Positions 1 through 64,000 of a DNA stretch of 64,000 bases are shown one piece after another. How positions within the stretch are numbered: the stretch's first letter is position 1; each line of letters opens with the position of its first letter. The notes beneath the pieces were generated by a model. It searched no databases and had not been told where the DNA came from. It saw only the letters and a program-made list of their open reading frames with translations. The translations under genes and the position numbers were made by a program. Origin of the DNA: Chloroflexota bacterium (lineage in GTDB: Bacteria > Chloroflexota > Dormibacteria > Dormibacterales > Dormibacteraceae); contig VBIW01000039.1 of assembly GCA_005880915.1 (NCBI GenBank), positions 1 to 64,000 of the forward strand. Reading direction: 5' to 3'.

Positions 1-854
1 GCGCGGGCGGCTTTCGCCGCCTTCACGCTCGCTTCGAGCGCCGCCATCAGGTCGACGATCCGTGTCGGAGACGGCGCGGTTGGCGACTCGGCAAGGCTGG
101 GAGTCTTCGCGCCGATCGCGTCGAGCAGGCGCTGCCTGTGCTCGTCCGGGTATCGCTCGGGCTCGAATGGTCCGGAGAGGGTGTCGATCAGGAGGCGCGC
201 CATCTTCAGCTCCTTGTCGGTCGCCGCCGCGTCAGCGTCGGGGATGAAGAAATCGGCGGCGGCGACCTCGTCCGCGTGAACCATCGTCGTCAGCAGCATC
301 ACGTCGCCGTACGCACGGATCGCGCTCAGGTAGCGCCGCGAGCGCAGCGTGAACCAGGCGATCGCCATCCGGTCCGCCGCCGCCAGCGCCTGCCGGAGGA
401 TCCGAAACGGCGAAGTCGAATCGCGGTCTGGGACTACGTAGTAGCGGGATTCGAAGTAGATCGGATCGACCGCGGACACGTCGACAAATTGCTGGACGTC
501 GATCACACGGCTGCGCTCGGGCGCGAGCGAAGCGACCTCTTCGCGCGTCATGCTCACATACTGTCCGGGAGCCACCTCGTACCCCTTGTTGATCTCTTCG
601 TAGGTGACCTCGGGGGTGGAAGCGTGCTCGACCGGCAGGCCGCGTTCCTGTACTGGGCCGACCGAGAAGCGCGTTTCCGGCTCGGGCACGGGCAGGTAGA
701 TTTCCGACTCGGGAACGCGCACGTGGCGCATGCGCCGCCCCGCCCGGTCGAGCTCGTGGAAGCGCACATTCTTCTTGCGCACGGCCGGATAAAGGCGTAC
801 GGGCACGACCACCAGGCCGAGCGACAATGAGCCCGTCCAGACCGCTGTCGGCAT
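1..854 (-). CDS. ku: Ku protein, non-homologous end joining (3' end beyond window)
   Basis: Bacterial Ku forms a homodimeric ring that binds DNA double-strand ends and recruits ligase LigD. The frame read leftwards from the ATG at 852-854 starts MPTAVWTGSLSLGLVVVPVR, the typical Ku N-terminus, continues through VRFHELDRAGRRMRHVRVPE and EEINKGYEV, and is still open at base 1 in a Lys/Ala-rich C-terminal tail (LMAALEASVKAAKAA). About 284 codons are visible, so little is missing. A TAGGAT box (863-868 on the plus strand as ATCCTA) lies 8 nt before the ATG, so the mRNA is probably leaderless. It diverges from xylB with only 31 bp between starts. No ligD is in view; it may lie to the left. Confidence 0.93.
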   Translation of the reverse strand, partial: MPTAVWTGSLSLGLVVVPVRLYPAVRKKNVRFHELDRAGRRMRHVRVPESEIYLPVPEPETRFSVGPVQERGLPVEHASTPEVTYEEINKGYEVAPGQYVSMTREEVASLAPERSRVIDVQQFVDVSAVDPIYFESRYYVVPDRDSTSPFRILRQALAAADRMAIAWFTLRSRRYLSAIRAYGDVMLLTTMVHADEVAAADFFIPDADAAATDKELKMARLLIDTLSGPFEPERYPDEHRQRLLDAIGAKTPSLAESPTAPSPTRIVDLMAALEASVKAAKAAR

Positions 855-885
855 CGAACTGAATCCTAAGGGGCGTCGCCATTCA

Positions 886-2376
886 TTGAGCCATCTCCTC
901 GGCCTCGACGTCGGGACCAGCGGAGTCCGCTGCATCGCGATCGACCACCAGGGCACGGTTCGTGCCGAGGTAAGCGTCGAGCACCCCTCGTCCAGCCCAC
1001 GGCCGGGATGGTCTGAGCAGCGGCCGGAGGACTGGTGGGAGGGAGCTCGACGGGCGATCGCCGGTGTCGCAGTCAAGGTTGGGCGTGACATCGTCGGCCT
1101 CGGTCTCACCGGCCAGATGCACGGCGCGGTCTTTCTCGACCAATCGGATGAGGTCATCAGGCCAGCGCTCCTCTGGAACGATCAGAGGACGGCGGCGCAG
1201 TGTGAGGCGATAACCGAGAAGGTCGGCGCGCGCCGGCTCATCGAGGTCGCCGGAAACCCCGCGCTGACCGGGTTCCAGGCCCCGAAGGTCCTGTGGCTGC
1301 GCGACGAAGAGCCGAAGTCCTATGGGCGGCTTAACAGCCTGCTGCTGCCGAAGGACTACCTGCGCTTGAGGCTGGCGGGCGAGAAGGCGACCGACGCCTC
1401 CGATGCGTCCGGCACCCTGCTGCTCGATCTGAAAGAGCGCGGATGGTCGCGCGAGATCGTCGACGCGCTCCAGATTCCGATCGAGTGGCTGCCGCGGGTG
1501 CACGAAGGGCCGGCGGCAACGGGCCAGGTGCGAGCGGACGTCGCAAGCGACCTCGGATTGCCGGCGGGCGTCGTGGTCGCGGCCGGCGGTGGGGACAACG
1601 CAGCGGCAGCGGTCGGCAACGGAGTGGTCAGTGACGGCCTTGTGAGCTGCTCGATCGGGACGAGTGGAGTCCTGTTTGCTCACTCCGACGTTCTGTCGCT
1701 GGATCTTTCGGGCCGGCTCCACGCGTTCTGCCACGCGGTTCCCGACCGCTACCACCTCATGGGCGTCACCCTCGCGGCGGGCGCCTCACTGCGGTGGTGG
1801 GGTGAGGTGGTGGGCAAGCCCGACTACGACGAGCTGGGCGAGCTCGCGTCCCAGGCCCCGCCTGGCGCGGAGGGGCTTGTCTTCGTGCCTTATCTGACTG
1901 GCGAGCGCACGCCTCACATGGACCCGCATGCGCGCGGAGCCTTCGTCGGCCTGACGTCGCGCCACGGGCAGGGTCATCTGACGCGCGCGGTCATGGAAGG
2001 GGTTGCCTTCAGCCTGCGCGACTCGCTCGAGATCATGGTCGGCCTTGGCATCAAACCGGACCAGATTCGCGCGACGGGCGGCGGCGCCCGCAGCGCATTC
2101 TGGCGCCAGCTACTGGCTGATGTGATGACATGTCCGATCGTCCGCACCGAGGCCGACGAAGGGCCTGCTTATGGGGCCGCCCTGCTGGCCGGAGTCGCGT
2201 CGGGTGTCTACGCCGACGTGGCCGAGGCGACGGCGCAGATCTCGCTTCGATCCGACGTCTGCGAGCCGAACCCATCTACAGCTCGCAGGTACGCGGACTA
2301 TTACGCCGTTTACCGGGAGATCTATCCAGCGACTCGTTCCGCCATGCACTCGCTGACCGACCTGGCGAGCGGCTAA
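886..2376 (+). CDS. xylB: Xylulokinase (FGGY family)
   Basis: Phosphorylates D-xylulose to xylulose 5-phosphate for the pentose phosphate pathway. The 496-residue product has the full FGGY fold: N-terminal phosphate-binding LGLDVGTSGVR, substrate motif GLTGQMHG, ALLWNDQRT with the expected catalytic Asp, the GGGDNAAAAVGNG and SIGTSG segments, and C-terminal GGGARSAFWRQLLAD. Length matches bacterial XylB. The start is TTG at 886, because no ATG or GTG fits before the LGLDVGTSG motif and no good Shine-Dalgarno is present. No xylose isomerase or transporter is nearby, so a related pentulose substrate is possible. Confidence 0.92.
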   Translation: MSHLLGLDVGTSGVRCIAIDHQGTVRAEVSVEHPSSSPRPGWSEQRPEDWWEGARRAIAGVAVKVGRDIVGLGLTGQMHGAVFLDQSDEVIRPALLWNDQRTAAQCEAITEKVGARRLIEVAGNPALTGFQAPKVLWLRDEEPKSYGRLNSLLLPKDYLRLRLAGEKATDASDASGTLLLDLKERGWSREIVDALQIPIEWLPRVHEGPAATGQVRADVASDLGLPAGVVVAAGGGDNAAAAVGNGVVSDGLVSCSIGTSGVLFAHSDVLSLDLSGRLHAFCHAVPDRYHLMGVTLAAGASLRWWGEVVGKPDYDELGELASQAPPGAEGLVFVPYLTGERTPHMDPHARGAFVGLTSRHGQGHLTRAVMEGVAFSLRDSLEIMVGLGIKPDQIRATGGGARSAFWRQLLADVMTCPIVRTEADEGPAYGAALLAGVASGVYADVAEATAQISLRSDVCEPNPSTARRYADYYAVYREIYPATRSAMHSLTDLASG

Positions 2377-2434
2377 CTGAGATTCCTGCCTACAGTCGGC
2401 GCGCGATCCGGACTTCCTCGACGCGAGCTTTTGA

Positions 2435-2464
2435 GAGCGCGCGTCCGGTCGTGGACGCGCGCTC
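2435..2464. terminator. Strong stem-loop between convergent xylB and MFS genes
   Basis: A perfect 12-bp stem (GAGCGCGCGTCC / GGACGCGCGCTC) with a 6-nt loop lies 58 bp after xylB and 13 bp after the stop of the convergent MFS gene. There is no T-run on either side, so it may stabilise 3' ends rather than act as a classical intrinsic terminator. Confidence 0.45.
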
Positions 2465-2477
2465 CCCGACTGTGTTA

Positions 2478-3914
2478 TCAGGCCGCTTCAGGCAAGGCTT
2501 GCGCCCCGGGTCGCGGCGCGGCGACGCGGATGACGAGGAAAGCAAGCACGAAGCCGGCTAAAGCGACCACCACTCCGATCTCGAACGCGCTCGTGAAACC
2601 GGTAATCAGGGCTTCGTTGATTATTGTGTGTGTCGGCCGCACGTTGAGCAATTGGCTCTTCGTGACATTTGCGGCGACCGTGCCCAGGACGGCAAGGCCG
2701 ATCGACCCGCCCAGCTGCTGGCTAACGTTGAGCACGGCCGAGGCGAGACCCGCCTCGTTCCTGACTGCCCCTGAGATGGCGACGACGGTGGTGGGGAAGA
2801 AGACCAGCCCGAGGCCGATCGACAGGACGACCAGCGCGGGCAGGATGTCGACGACGTACGTCGCGTGTTCGGTGATGCGCGAGAGCCACAGCAGGCCGCC
2901 CGCGATGATGAGCGCACCTAGCGTGATGGGCACTCGCGGTCCGATGCGTCCGATCAACCGCGAGGTGACCTGCGCAGTGACGACAACCCCGATGCCGAGT
3001 GGGAGAAACGCGAAGCCCGCTTGCAGCGGGCTGTAGCCCAGCACGTTCTGCACGATCTGGGTCAGGAAAAAGAGCACGGCAAGTGTCGTCGAGCCGGCCA
3101 GCATCCGGAGAGCAAAGGCGCCGCTCCGGTTGCGGTTGTTGAACAACGCCAGCGGCATGAGTGGCTGCTTGCTGCGCAACTCGATCAGGACGAACAGGAC
3201 GAGCAGTGCCACGCCGGCGCCAAGAGTCGCAACAGTCGTGTTGTCGCTCCAGCTGTGCGTGGCGACGCGCGACAGGCCGTAGACAATCAGCGTCATGCCT
3301 GCGGTGACCGAAGCCGCGCCGGGGAGGTCGAGCCGGCCGGAGCGGCCCTCCGACGCCGCGAGCACGCGGGGTGCAGCGATCGCGAGCGCCGCGGCGATCG
3401 GAACGTTGACGAACAGAACCCACCGCCACGACAGGTAGTTGACGATCAGACCGCCGAGGATCAGGCCGACAGCTCCGCCGCCGCCGGCCGCCCCGGCGTA
3501 GATGCCCAGGGCTCGGTTGCGAGCCGGGCCTTCGGCGAATGTCTCGGCGATGAGGGATAACGCCGTTGGCGCGACGATGGCGCCGCCGGCACCCTGGATG
3601 ACCCGGGCGACGACCAGCCACGTCGAGGTGACCGCGAACCCACCTGCAAACGAGCCGGCGGCGAAGAGAAGGACGCCCGCGATGAACATCCGGCGGCGCC
3701 CGAAGATGTCGCCGGCGCGTCCACCCAGCAGCAACAGGCCACCGAACGCGAGCGAGTATCCGTTGACGACCCACTCGAGGTCGGTCGAGTTGAACTTAAG
3801 CGCTCGCTGGACGGAGGGCAGCGCCACGTTGACGATGGTCGTGTCGAGCACCACCATCAGCTGCGCGAACGCGATCACGATCAACGCGAACGTGAGGTTG
3901 CGAGACTTTGTCAT
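2478..3914 (-). CDS. MFS drug efflux transporter, DHA2 (EmrB/QacA) family
   Basis: Predicted proton-coupled multidrug exporter of 478 residues with about 14 membrane segments. The DHA2 hallmark motifs are visible: LDTTIVNVALPSVQRAL in the first helix, WVVNGYSLAFGGLLLLGGRAGDIFGRRR (motif A, residues about 48-75), and RVIQGAGGAIVAPTALSLI (motif C-like region). The ATG is one base after the stop of the DUF385 gene, with AGGAG about 10 nt upstream, so the two are translated from one mRNA. The cluster is headed by a MarR regulator with palindromes between, which suggests induction by a toxic small molecule. Substrate cannot be told from sequence. Confidence 0.9.
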   Translation of the reverse strand: MTKSRNLTFALIVIAFAQLMVVLDTTIVNVALPSVQRALKFNSTDLEWVVNGYSLAFGGLLLLGGRAGDIFGRRRMFIAGVLLFAAGSFAGGFAVTSTWLVVARVIQGAGGAIVAPTALSLIAETFAEGPARNRALGIYAGAAGGGGAVGLILGGLIVNYLSWRWVLFVNVPIAAALAIAAPRVLAASEGRSGRLDLPGAASVTAGMTLIVYGLSRVATHSWSDNTTVATLGAGVALLVLFVLIELRSKQPLMPLALFNNRNRSGAFALRMLAGSTTLAVLFFLTQIVQNVLGYSPLQAGFAFLPLGIGVVVTAQVTSRLIGRIGPRVPITLGALIIAGGLLWLSRITEHATYVVDILPALVVLSIGLGLVFFPTTVVAISGAVRNEAGLASAVLNVSQQLGGSIGLAVLGTVAANVTKSQLLNVRPTHTIINEALITGFTSAFEIGVVVALAGFVLAFLVIRVAAPRPGAQALPEAA

Positions 3915-3915
3915 T

Positions 3916-4404
3916 TCAGTTTTTCTCCTGTTGGTTTCCGGCGGGCGCCCCCAGAGGCGCGTGAGAGGTGGGTGGCGACCATCCGGCCGGTGCCTGCCGC
4001 ATGCGCAGGTATTCTTTGATCCCGATCAGCCGGAACTGCAGCAGCTCGTAGCGCGGGAATGCCGGCGCTGCGGCCGAGTAATCGATGACTTGCGGGTCGA
4101 TCAGCGTGTAGTCGTGTCCCCTGTAGGTGATGACGCACCATCCGGCCGCCTTGACGTTGAGGTACCAGGCGGCTTGCTCACTGAACGTCCGCGGCATCAC
4201 GAAGCTGTCGCCGAGCGGGCGTATGCCGAGAGGCGTGGCGTAAATCCGGCCGGACTTTCGACCGCGGTGGCGAAGCACGCCGACGATCGGCATCCAGCGC
4301 CGCCCAGCGATCAGCAGCGTCAGCGGGTTGATCAGACGGGCGGAGAAGCGGACGAGTTGGCGAGTGCGAGGACCAAGCGTGACACCCCTCGCGCTGACGT
4401 TCAT
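3916..4404 (-). CDS. Nitroreductase/deazaflavin-dependent oxidoreductase family protein (DUF385)
   Basis: A 162-residue protein of the Ddn-like split beta-barrel family, whose studied members use reduced F420 or flavin to reduce quinones or nitro compounds. Seen: LRHRGRKSGRIYATPLGIRPLGDSFV, the cofactor-binding RKSG-x-R-x-TPL element, then WYLNVKAAGWCVITYRGHDYTL. An upstream in-frame ATG exists at 4440, but the ATG at 4402-4404 has a canonical AGGAGGT 6-7 nt before it and is chosen. It lies between marR and the MFS gene on the same strand. It probably modifies or detoxifies the same compound the MFS exports. Whether it uses F420 cannot be decided here. Confidence 0.82.
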   Translation of the reverse strand: MNVSARGVTLGPRTRQLVRFSARLINPLTLLIAGRRWMPIVGVLRHRGRKSGRIYATPLGIRPLGDSFVMPRTFSEQAAWYLNVKAAGWCVITYRGHDYTLIDPQVIDYSAAAPAFPRYELLQFRLIGIKEYLRMRQAPAGWSPPTSHAPLGAPAGNQQEKN

Positions 4405-4427
4405 CGGGCGACCTCCTGAGAGTTGGG

Positions 4428-4449
4428 TGGTGGGATGCATGACCCACCA
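4428..4449. other. Inverted repeat in the leader of the DUF385-MFS operon
   Basis: TGGTGGG and CCCACCA are separated by 8 nt (ATGCATGA) and lie between the operators and the Shine-Dalgarno of the DUF385 gene. In the mRNA this would form a 7-bp stem. Function unknown; it could be an RNA hairpin or a third protein site. Confidence 0.35.
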
Positions 4450-4473
4450 GAAGCCGCGCTCCAGAGGAGTTAT

Positions 4474-4502
4474 TCCCTTAAAGGGATGATTCCCTTAAGG
4501 GA
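4474..4502. promoter_or_regulatory. Two adjacent palindromic operators, probable MarR sites
   Basis: TCCCTTAAAGGGA (4474-4486) and TCCCTTAAGGGA (4491-4502) are near-identical palindromes whose centres are about 16-17 bp apart. They sit downstream of the marR stop and upstream of the DUF385-MFS pair. Tandem 12-13-bp dyads next to a marR gene are the usual arrangement for autoregulated MarR efflux modules. Binding by this regulator is inferred. Confidence 0.7.
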
Positions 4503-4519
4503 TGATCAAGAGCGATGAC

Positions 4520-4975
4520 TTAATCGGGACGGCTGCCCGACATCGTCTGATCAGCCGACGCGATCATCCGGCGCAGCATGTCGGCCAGCGCCTGGCGCTC
4601 CCCTGGCTGGAGAGGGCCGAAGAACTCGTCGGTCGCACCGTCGAAGGCCCGGCTCGCCCGCTTCTGGACGGTTTTCCCGCGCGGGGTCAGGCTGAGGGCG
4701 TAGGAGCGCCTGTCAGCCGGATTCCGACGGCGTACCACGACGCCCTGGTGCTCGAGCTCGTCGATCAGCTCGACCATGGTCGTCCGGTCGATGCCGAGCT
4801 GGTCGCCGAGGGCGTGCTGGGAAATAGGTCCCAGAGCAAGCAGGTTGAGGACGCCGCACATCTGGACGTTGAGGCCCATCGGCACGAGCCGCCGCTTGGC
4901 CAGCTCCTGTCCCGTCCTCGCTGCAATGACGAGCAGGGCACCCGGACGGTCGGCCAGCGAGGGAGGTATCGGCAT
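4520..4975 (-). CDS. MarR-family transcriptional regulator
   Basis: A 151-residue winged-helix repressor. Helix-turn-helix and wing are clear: ALGDQLGIDRTTMVELIDELEHQGVVVRRRNPADRRSYALSLTPRGK (residues about 55-100). It is the first gene of the run marR, DUF385, MFS; the palindromes at 4474-4502 follow it. Its own promoter is visible: TTGACG (5007-5012), 16 bp, CATAAT (4985-4990), then 9 nt to the ATG, giving a leader of only a few nucleotides. It likely represses the efflux pair and releases DNA on binding a phenolic or similar ligand; the ligand is unknown. Confidence 0.9.
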   Translation of the reverse strand: MPIPPSLADRPGALLVIAARTGQELAKRRLVPMGLNVQMCGVLNLLALGPISQHALGDQLGIDRTTMVELIDELEHQGVVVRRRNPADRRSYALSLTPRGKTVQKRASRAFDGATDEFFGPLQPGERQALADMLRRMIASADQTMSGSRPD

Positions 4976-4984
4976 GTCGTGGCG

Positions 4985-5012
4985 ATTATGCCCAAAAAGT
5001 CCGGGCCGTCAA
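4985..5012 (-). promoter_or_regulatory. Promoter of marR (nearly leaderless)
   Basis: Read on the minus strand: -35 TTGACG, 16-bp spacer, -10 CATAAT, then 9 nt to the marR ATG. The predicted start site is within about 3 nt of the start codon. Confidence 0.6.
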
Positions 5013-5050
5013 CCTAGCGGATCATCCGCCGTGGTGACGATCAGGTTCGC

Positions 5051-6058
5051 TCAGGCTTCAGTCGGGCCGAGAGCGCCTCGCTGGTCGAGGTAGTAGAGCA
5101 GGGCCATTGATGGCACGACGACGATGACGAGAACGAATGTCACTGCGAGGAGCGCGACCTGGGTGGATTCCGGCGCAGTCGCCTGTGCGATCGTCAGCCG
5201 CCCCGGCAGAAGATAAGGCGCCTGCCCGAAACCCCACGCCAAGACCAACGACCCGACCGCGGCCACTGTCAGCACGCGGTACCAGCGAAAGATTCCCCTC
5301 CATAGGAGGAAAGCCACCAGGGGCGTCAACACCATGGTGGTAACTGCGAAGGGCAAGCCTGGTCCCGCCAGCATCGACCTGAACAGGGCCGGGGCTTGAA
5401 ATCCGATCACGACCAGCGCAACCGTGCCGATGACGATCAGCACCAAGGCCGCGGCCGCGGTGCGCTGTCGGAAGTAATCGACCAGCTCCGGCGCCCCGTA
5501 ACGGCGCGCGTCGCCCACCAGGAACGACGCCCCGGTGAACGCCGTCGCGGCCACCGAGACCAGCCCAAATGAGATCGACATGGGACTGAAGGAAGCTTCG
5601 AGCACCGATCCGCTCGCGACGCGCCCCGAGGCGATGGCTCCGAGCGAGGCTGCGAAGAAAAAAGGCGTCAGCACTGACGAAAGGCCGAACACCAGGTCTG
5701 CCGTACGGTGGGTTCGCGGATTGTCGGCGATGTGCCGGAAGGCGAAAAATGCACCGCGCAGGACGAGCCCGATCAGGGCCAGCGCGAACAGGGGATAGAG
5801 GCGGTCGAAGGTCGCATAGAAGAGCGGCGGGAACCCTGTCCAGCACAGAACGATCGCAAATACGAGCCAGACGTTGTTCACTTCCCAAACCGGCGCCATC
5901 GCATGGTCGATCAGGCGTCGAGCTTCGGGTCCACGGCCGCCGTTTCCAGCGAGCAGGTCCCAGATGCCGGCGCCGAAGTCGGCCCCGCCCGCCGTGCTGT
6001 ATGCGGTGATCGCGGCGAGCAGGACCAGCGCGACAAGGTTTGGAAGCAAGTCGTTCAA
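5051..6058 (-). CDS. cydB: Cytochrome bd ubiquinol/menaquinol oxidase subunit II
   Basis: Membrane subunit of the bd-type terminal oxidase, which reduces oxygen with quinol electrons at low oxygen tension. The 335-residue product has about 8-9 membrane helices and the family start LVLLAAITAYSTAGGADFGAGIWDLL, followed by MAPVWEVNNVWLVFAIVLCWTGFP, a strongly conserved CydB stretch. Its ATG overlaps the cydA stop by 4 bp (ATGA), so it is translationally coupled. No CydX-like small ORF was recognised. Confidence 0.95.
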   Translation of the reverse strand: MNDLLPNLVALVLLAAITAYSTAGGADFGAGIWDLLAGNGGRGPEARRLIDHAMAPVWEVNNVWLVFAIVLCWTGFPPLFYATFDRLYPLFALALIGLVLRGAFFAFRHIADNPRTHRTADLVFGLSSVLTPFFFAASLGAIASGRVASGSVLEASFSPMSISFGLVSVAATAFTGASFLVGDARRYGAPELVDYFRQRTAAAALVLIVIGTVALVVIGFQAPALFRSMLAGPGLPFAVTTMVLTPLVAFLLWRGIFRWYRVLTVAAVGSLVLAWGFGQAPYLLPGRLTIAQATAPESTQVALLAVTFVLVIVVVPSMALLYYLDQRGALGPTEA

Positions 6059-7470
6059 GAGCCCACCCGGCCGAACTTCCCGGGTCGCGGGCCGTAGGGC
6101 GCACCTTCCTCGGGCGCAAATGTTCCGAGCGAGTCTTCACGTTTCCAGCGCGCGGCGAGCCTGACCAGGAGGTAGATGAAGAAGTACGCGATCAGGGCGT
6201 AGACGGTGACGAGGGTCAGGAGCATCGTCCACACAAACGAGTCCGGCGCGCCGGTGACGGCGTCGGCGACCCGCATCAACCCGTAGACGATCCACGGCTG
6301 GCGCCCGACCTCGGTCGTCACCCAGCCCGCCTCGACCGCTGCATAGCAACCCACCCCCGCCAGTGCCGCCAGGCGGTAAAACCACACCGAGTCGGGCAGG
6401 TGGCGGCGGCGCACCAGGACCCAGAAGTACCAGGCTGCCAGCAACGCGCCGGCCGTGCCAAAGCCAACCATCGCGTCGAACGCGAGATGCGTGATGTTCG
6501 CCTCGACGATGCTGGGCCTGGCGTCGGCCGCCACGCTGGTGAGCCCTGGCACGACGGTGCCGGCCGAGTAGCCGACCAGCAGCGAGTCGAGTGAGGGAAT
6601 GGAAAGTCCGAAATGGATCACCCCCGACCCGTCGATCAGCCCGCCCACGACCTCAGGGTTGTGGTCTCGCGTCGTCCAGGTGATCTCCATGGCGGCAAAC
6701 TTGGCGGGCTGGTCGGCGACCAGCGCGCGCGCCGAGAGGTCGCCGATCACCAGCTGCACCGGCGTCAAAGCGGCCGCCACGGTGAAGGGCACCGCAAAGG
6801 CCAATCGCTGATAGTGGTCCCGCCTTTCGCGCAGCCAGGCCACCGCATAGATGGACGCGACGATGAAGCCGGTCGTCATGTAGATCGCGATGAGAAAGTG
6901 CCAGAACTCATAGCCGAGCGAGCGGGTGAACAGGGCGGCCATCACGTCGACGTCGGTCACCTGCCCGCTGATGAGCTTGACGCCGCCTGGCGTGTTCATG
7001 AATGAGTTGGCGGCCAGGACGGAGACCGTACCCAGCAAGCCCGCCGGCGGCAGCGCAAGGCCAAGCAGGAAATGCGTCCTGGGCTGGAGCCGCTCCCAAC
7101 CGTAGAGGTAGATGCCGATGAAGATCGCCTCGAGGAAGAAGGCCAGGCCTTCGACCGCAAAGCCGATTCCCATCGCCGCCCCGAAGCGAGCCATCATCCG
7201 GGGCCACAGGAGGCCGAACTCAAAAGAGAGGATGGTGCCCGTCACGGCCCCGACCGCGAACTGGACGGCCATGACCACCGACCACCGGCGGGCGATCTTC
7301 AGCGCGACCGGGTCCTTTCTCGCCAGGCCGATGCCTTCCATCAGCAGGGTCAGCGACGGCAGGGCCACCCCCAGCGGCACGAGCAGAACATGAGTCGCCA
7401 GCGTGAACGCCATCTGGATGCGGCTGGGCAGAAGAGCCGACTCGCCCGCCAGCCAGAGCGTCGCTGCCAT
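6055..7470 (-). CDS. cydA: Cytochrome bd oxidase subunit I
   Basis: Haem-carrying and quinol-oxidising subunit of bd oxidase. The frame extends up to 7533, but the ATG at 7468-7470 (MAATLWLAGESALLPSRIQMAF) is preferred: it gives 471 residues and places the conserved haem-ligand His in MAFTLATHVLLVPLGVA at the usual distance. GWVTTEVGRQPWIVYGLMR carries the invariant GRQPW signature, and a quinol-binding region (Q-loop) appears around WTTRDHNPEVVGG. A TTATCT box is 6 nt upstream of the ATG, suggesting a leaderless mRNA. The adjacent ABC pair is more exporter-like than CydDC, so the haem-loading CydDC must be elsewhere or absent. Confidence 0.95.
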   Translation of the reverse strand: MAATLWLAGESALLPSRIQMAFTLATHVLLVPLGVALPSLTLLMEGIGLARKDPVALKIARRWSVVMAVQFAVGAVTGTILSFEFGLLWPRMMARFGAAMGIGFAVEGLAFFLEAIFIGIYLYGWERLQPRTHFLLGLALPPAGLLGTVSVLAANSFMNTPGGVKLISGQVTDVDVMAALFTRSLGYEFWHFLIAIYMTTGFIVASIYAVAWLRERRDHYQRLAFAVPFTVAAALTPVQLVIGDLSARALVADQPAKFAAMEITWTTRDHNPEVVGGLIDGSGVIHFGLSIPSLDSLLVGYSAGTVVPGLTSVAADARPSIVEANITHLAFDAMVGFGTAGALLAAWYFWVLVRRRHLPDSVWFYRLAALAGVGCYAAVEAGWVTTEVGRQPWIVYGLMRVADAVTGAPDSFVWTMLLTLVTVYALIAYFFIYLLVRLAARWKREDSLGTFAPEEGAPYGPRPGKFGRVGS

Positions 7471-7519
7471 TCGGTCAGATAAATGCTCGCACCAAGCGTG
7501 GCGTATAAGGAGAAGGGCG

Positions 7520-7807
7520 ATGGCCGGGGTCAAATGCGCTCACATCACCGACGATCTCGACTTTCCGAAGCCCAACCCGCCCGCGGGATGCGAGGAATGC
7601 CTGGCGAGTGGAGACCGCTGGGTCCACCTGCGGCTTTGCCTCGAGTGCGGACACGTGGGCTGCTGCGATTCGTCGCCGAATCGCCACGCCACCAAGCACT
7701 TTCACAAGACGAATCACCCCGTCATAGCGTCGTACGAGCCGGGCGAAGCGTGGGTCTGGTGCTACGTGGACGAGGTGTTCTTCGAGACCGCCGCGAGCGT
7801 GCGCTGA
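7520..7807 (+). CDS. UBP-type zinc finger domain protein
   Basis: A 95-residue stand-alone zf-UBP protein. Cys/His ligands are ordered as in the family: CAH near the N-terminus, GCEECLASGDRWVHLRLCLECGHVGCCDSSPNRHATKHFHKTNHPVI, ending AWVWCYVDEVFFE. In eukaryotes this fold binds ubiquitin C-termini; bacteria lack ubiquitin, so the bacterial ligand is unknown. AAGGAG at 7507-7512 supports the ATG at 7520. It diverges from cydA and its last 46 bp run antisense to the end of the ABC gene to its right. Confidence 0.88.
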   Translation: MAGVKCAHITDDLDFPKPNPPAGCEECLASGDRWVHLRLCLECGHVGCCDSSPNRHATKHFHKTNHPVIASYEPGEAWVWCYVDEVFFETAASVR

Positions 7808-9774
7808 GGTTGGCCGTCGCCTGACCACGCTTCCGCAAACTGGCTGTTGTAGAGCCTGTAATAGAAGCCCTCTCGCTGCAGCAGCACGGAGTGGCTGCCT
7901 TGCTCGACGATCCTGCCACCGTCCATGACCACGATCACGTCTGCGTTGCGGATGGTGGATAGCCTGTGGGCGATCACAAAGCTCGTCCGTCCGTGGCGCA
8001 GGCTGGCCATAGCCTTCTGGATGAGGACCTCGGTCCGAGTGTCGACGTTGCTCGTCGCCTCGTCGAGGATGAGGATGCTCGGGTCGGCCAGGAATGCGCG
8101 GGCGATGGTCAGGAGCTGGCGCTGGCCGGACGATAGATCTGACGCGTCCTCGTCGAGCACGGTTTCGTAACCCTTGGGCAGCGTGCGCACGAACGAGTCG
8201 ACATGCGCGGCCTGGGCCGCGGCGACGATCTCCTGTTCGGTAGCGCTTTCCTTCCCGTACGCGATGTTGTCGCGGATCGTGCCGGCGAACAACCATGTGT
8301 CCTGGAGCACCATGCCGAACGCTCTCCGCACCTGGTCGCGAGACACGTCACGAGTATTCACGCCGTCGATGGAGATCTGGCCCGAGTCGATGTCGTAGAA
8401 GCGCATCAGGAGATTGACGATCGTTGTCTTGCCCGCGCCGGTGGGGCCGACGATCGCGATCGTCTGGCCCGGGCGCACCTGGAGGTTGAAGTCGGTGATG
8501 AGCGGCTTATCAGGCTCATAGCGAAAGTCCACGCGCTCCAGCGCAACCGCGCCGGTCACGTCGCCAAGCTCAGCCCCGGTGACCGTGTCGGGGGCTTCCT
8601 CCTCCGCCTCGAGCAGCTCGAACACCCGCTCCGCCGACGCAAGGCCCGACTGCAGGAGGTTCATCTGGCCGGCGATCTGCATGATCGGCATCGTGAACTG
8701 CCGCGAGTACTGGATGAATGCCTGCACGTCGCCGAGCGTCATGGTCCCTGTCGCGACGCGATAGCCTCCAATCACGGCGATCGCGACGTAGTTCAGATTG
8801 GACAGAAACTGGATTGCCGGCTGGATCAGACCGGAGAGGAACTGCGCCATGAAGCTCGCCTCGTAGAGGTGCCTGTTGTGCTCGTCGAAAACCTGCTGCG
8901 CTTTGGCGCGCCGGCCGAAGACCTGCACCAGCGCGTGGCCTGTGTGCATCTCCTCGACATGGCCGTTCAGGCTTCCTGTCCACTTCCACTGCGCCGCGAA
9001 CTGTCTCTGCGAGCGGCGGGCAACCAGCAGAGTCACGACCACCGACAGCGGAACCGTGACCAGCGCAATCAATGCGAGCAACGGGCTGATCCAGATCATC
9101 ATCGCGAGCACGCCGACCACGGTGAGCACTGAGGTGAGGATCTGGCTCATGCCCTGCTGAAGCGTCGTGGTGATGTTGTCGATGTCGTTGGTGACCCGGC
9201 TGAGGATGTCGCCGTGCGAGTGGCTGTCGAAATATTTGAGCGGCAGCCGGGCGAGCTTGGCGTCGACGTCGCGACGCAGCGCGAAGACGGTGCGCTGCGC
9301 GACCCCGGCCAGGATGTAGCCCTGAGCCCACATCAGCACAGATGAAAGGACGTAGACCGCCGCGGCGAGCAGCAGGATGATCCCGAGCGTGTTGAAGTCG
9401 ATGCCCTTGCCGGGTGTGACGTTCATGCCCGAGAGCATCTGGGCGATCTGGCCCTGGCCGTGCGCTTGCAGCAAAGCGATGGCCTGTGCCTTGGTAAGTC
9501 CGGCCGGCAGCATTTTGCCCACGATGCCGTTGAAGATGATGTCAGTCGCGCTGCCGATGATCTTCGGCCCGATGACGGAGAACGCAACGCTGCCGATACC
9601 GAGCAGGGTCACGAAGACGATCAGCGGCAGCTCGGGTCTCAGGCGGGCGAGGAGCTTGCCCAGCGTCTGGCGCGGGTTGCTGAGCTTGGCGGGCGGAGGC
9701 CCGCCCATGCCGCCCATCCAGCCGCCCGGTTGTCGCCGTTGGGCTTGAGCGCCCCCTCCTGGCCGGTTGATCAT
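7762..9774 (-). CDS. ABC exporter half-transporter (permease-ATPase), second subunit
   Basis: A 670-residue TMD-NBD protein. A Gly/Pro/Gln-rich N-terminus (about 40 residues with GGWMGGMGGPPP) precedes six membrane helices, then the ATPase: Walker A GPTGAGKTT, signature DLSSGQRQLLTIARA, Walker B ILILDEATSNVD, H-loop AHRLST. The C-loop is SSGQ rather than SGGQ, frequent in the paired multidrug exporters (MdlB/LmrD type). The ATG (9772-9774) overlaps the stop of the preceding ABC gene as ATGA, fixing the start. With its partner it should form a heterodimeric exporter; the divergent MarR gene points to drug or metabolite efflux. Confidence 0.9.
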   Translation of the reverse strand: MINRPGGGAQAQRRQPGGWMGGMGGPPPAKLSNPRQTLGKLLARLRPELPLIVFVTLLGIGSVAFSVIGPKIIGSATDIIFNGIVGKMLPAGLTKAQAIALLQAHGQGQIAQMLSGMNVTPGKGIDFNTLGIILLLAAAVYVLSSVLMWAQGYILAGVAQRTVFALRRDVDAKLARLPLKYFDSHSHGDILSRVTNDIDNITTTLQQGMSQILTSVLTVVGVLAMMIWISPLLALIALVTVPLSVVVTLLVARRSQRQFAAQWKWTGSLNGHVEEMHTGHALVQVFGRRAKAQQVFDEHNRHLYEASFMAQFLSGLIQPAIQFLSNLNYVAIAVIGGYRVATGTMTLGDVQAFIQYSRQFTMPIMQIAGQMNLLQSGLASAERVFELLEAEEEAPDTVTGAELGDVTGAVALERVDFRYEPDKPLITDFNLQVRPGQTIAIVGPTGAGKTTIVNLLMRFYDIDSGQISIDGVNTRDVSRDQVRRAFGMVLQDTWLFAGTIRDNIAYGKESATEQEIVAAAQAAHVDSFVRTLPKGYETVLDEDASDLSSGQRQLLTIARAFLADPSILILDEATSNVDTRTEVLIQKAMASLRHGRTSFVIAHRLSTIRNADVIVVMDGGRIVEQGSHSVLLQREGFYYRLYNSQFAEAWSGDGQPQRTLAAVSKNTSST

Positions 9775-11504
9775 GCGACCGCCGCCTCGCCGAGCTGCGA
9801 ATCGACGATCTCGCGATACGGCTCGCACGTGACCATCAACTCGGCGTGCGTTCCCATGCCCACGACCCGGCCGTCGTCCAGGACGATGATCCGGTCGGCG
9901 TGCATGATCGTGCTGACGCGCTGGGCAACGATCAAAACGGTCGACCGCCTGGTCTCGGCGCGAAGCGCGGCCCGCAGCCTCGCGTCGGTACCGGCGTCGA
10001 GAGCAGAGAAGCAATCGTCGAACAGATAGACCGCCGGTCCCTTCACCACGGCGCGGGCGATCGCCAGCCGCTGTCGCTGACCGCCCGAGACGTTGGTCCC
10101 GCCCTGGTCGATCGGGGCGGCGAGGCCGCCAGGCATGGTCTCGACGAAATCACGCGCCTGCGCCACCTCGAGGGCATGCCAGAGCTCGTCGTCCGTGGCT
10201 TGCTCGTTGCCGAACCGCAGGTTGTCGGCGATCGTGCCGCCGAAGAGATACGCCCGCTGGGGCACGAGGCCGATCCTGCTCCACAGGCCTTCCAGCGATT
10301 GCTCGCGTACGTCGACACCATCGACCAGGACCGCGCCTTCGCTCACGTCGAAGAATCGCGGTATGAGGTTGAGCAGCGTGGTCTTGCCCGCGCCGGTGCC
10401 GCCGATGATTGCGGTGGTCTCTCCGGGTTTCAGATCGAAGACTAGCTCCTGCAGCACCGGCTTCTCGCCGCCGGGGTAGCCGAAGGTGACACCGCGGAAC
10501 TCGACCTCTCCAGAGATCCCGCTCGGTGCGACCGGGTGGGCGGGTTCTCCGATTGATGGAGTTGTAGTGACCACATCCTGGAGGCGCGCCGCGCTTGCCT
10601 CGGCGCGCGGCACGAGGATGACCAACCCGACGGCCATCATCAGCGAGAAGAGGATCTGCATGATGTACATGAGGAAGGCGGTCATGTTGCCGATGGACAT
10701 CTGCCCGCTGTCGACGAGATGGCCGCCGAACCACAGCACAGCGATCGTCGTGCCGTTCATCACGATCATCAGGGCGGGGAAGGCGAAGACGAAGATCCGG
10801 TTCACGCGAAGTGCGGTCGACGTGAGGTCGTAATTCGCCTCCGCGAAGCGGCGCTCCTCATAGGGCGTTCGAATGAAGGCGCGAATGACCCGTACCCCCA
10901 TGATCTGCTCGCGCATGACCTGGTTGATCCGGTCGATCTTCACCTGCATCGACCGGAAGAGTGGCACCGCCTTCCAGAGCATGAAGCCGACGATCGCTGC
11001 CAGGAGCGGTATGACCACAATCAGCAGCCCGGAGAGGGTTACATCCGTCCGCAGCGCCATGAACACGCCGCCGACCAACATGATCGGCGCGCTCACCATC
11101 AGGGTGAGCGCAATCTGCATGAAGAGCTGGATCTGCTGAACGTCGTTAGTGTTGCGAGTGATCAGGGAAGCAGTGCCGAAGCGGTTCATTTCCTGCGCCG
11201 AAAAGCCCTGGACCCGACCGAATACCGCAGCCCGCAGGTCCCGCCCGACTCCCATCGAGGCTCGCGAAGCCCAGTACACTCCCGCGATCGCGATCAGGCC
11301 GAGCACCAGCGTGATGCCCAGCATCACCGCACCCGTCCGCCAGATGTACGGGATGTCGCCCTTGGCGACACCGTTGTTGATGATGTCGGCGTTGAGGTTG
11401 GGCAGATAGAGGTTCGCGATGGACTGGATCAGCACGAGCGCGATGACGACCGCTACCTCTCGCGCGTATGGCCGAACATAGGTGCGCAGAAGGCGAATCA
11501 GCAT
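9771..11504 (-). CDS. ABC exporter half-transporter (permease-ATPase), first subunit
   Basis: A 577-residue TMD-NBD protein starting MLIRLLRTYVRPYAREVAVVIALV, with six membrane helices, Walker A GGTGAGKTTL, signature NVSGGQRQRLAIARA, and the Walker B region YLFDDCFSALDAGTD. The residue after the Walker B Asp is Asp (DDC) where most ATPases have Glu, so one of the two ATP sites of the heterodimer is probably degenerate, as in BmrCD/LmrCD. The next gene overlaps by 4 bp. Transcription starts from the divergent promoter region 11528-11574 shared with marR. Confidence 0.9.
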   Translation of the reverse strand: MLIRLLRTYVRPYAREVAVVIALVLIQSIANLYLPNLNADIINNGVAKGDIPYIWRTGAVMLGITLVLGLIAIAGVYWASRASMGVGRDLRAAVFGRVQGFSAQEMNRFGTASLITRNTNDVQQIQLFMQIALTLMVSAPIMLVGGVFMALRTDVTLSGLLIVVIPLLAAIVGFMLWKAVPLFRSMQVKIDRINQVMREQIMGVRVIRAFIRTPYEERRFAEANYDLTSTALRVNRIFVFAFPALMIVMNGTTIAVLWFGGHLVDSGQMSIGNMTAFLMYIMQILFSLMMAVGLVILVPRAEASAARLQDVVTTTPSIGEPAHPVAPSGISGEVEFRGVTFGYPGGEKPVLQELVFDLKPGETTAIIGGTGAGKTTLLNLIPRFFDVSEGAVLVDGVDVREQSLEGLWSRIGLVPQRAYLFGGTIADNLRFGNEQATDDELWHALEVAQARDFVETMPGGLAAPIDQGGTNVSGGQRQRLAIARAVVKGPAVYLFDDCFSALDAGTDARLRAALRAETRRSTVLIVAQRVSTIMHADRIIVLDDGRVVGMGTHAELMVTCEPYREIVDSQLGEAAVA

Positions 11505-11527
11505 CGGTCAAACCCCATTTCTAACCG

Positions 11528-11574
11528 TTTGATGATATCAAATGATTGACATGAGTCAAGTCATTTGGTAAATT
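11528..11574. promoter_or_regulatory. Divergent ABC/marR promoters with interlocked operator dyads
   Basis: Plus strand: TTGACA (11546-11551), 17 bp, TAAATT (11569-11574), aimed at marR. Minus strand: TTGACT (11559-11554), 16 bp, TATCAT (11537-11532), aimed at the ABC pair. The two -35 boxes are the arms of the dyad TTGAC-atga-GTCAA, itself nested in CAAATGA...TCATTTG (11539-11567). A second dyad TTTGAT-gat-ATCAAA lies at 11528-11542. A MarR dimer bound here would block both promoters. The boxes are seen directly; binding is inferred. Confidence 0.75.
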
Positions 11575-11581
11575 CGAATGG

Positions 11582-12049
11582 GTGAAAGCCACGCCAGCGT
11601 CAAAGGAAAATCTCCGCTCGGTGATGCTGGCGTTCGGCCGCCAGCAAGCGGCGTTCTCCGATGACTTTCTGAGATTTCTGATGGACGTCGAGCTGACGAT
11701 GGGCCAGTTTCGCGCCCTCGCGACCATCCGGCGCTGGGGCCGCCAGAGCGGCAGGGAGCTGGCCGGCCGGCTCGGCGTTACGCCAGGCACCCTGGTCCCG
11801 CTCGTCGATCGTCTGGAGGAGCTGGGATATCTGCGCCGCGTCCCGGACCACGACGATCGCCGCCTCACGTGGCTCGAGCTCACGCCGAAATCGGACCGGC
11901 TCTTCCACCGGCTGCGCGGAATGGGGGCCGGCCGCCTCGCGTCGGCGATCTCCCAGCTCGTGCCCAAGGATCGGGCCGAGCTCAAGCGGCTGCTGAACCG
12001 CCTGGCGGAGCACATGGAAGCCGCCGCCGCGAAGGAAGTCACGGCCTAG
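11582..12049 (+). CDS. MarR-family transcriptional regulator of the ABC exporter
   Basis: A 155-residue winged-helix protein: LTMGQFRALATIRRWGRQSGRELAGRLGVTPGTLVPLVDRLEELGYLRRVPDHDDRRLTWLELT holds the helix-turn-helix and the DxRR wing. The GTG at 11582 is 7 nt after the -10 box TAAATT, so transcription should begin at or within a base of the start codon: a leaderless message. No Shine-Dalgarno is present. The ATG at 11578 is in another frame. It is divergent from the ABC exporter genes, which it probably represses. Confidence 0.9.
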   Translation: MKATPASKENLRSVMLAFGRQQAAFSDDFLRFLMDVELTMGQFRALATIRRWGRQSGRELAGRLGVTPGTLVPLVDRLEELGYLRRVPDHDDRRLTWLELTPKSDRLFHRLRGMGAGRLASAISQLVPKDRAELKRLLNRLAEHMEAAAAKEVTA

Positions 12050-12098
12050 CTCGTTCGATCCGCGTAGGTCAAAAAGTGTTAACCCGCGTTCTCTCTCT

Positions 12099-14183
12099 GT
12101 GCTGCTTCATGCCGCGCTTTTCTTTGGCGCGCTCAGCGCTGTCGCCACGATCGCCGCTTTCTGGCCGGGCCTGATCCAGGCTCGCCTCTGGATCGGTCTG
12201 CCGGTCGGTGTGCTCCTGATCGCCCTGGTGACCTGGAACGCGTCGATCCTGAGCCAGACTCCGGACTTCGAGATCATCCTCGGGGCCGTCGCCTTCGTCG
12301 CTACCGCCCTGCTGCGAGTGACCATGCGGCGGTGGAGCTGGATGGGCGCCCAGCTTTATGCGGCGGCGACCCTCGCCTCAATCGCCTACCTCCTGTACGC
12401 CGGCTCGATCACCTACGTGGTGGCGCGGGACGCGGTCTACCTGATCGCATCGAGCGTGCTGTTGGTGCTCGAGCTCGCGGCGCTGGGGCTGTCCCTGTCC
12501 TATCTGTTCGAGATCGTTGACACGATCAGCCGGACCTCAGACCGGCCGCATTCGAGCGATCCCAACTACCTCCCCAAGGTCGCGGTCCAGATCCCGGCTT
12601 ACAACGAACCTCTCGAGGTCGTCGGCGAGACGCTCGACGCGCTCGCGGCCCTCGACTATCCGGACCTGATCGTGCAGGTGGTCGACAACAACACGCCCGA
12701 CCGCGAGACCTGGACGGCGCTCCAGGCCAGATGCGAGAAGCTCGGCCCTCGCTTCCAGTTCATGCACCTCGAGAACTGGCCCGGTTACAAAGCCGGCGCG
12801 CTGAACGAAGCGACGCGACGCCTGCCCAAAGAAGTCGAGATCATCGCGGTGGTCGACTCGGACTACGTCGTCAGGCCGGATTGGCTGCGCTCGACCGTCG
12901 GCCATTTCGCCGACCCCAAGGTCGCGTTCGTCCAGACACCGCAGAACTATCGCGACTGGGAGGACGACCAGTATCTACGCGGCCTCTACTACAGCTACCG
13001 CTATTTCTTCGAGATCACGATGCCCGCCCGCGCGCACCGGAACGCGATCATCTTCGCGGGCACCATGGGCCTCATCCGGCGCCAGGCGCTGGAGGAGATC
13101 GGCGGTTGGAACCCCGACATCGTGACCGAGGACGCGGAAGCGAGCCTGCGCATGCTTGCGCACGGGCACGTCGGCATCTACGTGCCGAAGCCCTACGGCC
13201 ATGGGCTCATGCCGTTGAGCTTCGACGGGCTGAAGAAGCAGCGCTTTCGATGGGCCCTGGGCGGAGTGCAGATCCTGCGCCTCCACTGGCGGCGCCTGCT
13301 CTTGCCCGGCCAGGGTGAGGGGTTGACCGTGGCGCAGCGGGTGCATTACCTGCTCGGCAACGTGCAGTGGTTCGGCGACGTGCTCATGTTCATCTTCACG
13401 GTCCTGCTTCTCCTCACCGCGCTGTCGACGGCCATGCATCATCAGCTGCCGATCCGCAGGATGACCGGGTTGGCCCTCGGTCTGCCGATCGCGTTCCTCG
13501 CGTCGGGGTTGCTCCGCGCCGTGTGGGCGATGAAGATCAAGACGCGATGCACGTGGCGCGACGCGATCGCGGGCCTCCAGGTCTGGTTTGCCCTGAGCTG
13601 GGTCGTCACGCTCGCATGTCTGCGCGGTCTCATCCGGTTCCATACCGCGTTCCTGCGCACACCCAAGATGAAGGAAAGCGAGGCGTCACTCATCAAGGCG
13701 CTGCGCGCGGCGCAGATGGAGACTATGCTCGCGGTCACGGGCGTGGCTGCGGCGATTGTGATGCTGGCCCGCGCGCCCTCGATCTCGACCGCCGCGCTGG
13801 CCCTGCTCCTGCTGTTCCAGGCGGCGATCTACGCCAATGCCGTTTGGGCAGGAGCCTCGGCCGAGGGGATCCACCTGACGCCTCTGCGACGCGCCTACCG
13901 CAACTCGGCGCAGAGCACTGGTGCGCGGCCTGGCCCGGAGAGGCTCGCCATGCCCGCGGCTATCGGCGCGGTCGCAATCGTGCTGATGCTGTTGATCTCG
14001 CTCGCGGCGCCGCCCGCACCGCCAGAGCCCCAGGCGACCGCGCCTGGAGAGGTCCAGGCGGCGACTGCCCACTCGTCTCCATCGGCCTCGCCGTCACCGT
14101 CGCCGACTCCGTCCGCATCGCCAAGCGCGTCGCCGAGCTCATCGCCGTCCGCGTCGCCCTCCGCGTCGCCTTCGAAGCGCTGA
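12099..14183 (+). CDS. Processive membrane glycosyltransferase, family 2 (BcsA/beta-glucan synthase-like)
   Basis: A 694-residue polymer-forming transferase. Layout: several N-terminal membrane helices (to about residue 150), a GT-A catalytic domain with VQIPAYNEP, VVDNNTPD, VVDSDYV (D-x-D), VTEDAEAS (TED) and QRFRWALGG (QxxRW), then more helices. These motifs place it with cellulose, hyaluronan and beta-glucan synthases that extend and export a chain. The last 40 or so residues are an extracellular or cytosolic Ser-Pro-Ala repeat (PSPSPTPSASPSASPSSSPS) ending SKR. No PilZ domain, no BcsB or other synthase partner nearby. The start is GTG at 12099. Polymer identity unknown. Confidence 0.85.
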   Translation: MLLHAALFFGALSAVATIAAFWPGLIQARLWIGLPVGVLLIALVTWNASILSQTPDFEIILGAVAFVATALLRVTMRRWSWMGAQLYAAATLASIAYLLYAGSITYVVARDAVYLIASSVLLVLELAALGLSLSYLFEIVDTISRTSDRPHSSDPNYLPKVAVQIPAYNEPLEVVGETLDALAALDYPDLIVQVVDNNTPDRETWTALQARCEKLGPRFQFMHLENWPGYKAGALNEATRRLPKEVEIIAVVDSDYVVRPDWLRSTVGHFADPKVAFVQTPQNYRDWEDDQYLRGLYYSYRYFFEITMPARAHRNAIIFAGTMGLIRRQALEEIGGWNPDIVTEDAEASLRMLAHGHVGIYVPKPYGHGLMPLSFDGLKKQRFRWALGGVQILRLHWRRLLLPGQGEGLTVAQRVHYLLGNVQWFGDVLMFIFTVLLLLTALSTAMHHQLPIRRMTGLALGLPIAFLASGLLRAVWAMKIKTRCTWRDAIAGLQVWFALSWVVTLACLRGLIRFHTAFLRTPKMKESEASLIKALRAAQMETMLAVTGVAAAIVMLARAPSISTAALALLLLFQAAIYANAVWAGASAEGIHLTPLRRAYRNSAQSTGARPGPERLAMPAAIGAVAIVLMLLISLAAPPAPPEPQATAPGEVQAATAHSSPSASPSPSPTPSASPSASPSSSPSASPSASPSKR

Positions 14184-14297
14184 CGAGGTCCACAATTTCC
14201 CAGGGAACGCTAAGGATCCGTCGAGTCGCCTCACAGGTTGCCGGGACACCCTAGAAGGCACAAGTCCGTAAAAGGGAGATCACCGGAGGACAGCCTG

Positions 14298-15569
14298 ATG
14301 TCAGAACAAAATCCAAACGAAACCGGCGCACCGCCAACGCCGCCAGAACAGAATCTCTTGTCGCCGCCCGGCTATGAGGGCATGGGACCGTCGCCGGCGT
14401 GGATGGCCGCCCCGCCCCCGCAGGCGCCCTCCCTGTGGCATCGCATCGCGGCCTTCGTCGTGCTGATCGCGATCGTCGCCGCCGGAGCGGGCGCCGGTAT
14501 CGGCTGGAGCCTCGCACGCGTGGTCAACAACCGACCCGTCGCGCAGGCCACGACGACACCCGGCGAAACGCCGATCCAGCCGGTGAGCCCGAGCGCCAAT
14601 CCGTCGGCCGGCAGCTCGACGACGGCAGACGCTATCGCGGCCAAGGTCGATCCCGCGATCGTCGACATCAACACCGTCGTAGGGACGGGCCAGGCCGCCG
14701 GCACCGGGATGATCATCAGCTCGACCGGCGAGATCCTCACCAACAACCACGTGGTCAGCCAGTCGACCAGCATCACGGTCACGGTGCAAGGGCGCTCGCA
14801 GACCTACACGGCCCACGTCGTGGGCGTCGACATCTCGCAGGACGTCGCGGTGATCCAGATCGACTCCAACGTCTCGGGACTGCCGACGGTGACGTTCGCC
14901 AACTCGTCCTCGGTGCAGGTCGGCGACACGGTCGTCGCCATCGGCAACGCGCTCGGTCAGGGTGGGACGCCGCCGGCGTCCCAGGGCACCGTCACGGCGC
15001 TGGACCAGACCATCACCGCCAGCGAGGGTGGCGGCCAGTCGGAGACGCTGAACGGCATGATTCAGAGCGACGCGGTCATCTACGAAGGTGACTCTGGCGG
15101 CGCGCTGGTCAACACGTCCGGACAGGTCGTGGGCATGATCACCGCCGGCCAGGCGCAGGGTTTCCGTTCTTCGGCGTCGAACATCGGATTCGCGGTCGCC
15201 TCCAACACCGCACTCAGCGTCGTCAACCGGATTCGGGCGCACGAGCAGGCGTCGGACCTGACCTACGGACAGCTTGGATTCCTGGGCGTGCAGGTGCAGA
15301 ACCTGGACTCGACCAGTGCAGCGCAGCTTGGTCTCAAACTGAGCTCGGGCGCGCTGGTCGTCGCGGTCACCTCCGGGTCGCCGGCGCAGGCAGCAGGGAT
15401 CACGCGCAGCTCGGTCATCACGAACGTCGGTGGCTCCGCCGTCACCTCGACCGACACCCTGGGCACGGCGATCAAGTCGCATCTCCCAGGCGAGAAGGTT
15501 TCGGTGACATGGGTCGATCAAGGCGGCTCACACACCGCGACCGTGACCCTGGCCGGAGTGAACCCCTAG
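14298..15569 (+). CDS. Membrane-anchored trypsin-like serine protease with PDZ domain (DegP/HtrA type)
   Basis: A 423-residue S1C protease for surface or envelope protein quality control. A Pro-rich cytoplasmic head (1-45), one membrane helix (LWHRIAAFVVLIAIVAAGAG), a Ser/Thr/Pro linker, the protease domain with His151 (LTNNHVV), Asp182 (SQDVAVIQID) and Ser266 (YEGDSGGAL), and one C-terminal PDZ domain (about 325-423, LGFLGVQVQ to the end). The frame opens at 14238, but the ATG at 14298 follows GGAGG by about 8 nt and is chosen. The repeat element at 15586 follows its stop. Confidence 0.92.
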   Translation: MSEQNPNETGAPPTPPEQNLLSPPGYEGMGPSPAWMAAPPPQAPSLWHRIAAFVVLIAIVAAGAGAGIGWSLARVVNNRPVAQATTTPGETPIQPVSPSANPSAGSSTTADAIAAKVDPAIVDINTVVGTGQAAGTGMIISSTGEILTNNHVVSQSTSITVTVQGRSQTYTAHVVGVDISQDVAVIQIDSNVSGLPTVTFANSSSVQVGDTVVAIGNALGQGGTPPASQGTVTALDQTITASEGGGQSETLNGMIQSDAVIYEGDSGGALVNTSGQVVGMITAGQAQGFRSSASNIGFAVASNTALSVVNRIRAHEQASDLTYGQLGFLGVQVQNLDSTSAAQLGLKLSSGALVVAVTSGSPAQAAGITRSSVITNVGGSAVTSTDTLGTAIKSHLPGEKVSVTWVDQGGSHTATVTLAGVNP

Positions 15570-15585
15570 CGCCGATTGCGCCTCG

Positions 15586-15644
15586 TTGGCGCCAATGGAG
15601 CTGAATCGGCGCTCGTCATGGCCCCCGCTGGATACAACGAGGCG
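15586..15644. repeat. 59-bp intergenic element, copy 1
   Basis: Begins TTGGCGCCAA, contains GAATC, and ends GCTGGATACAACGAGGCG. A second copy of exactly the same length is at 31884-31942. About 41 of 59 positions agree, concentrated at the two ends. An inverted repeat CGCCGATT/AATCGGCG (15570-15577, 15604-15611) surrounds the left end. It lies between the protease stop and rpsU. Function unknown. Confidence 0.65.
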
Positions 15645-15698
15645 CGCCTCCGGTTAAGCCAGCGGGCCCCGCCGTGAGGCCTGTATCCTTCTTGGGTC

Positions 15699-15872
15699 GT
15701 GCGAATTGTAGTCAAGGACCCCGAAGAGTTCGAGCAGGCGCTGCGCGAGTTCCGCCGCAAGGTGCAGGAACAGGGACTCGTGCGCGAGATGCGACGGCGC
15801 TCGCACTACGTCCCGCCGGCCGAGGCCCGCAAGATCAAGAGCCTTCGCGCGCGACGTCGGCGCACCCGATAG
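15699..15872 (+). CDS. rpsU: Small ribosomal subunit protein bS21
   Basis: A 57-residue basic protein, read by translation from GTG at 15699: it starts VRIVVKDPEEFEQALREF, continues RRKVQEQGLVREMRRRSHY and ends in an Arg/Lys-rich tail SLRARRRRTR. This matches bS21, a small late-assembling 30S protein near the anti-Shine-Dalgarno. A TATCCT box at 15684-15689 lies 9 nt before the start, so the leader is very short. Most Actinobacteria lack this protein, which bears on the organism. The 32 bp covering its stop codon are repeated 39 bp further on. Confidence 0.88.
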   Translation: MRIVVKDPEEFEQALREFRRKVQEQGLVREMRRRSHYVPPAEARKIKSLRARRRRTR

Positions 15873-15928
15873 CAAGTTAGGACGTCCCCCATGCGCCGGC
15901 GTACCCGATAGCAAGTTTGGACGTCCCC
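15858..15928. repeat. 32-bp direct repeat spanning the rpsU stop
   Basis: 15858-15889 and 15897-15928 share 30 of 32 bases (both contain ACCCGATAGCAAGTT and GACGTCCCC). The second copy duplicates the last rpsU codons, its stop and the next 17 bases, and runs into the palindromic repeat that follows. Probably a slippage or repeat-insertion scar. Confidence 0.7.
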
Positions 15929-16029
15929 ACCCGGCGGCTGCGCCGCCGACCTCCCCGGCGAGCGGGGAGGTGAAGCGTTCCCACCCGGCGGCTTGCCGCC
16001 GACCTCCCCGGCAAGCGGGGAGGTGAAGC
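15926..16029. repeat. Two tandem copies of palindromic repeat family A
   Basis: Copies at about 15926-15975 and 15980-16029. Each reads CCCACCCGGCGGC, a short GGCGGC/GCCGCC hairpin, then CTCCCCGGCGAGCGGGGAG and TGAAG. They sit directly upstream of the 5S promoter. Further family A copies are at 26674, 57897 and, inverted, at 58842. Confidence 0.85.
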
Positions 16030-16044
16030 TTCTCCTTCGCCCGT

Positions 16045-16050
16045 TATAAT
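16045..16050 (+). promoter_or_regulatory. -10 box of the 5S rRNA gene
   Basis: A consensus TATAAT lies exactly 6 nt before the proposed 5S start at 16057. No clear -35 box; the preceding bases belong to repeat family A. Confidence 0.65.
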
Positions 16051-16056
16051 TCCCTC

Positions 16057-16175
16057 TGTTCGGTGACCATGGCGGAGGGGAGACACCCGTTCCCATTCCG
16101 AACACGGTAGTTAAGCCCTCCAGCGCCGATGGTACTGCCGGGGTAACCCGGCGGGAGAGTAGGTCGTTGCCGAGC
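16057..16175 (+). rRNA. rrf: 5S ribosomal RNA
   Basis: The core is unmistakable: GGTGACCATGGCGGAGGGG, then ACCCGTTCCCATTCCGAACA, GTTAAGCCCTCCAGCGCCGA and TGGTACTGCCGGGGTAACCC, ending GGGAGAGTAGGTCG. The terminal helix pairs TCGGTGACC with GGTCGTTGCCGA; ends are therefore accurate to a few bases. No 16S, 23S or tRNA gene lies within this window, so the gene is transcribed alone from its own TATAAT box and ends at the terminator at 16183. Confidence 0.95.
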
Positions 16176-16182
16176 GTTTTTT

Positions 16183-16223
16183 AAGTCCCGCAGCCCTTCG
16201 GGGTGGCGGGACTTGAATTTTTT
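16183..16223 (+). terminator. Intrinsic terminator of the 5S gene
   Basis: AAGTCCCGC pairs with GCGGGACTT around a CTTCGGGG-type loop (16183-16214), followed by GAATTTTTT. A short T-run also precedes the stem (GTTTTTT, 16175-16181), which gives an A-run partner for the opposite strand, so it may also end the convergent flippase transcript. Confidence 0.85.
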
Positions 16224-17545
16224 CAGGTGAGCACGGGCTCCGGCTCCTTGACGCTCTCCGCGTGCAGCGTGGGGAGCAGCAGATAGCAGCGGATCGTCAG
16301 CAGGAGCAACAGCCCCACCAGGGCGACGAGCACGTCGAGCACGATCTGTCCCACGCGCGCGTGGAAGAGAAAGATCAGGACTCCCTCGGCCAGCACGCCG
16401 AGAGCGAGGATCGGCACGAATACCCGGTCATGCACCGCCATGAAGAACTGGACCAGAAGGTTGTCGAGCGAAAGCGCGAGGCCAATGACTCCGACCGGAA
16501 ACACAAGTGGCACAGCGTCCTTGAAGCTGGGCCCGAACAGGACTCCGACGACCAGGCCCGGCGCCACCGCGAAGACCAGCAGCGCGCCGGCGCCCAGCGC
16601 GGTCAGGATGCCCGCGGACGAGAGAAGGATCCGCCCGGGGTGCTGCTCCTTCGCCACCGCCTCGACCACACGCGGAAAGAGGACCTGGCTCACGCTGAGG
16701 GTCAGGAAGAAAAGGATCGTGCCGATCTTGTTGAGCCCGCCGTAGATGCCGCCGTCGTGGCCGTTGAGGTAATGCTCGGCCAGGATCACGTCCTGGTTGT
16801 AGAGAATCTGGACTCCGATGATGCCGGCGGCCGCGGTGAGTGAGAAACCGGCCATGACTCGCAGCCTGACCCGAGTGCCGGTGCCCCGGAAGTGGTCGTG
16901 CAGCGAGTAGAGACCCAGACAGAAGACAAAGACGAGTCCCACGAATACTGCGGCCATGGCGCCTGAAACCGCGTAGCCGGCCTTCAGGAGAAGGAAGACC
17001 ACGGTCGTTCGAATCAGCAGCTCGAGCGACAGGTTGAGCGAGAGCGCCGTGAAGCGCTGCAGCCCCTGCAGGATGCCGCGCGGGATCGCGACCTGCCAGA
17101 TCAGGGCGATGGAGAAGCCGAGGATGAGGATCGGCAGCGTGGAGCCGATGTGCTCGAACGCCGCGATGGGACGAGCGAACAGCGTCGTCAGCAGGATGAA
17201 CAGCAGGCAGGGGATGGCGATGAGGCGCACCGTGCGCGCCAGCAGCGAGCGCACGCCAGGGTCGCCACGGGCGTTGAGCATCGCTGTGTAGCGGGCGAGG
17301 ACGACGACCAGGATCAGAGCGGGGCCCGTCCCGACGGCGTACACCGCGATCAGGAACGCCACCTGACCGTACGTCTCGGGGCCCAGGATGCGGCCCGCTA
17401 TCGCGTGGTATACGAAGCCCCCGACGCCCGCGACAAGTCCGCCGGAAAAGAGGACCAGGTTCTGCCGGACCAACCGGTTGCGCCGGATCTGGGCCAGGCG
17501 CTGGCCGAGACCCAGGCGCTGCACGTCCGCCGATTCTAGTGGCAC
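16223..17545 (-). CDS. Oligosaccharide flippase family protein (Wzx/MATE-like)
   Basis: A 440-residue integral membrane protein with about 12-14 helices. The start LVRQNLVLFSGGLVAGVGGFVYHAIAGRILGPETYGQVAFL is the polysaccharide-biosynthesis (PST) family signature, in which lipid-linked sugars are flipped across the membrane. Start GTG at 17543-17545; the next gene starts 21 bp away in the opposite direction, and the two genes seem to share a -10 sequence. With the glycosyltransferase beside it, it likely serves a cell-surface glycan. The exact cargo is unknown. Confidence 0.85.
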   Translation of the reverse strand: MPLESADVQRLGLGQRLAQIRRNRLVRQNLVLFSGGLVAGVGGFVYHAIAGRILGPETYGQVAFLIAVYAVGTGPALILVVVLARYTAMLNARGDPGVRSLLARTVRLIAIPCLLFILLTTLFARPIAAFEHIGSTLPILILGFSIALIWQVAIPRGILQGLQRFTALSLNLSLELLIRTTVVFLLLKAGYAVSGAMAAVFVGLVFVFCLGLYSLHDHFRGTGTRVRLRVMAGFSLTAAAGIIGVQILYNQDVILAEHYLNGHDGGIYGGLNKIGTILFFLTLSVSQVLFPRVVEAVAKEQHPGRILLSSAGILTALGAGALLVFAVAPGLVVGVLFGPSFKDAVPLVFPVGVIGLALSLDNLLVQFFMAVHDRVFVPILALGVLAEGVLIFLFHARVGQIVLDVLVALVGLLLLLTIRCYLLLPTLHAESVKEPEPVLT

Positions 17546-17551
17546 GAACGC

Positions 17552-17557
17552 GATAAT
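17552..17557. promoter_or_regulatory. Possible shared -10 box between divergent glycan genes
   Basis: GATAAT read rightwards is 9 nt before the glycosyltransferase ATG; its complement ATTATC read leftwards is 6 nt before the flippase GTG. One hexamer may serve both directions, making the two transcripts mutually exclusive at any instant. Confidence 0.4.
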
Positions 17558-17566
17558 TCAGGGCCG

Positions 17567-18457
17567 ATGCCTGAATCCGCCAAGCCACTCGTCTCAGCAC
17601 TGGTCGTCAGCCGCAACGCCAAAGAGGAGCTGCTCCAGTGCCTCAAGGCGTTTTTCGCGAGCGCCGACGTACCGGTCGAGGCGATCGTCGTAGACAACGA
17701 CTCGTCAGACGGATCACCAGCCGCAGTGACCGATGAATTCCCTCAGGCCACGGTGTTGGTCCAGTCGAAAGACCTCGGCTATGGGCGCGCTGCAAACGTC
17801 GGTCTCGAGCGGTGCCAGGGCCGCTTCGTCCTGCTCCTGAGCCCGCACGTCGCACTGGATCCTCAGTGCGTGGGACGGCTGGCTGACCTTCTTCTCACCC
17901 GGCCCGACGCGGGCGCGGTCGGCCCGCGGCTGCTCCTGCCGGACGGCAAGGTCGACCCCGACGCGCGGCGCGCGTTTCCGCTGCCGAGCACGCTGTTCTA
18001 CCAGACGGTCGGGCTGAGCAAGATCTTTCCGAAAAGTCCTCGATTCGGCCGGGCCAACATGGGCCACGTCGACGAATCGGAGGTGCACGAGATGGACGCC
18101 GGCACGGCAGCGTGCTTGCTTCTCCGCAGGTCCGCGCTCGACCGCGTGGGATTCTTCGACCCGCGCTACTTCATGTTTGGCGAAGACCTTGACCTCTGCT
18201 ATCGCCTGAAGCTTGGCGGCTGGAAGATCTTCTATCTCCCGTCGGCGAGCGCGGTGCACCGCATCAAGCCAGAACCGCTCAACCGTCAGCGTCAGATCTC
18301 GTACGAACGCCACCGGGCAATGTGGACATATCACTTCAAGCACCACTCCGAGGACGTTTCCGCGTTCGGCAACGGCCTGGTGTGGGTACAGATATGGGGC
18401 CGCTATGTCGCCGACCGTGTGCGCAGCACGTTCCGCGGCAATCGAGAACCAACCTAG
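17567..18457 (+). CDS. Glycosyltransferase family 2 (rhamnosyltransferase-like)
   Basis: A 296-residue soluble or peripheral GT-A enzyme. Seen: VSALVVSRNAKEELLQCL, AIVVDNDSSDGSPAAV (nucleotide-binding), a D-x-x region LLLSPHVALDP, and MDAGTAACLLLRRSALDRVGFFDPRYFMFGEDLDLCYRL, the typical acceptor-side ED motif of WbbL-like rhamnosyltransferases. It probably adds a sugar to a lipid-linked glycan flipped by the divergent neighbour. Its stop is followed immediately by the htpX ATG. Confidence 0.88.
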   Translation: MPESAKPLVSALVVSRNAKEELLQCLKAFFASADVPVEAIVVDNDSSDGSPAAVTDEFPQATVLVQSKDLGYGRAANVGLERCQGRFVLLLSPHVALDPQCVGRLADLLLTRPDAGAVGPRLLLPDGKVDPDARRAFPLPSTLFYQTVGLSKIFPKSPRFGRANMGHVDESEVHEMDAGTAACLLLRRSALDRVGFFDPRYFMFGEDLDLCYRLKLGGWKIFYLPSASAVHRIKPEPLNRQRQISYERHRAMWTYHFKHHSEDVSAFGNGLVWVQIWGRYVADRVRSTFRGNREPT

Positions 18458-19354
18458 ATGTATCACCAGATATCGCGCAACAAGCGCAACAGCATCCTCG
18501 TGATCGCCGGCTTCCTGATCGTGTGGCTGGTTGTCGGGCTGATCGTCGGGGCGCTGGCCTACGGCCAGGGTGGGGCGATCGCGGGTGCAATTGTCCTCGG
18601 CCTGCTCGGCGTGGCCGCGGCGCTGTACGCGTACTACTTCGGCTCCTCGACAGTGTTGGCCGCGATGGGCGCGCAGCCCGCCGACCCGAGGCAGTACCAG
18701 CAGCTCTACAACGTGGTCCAGGCGCTCGCGATCGGCGACGGCCTCCCGATGCCGAAGGTCTACGTGATCAACGACCCGAGCCCAAACGCGTTCGCCACCG
18801 GGCGCGACCCGAACCACGCTTCAGTGACCGTGACGACCGGGCTGCTCCAGATCATGAACCGCGAGGAGCTCGAGGGCGTCCTGGCGCATGAGATGAGCCA
18901 CGTCAAGAACTTCGACGTGCGCCTGCTGCTCGTGGTCACGACGATGATCGGCATGGCCGCGCTCATCGCGAGCGCTTTCTGGAACAGCATCGCCCGCATG
19001 CGACTGCGCGGTCAGGGCGCGCTGGTCGTCCTGGCAATCGGCATTCTCTTCACGCTGGTCGCGTTCATCATCGGCCCGCTCATGCAGCTGGCGCTGTCGC
19101 GCCAGCGCGAGTCGCTGGCCGACGTCAGCGGTGTCGAGCTGACGCGAAATCCCGCCGGACTTATCTCGGCGCTGCAGAAGATCGCCCAGAACGACAAGCC
19201 GCCTGAGCGGTTCAACCACGCGGTGGCCGCAATGATGATCGACAACCCGTCAGAGCACCACGGCAGCTTCTTCAGCCGCCTTTTCGACACCCACCCGCCG
19301 ATCGAGGAGCGCATCGCCGCGCTGCAGAAAATCGCGAGCGTCCAGCAGACCTAG
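18458..19354 (+). CDS. htpX: M48 family zinc metalloprotease HtpX-like
   Basis: A 298-residue membrane protease of the envelope stress response. Two N-terminal membrane helices, then EGVLAHEMSHVKNFDVRLLL with the HExxH zinc site, two further helices, and SRQRESLADVSGVELTRNP, carrying the third zinc ligand Glu. The C-terminal FSRLFDTHPPIEERIAAL is the HtpX ending. Its ATG follows the stop of the glycosyltransferase with no gap, so the two are one transcript. Confidence 0.93.
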   Translation: MYHQISRNKRNSILVIAGFLIVWLVVGLIVGALAYGQGGAIAGAIVLGLLGVAAALYAYYFGSSTVLAAMGAQPADPRQYQQLYNVVQALAIGDGLPMPKVYVINDPSPNAFATGRDPNHASVTVTTGLLQIMNREELEGVLAHEMSHVKNFDVRLLLVVTTMIGMAALIASAFWNSIARMRLRGQGALVVLAIGILFTLVAFIIGPLMQLALSRQRESLADVSGVELTRNPAGLISALQKIAQNDKPPERFNHAVAAMMIDNPSEHHGSFFSRLFDTHPPIEERIAALQKIASVQQT

Positions 19355-19373
19355 GTTCCAACGACCGGAGGCG

Positions 19374-22300
19374 GTGTCGCCTCTCCTCGCCAAGATTCTT
19401 CACGTCCGCCGCACCGAGCTCCGGCGGACACTGCAGGTGGCGGGCTTCGCCATCGTCGTGGGGTGGGCGATGTACACCGCGTTCAGCGCGGCCCAGTCGA
19501 TCTTCCTGAACAAGGCCGGTCCTCACGCCTATCCGCTGTTCTTCATCGTGCTCGCCCTCACCGCGTGGCCGATGGCTGCGCTGCAGGGCGCGCTCACGCG
19601 GCGCTTCGGCGTCGGGAGGGCGTTCCGGATCGTCCTGGTCGCAAACGCAGTCGCAGCGGTGGGAGTGTTCACCGCTTACGCGATCCGCGAAGACGCGACA
19701 ACCGCGTTCGGCGCCTACGTCGTCTATTCGGTCGCGTTCGAGCTTGTCATGCTCAACTTCTGGAGCTTCGCGACGCAGCACTTCAACGTGCTCGAGGGCA
19801 AGCGCGTCTTCCCGGTCATCGCCGCGGGCTCGAGTGTCGGTTACATCCTCTCGGGGTTGACGACCACGATCGTCGCGGTCTTCGCGACCGAGCCCTTGAT
19901 CTTCGTCTGGGCATTCGGCTCTCTGGCGGCCGCGGTCATGTCGGTGGGACTGGAGCGCACCCTCTTTCGACCTGCCTTCATCGACGACGCGGACCAGCTT
20001 CTCGTCGAGCAGGAGGTGGAGCGGAAGCGGCACGGCACGCTCGCCATGCTCAGACGCGGCTTCGAGTATCTGACCGGCAGCCGTCTCGTGCTCGCCCTTG
20101 TCCTCGTGACGCTCGTGTTCCAGGTGGCAAGCCGAGTCGGCGATTACCTCGTCGCTGTGCTCTTCGTCTCCGCGACCCACAACAACCTGCAGGAGCTGAC
20201 GATCCTCATCGGCAACGCGTGGCTCGCAACTTACGTCGTGCAGCTCGTCGTCAGTCTCTTCGTCACGCCGTGGGTGCTCAACAGACTCGGCGTGAAGAAC
20301 GCGATCCTGGTCCTGCCGGCCTTCACGCTGGTCGGCTTCACGGCCGTCGCCATCAACCCGGTCCTGGGCACCGCGCTATTCCTCTTCATCGTGCGCAACG
20401 GTCTGCAGACCGGGCTCGACGATCCCGCGCAGAGCGTCCTCGGGGGGGCGCTGCCGGCCCAGGTCGTGCCCAGGCTGAGATTCCTGCTCGACAACGTCGT
20501 TCTTCCGTCGGCGGCGGTCCTGGCCGGGGTGGGACTCTTGCTCGTTCAGCCGGCCATCGTGGCGAGCGTCGCGGTACTCGCCGTGATCGGTGTCGCAATC
20601 GGCGCGCTCTTCATCCTTGCTGCGTGGCGCGTGAGGAGCCTTTACGTGGACGCGATCTACGCGCGGCTGCGCACGCATGCCCTGAGCCTCGCCGACTTCC
20701 AGCAGGCGGTCGGACGCCCGACCCCCGACCAGATCGCCGAGCTGCAGGGCTACATCCGCGGCGCCGACGACCGGACGAGAGAGTTCGCCGCAGCGGCGCT
20801 GGCCAAGTCCTCGCCGGAGACGTTCACGTCGATGCTGCCCGAGCTGCTTGCGTCCCGGGATACCGTTGTGCGGCGGCTCGCGTTTCAGATGGCCCCTCCG
20901 GACCGCGTCACGCTCGATCAGCTCGAAGCGGCGCGCGCCGACGACGACGGATGGGTGCAGGCGGCAGCGGCGGTAGCGGGTGTGATGAAAAAGGAGCGCT
21001 GGCAAGGTTCCGACGAGCTCCTCCGCACGCTCGACGACTCGAGCGCTCCTGGCGACCGGGCGGCGGCCGCGTGGGCGGCGGCTTTCGTCGGGGACGACAA
21101 GACGGTCGTCGGGGCGATGTCGGATGACGATCCTCGCGTGCGACTCGAGGCGATCCGCAGCTTCGCCCGGATGAAGGGCCAGGTCGCGGGCGTGGCTGCG
21201 CCGTTGCTGGGGTGCCTCCGGGATTCTGACGTCGGCGTCCGGCGGGAGGCGCTGCGACAGGCGGTACGGTGGACGCCGCCGGCGGAGTTCCAGCAGGCGT
21301 TTGCCGAGGCACTGGCCGGCTGTCTGGCGAGCGCGGACCGCGACGTCAGGCGCGTCGCCGCAGAAGCGATGGCGGCCCAAGCGCCCGAGGCATTGATGCT
21401 CACGCTGCCGCTCCTTCTCTTGCACGATGAGACGTCGGCTGCCGCAGTCGAGGCCCTGGTGCGAAGCGGCCGCCCGGAGCTGTATCAGCGTGTGCGGGAG
21501 CACCTGGACACGCGCCTGGCGGGCGGCGCCCAGATGGCCCGGCTGTCCGCTCGAATCTCCGGCGCAATGCGACGCATGGACGGTGACCAGGCGGCCGGCT
21601 ACGCGCTGCTGCGCATCGGGCTGGAGGATTACATCCACGGTGCGGCCGAATCAGGGTTGGCCGCGATGCGCGCTCTCCACGGCAAGCGAGGTTTTGCCAC
21701 GGTCGAGCGCGGACTCGTTTCGATGCACATCCAAACGAGGGTGGAGGCGCTGGAAACGTTGTTAAACTTCGGCCCGGGTTGGCTCGCCGGGCCGCTGGTG
21801 CGCCTGCTCGACCCGGGCGAGTTCGACCCGGTTCTGGCGCGGCCCCTGACGCAAGCGGAGCTCGAAGCCCTCGCCGGCCATCCCGACAGGTGGGTGCGCG
21901 AAACAGCGGAAGCGGCCAGGCACGGACCCAATGAACACATGAAAGAGCTGATCGCGCTGAAACAGGTTCCTCTCTTCAGCACCCTCACCCTCGAGCAGCT
22001 GGCCAGCATCGACCGGCTGATGGTCACGCGGCATTACGTGAAGGGCGAGCTCATCTTCCGCAAAGGTGATGTAGGTGCTGAGCTCTACGTGGTCGTCGAC
22101 GGCGAGATTCGGATCCACCTCGACCACGCGGCGATCGAAGTGACGCTGGCGAGGCACGGCGCGGGCACCGTCGTGGGCGAGATGTCGGTCTTCGACGAGC
22201 AGCCGAGATCCGCGAGCGCCCAGGCCACCACCGACACGACCGTGCGCGTGCTGCGCCGCGACCGTCTGCACGCGATCGTCACCGAACACCCCGAGGTGCT

Positions 22301-22418
22301 GCTGGAATTCATCAAGAACCTGAGTGAACGGCTGCGGGCGATGGACCAGAAGCTCGAGTCCGGCTCACCTGCCGCGGACGGACCGGCTGCGCTTCCGGCA
22401 GGAGGTCTTACTCCCTAG
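19374..22418 (+). CDS. MFS/ATP-ADP-translocase-like membrane protein fused to HEAT repeats and a cyclic-nucleotide-binding domain
   Basis: A 1014-residue fusion. Residues about 1-430: 11-12 membrane helices resembling the MFS/NTT-type translocase fold (FAIVVGWAMYTAFSAAQSIFL, GLTTTIVAVFATEPLIFVWAF). Residues about 440-850: alpha-helical HEAT-like repeats (for example DDPRVRLEAIRSFARM, DSDVGVRREALRQAV, SADRDVRRVAAEAMA). Residues about 858-985: a CAP-type cyclic-nucleotide-binding domain (LKQVPLFSTLTLEQLASI, GEMSVFDEQPRSASAQA with the phosphate-binding Arg). GTG start with GGAGG 4-5 nt upstream. It suggests transport gated by cAMP or cGMP; substrate unknown. Its stop overlaps the convergent xseB by 11 bp. 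Confidence 0.82.
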   Translation: MSPLLAKILHVRRTELRRTLQVAGFAIVVGWAMYTAFSAAQSIFLNKAGPHAYPLFFIVLALTAWPMAALQGALTRRFGVGRAFRIVLVANAVAAVGVFTAYAIREDATTAFGAYVVYSVAFELVMLNFWSFATQHFNVLEGKRVFPVIAAGSSVGYILSGLTTTIVAVFATEPLIFVWAFGSLAAAVMSVGLERTLFRPAFIDDADQLLVEQEVERKRHGTLAMLRRGFEYLTGSRLVLALVLVTLVFQVASRVGDYLVAVLFVSATHNNLQELTILIGNAWLATYVVQLVVSLFVTPWVLNRLGVKNAILVLPAFTLVGFTAVAINPVLGTALFLFIVRNGLQTGLDDPAQSVLGGALPAQVVPRLRFLLDNVVLPSAAVLAGVGLLLVQPAIVASVAVLAVIGVAIGALFILAAWRVRSLYVDAIYARLRTHALSLADFQQAVGRPTPDQIAELQGYIRGADDRTREFAAAALAKSSPETFTSMLPELLASRDTVVRRLAFQMAPPDRVTLDQLEAARADDDGWVQAAAAVAGVMKKERWQGSDELLRTLDDSSAPGDRAAAAWAAAFVGDDKTVVGAMSDDDPRVRLEAIRSFARMKGQVAGVAAPLLGCLRDSDVGVRREALRQAVRWTPPAEFQQAFAEALAGCLASADRDVRRVAAEAMAAQAPEALMLTLPLLLLHDETSAAAVEALVRSGRPELYQRVREHLDTRLAGGAQMARLSARISGAMRRMDGDQAAGYALLRIGLEDYIHGAAESGLAAMRALHGKRGFATVERGLVSMHIQTRVEALETLLNFGPGWLAGPLVRLLDPGEFDPVLARPLTQAELEALAGHPDRWVRETAEAARHGPNEHMKELIALKQVPLFSTLTLEQLASIDRLMVTRHYVKGELIFRKGDVGAELYVVVDGEIRIHLDHAAIEVTLARHGAGTVVGEMSVFDEQPRSASAQATTDTTVRVLRRDRLHAIVTEHPEVLLEFIKNLSERLRAMDQKLESGSPAADGPAALPAGGLTP

Positions 22419-22608
22419 TTTCGGGTTCGGCGCGAACTTCTATCTTCTTGCGCGCGGCGTCGAGGCGCTCGGTGCAGATCTTCAGGTAGATGCGGGCATC
22501 GTCGACGGCTTTGAGCGCGTCCTCGAGCGACAGGTTGCCGTCTTCCAGCACCTTGAGCCTCTCGTCGAGCTTCTCCAGCGCCTGCTCATAGGTCAGGTCC
22601 TGGCTCAC
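22408..22608 (-). CDS. xseB: Exodeoxyribonuclease VII small subunit
   Basis: A 66-residue coiled-coil protein, read by translation from GTG at 22606-22608: SQDLTYEQALEKLDERLKVL, then EDGNLSLEDALKAVDDARIY and a Lys/Glu-rich end. The pattern of one Glu-Leu helix, ExG-x-LsLEdal, second helix is diagnostic for XseB. AGGAGGT lies 6 nt before the GTG, and the GTGA overlaps the xseA stop. The longer frame opened further upstream is xseA read out of frame. Needed several copies per XseA in the nuclease complex. Confidence 0.92.
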   Translation of the reverse strand: MSQDLTYEQALEKLDERLKVLEDGNLSLEDALKAVDDARIYLKICTERLDAARKKIEVRAEPETRE

Positions 22609-23954
22609 GGCTCGACCTCCTCGACGCGGGCGCCGAGGCGACCCGATCCCAGGCGGATCCGAACCCGGCGGTTGACGCCGGTGGCGGCGGCGGAGCTGAT
22701 CACGCTGCCCGATTCGGCGTCCTGCGTGATGCTGTACCCCCGAGCGAGCACGCCGTCCGGGCTGAGCGCGACCAGCCGCTGTTCGCGGTGGGCGAGCGCA
22801 CGCGTGGCGACGCCGAACCGTTCCGCCAGCGCGCGTGCAAGGCGGTCGGGGGCGCGGCGGGCGGCGAGGGAGCTGGTGCTTTTCGCCAGGCGCGAGGCGG
22901 CTGCGCTGTCCAACCGGCGGCGCCGGTCGCGAAGCGCCTCCTCGCGGCGTGCCACCTGGGCGACCGGGCTCAGGCGACCCAGCTCGGCCGCCGCTCGGGT
23001 CAACCTCTCTACACGGTGCCGGACGAGGGCGGGGAGGACCTGGAGCAGGCGGCGCCGCTTGAGGTCGATGCGCTCCGTCTCGCGGCTGACCCGCTGCCTG
23101 ATCTCGCGGTCGAGCCGTCGGTCTCGCTCGCGCAATTGGGCGATGAGGTCCGACTTCTTGGGCACCACGCGCGCCCCCGCCTCGGTCGGGGTGCGGCACT
23201 CTGCGTCGCCGACCAGGTCGGCCACGGTTCGATCGGAGGTATGGCCGAGCGCGGTCACCACCGGCAGCTTCGACTCGAGGATCGCGCGCGCCACGACCTC
23301 GGTGTTGAAGGCGCACATCTCTTCGAAGCTGCCGCCGCCGCGCGCGAGCACGATCACGTCCGCGGCTTGTTCCTGGTTGCAGCGCCGCAGGGCGCGGGCG
23401 ACGCTCATCGGCGCGGCTGCCCCCTGCACCTGCACGGGATACACGACGATGCCCATGTTGGGGTAGCGCTCCAGGATGGTCTCCTGAAGGTCGTGGATGA
23501 CGGCCCCTGTCGGCGAGGTCAGGAGCGCGACCGCTCGCGGCAGAAAAGGAAGGGGGCGCTTGCGCTCCGGGGCAAAGGCGCCCTCTGCCTCCAGTTTTCG
23601 CTTCAGCTCTTCCAGCTGGGCCCTGAGTTTGCCGATGTCGTCGAACTCGATCTGGTCGACGATGAACCGGAGGGCTCCGTACTGAGTCCAGAAGTCGACC
23701 CGCCCACGGAAGATGAACACCTGCCCGTCTTCCGGCAGAGTCGTGACCCGGCGAGCGTCGTCCGCATACAGGAAGCCGTTGATCAAGCTCTGGTTGTCAC
23801 GGATGGCGAAGCTGTAATGGCCCTTCGCGCCGCGCTTCATCCCGCTGACCTCGCCCTTGACGAGCAGCGCGGTGAGGGGGCGCAGCTCGCGTTTGATCTC
23901 GTTGGCGAGCTCGGTGACCGTGAAGGGCCGCTGAGCCTCTTCGGGTCGAAGCAT
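22605..23954 (-). CDS. xseA: Exodeoxyribonuclease VII large subunit
   Basis: Catalytic subunit (449 residues) that degrades single-stranded DNA into oligonucleotides during repair. N-terminal OB-fold: FTVTELANEIKRELRPLTALLVKGEVSGMKRGAKGHYSFAIRD. Catalytic domain: LPRAVALLTSPTGAVIHDLQETI, VIVLARGGGSFEEMCAFN, VVTALGHTSDRTVADLVGD, all XseA signatures. A coiled-coil region near residues 270-370 should bind XseB. C-terminal LARGYSITQDAESG is typical. xseB follows with a 4-bp overlap. Confidence 0.96.
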   Translation of the reverse strand: MLRPEEAQRPFTVTELANEIKRELRPLTALLVKGEVSGMKRGAKGHYSFAIRDNQSLINGFLYADDARRVTTLPEDGQVFIFRGRVDFWTQYGALRFIVDQIEFDDIGKLRAQLEELKRKLEAEGAFAPERKRPLPFLPRAVALLTSPTGAVIHDLQETILERYPNMGIVVYPVQVQGAAAPMSVARALRRCNQEQAADVIVLARGGGSFEEMCAFNTEVVARAILESKLPVVTALGHTSDRTVADLVGDAECRTPTEAGARVVPKKSDLIAQLRERDRRLDREIRQRVSRETERIDLKRRRLLQVLPALVRHRVERLTRAAAELGRLSPVAQVARREEALRDRRRRLDSAAASRLAKSTSSLAARRAPDRLARALAERFGVATRALAHREQRLVALSPDGVLARGYSITQDAESGSVISSAAATGVNRRVRIRLGSGRLGARVEEVEP

Positions 23955-24002
23955 TCAGTAAGTCACGTCCTGGTCGGGCTTGTCCGTCACGGGACTAGAT
24001 TA

Positions 24003-24066
24003 GGCCAGCCCCTCCGGCGCAGCCCCTCCGGCCCTCCGGGCCACCTCCCCATGAATGGGGAGGAGC
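24003..24066. repeat. Palindromic repeat family B, intergenic copy
   Basis: CCCCTCCGGC... followed by GGCCACCTCCCC and the hairpin CCTCCCCATGAATGGGGAGG (ending near 24064), between xseA and the end of moaA. Other copies are at 43535, inside the ABC gene near 55630-55872, and at 59263-59356. Confidence 0.8.
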
Positions 24067-24071
24067 CTTCC

Positions 24072-25070
24072 TCAGCCGCCGATCTGCGACATGTTTTTGG
24101 CCGGCTTGATGAAGCCAGCCTTGTTGATCAGATGGCCTTCTTCCTTGCGCCAGATCGCTCCCTCGATCACGGATCCCAGGTGGTCGTCGGAGACGCCTGA
24201 CCGCATCAGGTCGCGGAGCGGGGTCTCATGCAGCGAGAAGAGGCACGTGCGAAGCCCGCCTTCGGCGGTCAGGCGGATCCGGTTGCACGTCGTGCAGAAG
24301 GCCTGGCTGACCGACGAGATGAAGCCGATGCCGCCAGGTGCGCCGTCGGCGAAGGTGTAGCGGGTCGCGGGTCCCGGGCGCGGGTCGTTGTAGGCGACCA
24401 GAGGAAACTGGTCTTCGATCTGCTCCTGGATCCGAAGGCTCGGCACGACCTGCTCGTTGGTCCAGATGTTGTCGCCGTCGAGGGGCATGAACTCGATGAA
24501 GCGCACCTCATAGCCCTCCGCCCGCGCGAGCCGGGCGAAGTCGACGACCTCATCGTCGTTGCGGCCCTTCATGACGACCATGTTCAGCTTGATGGGACCC
24601 AGGCCCGCCTCCCGCGCTGCGGCGATGCCGTCCATCACCCGCACGAAGGCGTCGCTGCGCGCCATCTCCTGGAAGCGGTCCATGTGCAGCGTGTCGAGCG
24701 AGATGTTGATGCGCTTCAGCCCCGCGTCCTTGAGCGCCTGCGCCTTCTGCCGCAGCAACACGCCGTTCGTGGTCATCGTGATGTCGAGGGTCGGGTCGAT
24801 CGCGTTGATCATGCCGACGAGCTCCTCGAGCTTCACCCGGACGAGCGGTTCGCCGCCTGTGATCCTGATGGTGCGGACGCCGTACCGCTCGACGAAGATC
24901 CGCGCGAGGCGGACGATCTCCTCGTACCTCAGGATGTCGTCGCGGGCGAGCCACTTGAGGCCCTCCGCCGGCATGCAGTAGATGCAGCGGAAGTTGCAGC
25001 GGTCCGTGACTGAGATCCGAAGGTCGTCGGCGATCCGCCCGTAGCTGTCGAAAAGCCTGCGGTCCGGCAT
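24072..25070 (-). CDS. moaA: GTP 3',8-cyclase (molybdenum cofactor biosynthesis)
   Basis: Radical SAM enzyme for the first step of molybdopterin synthesis. The 332-residue product has the N-terminal cluster motif VTDRCNFRCIYCMPAEG (CxxxCxxC), GGEPLVR, and the C-terminal second cluster ligands FCTTCNRIRLTAEGGLRTCLF that bind GTP. A TATGAT box (25078-25083) lies 7 nt before the ATG, so the mRNA is leaderless. It fits with moeA at 57977 and the molybdenum hydroxylase at 34262-38067 in the same region. Its C-terminus lacks the usual Gly-Gly ending of MoaA; the last residues are NMSQIGG, so a GG pair is in fact kept. Confidence 0.96.
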   Translation of the reverse strand: MPDRRLFDSYGRIADDLRISVTDRCNFRCIYCMPAEGLKWLARDDILRYEEIVRLARIFVERYGVRTIRITGGEPLVRVKLEELVGMINAIDPTLDITMTTNGVLLRQKAQALKDAGLKRINISLDTLHMDRFQEMARSDAFVRVMDGIAAAREAGLGPIKLNMVVMKGRNDDEVVDFARLARAEGYEVRFIEFMPLDGDNIWTNEQVVPSLRIQEQIEDQFPLVAYNDPRPGPATRYTFADGAPGGIGFISSVSQAFCTTCNRIRLTAEGGLRTCLFSLHETPLRDLMRSGVSDDHLGSVIEGAIWRKEEGHLINKAGFIKPAKNMSQIGG

Positions 25071-25077
25071 TTAGCCG

Positions 25078-25083
25078 ATCATA
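25078..25083 (-). promoter_or_regulatory. -10 box of moaA, leaderless start
   Basis: TATGAT on the minus strand, 7 nt (CGGCTAA) before the moaA ATG at 25070. The divergent enoyl-CoA hydratase ATG at 25090 is only 19 bp from the moaA start. Confidence 0.6.
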
Positions 25084-25089
25084 GACGCG

Positions 25090-25863
25090 ATGGCGTACGA
25101 GCACATCCTGGTCGAAATCGAAGCGCCGATCGCGACCGTGACGCTCAACCGGCCGAAGGTCCTGAACGCCCTCAGCCCGGACCTGATCCACGAGCTGACG
25201 AGTGCCCTGGCGGACCTGGACGCCGATGACTCCGTCAGGGCGGTGGTCCTGACGGGCGGCGCCAAGGTCTTCGCGGCCGGCGCCGACATCGGCGACATGG
25301 CCGACCGCTCCGCGGTGGACCAGCTGAGTCGCGACCAGACGGGCCGCTGGGCGCCTCTGGCCGGATTCAGCAAGCCGCTGATCGCCGCCGTGAACGGCTA
25401 CGCGCTCGGTGGTGGATGCGAGGTCGCGCTGATGTGCGACATGATCGTTGCTGGAGAAACAGCCCGCTTCGGACAGCCCGAGATCAACCTGGGCATCATC
25501 CCCGGCGCCGGCGGCACGCAGAGGTGGCCGCGCACTGCGGGCAAATACGCGGCGATGGAGGTCATGCTCACCGGCGCGCCTCTCACAGCGCAGCGCGCGC
25601 ACGAGCTGGGCATTGTGAACAAGGTCGTGCCGGCCGAGATGACCATCCCGGTGGCGGAGCGGATGGCGAGGCAGGTCGCCGAGAAACCACCTCTCGCGGC
25701 GCGAATGGCGAAGGAGGCGGTCCTCAAGGCTTTCGAGGCGCCGCTTGCCGAGGGCCTGGCGTCGGAGCGCAAGAGCTTCTACTTCCTGTTTGCGACCGAG
25801 GACCAGAAGGAAGGCATGCACGCATTCCTCGAGAAACGAAAAGGCGTATTCAAAGGAAGGTAG
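25090..25863 (+). CDS. Enoyl-CoA hydratase/isomerase family protein
   Basis: A 257-residue crotonase-fold enzyme, likely hydrating 2-enoyl-CoA in beta-oxidation. Seen: ATVTLNRPKVLNALSPDLIHEL, oxyanion-hole motif FAAGADIGDMAD, the second hole SKPLIAAVNGYALGGGCEVALMCD, and catalytic region ARFGQPEINLGIIPGAGGTQRWPR, which keeps both Glu residues expected for a hydratase (GxPEhxxGxxPGxGGTQR). An 8-bp gap and a similar gene follow, then a thiolase, so a fatty-acid or aromatic-acid degradation operon is likely. Confidence 0.93.
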   Translation: MAYEHILVEIEAPIATVTLNRPKVLNALSPDLIHELTSALADLDADDSVRAVVLTGGAKVFAAGADIGDMADRSAVDQLSRDQTGRWAPLAGFSKPLIAAVNGYALGGGCEVALMCDMIVAGETARFGQPEINLGIIPGAGGTQRWPRTAGKYAAMEVMLTGAPLTAQRAHELGIVNKVVPAEMTIPVAERMARQVAEKPPLAARMAKEAVLKAFEAPLAEGLASERKSFYFLFATEDQKEGMHAFLEKRKGVFKGR

Positions 25864-25871
25864 GAAGAGAG

Positions 25872-26669
25872 ATGGCGACTGAGGTCGAACAGCACGTACA
25901 CGTTCAGACGCACGATGGCATCGGCCTGATCCGGCTCAACAGGCCGGAGAAGATGAACGCGATCGGGGCGCTCACGCGCCAGCAGCTCGCCGAGGCGATC
26001 AAGCAGGCCGAGCGCGACGACGCGGTTCGCGTGGTAGTGCTGACCGGGTCGGGCCGCGCCTTCTGCTCCGGCGCCGATGTCACCGAGATGGTTGAAGGCG
26101 CTGGACTGCGGACGCCTGAGGACGTCGGCAACGTGCTGCGCAACGAGTACATGCCGATGCTGACGCGCCTGCGTACGATGCCCAAGCCTGTGATCGCGGC
26201 GATGAACGGGCCCGCGATCGGCATCGGCGCGAGCTTTGCCCTCGCGTGTGATATCCGGATCGCGACGCCCGAGTCGTATCTGCTCGAAGCATTCGTGAAC
26301 ATCGGTCTTGCGCCCGATGGCGGCGTGAGCTGGCTTCTCCCTCGGCTCGCGGGCACTGGGATCGCGTACGAGATGTTCTTCACCGGCAAGCCGCTGCCGG
26401 CGGCGGACGCTCACAGGTTGGGAGTGATCAATCGCATCGTCCCGGCGGATCAGCTCGAGGCAGAAGTTCGCGAGCTGGCCGGCCACCTGGCGGCGCAGCC
26501 GCGCGGTGCGCTGGCGGGCGCGAAGCGTGCCGTGACGCATGCGCTGGAGTCGACCTTCGAGCAGGCGCTGGAGTTCGAGTCGTATCTGCAGGAGGCCCAG
26601 GCCGCGAGCCCGGAGTTCGCCGAAGGCGTGCGGAACTTTCTTGCCCGGCGGGCGGCAAAGCAAACTTGA
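25872..26669 (+). CDS. Enoyl-CoA hydratase/isomerase family protein (PaaG-like)
   Basis: A 265-residue crotonase paralogue. [85 protein letters not shown]. The usual two catalytic Glu positions read differently from the first paralogue ([13 protein letters not shown], with Asp at the second), a pattern seen in PaaG/PaaJ-type isomerases and hydratases, so isomerase activity is possible. Start ATG after AGGAAGAGAG. The gene to its right begins inside a palindromic repeat. Confidence 0.9.
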
Positions 26670-26673
26670 TAGT

Positions 26674-26723
26674 CCCCACCCGGCGGCTTCGCCGCCGACC
26701 TCCCCCGCGAGCGGGGAGGTGAA
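26674..26723. repeat. Palindromic repeat family A, copy carrying the thiolase start codon
   Basis: CCCACCCGGCGGC, GGCGGC/GCCGCC hairpin, then CCTCCCCCGCGAGCGGGGAGG (26700-26720) and TGAAC. The final GGTG supplies the GTG (26719-26721) from which the thiolase frame can begin. Confidence 0.85.
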
Positions 26724-27924
26724 CTCTCCCCAGGCGGTCATCGTTGCGACCGCGCGGACGCCTATGGGGCGTTATGGCGGTCAGCTAAAGGACATTCGGC
26801 CCGATGACCTCGCCGCGGTCGTCCTGAAAGAGGTTTGCGAACGCGCGCACGTCAAGCCAGCTGAGGTTGAGGACGTGATCCTCGGCTGCGCGAACCAGGC
26901 AGGGGAGGACAACCGCAACGTGGCGCGGATGGCGCTCCTCCTGGCGGGTTTTCCAGTCGAGGTCCCCGGCCAGACGGTGAACCGCCTGTGCGGCTCGGGG
27001 ATGCAGGCGACCATCGCGGCGGCGCGTGAGATCCAGTCGGGCGCGGCCGACATCATGGTTGCGGGTGGCGTCGAGAGCATGACCCGCGCGCCCTGGGTGA
27101 TGCCCAAACCGGACGCCGGATTTCCCCGAGGACCTCAGACCGCTTACGACTCCGCGTTGGGATGGCGCCTCGTCAACTCGAAGATGGCCGCGATGTACGG
27201 GACGCTGCAAATGGGGGAGACCGCGGAGCGCGTCGCCCAGAAATACGAGGTGTCGCGCGAGGACCAGGACGCGTTCGCGCTGCGCAGCCACCAGCGCGCA
27301 GTTGCCGCGCAGAAGTCGGGCAGGCTTGCCGAGGAGATCGTGCCGGTGCTCGTCCCGCAGCGGAAGGGTGACTCGTTGTCATTTGCGGTTGACGAAGGCC
27401 CGCGTCCGGATTCGTCGCTCGAGGCGCTCGGCAAATTGAAACCCGCTTTTGCTGAGAACGGCTCGGTCACCGCGGGCAACGCGTCGCCCCTCAATGACGG
27501 CGCCACGGCGCTCGTTCTGATGTCCGACACCAAAGCGCGCGAACGCGGCCTGAAGCCGCTGGCCCGCCTGGTCGCCGCGGCCCCGGCGGGCGTGCACCCC
27601 GACTACATGGGCATCGGGCCTGTGCCGTCGTCGCTGAAAGCGCTGGAGAAGGCGGGCTTGCAGCTGTCGGACATGCAGGTCGTCGAGCTGAACGAGGCGT
27701 TCGCGTCGCAGTCGCTGGCGTGCATTCGCCTCCTGGGGCTCGACGAGGAGAGGGTCAACGTCAATGGGGGCGCGATCGCGCTGGGTCATCCATTGGGCAG
27801 CAGCGGTGCGCGCCTGGTCAGCACGCTCGTGCGCGAGATGGCGCACCGTGACGCGGAGTACGGCCTGGCCACGATGTGCATCGGCGTGGGCCAGGGCATC
27901 GCGTCGATCTGGCAGCGAATCTGA
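26719..27924 (+). CDS. Acetyl-CoA acyltransferase (thiolase)
   Basis: A 401-residue thiolase that cleaves 3-ketoacyl-CoA or condenses acetyl-CoA. Seen: [16 protein letters not shown], active-site Cys in [43 protein letters not shown] with the catalytic His, and [13 protein letters not shown] with the second Cys. The only start codon that includes the conserved first strand is the GTG at 26719, which lies at the edge of a repeat and follows GGGGAGG with no spacer. The N-terminus VNSPQ is therefore repeat-derived. The upstream frame to 26539 overlaps the previous gene and is not used. Confidence 0.93.
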
Positions 27925-27953
27925 GCGAGCGCGACCCACAAGCAGTCCGGTCG

Positions 27954-28610
27954 ATGTTCGACCGGATCGCGCACCGCTACGACACGATCAACACAGTCCT
28001 GTCCGCCGGGACCGACTCCGGCTGGCGCCGCCGCGCCGCGCGCGAATCAGGCCTGTCTCCGGGAGGGTCGGGGCTCGACGTCGCGTGCGGGTCGGGCAAG
28101 CTGACGGCAGAGCTGGCGAGGCGCGCGGGTCCGACGGGACGGGTGGTGGGGCTCGACTTCAGCCCGCAGATGCTCGAGGTCGCGCGGCGGGAGCATCCAG
28201 GGCTCGAGTTTCTCGAGGGCGACGCGCTCAACCTTCCGTTTGAGAGCGCGAGCTTCGACGCCTCGACAATCGCCTTCGGGCTCCGCAACCTGGCGAACCC
28301 TGTACGCGGCCTTCGCGAGATGCTCCGCGTGGTCAAGCCATCTGGACGCGTGGTCGTCCTGGAGTTCGTCCGCCCGCCGCGCGGCCCCGTCGGCGGCGCT
28401 TACCGCATCTACCTACGCACCCTTCTCCCGGCCGTCGGCGGGCTGATCTCGGGAGACGCGGCCGCCTATCGATACTTGAGCGACACGATCGACTCCTATC
28501 GCACGCCGGGCGAGCTCGGCGACCTGGCGATGCAGGCGGGCTGGTCGGATGTCCACTTCCACGGGCTGGCGATGGGCACCGTCGGGATTCTCTCCGGCCG
28601 GGCACAGTAA
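27954..28610 (+). CDS. menG: Demethylmenaquinone/ubiquinone C-methyltransferase
   Basis: SAM-dependent methyltransferase that completes menaquinone. Seen: VRSMFDRIAHRYDTINTVLSAGTDSGWRR (the UbiE/MenG start), LDVACGSGKL SAM motif I, DALNLPFESASFDASTIAFGLRNLANP, and C-terminal MGTVGILSGRAQ. The ATG at 27954 gives 218 residues; a CTG at 27921 overlapping the thiolase stop would add [11 protein letters not shown], which family members normally have, so the true start may be there. Menaquinone fits with cydAB and the polyprenyl synthase locus at 29447. Confidence 0.92.
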   Translation: MFDRIAHRYDTINTVLSAGTDSGWRRRAARESGLSPGGSGLDVACGSGKLTAELARRAGPTGRVVGLDFSPQMLEVARREHPGLEFLEGDALNLPFESASFDASTIAFGLRNLANPVRGLREMLRVVKPSGRVVVLEFVRPPRGPVGGAYRIYLRTLLPAVGGLISGDAAAYRYLSDTIDSYRTPGELGDLAMQAGWSDVHFHGLAMGTVGILSGRAQ

Positions 28611-28675
28611 CCGTCCCCTCTGCCGGCGAGTTCTAGCTGGCAAGAGGCGGAGCTCGTTACGGAGGACATCGAAAA

Positions 28676-29446
28676 ATGATGTCGGCACAGAACCGTTTGC
28701 TGGTGGTCTGCGGGTTGCTCATTGCGGTCGCGTCCGCCAGTGTCACAGCGCTGGCGGTCAACCTGTCGCGACCCTCCGGCGCAGCATCGTCTCCTCCGCC
28801 GGTGCTCACGCTCGCCGCCTCGACCTCCGGCAACACGATCACGGTCGTCGGTGTCGGGATCGGTTCTGCGACGTCAAACCAGGCCCAGCTGTATCTGGGC
28901 GTCACCGCGACGCGGCCGAATGTGAGAGACGCGGTCTCGGTCGCGGCAACCGACATGAGCCACCTGTTGAGCGCGGTTCACAACCAGGGCGTCCAGGACA
29001 AGGACATCCAGACCACCGGCGTGTCGGTGTCGCAGCAAACCAACTGCTGCCCGCAGACCATCAACGGCTACAACGCATCGACTCAGATCACCGTGACGGT
29101 GCACGGCGTCACCAGTGCCACGCCTCTCATCGAGGCGGCGGTTGACGCCGTCGGCAACGATCTGCAGATCCAGGGGATCAATCTTTCGGTGGCGGATCAG
29201 GGCGCGATGCTGAAGACCGCGCGCTCGGCTGCGATCAACGACGCCAAGACGAAAGCGCAAGACTGGGCGCAGCTGTCCGGCCATCATGTCGGGGGACTGA
29301 TCGGCGTGACTGAGATCGTCTCCACGACCGGTGGCTTCTCGTGCGACCAGTGCGGTGGCAAGGGCGGCGGGGGCGGAGTCGCGATCCAGCCCGGAGTGAG
29401 CTCCGTCAGCGTGACGGTCGCGGTTACCTTCGAGCTCGCCGCCTAG
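28676..29446 (+). CDS. Secreted SIMPL (DUF541) domain protein
   Basis: A 256-residue exported protein. Signal sequence or membrane anchor RLLVVCGLLIAVASASVTALAV, then NTITVVGVGIGSATSNQAQLYLGVTA, the start of the SIMPL fold, through VSSVSVTVAVTFELAA. GGAGG precedes the tandem ATG codons at 28676/28679. Two unusual Cys pairs (NCCP and CDQCGG) sit in loops and could form disulfides or hold metal. SIMPL proteins are periplasmic or surface proteins of unclear role (BP26, YggE). Its stop abuts the stop of the convergent fusion gene with no bases between. Confidence 0.85.
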   Translation: MMSAQNRLLVVCGLLIAVASASVTALAVNLSRPSGAASSPPPVLTLAASTSGNTITVVGVGIGSATSNQAQLYLGVTATRPNVRDAVSVAATDMSHLLSAVHNQGVQDKDIQTTGVSVSQQTNCCPQTINGYNASTQITVTVHGVTSATPLIEAAVDAVGNDLQIQGINLSVADQGAMLKTARSAAINDAKTKAQDWAQLSGHHVGGLIGVTEIVSTTGGFSCDQCGGKGGGGGVAIQPGVSSVSVTVAVTFELAA

Positions 29447-30829
29447 CTAGGAATTCCGATCCACCGCCGAGCGGGCCAGGCCCACGAGCGTGGGGCGCAG
29501 GCCGTCCAGCTCCACCGTCTCGAGCTCGCGCACGGCCGCCTCGATCAGCGCGTCGGCCTCCTGGCGTACGCGCGGGAGCGCACCACTGGCCGTGACCAGC
29601 TCCGCCACCCGGCCCACCTCCGCGTCGCCGAGGGCGCCCTCGAGCAGGCGCCTGACCTCCGGACCCACCTCGCGATCCTCCGCGGCGTAGATCAGCGGCA
29701 GCGAGAGCACGCGCTGCCGGATGTCGAGCCCGACAGGCTTCCCCGAGCTGGGGCTGAAATCGACCATGTCGTCCGCCATCTGGAACGCGGTACCAAGGAG
29801 GTCGCCGTAGCGGCGCAACGCGCCGACGACCTCCGGGGTCGCCTCTGACAGCAGAGCGCCAGACGCACATGCAGCGGCGAACAGCGAAGCAGTCTTGCCA
29901 CGCACGACACGGAGGTACGACTCTCGATCGCCGGGAAAGGCGCCGCGCAGCGCCACGTCGTCGATCTGCGATGCGCATATCGCTTCGAGGGCTTCGGCCA
30001 GGGCCGAGGTGACAGCTGGGTTGCCGATCTCGGCGATGAGCCGCGTCGCTTTGGCGAAGTAGTAGTCGCCCACCGCGATCGCTCGCTCCGGTCCTTCGGC
30101 CGCAGCAACGGTCGGTCGGCCTCGGCGGTGCGTGCTCTCGTCGACGTAGTCGTCGTGGATGAGCGTGGCGTTGTGCAGCAGCTCCACCGCCGCCGCGAGC
30201 TCCGCAGCGCGCAACGGGTCGTTGCGCGGACCGATGCCGGCCGTCAGCTGGACCAGCTTCGGCCGGAGCCGCTTGCCTCCAGCCTCGACGAGGCGGCGCA
30301 TCGGCACCGCTACCGGTTCGGGGTCGACCATGAGCTGGCGCGCGAGCTCGACTTCGACGAGCGACTCCGGTATCTCCCTGGCGATCGGTCGAGCAAATTC
30401 GCCTTCGAGCTGCAGCGCGAGCTCGCGATCGCGTGGGCCGTCAAGCTCGACTGCGAAAACGGACTGCCAGCGCCCGAGCACCAGCTGGCCTTCTTCGACG
30501 AGCAGCGTGAGAAACGCGCTGAGGAGAAGCTGGCGGCAGTGGGCGTGCCCGTTGACCGGCTCATCGACGGCGACGTCGAACCGGCGCGTGAAGTCGTCGT
30601 GCTCGTAACCTGCGCCGCGGGGCGCGATGCGCTCGAGCATGGCTTCGAAGTCGCGATGTAACAGCGGCTCGTTCTCGTTGACACAAAGTCCAACTGTCGT
30701 GTGCAGGGACTGCAGGTGCACACGCCCTGTGCGGAGCCCGACCCGCTCGACGCGCTCTCGGATCCGTTCGGTGAGATCGATGAACTGGGTGGCCTGGGAG
30801 GTCGCGAACTCGAGCCGCGCCGCGCTCAC
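29447..30829 (-). CDS. YjbQ (UPF0047) domain fused to polyprenyl diphosphate synthase
   Basis: A 460-residue fusion in one continuous frame. Residues 1-145 are a complete YjbQ/UPF0047 domain: SLHTTVGLCVNENEP (43-55), YEHDDF (75-80), NGHAH (93-97), LGRWQSVFAVELDGPRDR (118-135). That family has been linked to thiamine-phosphate synthase activity. Residues 150-460 are a trans-prenyl synthase: GGKRLRP (184-190), first Asp-rich motif HDDYVDES (DDxxD at 226-230), GDYYFAK, GKTASLF, and second motif QMADDMVDF (353-357). It should make the long isoprenoid chain of menaquinone or undecaprenyl-type lipids. GTG start overlaps the small gene upstream as GTGA. Confidence 0.9.
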   Translation of the reverse strand: MSAARLEFATSQATQFIDLTERIRERVERVGLRTGRVHLQSLHTTVGLCVNENEPLLHRDFEAMLERIAPRGAGYEHDDFTRRFDVAVDEPVNGHAHCRQLLLSAFLTLLVEEGQLVLGRWQSVFAVELDGPRDRELALQLEGEFARPIAREIPESLVEVELARQLMVDPEPVAVPMRRLVEAGGKRLRPKLVQLTAGIGPRNDPLRAAELAAAVELLHNATLIHDDYVDESTHRRGRPTVAAAEGPERAIAVGDYYFAKATRLIAEIGNPAVTSALAEALEAICASQIDDVALRGAFPGDRESYLRVVRGKTASLFAAACASGALLSEATPEVVGALRRYGDLLGTAFQMADDMVDFSPSSGKPVGLDIRQRVLSLPLIYAAEDREVGPEVRRLLEGALGDAEVGRVAELVTASGALPRVRQEADALIEAAVRELETVELDGLRPTLVGLARSAVDRNS

Positions 30830-31209
30830 CCTTGTGCCCCGAGGGAAAGCCGAAGCAGGTCTCGGACCGGAGGCGCGGGCTGCTCGGAAGCCGCCGCCGT
30901 CGACATCGATTCGACGGCCCGCGCGAAGGCAACCTGGACGGCAAGAGGCGCGTTGTCGGCAAGGATGCGGGAGCCGCGTGCGAGGCAGAGGTCACCCATC
31001 AGGAGCGTGGTCGGCGGGGCGGCGCGTCCGCCCAGACCCTGGAGCCGGATACCGAGCTCGATCAGCGCCGCGGCCAGGGCGAGCCTGGCCTGGAGGTCCG
31101 GCTCGAAATGCTGGACCGCGTCGAGGTAGTCGCGATAGGCATCGGACAGGCCGTCGGACCACAGTCCCTCGAGACGGTCGAGCTCGCGATCCAGGAGTTG
31201 CACCCCCAT
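30826..31209 (-). CDS. Small helical protein, degenerate prenyl-synthase-like subunit
   Basis: A 127-residue protein starting MGVQLLDRELDRLEGLW; the frame continues upstream to 31629 but only inside the tetR gene. By eye residues 41-105 align with the middle of the prenyl synthase next door: LALAAALIELGIRLQG with LAAAVELLHNATLIHD, and LLMGDLCLARGSRILADN with IAVGDYYFAKATRLIAEI. Both Asp-rich catalytic motifs are absent; the DDYVD loop is deleted. Heterodimeric synthases (Bacillus HepS/HepT) use a small non-catalytic subunit that sets chain length, and I infer that role. It overlaps tetR by one base and the fusion gene by four. Confidence 0.7.
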   Translation of the reverse strand: MGVQLLDRELDRLEGLWSDGLSDAYRDYLDAVQHFEPDLQARLALAAALIELGIRLQGLGGRAAPPTTLLMGDLCLARGSRILADNAPLAVQVAFARAVESMSTAAASEQPAPPVRDLLRLSLGAQG

Positions 31210-31808
31210 CAGACGGCCTCGATGACGCTGCCCGCGAGCTGGCGGAATGCCGAAAGGGCGCGCAGGCAGGACTCGTCGTCGCGGGTCACGACGTAGTAAA
31301 GCCCGAAGCCGAGGACAGTATTCAGGACGAGAGGCACGAGGACGTCGCGCGGCACGGTCAGGCGGATGCGTCCGTCCTCCTCCAGCCGGTCGAGCTGTTC
31401 CTGGATCACCTCGCGGTAGCGCGTGAAGAGCTCGGGCAAATAGGCCCGGAGGCGTTCGGTCCGCGGAGCCTGGACCAGGAGGTCGAAGGCGGCGAGCTGG
31501 ACATCGCCCAGTCGCCGCAGGGAATCCCAGAGCGACTCGACCCCGACCTCGAGCACCTCCAGCGGGTCGGTGAGCTGGTTCAGGGTTCGGCGCAGCTCCT
31601 CGACAGACTTGGCGGTCAGGTAGCGCCACGCCTCGACGAGGAGCTCGGACTTGGTCGGGAACCAGTACTGGAGGTTGCCGATCGCCACGCCGGCTTTGGA
31701 GGCGATGGAGCGGACGCTGGTGCCCGAGTAGCCGTTTTCGAGCAGGGAATCCGCCGCCGCGTGAATGATCTGGTCTCGGGTGCTCTCAGTCGCGGTCGCC
31801 CCGGTCAT
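31209..31808 (-). CDS. TetR-family transcriptional regulator
   Basis: A 199-residue TetR repressor. The helix-turn-helix is clear: RDQIIHAAADSLLENGYSGTSVRSIASKAGVAIGNLQYWFPTKSELLVEAW. The frame runs upstream to 32081, but the ATG at 31806-31808 begins MTGATATESTRDQI, the normal distance from the helix-turn-helix. Its start codon is part of the palindrome CATACGTATG. It leads an overlapping operon with the small subunit and the YjbQ-prenyl synthase, so it likely regulates that operon in response to a lipid or isoprenoid ligand. Confidence 0.9.
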   Translation of the reverse strand: MTGATATESTRDQIIHAAADSLLENGYSGTSVRSIASKAGVAIGNLQYWFPTKSELLVEAWRYLTAKSVEELRRTLNQLTDPLEVLEVGVESLWDSLRRLGDVQLAAFDLLVQAPRTERLRAYLPELFTRYREVIQEQLDRLEEDGRIRLTVPRDVLVPLVLNTVLGFGLYYVVTRDDESCLRALSAFRQLAGSVIEAV

Positions 31809-31826
31809 ACGTATGTACCAGCATAC
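31806..31826. promoter_or_regulatory. Palindromes over the tetR start, probable operator
   Basis: CATACGTATG (31806-31815) is a perfect palindrome including the ATG, and GTATG-n6-CATAC (31811-31826) overlaps it. A TetR dimer bound here would block its own operon. Confidence 0.5.
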
Positions 31827-31883
31827 TGAGGACCGGTTCAGAAGGTGTGGCCGGGCGAGGCACGCAGACGGAATTTCGACCCG

Positions 31884-31942
31884 TTGGCGCCAACGGGGCC
31901 GAATCCACTGACTCGAGAAGCACCGCTGCATACAGCGAGGCG
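31884..31942. repeat. 59-bp intergenic element, copy 2
   Basis: TTGGCGCCAA ... GAATC ... GCTGCATACAGCGAGGCG, the same length and end sequences as 15586-15644. Here the left end is extended to a 16-bp palindrome CCGTTGGCGCCAACGG. It lies in the 214-bp gap between tetR and the KDPG-aldolase-like gene, which otherwise shows only the promoter boxes. Confidence 0.65.
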
Positions 31943-32022
31943 GAATCGGCGATTCACTTTCGAACGGGGCCTGACCGCGTGTCCGGGGATGGTGGCCGCC
32001 TTCGACTAATCTCAACCTGTCC

Positions 32023-32664
32023 ATGAAGTCGATCGCCGAAGCCTTTCCCAACGGTGTGTGCGGCGTGCTGCGCACCGACAACGCCGAAGCGGGCTTTCAG
32101 GCCTGCCTGACCGCGATGGAAGGCGGCGTCATGACGATCGAGGTGACGAAAACCGTCCCGTCGTGCTTCGAGATGATCCGCGGGCTTATCGCGACGACGA
32201 TGGGCCGGTACCCAGTCGGCGTCGGCACTGTCTGGGATCCGGGCGCTGTCCGCGAGGCGAAGGACGCGGGAGCGTCATTCGTGGTGACTCCTGTCCTCCT
32301 GCCCGAGGTCGCCGACGCCTGCCGCCAGGAGGACATCCTCTGCGTCCTGGGCGCGCTGACCCCGACCGAGATCTACCAGGCGCGTCTCGCAGGCGCGGCA
32401 CTCGTGAAGGTCTTCCCGATCACCCCGGTCGGCGGTCCGCGCTACATCGAGTCGCTGAACGGACCGATGGGCGGTGTGCCCTTTTGGGTTTCCGGTGGCG
32501 TGAAGATCGAAGACATCGGCGCCTACCTCCGCCTGGGGGTCAAGGCGGTGGGGCTCACCGCCTCGCTGTTCCCGCCGGAGGCGCTGGCGAAGGGAGACAT
32601 GGACACGATCGGGCGGAATGCGGAACGGGCGGCGCAGGCGGCAGCGCACGCGGTCGGCGACTAG
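32023..32664 (+). CDS. KDPG/KHG aldolase family protein
   Basis: A 213-residue class I aldolase, expected to split 2-keto-3-deoxy-6-phosphogluconate into pyruvate and glyceraldehyde 3-phosphate. Seen: VGVGTVWDPGAVREAKDAGASFVVTPVL, GALTPTEIYQARLAGAALVKVFPITPVGGPRYIESLNGPMGGVPFWVSGGV, with the Schiff-base Lys in LVKVFP. The early segment TIEVTKTVPS replaces the usual IEITL-TPGA, so substrate may differ. A TAATCT box (32007-32012) lies 10 nt before the ATG. No Entner-Doudoroff dehydratase is adjacent. Confidence 0.85.
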   Translation: MKSIAEAFPNGVCGVLRTDNAEAGFQACLTAMEGGVMTIEVTKTVPSCFEMIRGLIATTMGRYPVGVGTVWDPGAVREAKDAGASFVVTPVLLPEVADACRQEDILCVLGALTPTEIYQARLAGAALVKVFPITPVGGPRYIESLNGPMGGVPFWVSGGVKIEDIGAYLRLGVKAVGLTASLFPPEALAKGDMDTIGRNAERAAQAAAHAVGD

Positions 32665-32749
32665 ATGTAATTCCTGGATAGGGAACGACGTTCGGCGAAG
32701 AATTTGGACGGCAAGTTCACCTTGGCGCCGAAATTTCCTGTTAGATCTC

Positions 32750-32778
32750 TTGATCGGCAAACATTTGTTTGGTACCAT
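32750..32778 (+). promoter_or_regulatory. Promoter of the DUF222/HNH gene, leaderless
   Basis: TTGATC (32750-32755), 17-bp spacer, TACCAT (32773-32778), then 6 nt to the ATG at 32785. The surrounding 100 bases are notably AT-richer than the rest of the window. Confidence 0.65.
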
Positions 32779-32784
32779 CACTTC

Positions 32785-33888
32785 ATGATCCTCGCGGAGC
32801 GTCTGCACACCGAGGACAACGTCGCGCGCGAGCTGATCGAGACCGAGCACCTGATCGGCATCCTCCAGCTCAAGGCGAGCCGGCTGGCGGCAGAGCTCTC
32901 CGCGACCAGGCGCTGGGACAGCGAGGGCTACAACAGCGCCGGCGACTGGATGCGCTTCAAGTGCCAGGTCACCAACACGGTTGCGTGGGACCGCATTCGC
33001 GTTGGCGAGGAGCTGCACCGGATGCCCGAGTCGGAGCAGGCGGTCTACGACGGCGAGATCGGCTACGCGCACCTGAAGGTGATGGCGAGGACAGCCGAAG
33101 TCGTGGGCGCGAAATTCGACGAATTGATGCTCTTGCCCCTGGCCAGGGACACTTCTCCCGGAAAGTTCTATTACAAGAGCCTGCATTTCCGGCACGCGGT
33201 CGACGCCAAGGCTTACTGCGCCGAACAGACGGAGCTGGTGGAGAATCGGCGGCTGTCGCTGAGCACCGCGGAAGACGGCTGCCTGCTCGTCAGCGGAGTC
33301 CTCGACCCGGTTGGCGGGGCTGCGGTGCGGACCGCATTGGAGCCGCTGGCGCGCAAGTCGGGGGCTGGCGACGACCGGGAGCTAGAGCGGCGCTATGCCG
33401 ACGCCCTGGTCGAGCTGGCCTGCGGGGGCAAGCCGGCAAATCTTCACGTCACGGCCACAATCGAAACGTTGAAGGGGATGGTTGGCGCCGCAGGAGGGGA
33501 GATGGAGTTCTCGCTTCCACTTTCGTCGTCGACCATCGAGCGCATGGCGTGCGACTGCAGCGTGAGTCGGGTGCTGTTGAGCGAGGAGTCGGTGGTCATC
33601 GACATCGGCCGCTCGCGGCGAGTCATCGCCGGACCGGCGAAGCGGGCCCTAAACGCGCGCGACGGACATTGCGTGTGGCCCGGCTGCGAACGGCCGGCAT
33701 CGTGGTGCGACGGCCATCACCTGGTGCATTGGATTCGCGGTGGCTCGACCGACCTGGACAACCTGGTCCTGCTCTGTCACCGGCATCACTGGAAAGTTCA
33801 TGAGGGCGGCTGGCAATTGGTCAAGACCGACGATCGCGACATCGTGCCGATCGCACCGACGATCACCTTCGGACGCGGACCGGACTAG
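32785..33888 (+). CDS. DUF222 domain protein with C-terminal HNH endonuclease motif (13E12 type)
   Basis: A 367-residue protein of the family repeated in actinobacterial genomes. DUF222 helical domain at residues about 1-250 (HLIGILQLKASRLAAELSATRRWDSEGYNSAGDWM), C-terminal HNH: CVWPGCERPASWCDGHHLVHWIRGGSTDLDNLVLLCHRHHWKVHEGGW. The frame opens at 32704, but the ATG at 32785 is 6 nt after a -10 box with a -35 box 17 bp further up, so it is chosen as a leaderless start. Biological role of the family is not known; some copies lie near mobile DNA, yet nothing mobile is seen here. Confidence 0.88.
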   Translation: MILAERLHTEDNVARELIETEHLIGILQLKASRLAAELSATRRWDSEGYNSAGDWMRFKCQVTNTVAWDRIRVGEELHRMPESEQAVYDGEIGYAHLKVMARTAEVVGAKFDELMLLPLARDTSPGKFYYKSLHFRHAVDAKAYCAEQTELVENRRLSLSTAEDGCLLVSGVLDPVGGAAVRTALEPLARKSGAGDDRELERRYADALVELACGGKPANLHVTATIETLKGMVGAAGGEMEFSLPLSSSTIERMACDCSVSRVLLSEESVVIDIGRSRRVIAGPAKRALNARDGHCVWPGCERPASWCDGHHLVHWIRGGSTDLDNLVLLCHRHHWKVHEGGWQLVKTDDRDIVPIAPTITFGRGPD

Positions 33889-33892
33889 GGAC

Positions 33893-34066
33893 TCAGCACC
33901 CTACGTGGTAATTGCACATCGTGGCGGTGATATTCGAGTACAGGTTCGTCACCTGGTTGCCCGTCAGGAGCAGGGCGATGATCACCACCAGGATGATCAG
34001 GGCCAGGATGAGGGCGTACTCGACCAGGGCCTGACCACGTTGCCTGGACTCGGGGTTGGTCAGCAC
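33893..34066 (-). CDS. Flp/Fap-type pilin, second tandem copy
   Basis: About 57 residues: short leader ending RQRG, then QALVEYALILALIILVVIIALLL, a class III prepilin signature (Gly cleaved before a hydrophobic helix with Glu at +5), ending NLYSNITATMCNYHVGC. The last 17 residues are identical to those of the gene upstream. The frame extends to a GTG at 34084 inside the upstream gene; the GTG at 34066 is equally possible and gives a normal leader length. Normally such pilins are cleaved by a TadV/CpaA peptidase, which is not in this window. Confidence 0.8.
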   Translation of the reverse strand: MLTNPESRQRGQALVEYALILALIILVVIIALLLTGNQVTNLYSNITATMCNYHVGC

Positions 34067-34269
34067 CCCACGTGGTAGTTGCACATCGTCGCGGTGATGT
34101 TGGAGTAGAGGTTTATCAGCTGGCCGCCGGTCACAATCAACGCGATGATCACGATCAGCGCGATCAGGGCAAGGATGAGCGCGTACTCGACCATTCCCTG
34201 GCCCTTTTGGAATCTCTGGATAAATCGATAATGAATCAAGGGATACAAGCGACCTAGAAGCTTAACCAC
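34060..34269 (-). CDS. Flp/Fap-type pilin, first tandem copy
   Basis: A 69-residue prepilin: basic leader (VKLLGRLYPLIHYRFIQRFQKG), processing site G-QGMVE, hydrophobic helix YALILALIALIVIIALIV, short polar C-terminus with the pair C-x5-C (CNYHVGC) that could close a disulfide loop. Its GTG start overlaps the stop of the molybdenum hydroxylase FAD subunit by 8 bp, so it may be read from the same mRNA, though a functional link is not obvious. No Tad/Cpa secretion genes are near. Confidence 0.82.
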   Translation of the reverse strand: MVKLLGRLYPLIHYRFIQRFQKGQGMVEYALILALIALIVIIALIVTGGQLINLYSNITATMCNYHVGC

Positions 34270-35254
34270 CGAGGCCCGCGCGCTGGTCGCTTACCTTCTC
34301 CAACGCCTGCTCCACGACCACCCTGACCATGCGCTTGCGCCAGAAATGGCTCAGGTCGGCGTTGTCGAGCGGCTTGGCGGGTTTGGCTGCGATGTCCGCA
34401 GTTTCGCGGATCGTCTCCTGATCCAGGCGCTTGCCTTTCAGGAAATCTTCAGCCGCCCGCGCCTCGAGCGGGTGGGAGGCGACGGCGGAGAGCACGATCC
34501 GGCAGCCCGCGACGACGTCTCCGTCCAGCTCCACGGCCACCGCCGCGCCGGCGATCGGGAAGTCGATCGAGCCCCGTCGCCGCAACTTGACGTACGCACT
34601 TCGCGTGCCGGCGCCGGCGCTGAGTCGAAGGCTCGTCACGATCTCAGCCGGATGCTTCGCCATGTACTCGATGCCGTCGTCGTTGTAGAGCGCCGCCACG
34701 GGCATCTCGCGCTCGCCGTCCGGCCCGGTGAGGCTGACCGTCCCGCCGAGGGCGATCGCCATCGGCGCGGTGTCGGACGATGAGACGGCCCAGCACCGCG
34801 GGCTGCTCGGTGCGACGAGGCAGATGTCCCCGTCCTTCTTGATGCAGAAGCCCGCGGCCTTCCGCCACTCGTAAGTCATGTCGTAGTAGTTGCATCGCGT
34901 GTCGACGCAGAGGTTGCCGCCGATCGTCCCCGCGTTGCGCAGCGGTGGGGAGGACACAAGGCCGGCCGCCTCGGCGTAGCCGGCGAATCGCGCTGTCAGG
35001 TGCTCGTCGCGCGCGGCCACGGCAAGCGTGACGAGAGCGTCGACGGTGCAATCCGTGGACCCGTTGTGGATGGCTCGGGGCAAGAACTCGAGTCCGATCA
35101 ATGTCTCCACGTCGAACTGCCGGCGCTTAAGCTTGGGGAACAGGTCGGTGCCGCCGGCGACGAACATGGCCCGAGGACCCAGCTCTGCCGCCATGCGCGC
35201 AGCCTCGCGTGCGGTCTTCGGCTGCAGGAACTTGAATCGAGGCAGCCGCAGCAA
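34262..35254 (-). CDS. hcrB: FAD-binding subunit of xanthine-oxidase-family enzyme, 4-hydroxybenzoyl-CoA reductase beta-type
   Basis: A 330-residue CoxM/HcrB-like subunit that passes electrons through FAD. FAD-binding: FVAGGTDLFPKLKRRQ and GTIGGNLCVDTRCNYYDMTYEW. After that an insert of about 40 residues has extra Cys (RCNYY, GFCIKK, DICLVA, PRCWAV), the hallmark of the 4-hydroxybenzoyl-CoA reductase beta subunit, which carries an additional [4Fe-4S] cluster for low-potential electron flow. Start TTG directly after the stop of the large subunit. The symbol is by resemblance; substrate is not proven. Confidence 0.82.
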   Translation of the reverse strand: MLRLPRFKFLQPKTAREAARMAAELGPRAMFVAGGTDLFPKLKRRQFDVETLIGLEFLPRAIHNGSTDCTVDALVTLAVAARDEHLTARFAGYAEAAGLVSSPPLRNAGTIGGNLCVDTRCNYYDMTYEWRKAAGFCIKKDGDICLVAPSSPRCWAVSSSDTAPMAIALGGTVSLTGPDGEREMPVAALYNDDGIEYMAKHPAEIVTSLRLSAGAGTRSAYVKLRRRGSIDFPIAGAAVAVELDGDVVAGCRIVLSAVASHPLEARAAEDFLKGKRLDQETIRETADIAAKPAKPLDNADLSHFWRKRMVRVVVEQALEKVSDQRAGLGG

Positions 35255-37576
35255 TCAGCAGGTCCCTTCCTGGTGCGCGACCCGCCCATCTTTCCCTGGC
35301 GGTGCGACCTTGATGGTCTCTGGATATGGAATCGATGGAAAGCGCGGCGGGCCGTAGCGCGGGGGTTCGCCTTTCTCCTTTCGTCGCAGTGCCTCGACGA
35401 CTTTCTCCGGGGTGACAGGGATCTCGTCGATCCACACTCCGAGCGCGTCGTACACGGCGGAACAGACCGCCGGCGGGACAGGAAGCAGCGGACCTTGTCC
35501 AGCCTCCTTCGCGCCGTAAGGACCCTCCGGATCGATCGTCTCGACGATGAAGGTCTCGACCTCCGGCATGTCGAGGAAGGTCGGTGACTTGTACTCGAGC
35601 ATCGAGGGCCATTTGTGCAGGCCCTTGCGAAACGTCTGCTCCTCCATCAGCGCCTCGCCCAGGCCCATGTACACGCTGCCTTCGATCTGCCCCTCGACCA
35701 GCAGCGGGTTGATGGCACGTCCGACGTCGTGGGCGATCCATACCTTGTTGACCCGCGTGAGGCCGGTGCGGGCGTCGGCGTCGAGGTCGACCACGCAGGC
35801 CGAGTAGCTGTAGGCGGGGCTGGGTCCGACGCCGGAGCCCTTGTACGGGCCGGCGATCTTCGGCGGCGTGTAGCTTCCGGCGGTCGTCAGCGTGCCGAAG
35901 CGAGCCTCCGCCAGCACGCTTGCCTCTTCGAATGAAACGTCGTCGTATTTGCGGCCGCTTGCCTCGACGGCCTCCACCAGCAGGGCACGCATCTTCCGCG
36001 CTGCTTCGAGGGCCGCGTTGCCCGCCATGAACGTCACGCGCGATGAGTAGGAGCCGAGGTCGATTGGTGTCGTGTCGGTATCGGCGGTGACCAACCTAAC
36101 GTCCGCGGCCTGGAGACCGAGCTCTTCCGCCACGATCATCGCCAGGACCGAGTCCGAGCCCTGGCCGATGTCCATGGCGCCACAAAACGCCGTCACGCCA
36201 CCGCGGTCGACCTTGATCTGGACCTCGGAGTGCGGCATGTCGTTCCAGTAGATGGCGGTGCCGGCGCCCGACAGGTAGCTCGAGATGGCGAAACCCATGC
36301 CGTGCCCTGGCCGCCTCTCTCGCTCGTGGTAGTGAGACGCGCGTGTGACCTTGTCCGTGCACTCGTCGAGGCCGCACGATGTGACCCGCAGCCAGTTCAC
36401 GGTCCGCGTGTTCGGCTTCACGAAGTTGCGCCGCTTGAGCTCGACCGGATCGAGTCCGATATCCCGCGCGATCTTCTCCAGGTGTAGCTCCAGGGCGAAA
36501 CGCGGCTGTGGGGTGCCGTGCCCGCGCTTGGGACCGCAGGGCGGCTTGTTGGTGAACACCCTGCAGCCCTCGAATCGGTAAGCAGGGATGTCATAGGTCA
36601 CGGTCTGCAGGGCGCCCGTATAGAAGGTCGAGGCGACTCCGTACGAGCCGTACGCGCCGCCATCGAGCGCGCTCTTGAAATGCATGGCGGTGATCCGACC
36701 GTCCGCGGTGACGCCGGTGCGGACCCACATCAGCACCGGATGGCGGCCGCGATGCGCGTAGAAGACCTCTTCGCGAGTGAGCGTGCACTTGACCGGCCTT
36801 CCGGTGAGCATCGCGAGCTTGCTGACGATGATCTCGTGTGCGAACGGATCGGTCTTGCCGCCAAAGCCGCCGCCATGCGCGGCGCCGATGACCCGGATTC
36901 TGTTCATGGGCAGCTCGAGCACCTTGGCCAGCGCGCGATGCACGTAGTGCACCACCTGCGTCGAAGACCAGAGCGTCAATCTCCCGTCCACAAAAGTTGC
37001 GATTGCGCTGTGCTGCTCCATAGGGAGGTGTGTGTTGCCCTGGAAGAAGAACACGTCCTCTCTAATGTGATCAGCTCGCGTGAAGCCGCCCTCGACGTCG
37101 CCGAACTCGAGCGCGACGAGCTTGTGGATGTTGTGCGGGCCTCCGTAGTCCTGGATGCGCTCGTCCTTCGGCTCTTGCAGTGCGGCGTCGATCGACATCA
37201 CCGGGTCGAGCACCTCGTACTCGACCTTTATCGCGTCGCACGCGGCAGCCGCGATCTCCTCTTCGGTTGCTGCAACCGCGGCGATGGGATCGCCGACGTA
37301 GCGCACCTTCTCGTGCTCGAGTGCTCGCTCGTCCTGAGTCACGGGCAGGATGCCGAACTTGATCGGGAGGTCTACGCCGGTGATCACGGCAAGCACGCCC
37401 GGGATGCGGCGCGCAGCAGACGTGTCGATCGAAAGGATGCGCGCGTGTGGGTGCGGGCTGCGCATGATCCTGCAGTGAAGGGTCCGAGGCGGGAGCATGT
37501 CGTCGGCGTAGACGGCGCGACCGGTGACCTTGCTCACAGCGTCGACCTTCGGAAGAGGTTTGCCGACTACATTCAT
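35255..37576 (-). CDS. hcrA: Molybdopterin-binding large subunit, 4-hydroxybenzoyl-CoA reductase type
   Basis: A 773-residue catalytic subunit binding the molybdopterin cofactor. Seen: VSKVTGRAVYADDMLPP, GGGFGGKTDPFAHE (Moco-binding), TNKPPCGPKRGHGTPQPRFALE where aerobic xanthine oxidases have a GAFRGFG motif, QGSDSVLAMIVAEEL, and C-terminal GPYGAKEAGQGPLLPVPPAV with the catalytic Glu. The PKRGHGTPQ variant agrees with 4-hydroxybenzoyl-CoA reductases. ATG at 37574-37576 overlaps the small-subunit stop as ATGA; the longer upstream frame is inside that gene. Confidence 0.87.
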   Translation of the reverse strand: MNVVGKPLPKVDAVSKVTGRAVYADDMLPPRTLHCRIMRSPHPHARILSIDTSAARRIPGVLAVITGVDLPIKFGILPVTQDERALEHEKVRYVGDPIAAVAATEEEIAAAACDAIKVEYEVLDPVMSIDAALQEPKDERIQDYGGPHNIHKLVALEFGDVEGGFTRADHIREDVFFFQGNTHLPMEQHSAIATFVDGRLTLWSSTQVVHYVHRALAKVLELPMNRIRVIGAAHGGGFGGKTDPFAHEIIVSKLAMLTGRPVKCTLTREEVFYAHRGRHPVLMWVRTGVTADGRITAMHFKSALDGGAYGSYGVASTFYTGALQTVTYDIPAYRFEGCRVFTNKPPCGPKRGHGTPQPRFALELHLEKIARDIGLDPVELKRRNFVKPNTRTVNWLRVTSCGLDECTDKVTRASHYHERERRPGHGMGFAISSYLSGAGTAIYWNDMPHSEVQIKVDRGGVTAFCGAMDIGQGSDSVLAMIVAEELGLQAADVRLVTADTDTTPIDLGSYSSRVTFMAGNAALEAARKMRALLVEAVEASGRKYDDVSFEEASVLAEARFGTLTTAGSYTPPKIAGPYKGSGVGPSPAYSYSACVVDLDADARTGLTRVNKVWIAHDVGRAINPLLVEGQIEGSVYMGLGEALMEEQTFRKGLHKWPSMLEYKSPTFLDMPEVETFIVETIDPEGPYGAKEAGQGPLLPVPPAVCSAVYDALGVWIDEIPVTPEKVVEALRRKEKGEPPRYGPPRFPSIPYPETIKVAPPGKDGRVAHQEGTC

Positions 37577-38067
37577 CGCATTCTTTCCGCGGCCATCTCG
37601 ACGGCGTCGAGGATCTTCGCGTAGCCCGTGCACCTGCAGAGGTTCCCAGCGAGGGCCTCTCGGATCTCGTCGCGCGATGGCCTCGCATTGGCCTCGAGCA
37701 GGGACCTGGCAGAGAGCAGGATGCCGGGCGTGCAGTAGCCGCACTGCGCCGCGCCGAGCTCGGCGAAAGACTCCTGCAGCGGGTGCAGCTCCGAGCCTCG
37801 CGCCATCCCCTCAACAGTCATCACGGCTCGACCCTGGATCTGGATCGGAAGCACGAGGCAGCTCAGCTCGGGCTTGCCATCCACAAGCACCGTGCAGGTG
37901 CCGCACTCGCCCAGCTCGCACCCGTGCTTGGTGCCCGTGAGCTGCATGTCCTCGCGCAGGACCTCGAGCAGCGTCTTGTGCACTGGCACGAGCAGCTCTC
38001 GTCGCTCCCCGTTGACGTCGAGTACGAGCACGATCCGCTCGACCTCGCGCGTGACCTCATCCCTCAT
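37573..38067 (-). CDS. hcrC: [2Fe-2S] small subunit of xanthine-oxidase-family enzyme
   Basis: A 164-residue iron-sulfur subunit. Plant-type cluster motif GTKHGCELGECGTCTVLVDGKPELSC and the second cluster CGYCTPGILLSARSLL, AGNLCRCTGYAKILDAV. The ATG at 38065-38067 overlaps the HAD gene stop (ATGA), and its own stop overlaps the large-subunit start, giving the gene order HAD, small, large, FAD, then pilins. Electrons run FAD, [4Fe-4S], [2Fe-2S], Mo in reductase direction. Confidence 0.92.
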   Translation of the reverse strand: MRDEVTREVERIVLVLDVNGERRELLVPVHKTLLEVLREDMQLTGTKHGCELGECGTCTVLVDGKPELSCLVLPIQIQGRAVMTVEGMARGSELHPLQESFAELGAAQCGYCTPGILLSARSLLEANARPSRDEIREALAGNLCRCTGYAKILDAVEMAAERMR

Positions 38068-38822
38068 GCGTAACCGAGCATATCCCTGAGCGCGCGGGCG
38101 CATGCCCACAGATCAGGAGCCACCGCGTGCGCACGGCTGGATGTCGGTTTCGGGTCGTCCGGATACACGAGGATCGTTTGCATCCCAAGGGCGAGCGCGG
38201 GCTCGATGTCGTTCTCTTCGCGGTTGCCGATGACGACGCAGTGATCCGCCGGGACGCTGGCCCAACGCATGGCCATCTCGAAGACGGCTGGGTGAGGTTT
38301 CAGGTGACCGGCATCGACCGATGTGACGATGGCGTCGATGTATTCAGCCATCCCAAGAATCCGGAAGTCGTCCCAGTAGCTGCCGGCGTCGCGCCAGTAC
38401 GTGTTGCTCGTGATTACCGTCCGCAGGCCGAGCTCGCGAATCGTCCGCAGCAGCTCTACCGCCCCGGTAAGCGGTTGGAATGCGTCATGGACTGGGATAG
38501 CCATCGCGCGGCGAAGGCGCGAGACCGTTTGGTCGTCGGATTGGAGACCCTGGCGCGCCAGGCAGCCATTGATCAGCTCCACAGCGTCGACGACCATCAC
38601 GGACTCGGTCGTGATGGTGCGAGCTTCGTCGCCTGGCCGGCTGCTCCGAAGCAGATCTTCGATCAGGCTCTCGATGACGACTGCGTCGTGGCCGGCCATC
38701 GCGGCCGCGATCCGTTCACGGCGTCCTTGGCCGTCGGCCTGGCGGATCGGCCACGAATTGGGCCACAGCGTGCCGCCCACATCGATGAAGGCGACTTCTA
38801 GGGCTTTTGTTCGCCTCCCCAC
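38064..38822 (-). CDS. HAD-family hydrolase
   Basis: A haloacid-dehalogenase fold phosphatase-like protein, about 252 residues. Motif I FIDVGGTLWPN (DxxGT; the second Asp of the usual DxDGT is Gly here), motif II TVITSNTYW, motif III Lys in HLKPHPAVF, motif IV CVVIGNREENDIEPALALGM. Loss of the second motif I Asp is unusual for a phosphatase and may mean another reaction. The likely GTG start (38820-38822) lies in a palindromic repeat; a second GTG at 38852 is possible. It heads the molybdenum hydroxylase operon through a 4-bp overlap. Confidence 0.78.
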   Translation of the reverse strand: MGRRTKALEVAFIDVGGTLWPNSWPIRQADGQGRRERIAAAMAGHDAVVIESLIEDLLRSSRPGDEARTITTESVMVVDAVELINGCLARQGLQSDDQTVSRLRRAMAIPVHDAFQPLTGAVELLRTIRELGLRTVITSNTYWRDAGSYWDDFRILGMAEYIDAIVTSVDAGHLKPHPAVFEMAMRWASVPADHCVVIGNREENDIEPALALGMQTILVYPDDPKPTSSRAHAVAPDLWACARALRDMLGYA

Positions 38823-38834
38823 TCGCTGGGGAGG
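38814..38834. repeat. Short palindromic repeat at the HAD start
   Basis: CCTCCCC-actcgct-GGGGAGG hairpin, related to families A and B. On the minus strand its GTG is the probable start codon of the HAD gene. Confidence 0.7.
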
Positions 38835-38901
38835 CTGGCCACGGCCGCTCACGGCCCTGGCCTGATGGGGGCGCTTGATCTGGCAATCACGGCGGTCACT
38901 C

Positions 38902-38907
38902 TATGAT
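38902..38907 (+). promoter_or_regulatory. -10 box of aroC, leaderless start
   Basis: TATGAT followed by 7 nt (CGCCTCC) and the ATG at 38915. The in-frame ATG at 38903 overlaps this box and therefore cannot be in an mRNA starting from it. Confidence 0.65.
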
Positions 38908-38914
38908 CGCCTCC

Positions 38915-40069
38915 ATGCTCAGGTGGCTGACTTCAGGCGAGTCGCACGGTCCTCAGCTGACCGTCGTGATCGAGGGTCTGCCGGCCGGTCTCGAGATCAG
39001 CGAGGAAGACCTTCGCCGCGACCTCGCGCGCAGGCAGGGTGGCCACGGCCGCGGTGGGCGGCAGAAGATCGAGACGGACGTCGCGCGGATCGTCAGCGGC
39101 GTGCGGGGCGGATTCACCATCGGCAGCCCCGTGACGCTCGTCCTCGAGAACAAGGACCACGTGAACTGGACGGCGCAGATGACGGCGGCCAAAGAGGGTT
39201 ATGAGCCGAAGGTCGTCACCCGGCTGCGGCCAGGCCATGCCGACCTGGCGGGCGCCCTCAAGTACGGACACACGGACATCCGCAACGTGCTGGAACGCTC
39301 ATCGGCGCGCGAGACGGCGACGCGCGTGGCTGCAGGCGGAGTCGCGCGCAAGCTGCTGGCCAATTTCGGGGTCGAGATCCTCAGCTTCACCCAGTCCATC
39401 GGCACGATTGATATCGGCTTCGAGGGCTGCGATCCGGACACCGTGAAAGTCGAGGAGATCGAAGCGTCCCCGGTCCGCTGTCCAGACCCCGCCGCGTCGA
39501 ACCGGATGGTGGCCGAGATCGACGAGGTGGCCGAGCTGGGCGACACGCTGGGTGGGACGTTTCGCGTCATCGCCCGCGGCCTGCCGGTCGGGCTCGGCAG
39601 CTACGTGCACTGGGACCGCAAGCTCGACGGGCGCCTTGCGCAGGCTGTGCTGTCGATCAATGCGATCAAGGCGGTGGAGTTCGGCGCCGGCTTTGAGGGC
39701 GTCGAGCGACGCGGTTCGGAATATCACGACCAGATCGATTACGAGGGCGGTCGCTTCCGCCACCTCACCAACCGCGCGGGTGGCCTTACCGGCGGTGTGA
39801 CGAACGGTGAGCCGATCGACCTCCGCGTCGCGATCAAGCCGATCTCGACGATGAAGAAGCCGATGCAGTCGATCGACCTGAACACAAAGGAAAGGACCGA
39901 GGCGCACTACGAGCGCAGCGATGTCTGCGTGGTGCCGGCCGCGGGGGTGATCGGGGAGGCGGTTGTCGCGCTGACCCTGGCCGAGGCTTTCCTCGAAAAA
40001 TTCGGCGGCGACTCGATGGCCGAGCTGGAGCGCAACTACCGCTCCTACATGGAATCGATCGCTCAATAA
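38915..40069 (+). CDS. aroC: Chorismate synthase
   Basis: Last enzyme of the shikimate pathway; converts EPSP to chorismate with reduced FMN. The 384-residue product starts MLRWLTSGESHGPQLTVVIEG, with GGHGRGGRQKIE, RPGHADLAGALKYGHTDIRNVLERSSARETA, and GGLTGGVTNGEPI, all chorismate synthase signatures. The ATG at 38915 is preferred over the one at 38903 because it gives the family N-terminus and a -10 box lies 7 nt before it. Followed by CoA-transferase genes 4 bp downstream. Supplies chorismate for aromatics and menaquinone. Confidence 0.97.
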   Translation: MLRWLTSGESHGPQLTVVIEGLPAGLEISEEDLRRDLARRQGGHGRGGRQKIETDVARIVSGVRGGFTIGSPVTLVLENKDHVNWTAQMTAAKEGYEPKVVTRLRPGHADLAGALKYGHTDIRNVLERSSARETATRVAAGGVARKLLANFGVEILSFTQSIGTIDIGFEGCDPDTVKVEEIEASPVRCPDPAASNRMVAEIDEVAELGDTLGGTFRVIARGLPVGLGSYVHWDRKLDGRLAQAVLSINAIKAVEFGAGFEGVERRGSEYHDQIDYEGGRFRHLTNRAGGLTGGVTNGEPIDLRVAIKPISTMKKPMQSIDLNTKERTEAHYERSDVCVVPAAGVIGEAVVALTLAEAFLEKFGGDSMAELERNYRSYMESIAQ

Positions 40070-40073
40070 CGAC

Positions 40074-40961
40074 GTGAAAGTCATGTCGATGGCGCAGGCC
40101 ATCGAGCGATTCGTGTCCGATGGCGCCACAGTGGCGATGGGCACCGCCCTCGAGCCCCTCATCCCTTTCGCCGCCGGGCACGAGATGATCCGGCAGGGCC
40201 GGCGCAACCTCGAGCTGGTCGGGCCCATCTCGGATTCCTTGTTCGACCAGCTCATCGGCGCAGGGTGCGTGCGCCGCGTCACCGCCGCCTGGGTCGGCAA
40301 CGTGTCCGAGGGTCTCGGCCACTGCTACCGGCGAGCCTGCGAGCATGGGGTCCCACGTTCGCTCGAAGTGCACGACCACTCGAATTTCTCGATCTCCCTC
40401 GCGCTTTGGGCGGCGGCGTGGAACGTGCCGAGCCTGCCCACGCGAACCCTCCTGGGCAGTGAAATCCTGCTCACCAATCCCGGCCTGGCGGTGGCCGGCG
40501 ACCTGGTCCAGGTGAGCGCGGTGCGGCCTGATGTCGCGATCGTGCATGTACAGCGCGCGGACGAGCTGGGGCGGGCGCACGCGTGGGGGCCGCTCGGCAT
40601 CAGCGAGGAAGCCGGCCTGGCCGCCGAGCGGGTGATCGTCAGCTGCGAGGAGCTGGTCGACGCGAGCGTGACCCTGAGCGACCCGAACCGAATCCTGTTC
40701 CCGGAGACGAAAGTCGTCGCGGTGGTGCATGAGGCGGGCGGTGCGCATCCCTCGCCAGTGCAGGGGTTCTTTAGGCGCGACCACGCGTTCTATCGCGACT
40801 ACGCCGAACGGTCGCGCACCGCCGACGGCTTCGAGTCGTGGTTGAGGGAATGGGTCCTCGAATTTCGTGACCGAGCGTCGTACCTCGGGCGTCTCGACGT
40901 CGAGTCGCTTCGCATCAAGAGCCACCGGCTTTCTGCACCGGCGGACTTCGGTGACGACTGA
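40074..40961 (+). CDS. CoA-transferase family I subunit A (glutaconate/IpdA type)
   Basis: A 295-residue alpha subunit. Seen: SMAQAIERFVSDGATVAMGTALEPLIPFAAGHEMIRQGRRNLELVGPI, and VSAVRPDVAIVHVQRADELGRAHAWGPLGISEEAGLAAERVIVSCEELVD, then EAGGAHPSPVQGFFRRDHAFYRDYAE. The last part resembles IpdA, the alpha subunit of an actinobacterial steroid-ring hydrolase, more than acetate CoA-transferases. It overlaps the beta-subunit gene. GTG at 40074 is 4 bp after aroC. Substrate open: glutaconate, a steroid ring fragment, or an aromatic-derived acid. Confidence 0.82.
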   Translation: MKVMSMAQAIERFVSDGATVAMGTALEPLIPFAAGHEMIRQGRRNLELVGPISDSLFDQLIGAGCVRRVTAAWVGNVSEGLGHCYRRACEHGVPRSLEVHDHSNFSISLALWAAAWNVPSLPTRTLLGSEILLTNPGLAVAGDLVQVSAVRPDVAIVHVQRADELGRAHAWGPLGISEEAGLAAERVIVSCEELVDASVTLSDPNRILFPETKVVAVVHEAGGAHPSPVQGFFRRDHAFYRDYAERSRTADGFESWLREWVLEFRDRASYLGRLDVESLRIKSHRLSAPADFGDD

Positions 40962-41721
40962 TTACACGCCCCAAGAGATGATGGTCGCGGTCGCGTCGCG
41001 CGAAATTCGCGACGGCGACCTCGTCTTCGTCGGTATGCGGCTGCCCGTCCTTGCCTACGCGGTCGCCCAGAGCTCGCACGCGCCGACGGCGCGCGGGTTG
41101 TTCGAAGTCGGGCTCATGCGTAGCCGGCCTGCAGAAAAATTCCTCGGCACGATGGGCGATCCCCCGAACGTGGTGGGAGCGCTGTGGGCGACCCGGATGT
41201 CGAACGCGATGGCGCTCATGGCTCAGGGTCATGTCGACCTGGGGTTCATCGGCGGCGCCGAGGTCGACCGCTTCGGCAACCTGAACACGTCCTACGTCGG
41301 CGACCCGAAGAAGCCGAACGTGAAGCTCCCGGGAAGTGGGGGAGGAGCCGACATCGCGATCCTCAGCCGGCGCTGGGTGACCCTGATGAGCCACGAGCGC
41401 CGGCGCCTGGTCGACCGCGTCTCGTTCGTCACATCACCCGGACACGGCGACGGAAGTCCCGGGTGGCGGCGGCGCAACGGCCTGCTGGGCGGCGGTCCAT
41501 CGGCCATTGTGACCACGCTCGCCGTGCTGCGGTTTCCCGATGAAGGCGGCGAGGCTTTCCTGGCGACGGTCCATCCCGGGCATACCGTGGAGGAAGTTCT
41601 TGCCGAGACGGGATGGCCCTTACAGGTCGCTGATCGTGTAATCGAAACATCAGCGCCGACCAACGCGGAACTTACATCGATCAGACGTTTTGACCCGGAC
41701 GGCTTCTGGACCCGCGGCTAG
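40951..41721 (+). CDS. CoA-transferase family I subunit B (glutaconate/IpdB type)
   Basis: A 256-residue beta subunit starting VTTDYTPQEMMVAVASREIRDGDLVFVGM. ATRMSNAMALMAQGHVDLGFIGGAEVDRFGNLNTSYVGDPKKPNVKLPGSGGGADI is the family beta core; VDRVSFVTSPGHGDG and HPGHTVEEVLAETGW follow. GTG at 40951 gives an 11-bp overlap with subunit A; the frame upstream to 40867 is inside that gene. The classical catalytic E-x-G-x-x-G motif of glutaconate CoA-transferase is not clear, as in the IpdAB hydrolases, so hydrolysis rather than transfer is possible. Confidence 0.82.
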   Translation: MTTDYTPQEMMVAVASREIRDGDLVFVGMRLPVLAYAVAQSSHAPTARGLFEVGLMRSRPAEKFLGTMGDPPNVVGALWATRMSNAMALMAQGHVDLGFIGGAEVDRFGNLNTSYVGDPKKPNVKLPGSGGGADIAILSRRWVTLMSHERRRLVDRVSFVTSPGHGDGSPGWRRRNGLLGGGPSAIVTTLAVLRFPDEGGEAFLATVHPGHTVEEVLAETGWPLQVADRVIETSAPTNAELTSIRRFDPDGFWTRG

Positions 41722-41854
41722 TCAGCGCTGCGCGACCGGGCTGGAGCTGTTTGCAGAAACCTGACCCCGCTCCAACTCCGCTCTGACAGCGTCCCCTCAT
41801 CCTCAGCCTTGATCCAATCGGGTCACCAAAAACAACTCTGAGGTGAGAACGAAG

Positions 41855-42295
41855 ATGAATCCGCTTGCAGCAATCGCCGTCAAGACAGTTGGAGCCGCGG
41901 GCGTCGCCGCACTCCTCGGCGTGGGTGCGGTCACCGCGCTGGCCGCGAGCCCTTCGCCCAATCCCGCGCCGGCCGCGGCCCAGCCTTCGACTGACCGGCA
42001 CGCGGACCGGCGGGCCATCCGCGGCGCGGAGGTCGAGTCGGAGGCCGACATACTCGGCATCACGCCCAAAGCGCTGATTGCGGACCTCAAGGCCGGCCAG
42101 AAGGTGTCCGACCTCGCCAAAGACAAAGGAATGACCAAGGAGCAGTTCGAGACCAGGCTGGTCGCCAGCCTCAAGCCGCGGCTCGAGACGCTCGTCGGGC
42201 ACAAGGTGATCACGCAGGCGCAGGCCGACAAGGTGCTTGACCGGATCGCGAAGGGCTACGTGCCGTTCTGGGACGGCATCCACCGCAAGAAGTAA
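41855..42295 (+). CDS. Secreted small protein with repeated helical motif
   Basis: A 146-residue exported protein of unrecognised family. Signal peptide NPLAAIAVKTVGAAGVAALLGVGAVTALAASPSPN, an Ala/Pro linker, then EADILGITPKALIADLKAGQKVSDLAKDKGMTKEQFETRLVASLKPRLETLVGHKVITQAQADKVLDRIAKG, a pattern (LGIT-x-x-L-x-x-L-x-x-G-x-S/V) common in small secreted actinobacterial and Chloroflexota proteins. AGGTG lies about 9 nt before the ATG at 41855; the GTG at 41843 would be inside this ribosome site. A terminator follows at 42317. Function not known. Confidence 0.72.
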   Translation: MNPLAAIAVKTVGAAGVAALLGVGAVTALAASPSPNPAPAAAQPSTDRHADRRAIRGAEVESEADILGITPKALIADLKAGQKVSDLAKDKGMTKEQFETRLVASLKPRLETLVGHKVITQAQADKVLDRIAKGYVPFWDGIHRKK

Positions 42296-42316
42296 CTCGA
42301 CTTCCTGCCTCCCCTA

Positions 42317-42347
42317 AGGGCCTGGCGAAAGCCAGGCCCTGCCTTTT
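42317..42347 (+). terminator. Intrinsic terminator of the secreted-protein gene
   Basis: AGGGCCTGGC, GAAA tetraloop, GCCAGGCCCT, then GCCTTTT. The T-run ends at the rsgA stop codon of the opposite strand. Confidence 0.85.
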
Positions 42348-43369
42348 CACGGACGGACACCGGACCGGTTCGCCTTGGCGATGAGCTTCCATTTCTTGCG
42401 GTCTTCGTTTCGGATCCGGGCGTCGGTCCTGGCGGCCACCGCTCGCAGCTCGCGCTGCAGCTTCCGATAGCTCTCGAATCGCCCGCGCTCGAGCGTTCCA
42501 TCCGCCAGGGCCGCCTTGATCGCGCATCCCGGCTCGGTGACGTGCGAGCAGTCGTAGAATCGGCACCGCAGGGCGAGCGCCTCGATGTCCTCGAAGATGC
42601 TGCCCAATGCATCCTCTCCCTCCCAGAGCTGGGCCTCGCGCAGCCCCGGGGTGTCGATGATCATGCCGCCGCCCGGCAGCTGGACCAGCTGCCGGTGGCT
42701 GGTCATGTGGCGTCCCTCGCCAGAGCGGTGGATGTCTCTGGTCTTCATGACCTCGGACCCGAGGATCGCGTTGATGAGAGTCGACTTGCCGGCGCCTGAC
42801 GGGCCAAGCAGGACGCCGGTGCGTGCGGGTCGAAGGATGGCCGTGACCTTGTCGATGCCCTCGCCCGTCACGGCACTGGTGACGATCACCGGTGCGCCGG
42901 CCGCGGCCGATTCGATCTCGATGCGCATTGAGTCGGGCGCGTCCGCAATGTCGGCCTTGGTCAGGACGACAACCGGCTCCGCTCCGCTTTGCCAGGCGAT
43001 GACGAGATAGCGTTCGATTCGTCGCGCGTTCACGTCCGTCGCCGCGGCGACCAGGAGTGCGACGTCGACATTGGCCGCCAGGACCTGTTCGCGCGTCTCC
43101 ACGCCGGCAGACTTGCGCGAGAAGACCGTTCGGCGCTCGACGATGCCGCTCATGACAGCGCCGTTCACGGCCACCCAGTCCCCGACGGCCGGATCGACCC
43201 GGCGCGCGGTGGCTCGCCTGGCCATGGCGCCGTCGTGGATGACGTACTCCGCGGCGAAGTCGGCGATGACACGCGCCGGCACGGAATCGGGTTCCGCGAT
43301 CGATTTGAACTTTTGGTCGAAGTAGGGATCCCAGCCCAACAGGGCGAGCCGGGAATCAAAGTCAGACAA
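42347..43369 (-). CDS. rsgA: Ribosome small subunit-dependent GTPase A
   Basis: Circularly permuted GTPase that matures the 30S subunit. The 340-residue protein has an OB-fold N-terminal domain (AVGDWVAVNG), G4 VLTKADIAD first, then G1 LLGPSGAGKSTLINAI, G3 IIDTPGLREA, and the C-terminal zinc site CRFYDCSHVTEPGCAI. The start is TTG at 43367-43369, with GGAGG 8 nt upstream. A possible 19-codon ORF with a near-perfect ribosome site lies 57 bp upstream on the same strand. Confidence 0.95.
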   Translation of the reverse strand: MSDFDSRLALLGWDPYFDQKFKSIAEPDSVPARVIADFAAEYVIHDGAMARRATARRVDPAVGDWVAVNGAVMSGIVERRTVFSRKSAGVETREQVLAANVDVALLVAAATDVNARRIERYLVIAWQSGAEPVVVLTKADIADAPDSMRIEIESAAAGAPVIVTSAVTGEGIDKVTAILRPARTGVLLGPSGAGKSTLINAILGSEVMKTRDIHRSGEGRHMTSHRQLVQLPGGGMIIDTPGLREAQLWEGEDALGSIFEDIEALALRCRFYDCSHVTEPGCAIKAALADGTLERGRFESYRKLQRELRAVAARTDARIRNEDRKKWKLIAKANRSGVRP

Positions 43370-43426
43370 CTCGATGTCCTCCGGTGAAAACGCGTGGGCG
43401 GTATCGGTCCGCCCGCGGAGGACTGC

Positions 43427-43486
43427 CTAGATGGCGGCTCCGGAGGCGGCCGACGGCCGGGATGCGGTCATTGCAAGCTCAGTCAT
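43427..43486 (-). CDS. Possible 19-residue leader peptide upstream of rsgA
   Basis: ATG at 43484-43486 is preceded by AAGGAGGTGG (43494-43503), the best Shine-Dalgarno in the window. It reads MTELAMTASRPSAASGAAI and stops at 43427. No homologue recognised, so a functional peptide is uncertain; it may instead control rsgA translation, whose start lies 57 bp further on. The rest of the 250-bp gap up to 43620 holds only repeat family B. Confidence 0.4.
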   Translation of the reverse strand: MTELAMTASRPSAASGAAI

Positions 43487-43534
43487 TCGAACGCCACCTC
43501 CTTAGTTTTTTGGTAGGCGAAGGATAGCTTGTTT

Positions 43535-43610
43535 CGGCCCCTCCGGCGCTGCGCGCCACCTCCCCATAAATGGGGAGGACCTTCTCTCGTTCAGCCCCTC
43601 CGGCACCGCC
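43535..43610. repeat. Palindromic repeat family B, intergenic copy
   Basis: CCCCTCCGGCGCTGCGCGCC, then the hairpin CCTCCCCATAAATGGGGAGG (43559-43578), followed by a second partial CCCCTCCGGC at about 43594. It lies just after the enoyl-CoA hydratase stop. Confidence 0.8.
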
Positions 43611-43620
43611 CCACACATTT

Positions 43621-44400
43621 CTATTCGCCTTTGAACTCCGCCTTTCGCTTTTCCCCAAATGCTTTGATGCCTTCGTCCGCGTCATGCGAGACGAATACGC
43701 GGCTGATCGCCTCGCGCTCGATCGCGAGTCCGAGGTCGAGCGGGGCGCCGTAGCCCTGGGTGATCGCGAGCTTGGCGTGTCCGATCGCAACGCTCGGGCC
43801 CGCGGCCAGCTTGGCCGCGTATTCGATCGCGCCGGCGCGGCATGCCGCGGCGTCTGGAAACAGCCGGTCGACGAGCCCGAGCTCCTTGGCCTGCGCCGGA
43901 TTCATTGTCGTAGCGTTGGCGATGAGGTCGATTCCTTTCGACAGGCCCACGAGCCTGGGCAGGCGCTGGGTTCCACCCGAGCCCGGAAACAGGCCGAGGT
44001 TCACCTCAGGCAGGCCGATCTGATAGCCACCCTCGGCGGCGAATCTGAGGTCGCATGCCAGCGCCAGCTCGAATCCACCACCAAGGCAGTGGCCCGCGAT
44101 CGCGGCGATGAAGACCAGGGGCGTGTTCTCCATCTTGCGGAAGGCCTCGTGCGCCATAAGCGCGGTCATGAAACGGGAACGGCCCGTACCGGCTGCGAAC
44201 CCGCCAACGTCAGCGCCGGCGGAGAAGAACTTCTCGGAGGCGCTCGTGACCACGACGGCGTTGATCTCCGCGTCGTTGCGCGCGTCGTCGATCGCACCGG
44301 CGAGCGAACGCAGGAATTTGTAGTCGTAGCTGTTCGCCGGGGGCCTGTCCAGGACGAGGATTCCGACCTGGCCTTCCTTTTCGAGATTTACACCCACCAC
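43621..44400 (-). CDS. Enoyl-CoA hydratase/isomerase family protein
   Basis: A 259-residue crotonase. GILVLDRPPANSYDYKFLRSLAGAID, FFSAGADVGGF, PLVFIAAIAGHCLGGGFELALACDLRF, QIGLPEVNLGLFPGSGGTQRLPRL with both catalytic Glu positions (AAEGGYQIGLPE and the Glu of LPEVNLG), and the common ending EGIKAFGEKRKAEFKGE. GGAGG 5 nt before GTG 44400 (or 8 before 44397) fixes the start; the frame to 44433 is not needed. It diverges from the aldehyde dehydrogenase gene. Confidence 0.92.
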   Translation of the reverse strand: MVGVNLEKEGQVGILVLDRPPANSYDYKFLRSLAGAIDDARNDAEINAVVVTSASEKFFSAGADVGGFAAGTGRSRFMTALMAHEAFRKMENTPLVFIAAIAGHCLGGGFELALACDLRFAAEGGYQIGLPEVNLGLFPGSGGTQRLPRLVGLSKGIDLIANATTMNPAQAKELGLVDRLFPDAAACRAGAIEYAAKLAAGPSVAIGHAKLAITQGYGAPLDLGLAIEREAISRVFVSHDADEGIKAFGEKRKAEFKGE

Positions 44401-44478
44401 AGAGCCCTCCAAACGGTGAGCCGACGGCGACACCGATAATTATCTGAGTACCGCAAGAACGAACTCAGGGGGTGCCGT

Positions 44479-45909
44479 ATGGCGACGATGATCATCGAAG
44501 GCGACAGGACCAAGGCCGCATCGGGCAAGACGTACGAGGTCCGCAACCCGGCCACGGGCGAAGTCGTCGACGAGGTTCCCGCCGGCGGAGCCGCCGATGT
44601 CGACAAGGCCGCGCAAGCCGCGACGAAGGCGTTTACCACATGGTCGAGGCTTCCTGCGAACAAGCGGGCTGAGATCCTGCACAAGGCCGCCCATCACATG
44701 CTGGAGAAGGTCGAGCAGATCGCGCCCATCCTCACCAAGGAGCAGGGCAAGACCCTGCTCGAATCACGCATCGAGGCACAGCGCTTCGGCGAGAACATCG
44801 CATGGTTCGCCGACCTCGCAGACAAGATCCACGGCGAACATGTAAGGCTCCCGGACCTGACGACCTATGGCCTCGTCGTGCGCAAGCCGATCGGAGTTTG
44901 CGGGGCGATCGTGCCCTGGAACTTCCCGCTCACGCTTGCGGCCAACAAGGTCGCGCCCGCGATCGCGGCCGGGAACACGGTGGTGTTGAAGCCCGCGAGC
45001 ACGACGCCTCTGTCGACGCTGGCCTGCATCGAGGCGCTCATCGAAGGCGGCCTCCCAGAGGGAGTCGTCAATGTCGTCCTTGGTCAAGCGACGGGCGACG
45101 CGATTGTCGGGCATCCGCAGATCCGCAAGATCGCGCTCACGGGCTCCACTCCGACCGGCAAGAAGGTGATGGCCCGCGCAGCCGAGCAGCTGAAGATGAT
45201 CACCCTCGAGCTGGGTGGAAGCGATCCCTGCATCGTCCTGGACGACGCGGACCTCGAGGGCGCGGCGCGTGCAATCTCGATCGGACGCTTCTTCAACTGC
45301 GGGCAGGCGTGTCTCGCGGTGAAGCGCCTCTACGTCCAGGAGGGTGTGTACGACGCGCTGCTCGAGAAGCTCGTCGCGCGGGCGTCGAAGCTGAAGCCTG
45401 GCAACGGCCTCGACAAGGACAGCCGGATGGGACCGATGCACACCGAGACGCAGCGCGCCGAAGTCGAGGCGCAGCTCAAGGACGCTGTCGATCGCGGCGC
45501 GAAGGTTGTCTACGGCGGCGGGAGGCCAAAGGGCGGCGACTACGACAAGGGCTGGTTCATCGAGCCGACCATCGTGGAGAACGTGCCCGACGGCGCCCGG
45601 ATGTGGACGGAGGAGGTCTTCGGTCCCGCGCTGCCTGTGCGGCGGATCAAGGACCTCGACGAGGGACTGCGCCTGGCCAACGACTCGCAGTACGGGCTGG
45701 GGTCGTCGATCTGGACCACCAGCATGGCGGCTGCTTACCGCGCGGTGCAGGAGATCGAGGCGGGCTACACGTGGGTGAACGCGCTGCAGATCGCGCACGA
45801 CGAGCTTCCGTTCGGCGGCACCAAGCAGTCGGGCTTTGGCAAGGAGCACGGCGTCGAGGCGTACCTGCACTACACCGAGGAGAAGTCGGTCGTCTACGGC
45901 GGAATTTGA
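44479..45909 (+). CDS. NAD(P)-dependent aldehyde dehydrogenase
   Basis: A 476-residue ALDH oxidising an aldehyde to an acid. Seen: TYEVRNPATGEVVDEVP, IVPWNFPLTLAANKVAPAIAAGNTVVLKPAS, LTGSTPTGKKV, general base Glu in LELGGSDPCIVLDDAD, nucleophile Cys in NCGQACLAVKRLYV, and EEVFGPALPV. It looks closest to succinate-semialdehyde or lactaldehyde dehydrogenases, but the substrate cannot be set from motifs. Divergent from the enoyl-CoA hydratase with 78 bp between starts; followed by a small membrane protein gene. Confidence 0.93.
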   Translation: MATMIIEGDRTKAASGKTYEVRNPATGEVVDEVPAGGAADVDKAAQAATKAFTTWSRLPANKRAEILHKAAHHMLEKVEQIAPILTKEQGKTLLESRIEAQRFGENIAWFADLADKIHGEHVRLPDLTTYGLVVRKPIGVCGAIVPWNFPLTLAANKVAPAIAAGNTVVLKPASTTPLSTLACIEALIEGGLPEGVVNVVLGQATGDAIVGHPQIRKIALTGSTPTGKKVMARAAEQLKMITLELGGSDPCIVLDDADLEGAARAISIGRFFNCGQACLAVKRLYVQEGVYDALLEKLVARASKLKPGNGLDKDSRMGPMHTETQRAEVEAQLKDAVDRGAKVVYGGGRPKGGDYDKGWFIEPTIVENVPDGARMWTEEVFGPALPVRRIKDLDEGLRLANDSQYGLGSSIWTTSMAAAYRAVQEIEAGYTWVNALQIAHDELPFGGTKQSGFGKEHGVEAYLHYTEEKSVVYGGI

Positions 45910-45936
45910 AGTAGCCGCGACCGGTACTGACGTGGC

Positions 45937-46131
45937 GTGAGGGTTGCCCTGGTCGTGGTCGGCGCGCTGGTGCTGCTGACCGGCGCGGTGTTCGCCGGTC
46001 AGGGGCTCGGCTACATCCCGGGGAGCATCATGACCGGGGACATGAAGTGGTTCTGGATCGGGTCGGCGATGGTCGTGGTGGGAGGGGCCATCGCGGCGGG
46101 CGGCCTGCTCACGAAACGCAGACCGACATAA
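45937..46131 (+). CDS. Small membrane protein, two helices
   Basis: A 64-residue protein starting GTG: RVALVVVGALVLLTGAVFAGQGLGYIPGS, then MKWFWIGSAMVVVGGAIAAGGLLTKRR. Two hydrophobic helices joined by a Gly-Pro loop and a basic end. This short pattern (GQGxGxIPGSxM) recurs in actinobacterial and Chloroflexota hypothetical proteins. 27 bp after the aldehyde dehydrogenase. Function unknown. Confidence 0.65.
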   Translation: MRVALVVVGALVLLTGAVFAGQGLGYIPGSIMTGDMKWFWIGSAMVVVGGAIAAGGLLTKRRPT

Positions 46132-46147
46132 GCGGGGGTTGTCCACG

Positions 46148-46188
46148 CCCCTCACCCCTGATCCCTCTCCCCTGAGGGGAGAGGGGGC
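46148..46188. repeat. Palindromic repeat family C, intergenic copy
   Basis: CCCCTCACCCCTGATCC, then CCTCTCCCCTGAGGGGAGAGG and GGGCC. It lies between the small membrane protein gene and the DksA-like gene. A second copy lies inside the thioesterase gene at 63208. Confidence 0.8.
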
Positions 46189-46198
46189 CTAGCAACTT

Positions 46199-46594
46199 TT
46201 AAGCCGTCCTGCCGTTGAGTCTGTCCCAGTGGGCTTGGCACTCGACGCAGCGCGTGGCGGCCGGCTGGTACTGCAGCCGGGCTTCGGGGATGCGCCGGCC
46301 GCAGCCTTCGCAGATCCCATAGGAGCCTTCGCGCAGGCGCTCGAGCGCCCTCTCGACCTGTTCGCGGTTCTGGTCGAGAAGGTGGACAAGAAGGTCGCTC
46401 GTCTCTCGGTCGGACAGCGCCTGGGCCAGGTCGGTGTCCTCAGGAATCCCCGTGATCACGCCGCCGACGACGTCGTTCAACGGGCGATGCAGGCCCGCCT
46501 CTTCGCCGCACTGTGCGGCCAGGAGCTCGAGGAGCTTCCTGTCAGCCTCCAGCCTTTCCGCTGGAGCGTCTCCATTCCTCTTCCGAATCGCCAT
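46199..46594 (-). CDS. DksA/TraR C4-type zinc finger protein
   Basis: A 131-residue DksA-like protein: helical N-terminal half with ALSDRETSDLLVHLLDQNREQVERALERLREG, then GICEGCGRRIPEARLQYQPAATRCVECQAHWD, the four-Cys zinc finger. DksA proteins bind RNA polymerase in the secondary channel; the two acidic tip residues of true DksA are not obvious here, so it may be a distant member. GGAGGGG precedes the ATG. Confidence 0.85.
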   Translation of the reverse strand: MAIRKRNGDAPAERLEADRKLLELLAAQCGEEAGLHRPLNDVVGGVITGIPEDTDLAQALSDRETSDLLVHLLDQNREQVERALERLREGSYGICEGCGRRIPEARLQYQPAATRCVECQAHWDRLNGRTA

Positions 46595-46703
46595 TTGCTA
46601 AACCCCCCTCCAAACTCATTACCGGACTCGCCGTCGTTTGGATTCCGACTCTCACAACGCCTGCACCGTCAGGCGTACCCGCTCCCGCACAATTAGGCGC
46701 CGA

Positions 46704-47318
46704 ATGCCGTCCCTGCTGCCATTCCCCCGGAAGTTGATCGCCGCGCTGGCCCTGGCGCTCGCCCTGGCCGGTTGCCAGTTCGGCTCAAGCCCTCGCGCCG
46801 TGCCGAGCGTAGCGCAGTTGGGCGCGGATCTCAACTGTCCAAAGACTGACCACGCTTTCGAGGATCCCCAGGCCGGTTGGGGGTTCTGCTACCCGGCCAA
46901 CTGGAGGTACCTGGAGCGGTCCCAGTCGATCGGCAGCCCGTCAGGCCTCGACCTGACCTTCGACATCACTTACGTGCCTCCTACCCCGATGCCGTGCGCC
47001 AACCCGAGTGTGTCGGCTGCCAGCCCGGCGCGCCCAGCTGCCAGCCCGTGTCCGGGCGACTTCGCCAACATGATCATCTCGACCTATGAGCGCGGCGTCT
47101 CACCAGACCTGGCCAGCTGGCTCCAGACCAACCTGACCAACGCGCGGCCTGGGGATTCGATCAGGTGGGGCAACGCGGTCCAGGCTCAAAAGCTGAGCGA
47201 CGGCAGGCGGGTCGCGTTGACCCCTCACCACGTCGTGGTGATGGACCTGCACCCAGGCCTGCTCGACCTTGAGACCGAGATGTCCTCCAGGCTCGGGACC
47301 TGGAAGTTCAGCTTCTGA
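46704..47318 (+). CDS. Putative lipoprotein
   Basis: A 204-residue exported protein of unrecognised family. Signal peptide RKLIAALALALALAGC with the lipobox LAGC, so it would be lipid-anchored. Mature part has WGFCYPANWRYLER, a Pro/Ala/Ser-rich spacer with three Cys, and C-terminal VVMDLHPGLLDLETEMSSRLGTWKFSF. The ATG at 46704 is preferred over the frame opening at 46638 because it starts the signal peptide. Ends 4 bp before the convergent SCP2 gene. Confidence 0.7.
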   Translation: MPSLLPFPRKLIAALALALALAGCQFGSSPRAVPSVAQLGADLNCPKTDHAFEDPQAGWGFCYPANWRYLERSQSIGSPSGLDLTFDITYVPPTPMPCANPSVSAASPARPAASPCPGDFANMIISTYERGVSPDLASWLQTNLTNARPGDSIRWGNAVQAQKLSDGRRVALTPHHVVVMDLHPGLLDLETEMSSRLGTWKFSF

Positions 47319-47322
47319 GCTC

Positions 47323-47664
47323 TTAGCTCGGTCTGCGGAAAAGGGACTGCATCTTGATCGCCAGCCCCATGTCGCCCTTGATCTTCAGCTTGCCCTGCAT
47401 GAAGGCAGCCGTTCCGTCGAGCTGGCCGGTCATGATCTTGACCCAGTCGTTGGAGTCGGCGATCAGCGTGAGGTTGGCCGGCTCACCGGGGTCGCCCTTG
47501 CCGGACTCGGCCTTGCCGTCGTGGATCCTGACCCACCACTTGCCGGTCTGCTCGCCGCTGAGGTCGAACTGAATCGTTGCCTTCGTCGCCCCTGCCTTCT
47601 CGGGGATCAGGTATTCGGGCATTGCCTCGACGATCTGGTCGGGGGTCATCTGGACTTCGGACAT
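47323..47664 (-). CDS. SCP2 sterol-binding domain protein
   Basis: A 113-residue single-domain SCP2-like protein: MTPDQIVEAMPEYLIPEKAGATKATIQFDLSGEQTGKWWVRIHDGKAESGKGDPGEPANLTLIADSNDWVKIMTGQLDGTAAFMQGKLKIKGDMGLAIKMQSLF. The pattern aNLTL, W-x-K-I-x-x-G and F-M-x-G-K-L-K-I-K-G-D is the SCP2 signature; it binds lipids or acyl-CoAs. AGGGAGG 5 nt before ATG 47664. An inverted repeat GTTCG/CGAAC lies 39 bp upstream. Confidence 0.88.
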   Translation of the reverse strand: MSEVQMTPDQIVEAMPEYLIPEKAGATKATIQFDLSGEQTGKWWVRIHDGKAESGKGDPGEPANLTLIADSNDWVKIMTGQLDGTAAFMQGKLKIKGDMGLAIKMQSLFRRPS

Positions 47665-47702
47665 CGGCTCCTCCCTGGATGAATCGCTTTCATTTTTAGT
47701 AC

Positions 47703-47716
47703 GTTCGAGTACGAAC
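47703..47716. promoter_or_regulatory. Inverted repeat upstream of the SCP2 gene
   Basis: GTTCG-agta-CGAAC, in an AT-rich stretch between the SCP2 gene and the MBL hydrolase. Possibly an operator; only 5-bp arms, so weak evidence. Confidence 0.3.
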
Positions 47717-47809
47717 AACTACTCATCTTAATCAGGTCGGGGACAATCTCGTGATGGCCGTCGAGACCGGGTCTCACACCTTCACGGACCGACACTGGAA
47801 CGCCGCATA

Positions 47810-48784
47810 GTGAGGCCCGCGGCGCTGAGCGAGGTCGCGGAGGGCGTCTTCGAGCTTCGCCTGCCGATTCCATTCGAGGACGGCCTGGTCAACGTCTTCC
47901 TCTTTACCGATGGCAAAGAGGTCGACCTGCTCGACTGCGGGATGAACGCAGAGGAGTCGCTCGACGCGATTCACCGCGCCCTCCAGCAGCTCGGCACGCC
48001 GCGAATCCGCCGGCTGGTCGTGACGCACATCCACCCGGACCACTACGGGGCGGCCGGCGTCTTCGCCGGCCCCGGTCTGGCCGACCTGTACATCCACCGC
48101 CTCGAAGTCCCGCTTGTGCATCCGCGTTACGTCGAGCTCGAGCACCTGGTGAGCGAGGTGCAGCATCACGTCCTCGTCAATGGCGTGCCGGCAAGCGATG
48201 CCGAAGTGCTGAGCAACTCTCAGCGCGCGCTGAGCCAGGTGGTAAAGACCGCTGAGCCGTCGGTCCAGCTCGACGGCGCGGAGCTGATCGAGATGGGTCG
48301 CCACTCGCTGCGTATCGAGTGGACTCCCGGCCATTCGCCCGGTCACATCTGTCTTTACGAAGCGGCCGGCGGGCTGCTCTTCGCCGGTGATCACATCCTG
48401 CCTGAGCTGTCGCCGAACATCGGGCTCCACCCGCAGAGCACCCCCGATCCTCTCCACGACTATCTCGACGGGCTCAGGCGGATGGCGGAGCGGAAGCCGG
48501 CGCTGGTCCTGCCGGCGCACGGGCGTCCGTTCGCCGACGTGGCCGGTCGGGTCGACGGGCTGACCTCGCACCATCAGCGCCGGCTCGACCAGATACTCGA
48601 GATCGTGGGGCGCGACGAGAAGTCCGCGTGGGAGGTAGCGCTTGAGCTCTGGGGTCCGCGCGAGAACCTTTATGAGAAGCGGCTTGCCCTCCAGGAAGGA
48701 CTGGCACACCTGCAGGCCCTCGCCGTCGAAGGTCTTGTCGTCAAGACCGTCACGCCGGAGTCCGTGCGCTGGCGGCGGGCTTGA
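47810..48784 (+). CDS. MBL-fold metallo-hydrolase
   Basis: A 324-residue binuclear-zinc hydrolase: VVTHIHPDHYGAAG (HxHxDH), TPGHSPGHICLYEAAGGLLFAGDHILPELSPNIGLHP, LPAHGRPF. C-terminal about 80 residues form a winged-helix-like domain (SHHQRRLDQILEIV). This arrangement resembles LACTB2-like and glyoxalase II-like enzymes. GTG at 47810; substrate unknown. Its last 35 bp overlap the convergent degV-like gene. Confidence 0.9.
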   Translation: MRPAALSEVAEGVFELRLPIPFEDGLVNVFLFTDGKEVDLLDCGMNAEESLDAIHRALQQLGTPRIRRLVVTHIHPDHYGAAGVFAGPGLADLYIHRLEVPLVHPRYVELEHLVSEVQHHVLVNGVPASDAEVLSNSQRALSQVVKTAEPSVQLDGAELIEMGRHSLRIEWTPGHSPGHICLYEAAGGLLFAGDHILPELSPNIGLHPQSTPDPLHDYLDGLRRMAERKPALVLPAHGRPFADVAGRVDGLTSHHQRRLDQILEIVGRDEKSAWEVALELWGPRENLYEKRLALQEGLAHLQALAVEGLVVKTVTPESVRWRRA

Positions 48785-49646
48785 TGCCAAGCGGAAGGAT
48801 GTCTGCCGAATAGCAGCCCACCCCGACCACTCCGGGACCTGCATGCGCCCCGACCACCGGACCGAGCGGTTGGATCATCAGCGTTTCTGCGAAGGGCTCG
48901 AGCTCGCGCGCGACGCGTTCTGCGTCGGCCTCTGCATCGGCGTGTCCAACGATGACGCACAGGCCCTTGCCGCGGTCGACCTCGCGCGTCAGCTCGACGA
49001 TCCGGTTTAGAGCGCGATCAAAAGTTCGCACGCGCTCGAGAGGAGTCACGAGACCATCGCGGATGCAGAGGACTGGTTTCACTTGCAGAACCGATCCCAG
49101 CAGCGCGCTTGCCCGCCCGATGCGGCCGCCGCGGCGCAAGAACTCAAGTGTCGCCACCGAGAAGTAGGTCTGGACGTGGTCACGCATGTCGTTCAGGCGT
49201 TTCGTGACAGACTCGGCCGTCGCGTTGGACTGGGCCGCCATCTCAGCTGCGGCCAGAGTGATCAGCCCCAGCGACATCGACACGAGCTGCGAGTCGATGA
49301 CGTGCACGCGTTGGGGGTCGGTCATCTCCGCGCCCTGCACGGCTGACGCATACGTCCCGCTCAACTTTTCGGAGATGTGAATCGAAACCACTGCCGAATG
49401 ATTGGCGAGGAGCTCCGCGTACGTTTCCGCAAAACGTCCGGGCGAGGGCTGCGACGTAGTCGGGTGCGTCGTCGCCTTGGGCAGCTTGCGGTAGAACTCC
49501 GACGGCCTGATCTCCACGCCGTCGAGCAGCGACCTCCCTTCGAAATGAAGAGTCAGCGGCACGACCGTGATCCCACGCGACTTGACGAGCTGCGCCGGAA
49601 GGTCAGCGGTAGAGTCGGTGACGATCGCTACTTTGTGATCGGTCAC
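48750..49646 (-). CDS. DegV family fatty-acid-binding protein
   Basis: A 298-residue protein: VAIVTDSTADLPAQLVKSRGITVVPLTLHFEGRSLLDGVEIRPSEFYRKL, TSQPSPGRF, ISEKLSGTYASA, VHVIDSQLVSMSLGL, then VGVGCYSADILPLG. FakB/DegV proteins bind a fatty acid and present it to a kinase FakA; no fakA is near. Start ATG at 49646 overlaps the mgtC-like gene stop as ATGA. The C-terminus runs into the convergent MBL gene. Confidence 0.93.
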   Translation of the reverse strand: MTDHKVAIVTDSTADLPAQLVKSRGITVVPLTLHFEGRSLLDGVEIRPSEFYRKLPKATTHPTTSQPSPGRFAETYAELLANHSAVVSIHISEKLSGTYASAVQGAEMTDPQRVHVIDSQLVSMSLGLITLAAAEMAAQSNATAESVTKRLNDMRDHVQTYFSVATLEFLRRGGRIGRASALLGSVLQVKPVLCIRDGLVTPLERVRTFDRALNRIVELTREVDRGKGLCVIVGHADAEADAERVARELEPFAETLMIQPLGPVVGAHAGPGVVGVGCYSADILPLGIKPAASARTPA

Positions 49647-50077
49647 TCTGGAGGTACTTCTGGTTTGGGATCATCACGGCGCCGGCTTCTGCGCAACGGG
49701 AAGACTCGGTCCTCCAGTGGCTTGAGCCCCAACAAGACGAGGACCACGACTACTGTCACGAACACGGCCACGCCGTAATAGCGGAAGCCGACGGCCATGC
49801 CAAGTGACGCCGCAACCCAAATCGACGCTGCAGTGGTCAAGCCGCGAACCAGCTCGCCCTGGCGCAGGATGCTCCCCGCGCCCAAGAAGCCGACACCGGT
49901 CACGATCTGTGCCGCGATCCGCGTCGGATCCACTGTTTTCCCGAAGTCGGGGATGAGGCCAAGGCCAGTGAACATGCACGACCCGGCGCTGATCAAGGCC
50001 ATCGTGCGCAGGCCGGCCGGGTGACCTCGGAACTCTCGCTCGGCGCCGATGAGGAGTCCGAGGGCTAAGGCGACCAT
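49643..50077 (-). CDS. MgtC/SapB family membrane protein
   Basis: A 144-residue membrane protein with 4-5 helices: VALALGLLIGAEREFRGHPAGLRTMALISAGSCMFTGLG, IVTGVGFLGAGSILRQGELVRGLTTAASIWVAASLGMAVGFRYYG, typical MgtC. Its C-terminus is short and basic, without the ACT-like domain of MgtC proper. A CTG at 50110 would add LSGEFDLAVRV, which completes the first helix as in other members, so the true start may be upstream. Linked to magnesium or acid stress in other bacteria. Confidence 0.88.
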   Translation of the reverse strand: MVALALGLLIGAEREFRGHPAGLRTMALISAGSCMFTGLGLIPDFGKTVDPTRIAAQIVTGVGFLGAGSILRQGELVRGLTTAASIWVAASLGMAVGFRYYGVAVFVTVVVVLVLLGLKPLEDRVFPLRRSRRRDDPKPEVPPE

Positions 50078-50119
50078 GACGCGGACGGCGAGGTCGAACT
50101 CGCCGGACAGTGGCGTGGG

Positions 50120-50707
50120 TCAGCCCCGGCCGGGACGTCCTCCGGGCCTGTCCTGCGCGCCGGGTTCGTCCTTGGCGCCCGGCTCGTCAGGAAGCTCGGG
50201 GAGGTCCAGGCTGTTCACGAAGTCGCGGAATACGGCGAGGCGCTCTTCGTCCACGACGGGGCTGGTCTTTTCCTTGTCGCCGCCCTCGAGCTCGTCCGCC
50301 TCGGGGATGATGCCGGCGGTCTCCATCACCTCGGAGGCGACGAAGATCGGGCACTCGACGCGGACGGCGAGAGCGATGGCGTCAGACGGCCTGGCGTCGA
50401 AGTCGAGATCACGGCCGTTCTGCTTCACGTAGAGCCGGGCGTAGAAGACCTGGTCGGCCAGGCGCGTGACGACGATTCGCTTGATGCTGATACCCAGGTC
50501 GCCGAACGCGGTCGCCATCAGGTCGTGCGTGAGCGGACGGCCGAGGGCGTTGCCGGAGATCTTGGTCGCGATGGCCTGCGCCTCGAACGACCCGATCCAG
50601 ATTGGCAGGTAGCGGTCCGCTTCCTTCTCTTTGAGGATCACAAGGTGCTGAGCCGTCGGCATGTGTATCCGGATGCTGTCCACCGACACCTCGATGAGGT
50701 TTTTCAT
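50120..50707 (-). CDS. Bifunctional nuclease family protein (DUF151)
   Basis: A 195-residue protein: IEVSVDSIRIHMPTAQHLVILKEKEADRYLPIWIGSFEAQAIATKISGNALGRPLTHDLMATAFGDLGISIKRIVVTRLADQVFYARLYV, then DARPSDAIALAVRVECPIFVASEVME, the DUF151 fold. A UVR-like short segment and a Pro/Gly-rich tail (ELPDEPGAKDEPGAQDRPGG) end it. Of the two ATGs, that at 50707 is likelier, because a TAATAT -10 box (50718-50723) overlaps the one at 50719. Confidence 0.88.
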   Translation of the reverse strand: MKNLIEVSVDSIRIHMPTAQHLVILKEKEADRYLPIWIGSFEAQAIATKISGNALGRPLTHDLMATAFGDLGISIKRIVVTRLADQVFYARLYVKQNGRDLDFDARPSDAIALAVRVECPIFVASEVMETAGIIPEADELEGGDKEKTSPVVDEERLAVFRDFVNSLDLPELPDEPGAKDEPGAQDRPGGRPGRG

Positions 50708-50717
50708 CCTCGGCTCC

Positions 50718-50723
50718 ATATTA
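50718..50723 (-). promoter_or_regulatory. -10 box of the DUF151 gene
   Basis: TAATAT on the minus strand, 10 nt before the ATG at 50707. It covers the upstream ATG at 50719, arguing against that start. Confidence 0.5.
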
Positions 50724-50793
50724 CCCTTCGGTCCTCCGCATCCCTGCTATTTGAACGCTCCAGGCCCCCTCAGGGTGACGCTGCCTGCGTACG

Positions 50794-50799
50794 TAAACT
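50794..50799 (+). promoter_or_regulatory. -10 box of polA, leaderless start
   Basis: TAAACT followed by 6 nt (TCGAAC) and the polA GTG at 50806. No -35 box or Shine-Dalgarno recognised. Confidence 0.6.
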
Positions 50800-50805
50800 T
50801 CGAAC

Positions 50806-53493
50806 GTGGCGAAAGGTAGACGCGGGCGCCTGATCTTGATCGACGCCCACAGCCTCATTTATCGGGCTTTTTTCGCCCTGCCGCCCATGAGCACTTCCGA
50901 CGGCCGGGTGACGAACGCCGTCTACGGCTTCACGTCGATGCTGGCCATCGTGCTCGCGTCGCGCCCGGAGTATGCGATCGCCGCGTTCGATCTTGGCAAA
51001 CCCACATTTCGCTCCAAGGAATACGTGGAGTACAAGGCGGGCCGGCGCGCCATGCCGGATGATCTGCGCGCCCAGATCGACATGGTCCGCGACGTGCTCG
51101 AGTCGTTTTCGATCCCGATCTACGGGGTCGAGGGCTTCGAAGCAGACGACGTCATCGGCACGCTGGCGCGGATCGCCGACGAACGCGGTCATGCGGTAAC
51201 CATCGTCTCGGGAGATCTCGATTGCCTTCAGCTCGTCACCGAATCGGTGGAGGCCCTCGTGCCTCGTCGGGGCATCACCGACACGTTCGTCTACGGACCC
51301 GACCAGGTGCGCCAGCGCTATGGCTTCGAGCCGCCACAGCTCATCGACTTCAAGGCGCTGCGTGGTGATACCTCGGACAACATCCCCGGCGTGCCGGGCG
51401 TGGGGGACAAGACCGCGGCCAAGCTCGTGCAGGACTACGGGACAGTCGAGTCGCTGCTGGAAAAGGTCGATGAGCTGCCAGAGGGCCGGCTGAAGAAGGC
51501 GCTGAAGGAAAACGCCGACCGGGTGCGGCTTGGCAAGCGGATGGTGACGATCGTGCGCGACGTCCCGATCGAGCTCGAGCTCGAGAAGGCGCGGTGGACG
51601 CGTTATGACTACGACCGCGCGAGACGCGTCTTCGACAACCTCGAGTTCCGGCAGCTGCTCACCCGTTTTCCGCCGCCCGACCAGGTGCCCGTCCAGCCGA
51701 GCCTGACGTTCGAGCCGGCACCCCGGGCTGCCGGGCTGCAGATCGTCGAAGATCCCGCCGAGGCGGCGAGCCTGCTCAACGGTTCGCAGGACGTCGGCGT
51801 GTTCACCTTCACCGAAGGCTCTGGCCGCGGGTGCAGGGTCTGCGGTCTTGGAGTCTCGACGGCAGGCAGGACGTTCTACGTCGCACGGCCGGACGCGATG
51901 GACGCAGTTGCCAGCACTCTTTCGGGCCGGCCGATCTCGGGCCACGACGCGAAAGAGACCGAGCTTGCGCTGCGCTCCCTGGGCGGCGGCAAGCGCGAGT
52001 GGGCGTTCAGCACCTTTCTCGCCGCCTACCTTCTCGGCGCTGGATCGCGCGACCCTCGACTCGAAGACCTCGCGCGCGAGTTCCTCGACATGGAGCTGGC
52101 CAGCACCGAGCAGCTGCTCGGCACCGGCCGCGCCGCGCGGAAGCCTTCGGCGGTTCCCGAGGAGGATGCGGCGGAGTTTGCGGCACGGCGCGCGGAGGCG
52201 ATCCTCAACCTGAGGCCGCGCCTGGAAGCGGAGATGAGCAACCTCGGCGTCGATTACCTCTTCCACGAGATCGAGCTGCCGCTCGCGGGCGTGCTCGCCG
52301 ACATGGAGTCGGAGGGCGTGGCGATCGACGTGCCTTACCTGAAAGAGATGCAGGACGAGCTGGGCGCGCAGCTTGGCGCCCTGGAGTCCGAGGTGGAGCA
52401 GGTCGCGGGCCAGAAGTTCAACCTCAACGCGCCACAGCAGCTCGCGAAAGTTCTCTTCGAAGACCTCAGGCTTCCTGTTGGCAAGCGCACGAAAACCGGC
52501 TACTCGACTGACGCGGACACGCTCGAGGCTCTGCGTGAAAAGCACCCGATCATCGGACTGATCCTCGAGCACCGACAGCTGTCGAAGTTGAAATCGACTT
52601 ACGTCGACGCGCTGCCGCAGCTGGTGGATCCACTGAGCGGCCGCGTGCACACGTCGTTCGGCCAGGCGAGCACTGCGACTGGACGTCTCGCTTCTTCGAA
52701 TCCCAACCTGATGAACATCCCGATCCGCACCGAGCTAGGGCAGCGGATCCGCCGTGCGTTCAAGGCCGGCCGCCCAGACCACATCATGGTGTCGGCGGAT
52801 TACTCGCAGATCGAGCTCCGCATCGCCGCTCACCTCAGCGGTGACCCGAAGCTGCTCGGCGCGTTCGCCGCCGGCCAGGACATCCACACCGCAACTGCGG
52901 CCGCGGTGTTCAAGATCCCGATCGAGCAGGTCGATCCGAACCAGCGCCGTCTTGCGAAGGTGGCGAACTTCGGCTCGATCTACGGCCAGGGTGAGTACGG
53001 GCTGTCCCAGCAGCTGGGCATCACGGGTGACGTGGCGCGCGAGTTCCTCGGCCAGTACTGGTCGACGTACTCACGGTTGCGCGAGTACCTGGACGAGGTC
53101 AGGAAGAAGGCGCGGGAGGAAGGACTCGTCGTGAGCGCGACCGGCCGGCGCCGCGCGATCCCCGACCTCCGGTCGCCGAACTTCCAGCTGCGCGGCGCGG
53201 CCGAGCGTATGGCGATCAACTTCCCGATGCAGTCGCTCGCGGCGGACATCATCAAGATCGCCATGGTGAGGCTGCATCGCGAGATCGACGCCGACGAGAT
53301 CGAGGGTCGCATGCTGCTGCAGGTCCACGACGAGCTTCTCTTTGAGGTGCCTCGGTCCGAGCTCGATCAGTTCGCCGAGAAGGTGCCTCGCATCATGACC
53401 GGAGCGTACGAGCTCGAGACCGGGATCGAGGTCGAGATGAAGGTCGGCCCGAACTGGGCGGACATGAAAAAGCTTGCGGTGGTCCGTGCCTAG
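50806..53493 (+). CDS. polA: DNA polymerase I
   Basis: An 895-residue repair and Okazaki-fragment polymerase. Residues about 1-290: 5'-3' exonuclease (LILIDAHSLIYRAFFALPP, DGEADD-like VEGFEADDVIGTLARIADERG, GDTSDNIPGVPGVGDKTAAKL). Residues about 305-470: the 3'-5' exonuclease fold, but FTFTEG stands where the catalytic D-x-E should be and GHDAKETELAL where the later Asp lies, so proofreading is probably lost. Residues about 500-895: polymerase with SADYSQIELRIAAHLSGD (motif A, near 665), RRLAKVANFGSIYGQGEYGLS (motif B) and QVHDELLFEVP (motif C, near 840). GTG start is leaderless. Confidence 0.97.
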   Translation: MAKGRRGRLILIDAHSLIYRAFFALPPMSTSDGRVTNAVYGFTSMLAIVLASRPEYAIAAFDLGKPTFRSKEYVEYKAGRRAMPDDLRAQIDMVRDVLESFSIPIYGVEGFEADDVIGTLARIADERGHAVTIVSGDLDCLQLVTESVEALVPRRGITDTFVYGPDQVRQRYGFEPPQLIDFKALRGDTSDNIPGVPGVGDKTAAKLVQDYGTVESLLEKVDELPEGRLKKALKENADRVRLGKRMVTIVRDVPIELELEKARWTRYDYDRARRVFDNLEFRQLLTRFPPPDQVPVQPSLTFEPAPRAAGLQIVEDPAEAASLLNGSQDVGVFTFTEGSGRGCRVCGLGVSTAGRTFYVARPDAMDAVASTLSGRPISGHDAKETELALRSLGGGKREWAFSTFLAAYLLGAGSRDPRLEDLAREFLDMELASTEQLLGTGRAARKPSAVPEEDAAEFAARRAEAILNLRPRLEAEMSNLGVDYLFHEIELPLAGVLADMESEGVAIDVPYLKEMQDELGAQLGALESEVEQVAGQKFNLNAPQQLAKVLFEDLRLPVGKRTKTGYSTDADTLEALREKHPIIGLILEHRQLSKLKSTYVDALPQLVDPLSGRVHTSFGQASTATGRLASSNPNLMNIPIRTELGQRIRRAFKAGRPDHIMVSADYSQIELRIAAHLSGDPKLLGAFAAGQDIHTATAAAVFKIPIEQVDPNQRRLAKVANFGSIYGQGEYGLSQQLGITGDVAREFLGQYWSTYSRLREYLDEVRKKAREEGLVVSATGRRRAIPDLRSPNFQLRGAAERMAINFPMQSLAADIIKIAMVRLHREIDADEIEGRMLLQVHDELLFEVPRSELDQFAEKVPRIMTGAYELETGIEVEMKVGPNWADMKKLAVVRA

Positions 53494-53570
53494 GGCGGGA
53501 TTGCGCGCCTCTTGCGAAACAGGGGCGTCTCGCACGCCCGCAGACGCGCGTTTTGCACGAAAGGGGCTCG

Positions 53571-54395
53571 ATGCCTGAGCTGCCGGAGGTCGAGACCATA
53601 GTCGCGGACCTTCGACCCCACCTGGTCGGTCGGACCATCACGCGCTGCGAGCTGAGCTTTCCGACGATCGTCCGGCATCCAGAACCCGAGGTCTTCATCG
53701 ATTCGGTTGTTGGAATGCGGATCGAGTCGGTCGGACGGCGGGGCAAGTACATCCTGATCGGGCTGGTGGAGGATTTGTTTCTGGTGGTGCACCTCGGGAT
53801 GACGGGACAGCTGCGGCTCGTCGATCCGGTCGCTCCACTCGAGAACCACACGCACGCAGTGTTATTCCTGGATGACGGAAAGCAGCTGCGTTATCGGGAC
53901 CCGCGTCGGTTCGGCCGCTTGCTGCTCGGCACGCAACAGGCGTTGCTCGATGCCAAGAAGATGCCGCGACTCGGGCCCGAGCCGATCGACCCGGAGTTCG
54001 CCGCCGACGAGTTGTATCGCCGCCTGCACAAGAGACGTACAGCGTTGAAAGCCGTCCTGCTCGACCAGGCTGCGATCGCCGGCGTCGGCAACATCTATGC
54101 GGACGAGTCGCTCCACAAGGCACGGTTGCGGCCCGATCGCATCGCGGGCACAGTGAGCAAGAAGTCAGCGGCGCGACTTCATGAATCCCTTCGCGAATCG
54201 CTGCAGACCGCGATCACGAATCGAGGCAGCTCGGTCGACACGTACCGCGACGCGTGGGGAGAGATCGGCGGACAGCAGGACAGGCTGCTGGTTTACGGAC
54301 GCGCCGGCGAGCCGTGCTTCACATGCGGCCGCCCGCTGAGCGTGATCCGAATCGCAGGCCGCACCACAGTTTTCTGCCGCCGTTGCCAGCGATAA
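53571..54395 (+). CDS. mutM: Formamidopyrimidine-DNA glycosylase
   Basis: Removes oxidised purines such as 8-oxoguanine. The 274-residue enzyme starts MPELPEVETIVADLRPHLVG; the mature N-terminal Pro and the Glu are the catalytic pair. LVVHLGMTGQLRL, RYRDPRRFGRL, GVGNIYADESLHKARLRP, and the C-terminal zinc finger CFTCGRPLSVIRIAGRTTVFCRRCQ are all present. The frame opens at 53553, but the Met directly before PELPE is required. Follows polA by 77 bp. Confidence 0.97.
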   Translation: MPELPEVETIVADLRPHLVGRTITRCELSFPTIVRHPEPEVFIDSVVGMRIESVGRRGKYILIGLVEDLFLVVHLGMTGQLRLVDPVAPLENHTHAVLFLDDGKQLRYRDPRRFGRLLLGTQQALLDAKKMPRLGPEPIDPEFAADELYRRLHKRRTALKAVLLDQAAIAGVGNIYADESLHKARLRPDRIAGTVSKKSAARLHESLRESLQTAITNRGSSVDTYRDAWGEIGGQQDRLLVYGRAGEPCFTCGRPLSVIRIAGRTTVFCRRCQR

Positions 54396-55042
54396 CTCCA
54401 CGTCTGTTCGCGATCGTAATCGTCAGCGTGGCGTTCATCGCGCTGACGATTGCCATCACGGCAGGCGCGTTCGCCAGCCTCGACCAGCAGGTGGCGCAGG
54501 CGATGCACAACATATGGGAGCCCTCGCTGCATGGTTTGTTCCAGGCCATCGCCGAGCTTGGCGGTCTGGAGCTCACCACAGTCCTCATGCTCGGCTTGCT
54601 CATCTTCTTGTGGCAGCAAGGGTTTGGCTCGGACGCGCTTGTGGTGCTTGTGTTTTTCGCCGCCGAGGGCTTCGAGCTCTTCTACAAGTACAACCTGCCT
54701 CATCCAGGTCCACCTCGATCGATTGAACAGGCTGACGGTCCGAGCCTCAGCGATCTCTTGACCGGACGTCTTGGCGGAAACAGCTTTCCGAGCGGCCACA
54801 TGATGCGGACAGTGATCGTGTACGGCCTGCTCGCGTTTGTCGTCCGCCGTCTGTCGCCGTCGCCCATCGTGCGCTCGCTCGCGGGACCGGTGGCGATCGT
54901 GATCATCGTCCTAATGGTGTTCGATCGCCTCTATCTCGACGTGCACTGGGAGTCGGACGTGATCGGCGGATTGCTGTTGGGTGCGATCGCGCTGCTCGCG
55001 GGCACGGTGTGGCTCGACCGGCCGCGGAAGGCCGACAATTAG
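54383..55042 (+). CDS. PAP2 family phosphatase
   Basis: A membrane phosphatase of about 219 residues with five to six helices. PAP2 motifs: KYNLPHPGPPR (K-x6-RP-like), NSFPSGHMMRTV (PSGH), and LYLDVHWESDVIGGLLLG (SRx5Hx3D-like with the catalytic His). Such enzymes dephosphorylate undecaprenyl pyrophosphate or phosphatidic acid. The start is uncertain: no ATG or GTG; TTG at 54383 within the end of mutM (13-bp overlap) fits best. Confidence 0.85.
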   Translation: MPAITPRLFAIVIVSVAFIALTIAITAGAFASLDQQVAQAMHNIWEPSLHGLFQAIAELGGLELTTVLMLGLLIFLWQQGFGSDALVVLVFFAAEGFELFYKYNLPHPGPPRSIEQADGPSLSDLLTGRLGGNSFPSGHMMRTVIVYGLLAFVVRRLSPSPIVRSLAGPVAIVIIVLMVFDRLYLDVHWESDVIGGLLLGAIALLAGTVWLDRPRKADN

Positions 55043-55048
55043 CGGGGC

Positions 55049-55381
55049 ATGGGGGAGAAGGCTGTCTTGATCATGGTTACCACAGGGGGACGCGACGACG
55101 CGGAGCGCCTTGGTGAGGCGCTGGTCGTCGAGCGCCTGGCGGGCTGTTGCTCGATCGTGCCTATGGTCCATTCGATCTACTACTGGGAGGACCAGCTGAA
55201 GCGCGAGCACGAAGCCCTGCTCTTGATCAAGACGCTGGAGTCGCAAGCGGCGGCCGTCCAGGAATTCGTGCGCACGCACCACGAGTACGAGGTACCCGAG
55301 ATCCTGCAGCTGCCGATCGAGGGAGGCTCGTCGGCCTACTTGAACTGGCTCGAGAGGCAAGTAGCCAAACCCGGCCAATAA
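55049..55381 (+). CDS. cutA: Divalent-cation tolerance protein CutA
   Basis: A 110-residue trimeric CutA1: VLIMVTTGGRDDAERLGEALVVERLAGCCSIVPMVHSIYYWEDQLKREHEALLLIKT, EVPEILQLPIEGGSSAYLNWL. All family hallmarks (ERLAGC-N/S, YYWEg, E-x-Pu-LLLIKT) are visible. Linked to copper tolerance in E. coli, though its direct role is unclear. ATG at 55049, 6 bp after the PAP2 gene. Confidence 0.93.
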   Translation: MGEKAVLIMVTTGGRDDAERLGEALVVERLAGCCSIVPMVHSIYYWEDQLKREHEALLLIKTLESQAAAVQEFVRTHHEYEVPEILQLPIEGGSSAYLNWLERQVAKPGQ

Positions 55382-55426
55382 CCGTTAACTCAACACTTAG
55401 ACTGCGGGGAAAGGAGGGGCGGGGCT

Positions 55427-57886
<2,460 letters not shown>

Positions 57887-57896
57887 TTCAGACAAT

Positions 57897-57970
57897 CGTC
57901 CCCATCCGACCGGGCCGCGTCGCGGCGCGGTCACCTTCCCCGGCGAGCGGGGAAGGGAAGGGGAGGTGAA
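57897..57970. repeat. Palindromic repeat family A variant before moeA
   Basis: CCCCATCCGACCGGGCC, then CACCTTCCCCGGCGAGCG, GGGAAGG and GGGAGGTGAAG. The same element appears inverted inside moeA at 58842-58902. It fills most of the 90-bp gap after the ABC gene. Confidence 0.8.
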
Positions 57971-57976
57971 GCTGTA

Positions 57977-59242
57977 GTGCGAGCCTCGGCGTATTCCCTG
58001 ATCGATGCAGACGTTGCGGCCGCGCTCGTGCTCGAGCATTCGGCTGTCCTCGGTATCGAGCCGGTCCATCTCGGGGACTGCGCCGGCCGGGTGCTCGCTG
58101 AGGACCTGGTCGCAGACGCTCCGCTTCCAGCGTTTCCGTCCAGCGCCGTCGATGGCTACGCGGTCCGCGCCGCCGACGCCGGCCGGACGCTGCGTGTTGT
58201 TGGGGAGTCCGCCGCGGGCCGTCCCTTCGAGGGCGCGATACCGGATGGCGCGGCGGCCCGCATCCTGACCGGAGGCGCGCTGCCCGACGGCGCGGACTGC
58301 GTGGTGATGGTTGAGGACGTCCAGGTCGCGGGCGACACCGTCACCGTCCCCGCGGGCCTGCGATCGGGGACCAACTTCCACAAGGTCGGCGACGACCTCC
58401 GCGCCGGCGACCACGTTCTCTCGGCAGGCACCCAGCTGCGCGCGGCGGAGATTGGCATTGCGGCGGCGACAGGTCGCGCTCAGCTGCGGGTTCGGCGCCG
58501 TCCCCGGGTCGCGCTGATGTCTACGGGCGACGAGCTGGTCGAGGTGGGGAAGACGCCGGGACGAGGCCAGATCCCCGACTCGAATCGGTGGGCTTTGCTC
58601 GCCGCTCTGCGCGAGGCGGGCGCGGATGTCGAGGTCCTGGGTATAGCTCCCGACGAGGCGGATCCGCTGCGGCGGTTGGTGGTGGATGCGCTCGAGCGCG
58701 CGGATGTCCTGGTCACCTCAGGCGGCGTGTCGGTCGGCACGCATGACCTTGTCAAGCCGCTCCTCGAATCGCTCGGCACCGTGCACGTGGGCCGGGTCAA
58801 GCTCAAGCCGGGCAAACCTTTCACATTCGCAACGCTGCCTTCCCCGCTCGCCGGGGAAGGTGGCCCGCCACGAAGTGGCCGGTCGGATGGGGGGGTGAAG
58901 CTTGCATTTGGCTTGCCTGGTTTCCCCGTCTCTTCGTTGATCACGTTCGAGGTGTTCGTGCGGCCGGCGCTGCGCAAGATGCAGGGCTTCGCCCAGCTGC
59001 AGCGGCCCACGATGCCGGTCCGCCTCGGTTACGACGCCAGACCAACCGTCGACCGGACGGAGTATCAGCGTGTGACGCTGCGCCACGAGGGGCGAGAGCT
59101 GGTAGCCGAGACGACGGGCTCTCAGTCGTCCTCGCGGCTGATGTCGGTGGCGGGGGCCCATGCCCTCGTCCGGGTCCCGGCCGGCGACCAGGGCCTCAAG
59201 GCCGGCTCGATTGTTGAGGCCATGATCCTGGCCCTTCCCTGA
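57977..59242 (+). CDS. moeA: Molybdopterin molybdenumtransferase, with in-frame repeat insert
   Basis: Inserts molybdate into adenylated molybdopterin. The 421-residue protein has the MoeA order: LAEDLVADAPLPAFPSSAVDGYAV, VPAGLRSGTNFHKVGDDLRAGD, MSTGDELVEVGKTPGRGQIPDSNR, TSGGVSVGTHDLVKPLLES, KLKPGKPFTFATL, FGLPGFPVSSLITFEVFVRP. Between FATL and KLAFGLPG lies an extra segment (about residues 289-308, PSPLAGEGGPPRSG...) that comes from an inverted family A repeat. GTG start at 57977, right after another repeat. The GLPGFPV motif has Phe where GLPGNPVS has Asn. Works with moaA to supply the molybdoenzyme at 34262-38067. Confidence 0.93.
   Translation: MRASAYSLIDADVAAALVLEHSAVLGIEPVHLGDCAGRVLAEDLVADAPLPAFPSSAVDGYAVRAADAGRTLRVVGESAAGRPFEGAIPDGAAARILTGGALPDGADCVVMVEDVQVAGDTVTVPAGLRSGTNFHKVGDDLRAGDHVLSAGTQLRAAEIGIAAATGRAQLRVRRRPRVALMSTGDELVEVGKTPGRGQIPDSNRWALLAALREAGADVEVLGIAPDEADPLRRLVVDALERADVLVTSGGVSVGTHDLVKPLLESLGTVHVGRVKLKPGKPFTFATLPSPLAGEGGPPRSGRSDGGVKLAFGLPGFPVSSLITFEVFVRPALRKMQGFAQLQRPTMPVRLGYDARPTVDRTEYQRVTLRHEGRELVAETTGSQSSSRLMSVAGAHALVRVPAGDQGLKAGSIVEAMILALP
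58842..58902. repeat. Inverted palindromic repeat within moeA
   Basis: CCTTCCCCGCTCGCCGGGG followed by AAGGTGGCCCGCC and GGTCGGATGGGGGGGTGAAG; its reverse complement matches the element at 57897. It is in frame and codes for about 20 extra residues in a loop before the GLPG motif. Confidence 0.8.
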
Positions 59243-59262
59243 TACGGCCCTTCCAGGACCAC

Positions 59263-59356
59263 GAGCCCCTCCGTCGGCTTCGCCGACACCTCCCCATGAA
59301 TGGGGAGGAGCGCGCCCCTCCGGCCCTGCGGGCCACCTCCCCATGAATGGGGAGGC
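59263..59356. repeat. Two palindromic repeats of family B before uvrB
   Basis: GCCCCTCCGTCGGCTTCGCC then CCTCCCCATGAATGGGGAGG (first copy, ends near 59309), and CCCCTCCGGCCCTGCGGGCC with a second CCTCCCCATGAATGGGGAGG (59336-59355). They fill the 181-bp gap between moeA and uvrB except for the uvrB promoter. Confidence 0.85.
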
Positions 59357-59405
59357 GTCTTGATCGCATTGATGGGGAGGAGACCTATCGAACAAGTGTG
59401 CGCCT

Positions 59406-59417
59406 TAGAATTAGGCT
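59406..59417 (+). promoter_or_regulatory. -10 boxes of uvrB, leaderless or nearly so
   Basis: TAGAAT (59406-59411) and TAGGCT (59412-59417) precede the ATG by 12 and 6 nt. Either gives an mRNA with 0-6 nt of leader. No Shine-Dalgarno in the bases before the ATG. Confidence 0.5.
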
Positions 59418-59423
59418 CCACGC

Positions 59424-61511
59424 ATGTCCAACCGCTTTCGTGTCGACGCACCCTTCAAGCCGGCCGGGGATCAGCCGCAGGCTATCGCCCAGCTGGTCGA
59501 GGGCGTGCAGTCCGGCCTCAGCCAGCAGGTGCTGGCGGGGGTGACCGGGAGCGGCAAGACCAACGTCATGTCCTGGGTGGTCGAGGAGCTGCAGCGCCCC
59601 GTGCTGGTGCTAAGCCCCAACAAGACGCTGGCCGCGCAGCTGTGCGCGGAGTTCCGGCGACTCCTGCCCGAGAACGCCGTCGAGTATTTCGTCAGCTACT
59701 ACGACTACTACCAGCCAGAGGCCTATATCGCGCGCACCGACACTTATATAGAAAAGGACTCGAGCCGCAACGACGACATCGACCGCATGCGGCACTCGAC
59801 CACGCAGGACCTGCTCACGCGGCGCGACGTGCTCGTCGTGGCCAGCGTCAGCTGCATCTACGGCATCGGCTCCGTCGAGGACTACATGGGCGAGTCCCTG
59901 CACATCGAGAAAGGCCAGTCGATCCGCCGCGAGGTGTTCCTCCGCAAGCTCACCGAGATGCTCTACGAGCGCAACGACTACGACCTGGCACGTCTGAGGT
60001 TCCGGGTGCGCGGCGACGTGGTCGACCTCGTGCCCGCGAATGAAGAGAGGGTGTACCGCGTCGAGTTCTTCGGCGACGAGGTCGAGCGAATCCAGGAGTT
60101 CGATGCGATCACCGGCGAGATTCTCGGCGCCAAAGAGGAATTCACGGTGTTCCCCGCATCGCACTACGTCACGCCCGCGGACAAGCTGCGCCTGGCGATG
60201 ACCGACATCGAGGCGGAGCTCGAGGAACGGTGCAGGTGGTTCGAGGAGCACGGGCGCCTGCTCGAGGCGCAGCGCCTGCGCCAGCGCACGAACTTCGATC
60301 TCGAGATGCTGCGCGAGACGGGTACGTGCGCCGGGATCGAGAACTATTCGCGGCACCTCACGCGGCGCCAGCCGGGAGAGGCTCCCTACACGTTGATGGA
60401 CTTCCTGCCGGCCGATACGGTCATCTTTGTCGACGAGTCCCATGTGGCGGTGCCGCAGATTGGCGGCATGCTTGGCGGCGACCGTTCGCGCAAGGCGGCG
60501 CTGGTGGAGTACGGCTTCCGCCTGCCAAGCGCATTCGACAACCGGCCGCTGAGCTTCGAGGAGTGGGAGGAGCGCGCGCAGAACGTCATCTACGTCTCCG
60601 CGACCCCCGGGCCTTACGAAACGCGGCGCGCGCAGCGGACGGCCGAGATGGTGGTCCGCCCGACGGGCCTCGTGGACCCCACGGTCGAGGTCCGGCCCAC
60701 GGAAGGCCAGATCGACGATCTGCTGGCCGAGGTCAAGAAGCGAACCGAGCTGGGACAGCGCTCGCTGGTCACCACGCTGACCAAGCGTTTCGCTGAAGAC
60801 CTGGCCGACTACCTGCGCGAGTACGGCGTGAAGGTTCGCTACCTGCACTCGGAGCTCGACGCGATGCAGCGAATCGAAGTGTTGACGGCGCTCCGGTCGG
60901 GCGAGGTCGACGTTGTGGTCGGGATCAACCTGCTGCGCGAGGGACTCGACCTGCCCGAGGTCGCGTTCATCGCCATCCTCGACGCGGACAAGGAAGGCTA
61001 CCTGCGCGCGTACAGGTCTTTCATCCAGATCATCGGTCGAGCCGCCCGCAACGTTGAGGGCCACGTCGTGATGTACGCCGACTCGATCACCGACTCGATG
61101 CGCCAGGCGCTCGACGAGACGGAACGAAGGCGCAACAGGCAGATCGCGTACAACGTCGAGCACGGGATCACGCCCGAGACCGTCAAGAAGGCGATCTACG
61201 CGCTGGAGATCAACGAGAACGACCTCCAGGCCGATGCCATCGAGATCATGGCTGGAGCGGGCGTTCCCCGCGAGGACCTGCTCGCCATCGTGCGCGACCT
61301 CGAGAAGGAGATGCGCCGGTTGTCGAAAGAGCTGCAGTTCGAGGATGCGGCGCGTGTCCGTGACCGCATCATCAAGCTGCGCAGGCGCCTGTCGGGTGAG
61401 GACGTTTCCACCGAAAAGGAGAACGACGCCGACGTCGCGATGGCGATCGCCGCCGCACCGAAACAAAAGACGATGGTCCGGAACTGGAGAAAGACGCGAC
61501 GCGGGCCTTAA
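59424..61511 (+). CDS. uvrB: Excinuclease ABC subunit B
   Basis: Damage-verifying helicase of nucleotide excision repair. The 695-residue protein starts [21 protein letters not shown], with Walker [10 protein letters not shown], the beta-hairpin [54 protein letters not shown] (DESH box), [27 protein letters not shown], and a C-terminal UVR motif ([25 protein letters not shown]) that binds UvrC. Its TAA interlocks with the convergent tetR stop (TTAA). uvrA starts 2.1 kb to the right. Confidence 0.98.
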
Positions 61512-62194
61512 GCGAACTGAGGCTCAACGATGCTCTTCATGAGACCGAGGACGCGCTTGCGCGAGCCTCGCAGCACTGGCAGGTTGGCCAGGCCGACCAG
61601 GCGCACGATCAAGTCGGTCGTCTCGTCGATGACCTCCAGCGTGCGCAGGCGCCCGGGCGAGCGGTCGAAGATCCAGAAGTAAAGGATGCCCATCTGGTAG
61701 AGCCAGAGCGTCAGCGGGAGCATCTCCGCGATGTCCGCGGGGATGCGCGCGTCGGACCCGTTGACCACGTGCGCGTACAGCTCGACGACATCGTCGCGCA
61801 GAGGTTTGGCAGCGCCGCCAAACGGGTTGAGCGGGCTGGAGGGATTCGCCACGGTGCTGAAGATCGAGCCCGCCACGGCGTGAAACGGCTCGCATGTCAC
61901 GACCACCGCGCGGATGGTTCCCCGCAGGCGGGTCGCGAGGTCCTTCTCCCTGGCGAGCAGCGGCGCGATGGCCGCCGCGTGCAGCTCATGGGTGTGGCGG
62001 TAGAACTCGAGCACCAGGTGCTCCTTGGACGGGAAGTAGTGGTAGGAGCTGCCAAGCGAAACTGCGGCGCGGTCCGCGATGGCACGCATCGTGGTCGCCT
62101 CGTATCCCCGCTCCTGGAACAGGTCGAGGGCGGCGTTCAGGATGACCGCCCTCGACGTTTCGCCACGCTTGGTTTTCGGGGCTTCGACGGCCAA
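61508..62194 (-). CDS. TetR-family transcriptional regulator
   Basis: A 228-residue repressor. SRAVILNAALDLFQERGYEATTMRAIADRAAVSLGSSYHYFPSKEHLVLEFY is the helix-turn-helix; the C-terminal part includes a membrane-ligand-like helical core typical of fatty-acid or drug sensors (YQMGILYFWIFDRSPGRLRTL). Start TTG at 62192-62194 with AGGGAG 5 nt upstream. It lies 9 bp after a small membrane protein gene on the same strand, and palindromes at 62620-62689 are its likely sites, covering the promoters of the membrane protein and of the thioesterase pair. Confidence 0.9.
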   Translation of the reverse strand: MAVEAPKTKRGETSRAVILNAALDLFQERGYEATTMRAIADRAAVSLGSSYHYFPSKEHLVLEFYRHTHELHAAAIAPLLAREKDLATRLRGTIRAVVVTCEPFHAVAGSIFSTVANPSSPLNPFGGAAKPLRDDVVELYAHVVNGSDARIPADIAEMLPLTLWLYQMGILYFWIFDRSPGRLRTLEVIDETTDLIVRLVGLANLPVLRGSRKRVLGLMKSIVEPQFA

Positions 62195-62203
62195 TCGAGC
62201 TCC

Positions 62204-62599
62204 CTAAGCCCCCGGGATCGGCTGATAGGGGTTGTAGTTGGGAGGCATGACGACTTTCTGGCGAAGGGGCCGGCGGATCATGTGGAAGATGAACAGGTTG
62301 AAGAAGTGCATGGCGCCGAGCACGAGCAAAGCGACGCCCAGGCGGCTCGCCGTCTCCTGGACCATGTCCGCCACGGTGGTGGGGGCTCCACCCGAGTTGA
62401 TGAGGAGAGCCACAGCGCCGAAGTTGATCAGGTAAAAGCCGACGACGAGCAGGTGGTTGACCGAGTCGGCGAGGCCTTCCTCTTTGAATACGGAAACCAG
62501 GAAGGCACGGCCGCGGCGGTACAGAGTCCGGCCGACCCAGATCGTGACCATCGCGCTGGCGACGATATAGATGAGGTAGTCGATGAGTCGGAGATCCAT
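62204..62599 (-). CDS. Small membrane protein of unknown function, co-transcribed with tetR
   Basis: A 131-residue protein with four membrane segments: LIDYLIYIVASAMVTIWVG, LLVVGFYLINFGAVALLINS, LGVALLVLGAMHFFNLFIF. A polar C-terminus reads PPNYNPYQPIPGA. The ATG at 62599 has GGGGTGA 5 nt upstream; a GTG at 62608 is also open. The regulatory palindrome at 62620 is immediately upstream. No family recognised; related hypothetical proteins often neighbour TetR genes in GC-rich bacteria. Confidence 0.65.
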   Translation of the reverse strand: MDLRLIDYLIYIVASAMVTIWVGRTLYRRGRAFLVSVFKEEGLADSVNHLLVVGFYLINFGAVALLINSGGAPTTVADMVQETASRLGVALLVLGAMHFFNLFIFHMIRRPLRQKVVMPPNYNPYQPIPGA

Positions 62600-62619
62600 G
62601 TTTATCACCCCAGTTCGAT

Positions 62620-62641
62620 TAATTTGAACATGTTCAAATTA
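62620..62641. promoter_or_regulatory. 22-bp perfect palindrome, probable TetR operator
   Basis: TAATTTGAACA followed by its exact complement, centre between 62630 and 62631. It lies 21 bp upstream of the membrane protein start on the minus strand. The core TTTGAACATGTTCAAA resembles operators of TetR regulators of lipid metabolism. Binding by the TetR at 61508 is inferred from position. Confidence 0.8.
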
Positions 62642-62679
62642 GAGCCTAGTTGAGCCGAATCTGAATGTCAAGAGAAAAC

Positions 62680-62689
62680 GAACATGTTC
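62680..62689. promoter_or_regulatory. Second TetR-type operator half-palindrome
   Basis: GAACATGTTC, the core of the palindrome at 62620, placed directly before the thioesterase ATG at 62692. Its centre is 54 bp from the first, about five helical turns. It suggests that one regulator controls both divergent transcripts. Confidence 0.7.
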
Positions 62690-62691
62690 AA

Positions 62692-63198
62692 ATGAGGGGC
62701 CTCCCCGCTACCGCTGGGGCCCCCGCGCCGCAGGCGTGGGAGGGTGCGCAGCCGCCGGAGGGGCGGGTCGGAATCCCCAACGCCGAGCGCGCGCGAGCCC
62801 TGCTCGAGGCCCCGCCAGCGGGGTGGATGGAGACCCTCGGCGCCCGGATCACCGAGGCCGGGTCCGGCCGGGTCGTCCTGGAGCTGATCGCCGGGCCCGA
62901 GCACCGTCACGGCGGGGGGGTGGTCCAGGGAGGGGTGATCACCCAGATCGCGGACGCGGCGATGGGGATGTCGCTCGCCACGCTCCAGCCGGATGGCATG
63001 TGGAACACCACCATCGAGCTCAAGATCAACTTCTTCCGGCCGGCGATCCAGGGCCGGCTGCGCGCCGTCGGCCGCGTGATCGACATGCGGCAGACCCTGC
63101 TGTTCAGCGAGGCGGACGTGTTCGACGAGCAGGACCGCCTGGTCGCTCGGGCGTCTTCGACCTGCATGCCGGTGCCGGAGGGTCAGGGCCGTGAGTAG
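62692..63198 (+). CDS. PaaI-type hotdog-fold thioesterase
   Basis: A 168-residue acyl-CoA thioesterase. [24 protein letters not shown] (with the HGG-like motif, here QGG), [24 protein letters not shown], typical PaaI. The Ala/Pro/Gly-rich first 30 residues are not part of the fold. The ATG at 62692 is preferred over that at 62665, because the operator core would otherwise lie inside the coding region. It overlaps the next gene by 8 bp, likely under control of TetR. Confidence 0.85.
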
Positions 63199-63649
63199 CG
63201 TTCCACGCCCCTCTCCCCAACCCTCTCCCCTGGAGGGGAGAGGGGACATTTCGCCCGCTTGGCGGTGGCTCGGGATCGGGCTGGTTGAGGTTGGTGAGGG
63301 CAGCGCGACCGTGGAGATGACCCCTTCGGAGGACATGGCCAACCACGCCGGTTTCGTCCACGGTGGCATGATCAGTGCGCTGGCCGACTCCGCGATGGGC
63401 CGCTCGCTGCGCACCCTGGTACCCGGCGTGGCGCGTGCGATGAGCTTCGACCTCAAGCTGAGCTTCATCTCGCCGGCCAGGGTGGGCGAGACCCTGCGAG
63501 CGACCGGGCGCGTCGTGCATGCCGGGCGGCGGACCGCGGTCGGCGAGTGCCGGGTCGAGACCCTCGAGCGGCGGCTGGTCGCCACCGCCAGCGGGACGTT
63601 TGCGATCACGAGAGAAAAGGGGATAACCGAAGGTTCGAATGCCGACTGA
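63191..63649 (+). CDS. PaaI-type hotdog-fold thioesterase, second paralogue
   Basis: A 152-residue thioesterase: [48 protein letters not shown] carries the HGG motif, [38 protein letters not shown] the central helix and strands. Residues about 5-19 ([15 protein letters not shown]) are encoded by a family C repeat. GTG at 63191 overlaps the previous gene by 8 bp, and the uvrA start overlaps its end by 11 bp. The pair may act as a heterodimer of hotdog domains. Confidence 0.87.
63208..63249. repeat. Palindromic repeat family C inside the thioesterase gene
   Basis: GCCCCTCTCCCCAACCC, then CCTCTCCCCTGGAGGGGAGAGG. The same family as 46148-46188; here in frame near the start of the coding region. 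Confidence 0.8.
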
Positions 63650-64000
63650 CCAGATAACCATCCGCGGGGCGCGCGAGCACAACCTCAAGAACGTCACCCT
63701 CTCCATCCCGCGAGACAAGCTCGTCGTCTTCACCGGCCTTTCCGGATCCGGCAAGTCCTCGCTCGCCTTCGACACGATCTACGCCGAGGGCCAGAGGCGC
63801 TACGTCGAGTCGCTGTCGGCCTACGCCCGCCAGTTCCTGGGCCAGATGGAAAAGCCCGACGTCGACATCATCGAAGGCCTTTCACCGGCCATCTCGATCG
63901 ACCAGAAGGGCACCTCGAAGAACCCGCGCTCGACAGTCGGCACTGTGACTGAGGTGTACGACTACCTGCGGCTGCTGTACGCGCGCGTCGGCCACCCTCA
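63639..64000 (+). CDS. uvrA: Excinuclease ABC subunit A (start of gene)
   Basis: The first 120 codons of the damage-recognition ATPase of nucleotide excision repair. [19 protein letters not shown], then [62 protein letters not shown], the UvrA N-terminal ABC Walker A and the following segment, without any change. The ATG at 63639 overlaps the thioesterase gene by 11 bp; the frame is open to the end of the window. uvrA is thus placed behind the lipid-type operon. Confidence 0.97.

Follow-up and report, generated by a model that had tools for sequence, protein, structure and literature searches.

The stretch of DNA analysed here (the window; 64,000 nucleotides) carries three overlapping genes, encoding a TetR-family regulator, a 127-residue protein and a fusion of a YjbQ domain to a polyprenyl diphosphate synthase (Table 1). 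The open reading frames agree with the layout originally predicted, with an overlap of 1 bp between the TetR and small genes and of 4 bp between the small gene and the fusion gene. A menG gene had been placed about 0.8 kb from the fusion; the measured distance from its end to the fusion stop codon is 836 bp, the two genes are convergent, and the menG product scores 232 bits against NF001244 (cut-off 216). The SIMPL gene lying between them was rejected as a component of the system, as it is found in just 3 of 32 other fusion loci. The interval first drawn around the three genes ended at position 31829. It thereby extends 21 bp beyond the TetR start on the upstream side and covers the putative promoter/operator.

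Table 1. Features of the locus, in window coordinates.
Feature	Position	Strand	Remarks
Fusion gene, YjbQ::polyprenyl synthase	29447..30829	-	460 aa, GTG start
YjbQ/UPF0047 domain, isoprenoid-associated subfamily	30389..30829	-	approximately residues 1-147; tree and consensus
trans-Polyprenyl diphosphate synthase domain, long-chain type	29450..30373	-	approximately residues 153-460; alignment A2
Small gene, degenerate prenyl-synthase-like, putative non-catalytic subunit	30826..31209	-	127 aa
TetR-family regulator	31209..31808	-	199 aa
TACATACGTATG, putative operator overlapping the TetR start codon	31806..31817	-	holds the 10-bp palindrome CATACGTATG
menG/ubiE methyltransferase, convergent neighbour outside the operon	27876..28610	+	NF001244
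SIMPL/DUF541 gene, between menG and the fusion gene	28676-29446		

A search of the fusion protein against Pfam, which the original prediction had called for, matched both expected domains: UPF0047 (PF01894) at residues 18–140 (E = 2.3e-30; 105.6 bits versus a cut-off of 27) and polyprenyl_synt (PF00348) at residues 175–401 (E = 9e-56; 189 bits versus a cut-off of 27). The YjbQ half also exceeds the NCBIfam cut-off for TIGR00149 (84.5 bits versus 67.75), and all of the motifs named beforehand were found, namely HTT, YEHDD, NGHAH, GRWQ and DGPR in the YjbQ half, and GGKRLRP, DDYVD (the first Asp motif) and DDMVD (the second) in the synthase half. The first Asp motif is invariant across the 32 rows of alignment A2, and an Ala lies five residues before it (position -5). 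A small residue at this position fits long-chain prenyl synthases, and the synthase half is predicted to be of the long-chain type. Among NCBIfam families the fusion scored highest against NF041169, the polyprenyl transferase cargo of family 2 encapsulins, but its 191 bits lie far under the cut-off of 450, and we therefore rejected the fusion as an encapsulin cargo.

The hosts of the fusion are soil bacteria of the Dormibacteraceae. The fused gene is a single open frame in 32 of the 42 genomes of this GTDB family, including that of the window, which rules out the frameshift or assembly artefact that had been considered a possible source of the fusion. In three other genomes (G002, G010 and G011) the open frame spans both domains and stops at a contig edge, in four (G003, G015, G018 and G034) the fusion is cut by contig ends, and in one (G007) it reads as two overlapping frames; G021 (71% complete) and G023 (87% complete) have neither the fusion nor the small gene. 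In G012, the first ~32 residues of the fused frame are altered. Both halves are under purifying selection, with dN/dS values of 0.09–0.19 for the YjbQ half and 0.06–0.09 for the synthase half in 7 chosen pairs of 31, several of which have dS above 1. Across 32 fusions the HTT, NENE, HDD, WQ and DGPR residues show little or no variation, and one His of NGHAH is replaced by Gln in L084 and L085. Beyond the phylum, fusions were searched against plasmids only, where none of the 96 matching records covered at least 80% of the YjbQ::synthase fusion.

The regulator matches TetR_N (PF00440; E = 2.9e-10; 40.2 bits versus a cut-off of 24), shows dN/dS of 0.006–0.047 in 7 pairs, and is encoded in 31 of the 32 other fusion loci, with none beside the copy in G012. 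The putative operator TACATACGTATG, with its palindrome CATACGTATG, was found at 34 of 36 TetR starts. It has one exact copy per genome in 15/15 family genomes searched, as compared with 0/3 genomes outside the family and 0/18 for a backward control. Because the palindrome at its start codon occurs once in each family genome searched, the TetR protein looks dedicated; it may bind there as its operator, presumably in response to a ligand, and the gene trio is apparently self-regulated.

The small gene is present in 40 of the 42 family genomes and lies directly 5' of the fusion gene, with a 4- or 1-bp overlap, in 28 of 33 loci. Its product matched no Pfam or NCBIfam family at E ≤ 1. A profile of the small proteins matched 51 synthase domains that are not fused to YjbQ (E = 5.3e-5). 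This match to prenyl synthases covers 42 columns with the profile alone and 84 columns when sister-family members are added, and in either case none of 100 column shuffles scored as high. The consensus of alignment A1, from which two truncated small proteins (L092 and L102) were omitted, has no DDxxD, and the first Asp motif is absent. The profile comparison thus bears out the predicted resemblance to a prenyl synthase lacking this motif, and by this measure the small protein counts as a degenerate relative of prenyl synthases.

The original prediction had likened the pair to HepS/HepT of Bacillus. As in that system and in HexA/HexB of Micrococcus luteus, a large catalytic subunit bearing the two Asp motifs is accompanied by a small one, here putative. 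The PDB matches of the synthase domain include HexB (3aqb_B) as well as a HepT entry (9kp1_B). HexA itself lacks the Asp motifs. It is thought to help set chain length, according to PMC7839719. In contrast to HepS and HexA, the small protein of the window did not match PF07307 at E ≤ 1, nor did four relatives at E ≤ 10, and its PDB sequence matches include neither a HexA nor a HepS chain. Across 201 Chloroflexota genomes PF07307 gave no match above the cut-off and 19 weak ones, which in those loci read fall on prenyl synthases. We therefore rejected the small protein as HepS/HexA by sequence, neither Pfam nor the PDB having yielded such a match; the analogy holds for a possible mode of working and fails for family membership. 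What adjoins the large-subunit gene is, as with HepS and HexA, a prenyl-synthase-derived protein without DDxxD, its fold being judged from sequence. Unlike in either known system, the large subunit here bears a YjbQ domain.

A sister family, f3, offers a natural counterpart, in which a small-like domain and a synthase are joined in one frame (7 ORFs, from which YjbQ is absent). The small-domain match is weak, with domain i-E values of 0.0012 to 4.4 in 5 of the 7 ORFs. A small-profile search of 18 f3 genomes gave matches at E ≤ 0.1 in 8, of which only 3 were below 1e-4, and the five weaker matches lie in the synthase itself. Each of the 8 f3 genomes tested has two synthases, one of which has Phe at -5 (short-chain type) in all 8; the small-fused synthase has Ala at -5 in the 5 of 8 genomes read and is the only long-chain-type synthase there. 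Since the small protein resembles a degenerate synthase and f3 fuses a similar domain to a synthase, the fusion and small protein likely form a heteromeric long-chain synthase, as first proposed. The C-terminal half of the fusion would be the catalytic subunit, and the 127-residue protein a non-catalytic, degenerate prenyl-synthase half which, in the manner of HexA or HepS, would complete or gauge the cavity that binds the chain.

The likeliest product of such an enzyme would be the menaquinone side chain, a role for the operon that is plausible but indirect. In addition to the fused enzyme, a canonical synthase with the long-chain-type Ala at -5 was found in 13 of 16 family genomes checked, comprising that of the window (on contig C1) and 12 of the 15 others; the fused synthase therefore need not make the quinone tail. 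The C1 enzyme could instead supply this tail while the operon makes another long-chain isoprenoid, such as a carotenoid, membrane lipid or cell-wall precursor. We regard this division of labour as somewhat unlikely, since menG is present in 29 of the 32 other fusion loci, only two synthases were found in G025, where the non-fused one is of short-chain type, and the small-fused enzyme is the sole long-chain type in the five f3 genomes whose two synthases were both read. A search of open-licence papers, in which absence is not proof, found none linking Dormibacterota with menaquinone.

UPF0047 is a very widespread family, found in 10 of 14 well-known bacterial and archaeal control genomes. A second fusion emerged, in which type-2 IPP isomerase (IDI2) carries a C-terminal YjbQ domain of the same subfamily, in six Chloroflexota families. 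Seven such proteins exceed both NCBIfam cut-offs, and in the same scans 5 of the 7 adjoin squalene/hopanoid genes. Most type-2 isomerases are unfused: a match was found in 254 of 400 genomes, with 6 whole YjbQ fusions among the matches listed. None of 171 matching plasmid records covered at least 80% of IDI2::YjbQ. A tree with 11 of the 32 synthase-fused rows (the synthase tree likewise used 11 of the 32 YjbQ-fused rows), and with L103 left out as a near-copy of L241, set the synthase-fused and IDI2-fused domains apart from ordinary stand-alone YjbQ. Both share an insertion before NGHAH, DD-F-RR...DEP (DD-x-RR...DE), that is absent from ordinary stand-alone YjbQ of the class in a comparison of consensus sequences. 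The YjbQ half of the fusion in the window exceeds both curated cut-offs and keeps the motifs of UPF0047/YjbQ, and differs from ordinary members in this extra segment and in being joined to an isoprenoid enzyme. The fusion differs from IDI2::YjbQ in the partner enzyme, in the reversed domain order and in a menG rather than mostly hopanoid context. The subfamily also includes stand-alone YjbQ proteins in family f4, beside genes that read as metallo-hydrolase-like and zinc-ribbon-like, not isoprenoid. The nearest solved chains to the YjbQ domain are 1xbf and 1vmh.

Neither YjbQ::synthase nor IDI2::YjbQ was found described in the open-licence literature searched, where YjbQ/UPF0047 papers had no isoprenoid subject in their titles or abstract openings and nothing combined secondary thiamine-phosphate synthase with isoprenoid; such absence is not proof. 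A 2021 paper still lists YjbQ among proteins of unknown function (PMC7954711). As IPP and DMAPP are the ligands common to the isomerase and the synthase, the two fusions point to an action of YjbQ on C5 or allylic diphosphates, which would be consistent with weak thiamin-phosphate-synthase activity. Such activity has been reported for YjbQ. We suggest, tentatively, that at least one UPF0047/YjbQ subfamily consists of isoprenoid enzymes acting on IPP, DMAPP or allylic prenyl diphosphates, the thiamin-phosphate-synthase activity being a by-product of allylic- or benzylic-type diphosphate chemistry.

The domain might instead be a scaffold that oligomerises and clusters isoprenoid enzymes without catalysis, as its attachment at opposite ends of two enzyme families (N-terminal in the synthase, C-terminal in the isomerase) would allow. 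Solved YjbQ entries are often multi-chain (three chains in 1xbf, six in 1vph), which by itself is no proof of oligomers, and the near-invariance of the HTT/NENE/HDD/WQ/DGPR residues across the 32 fusions exceeds what a scaffold would need; we consider this unlikely. Prenyl synthases release pyrophosphate at every elongation step, and the conserved YjbQ residues could serve to remove or sense it, as the original prediction had suggested, and so pull the synthase reaction forward. Type-2 IPP isomerase makes no pyrophosphate, and its fusion to the same subfamily in the seven proteins scanned disfavours this role, which we regard as improbable; this part of the earlier interpretation is not supported, the fusion being real and conserved and the heteromeric synthase likely. 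A chance joining of a genuine thiamin-phosphate synthase, in the form of the YjbQ half, to an unrelated enzyme is very improbable, given that both fusion types have isoprenoid-enzyme partners and that the window genome encodes another, ordinary YjbQ, even if YjbQ is taken as an alternative to ThiE in PMC5613172.

Taken as a whole, we consider it rather probable that the TetR, small and fusion genes form an autoregulated operon for a long-chain trans-prenyl diphosphate synthase of two parts, with a YjbQ domain acting on shared ligands, whereby the N-terminal domain would bind and process IPP/DMAPP or other allylic diphosphates, not pyrophosphate, and the product would most likely be the menaquinone side chain. 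The Dormibacteraceae would represent a further lineage with a putative prenyl synthase of heteromeric type. Its small subunit is found both free and fused, which may aid the study of the origin of inactive subunits and of their part in setting chain length. For YjbQ, its presence on two different isoprenoid enzymes provides a testable clue to its function and a short list of candidate substrates.

The original prediction, that a YjbQ domain and a polyprenyl diphosphate synthase are joined in a single 460-residue protein, proved correct: the fusion is real rather than an artefact, occupying one frame in 32 of the 42 genomes of the GTDB family Dormibacteraceae (14 genera; the order's genome set is the same 42), and the domain search it had called for matched both UPF0047 (residues 18–140, E = 2.3e-30) and polyprenyl_synt (residues 175–401, E = 9e-56). 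The protein also scored 84.5 against the YjbQ profile TIGR00149 (cut-off 67.75). In three further genomes the frame covers both domains before running into a contig end, and one carries them split into two overlapping frames. When 301 evenly sampled Chloroflexota genomes were searched (up to 5 candidates scored per genome), the 16 whole-length fusions among the matches listed were all from Dormibacteraceae. Across the 32-row alignment A2, one row of which has an altered N-terminus, NENE, HDD, WQ and DGPR were invariant in the YjbQ half and HTT nearly so. For 7 pairs selected from 31, several of them with dS > 1, dN/dS was 0.07–0.29 for the 127-residue small protein, 0.006–0.047 for TetR, 0.06–0.09 for the synthase half and 0.09–0.19 for the YjbQ half, indicating that purifying selection acts on both halves of the fusion. 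The window's assembly (4.13 Mb, 96% complete, 8.6% contaminated) additionally encodes an ordinary stand-alone YjbQ and a canonical prenyl synthase.

Features of the fusion operon and of the related fusions (IDI2, type-2 IPP isomerase; f3, sister family)
Feature	Location	Strand	Remark
TetR	31808-31209	minus	1-bp overlap with small gene
127-aa small protein	31209-30826	minus	4-bp overlap with fusion
460-aa fusion	30829-29447	minus	UPF0047 joined to polyprenyl_synt
Putative operator TACATACGTATG	31806-31817		holds palindrome CATACGTATG overlapping TetR start codon
Small-like domain::prenyl synthase	L169 310-1896	minus	f3
Small-like domain::prenyl synthase	L172 5190-6731	minus	f3
Small-like domain::prenyl synthase	L173, L174, L186, L187		f3
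IDI2::YjbQ	L094 4172-5674	minus	
IDI2::YjbQ	L093 117-1628	plus	
IDI2::YjbQ	L241 3-1439	minus	
IDI2::YjbQ	L288 8275-9768	plus	
IDI2::YjbQ	L289 3181-4668	minus	
IDI2::YjbQ	L290 7880-9346	minus	
IDI2::YjbQ	L291 7293-8825	plus	

The small protein is present in 40 of the 42 family genomes, and a scan of named genomes returned 38 loci assigned to Chloroflexi bacterium, Dormi(i)bacterota or Candidatus Dormiibacter, itself a member of Dormibacteraceae, except for one 'Bacillota' and one unidentified organism. Of 33 loci, 28 show a 4- or 1-bp overlap between its gene and the fusion, and three more have the two no more than 2 bp apart; the remaining two are the split and the altered copy. Profile scans gave no family match for the small protein. 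A profile of 35 relatives, compared with 51 synthase domains lacking the YjbQ fusion (seven from f3), gave a 42-column alignment in the region of the helix that follows the first Asp motif (E = 5.3e-5, probability 67%; score 36.4, whereas 100 column-shuffled controls scored at most 22.6). Once sister-family members were included, the match extended collinearly to 84 columns (E = 5.6e-5; shuffled controls at most 18.6), the DDxxD stretch being absent from the small protein and the next GD helix retained. Weak PDB matches (E = 0.033 and up) were to prenyl synthases at the same helix, apart from one designed helical protein (E = 7.4). We take the small protein to be the first half of a prenyl synthase in degenerate form.

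The best evidence that the small protein and the synthase would work together is a natural fusion in f3. When 110 genomes from the class were scanned at E ≤ 0.1, hits to the small-protein profile came from 40 Dormibacteraceae, 8 of 18 f3 genomes and one genome of family f4; three of the f3 matches were below 1e-4 and five weaker ones fell inside the synthase itself. In the seven f3 ORFs read, one of them interrupted by unknown bases, a small-like domain lies N-terminal of the synthase in a single frame, with no YjbQ between them. Individually these domains scored i-E 5.4e-8 to 4.4, and six pieces taken jointly matched the family profile at E = 1.4e-9. The residue five before the first Asp motif (position -5) predicts prenyl synthase chain length. 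Each of the eight f3 genomes tested has two PF00348 genes, one of the short-chain type with Phe at -5 (8/8) and the other the small-fused form, with Ala at -5 in the five of eight read and in seven ORFs overall. In a quick tree, the f3 and YjbQ-fused forms were two clades outside the ordinary long-chain synthases. HexA/HexB and HepS/HepT, two-part synthases described in PMC7839719, share in outline the proposed mode of working of the small protein and fusion. Since the small protein did not match PF07307, the HepS/HexA-type family, we liken it to these subunits in working and do not class it with them.

TetR and the small gene overlap by 4 or 1 bp at 30 of 35 loci and are at least 175 bp apart at three; among the neighbourhoods compared, TetR was absent beside the G012 copy. 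At 34 of the 36 TetR starts TACATACGTATG is present, and the remaining two are cut off or hold unknown bases; a TANNNT box lies upstream in 31 of 36. Among 18 whole genomes searched, each of the 15 from the family held exactly one copy of TACATACGTATG and the three from outside held none, while the backward control gave 0 in 18/18; in G022 it lies on another contig, there too at the TetR start. Since the palindromic site sits at the TetR start in a single copy per genome, the pattern fits a repressor dedicated to the TetR–small–fusion operon, whose mRNA would have little or no leader. TetR is much better conserved than the adjoining enzymes (95–100% identity at 12 loci of the genus; dN/dS down to 0.006). 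A KDPG/KHG aldolase-family gene (32023–32664) diverges from TetR and is present at 28 of 32 fusion loci, despite which the exact TetR site is found nowhere else in the genome. The 32704–33888 product, with an HNH-like motif at its end, presumably resembles DUF222/13E12 repeat proteins.

Three observations favour a quinone tail as the likely product. menG is present at 29 of 32 fusion loci (window excluded), and at the other three the contig ends 1.0–2.7 kb from the fusion. In the f3 genome G084 (L172), a NuoM-like gene lies ~3 kb away (TIGR01972, 202 bits, below the cut-off of 264); none of the three intervening genes matched an NCBIfam profile at E ≤ 1e-10. In G025 (92% complete), the search for synthases yielded just two, the fused one and one of the short-chain type. 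Against this role, 13 of 16 family genomes checked also carry a canonical synthase whose residue at -5 is Ala. The second long-chain-type synthase of the window's genome (contig C1, L104 7184-8128, minus strand) adjoins a response regulator and a uroporphyrinogen-III synthase-like gene, and none of its five scanned neighbours is a quinone gene.

Tracing the YjbQ domain revealed a second fusion in the same class, in which this domain is joined C-terminally to type-2 IPP isomerase. Seven such proteins exceeded both NCBIfam cut-offs (IPP_isom_2, 306–394 bits versus 281; YjbQ, 82–116 versus 68). In a 400-genome sample of Chloroflexota (no more than 3 candidates scored per genome; some match in 254), whole or nearly whole fusions among the matches listed came from G018, G412, G124, G112, G174 and G109, of six GTDB families; G165 has it in two frames, G005 as a contig-end piece, and the remaining isomerases listed were unfused. 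G017 also carries it. As G412 is a two-contig genome, this fusion is no assembly error. The pieces at L103 8115-9038 (G005) and L241 3-1544 (G109) are nearly identical although the families differ, which hints at a contig placed in the wrong bin. In the same scans, squalene/hopanoid genes adjoined five of the seven loci: HpnC-like genes at four (228–234 bits, just under the cut-off of 250), HpnD and a cut copy of squalene-hopene cyclase at L094, the cyclase at L288 and L291, and HpnH at L291. By our reading of the sequence L093 adjoins HpnC/HpnD-like genes; L241 follows a prenyl synthase, outside any such cluster. Neither fusion was found described in the open-licence literature searched for YjbQ/UPF0047 and isoprenoid themes.

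We built a quick tree from 64 YjbQ domains (11 synthase-fused sampled, 8 isomerase-fused, 7 f4 stand-alone, 31 ordinary stand-alone), in which the synthase-fused, isomerase-fused and one f4 stand-alone group clustered together (SH-aLRT 82, with long-branch warnings) and, with three divergent f2 rows, were separated from the 31 ordinary copies (97). The three groups have in common an added DD-x-RR...DE segment. At L238, L239, L240 and L242, f4 stand-alone copies of this isoprenoid type lie near what we read as putative metallo-beta-lactamase-fold and zinc-ribbon proteins.

Two different partners within one pathway suggest a metabolite common to both. Type-2 IPP isomerase interconverts IPP and DMAPP without releasing pyrophosphate, and thus the ligands it has in common with the synthase are IPP and DMAPP. 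Thiamin phosphate synthase has been reported as a side activity of YjbQ. In that reaction pyrophosphate is displaced from a methylene diphosphate in activated form, which resembles an allylic diphosphate in its chemistry. Against a role with C5 or allylic diphosphates, the f4 stand-alone members do not adjoin isoprenoid genes. Given the common ligands and the resemblance of the thiamin phosphate synthase reaction to allylic chemistry, we propose that the YjbQ domain may bind or process C5/allylic diphosphates.
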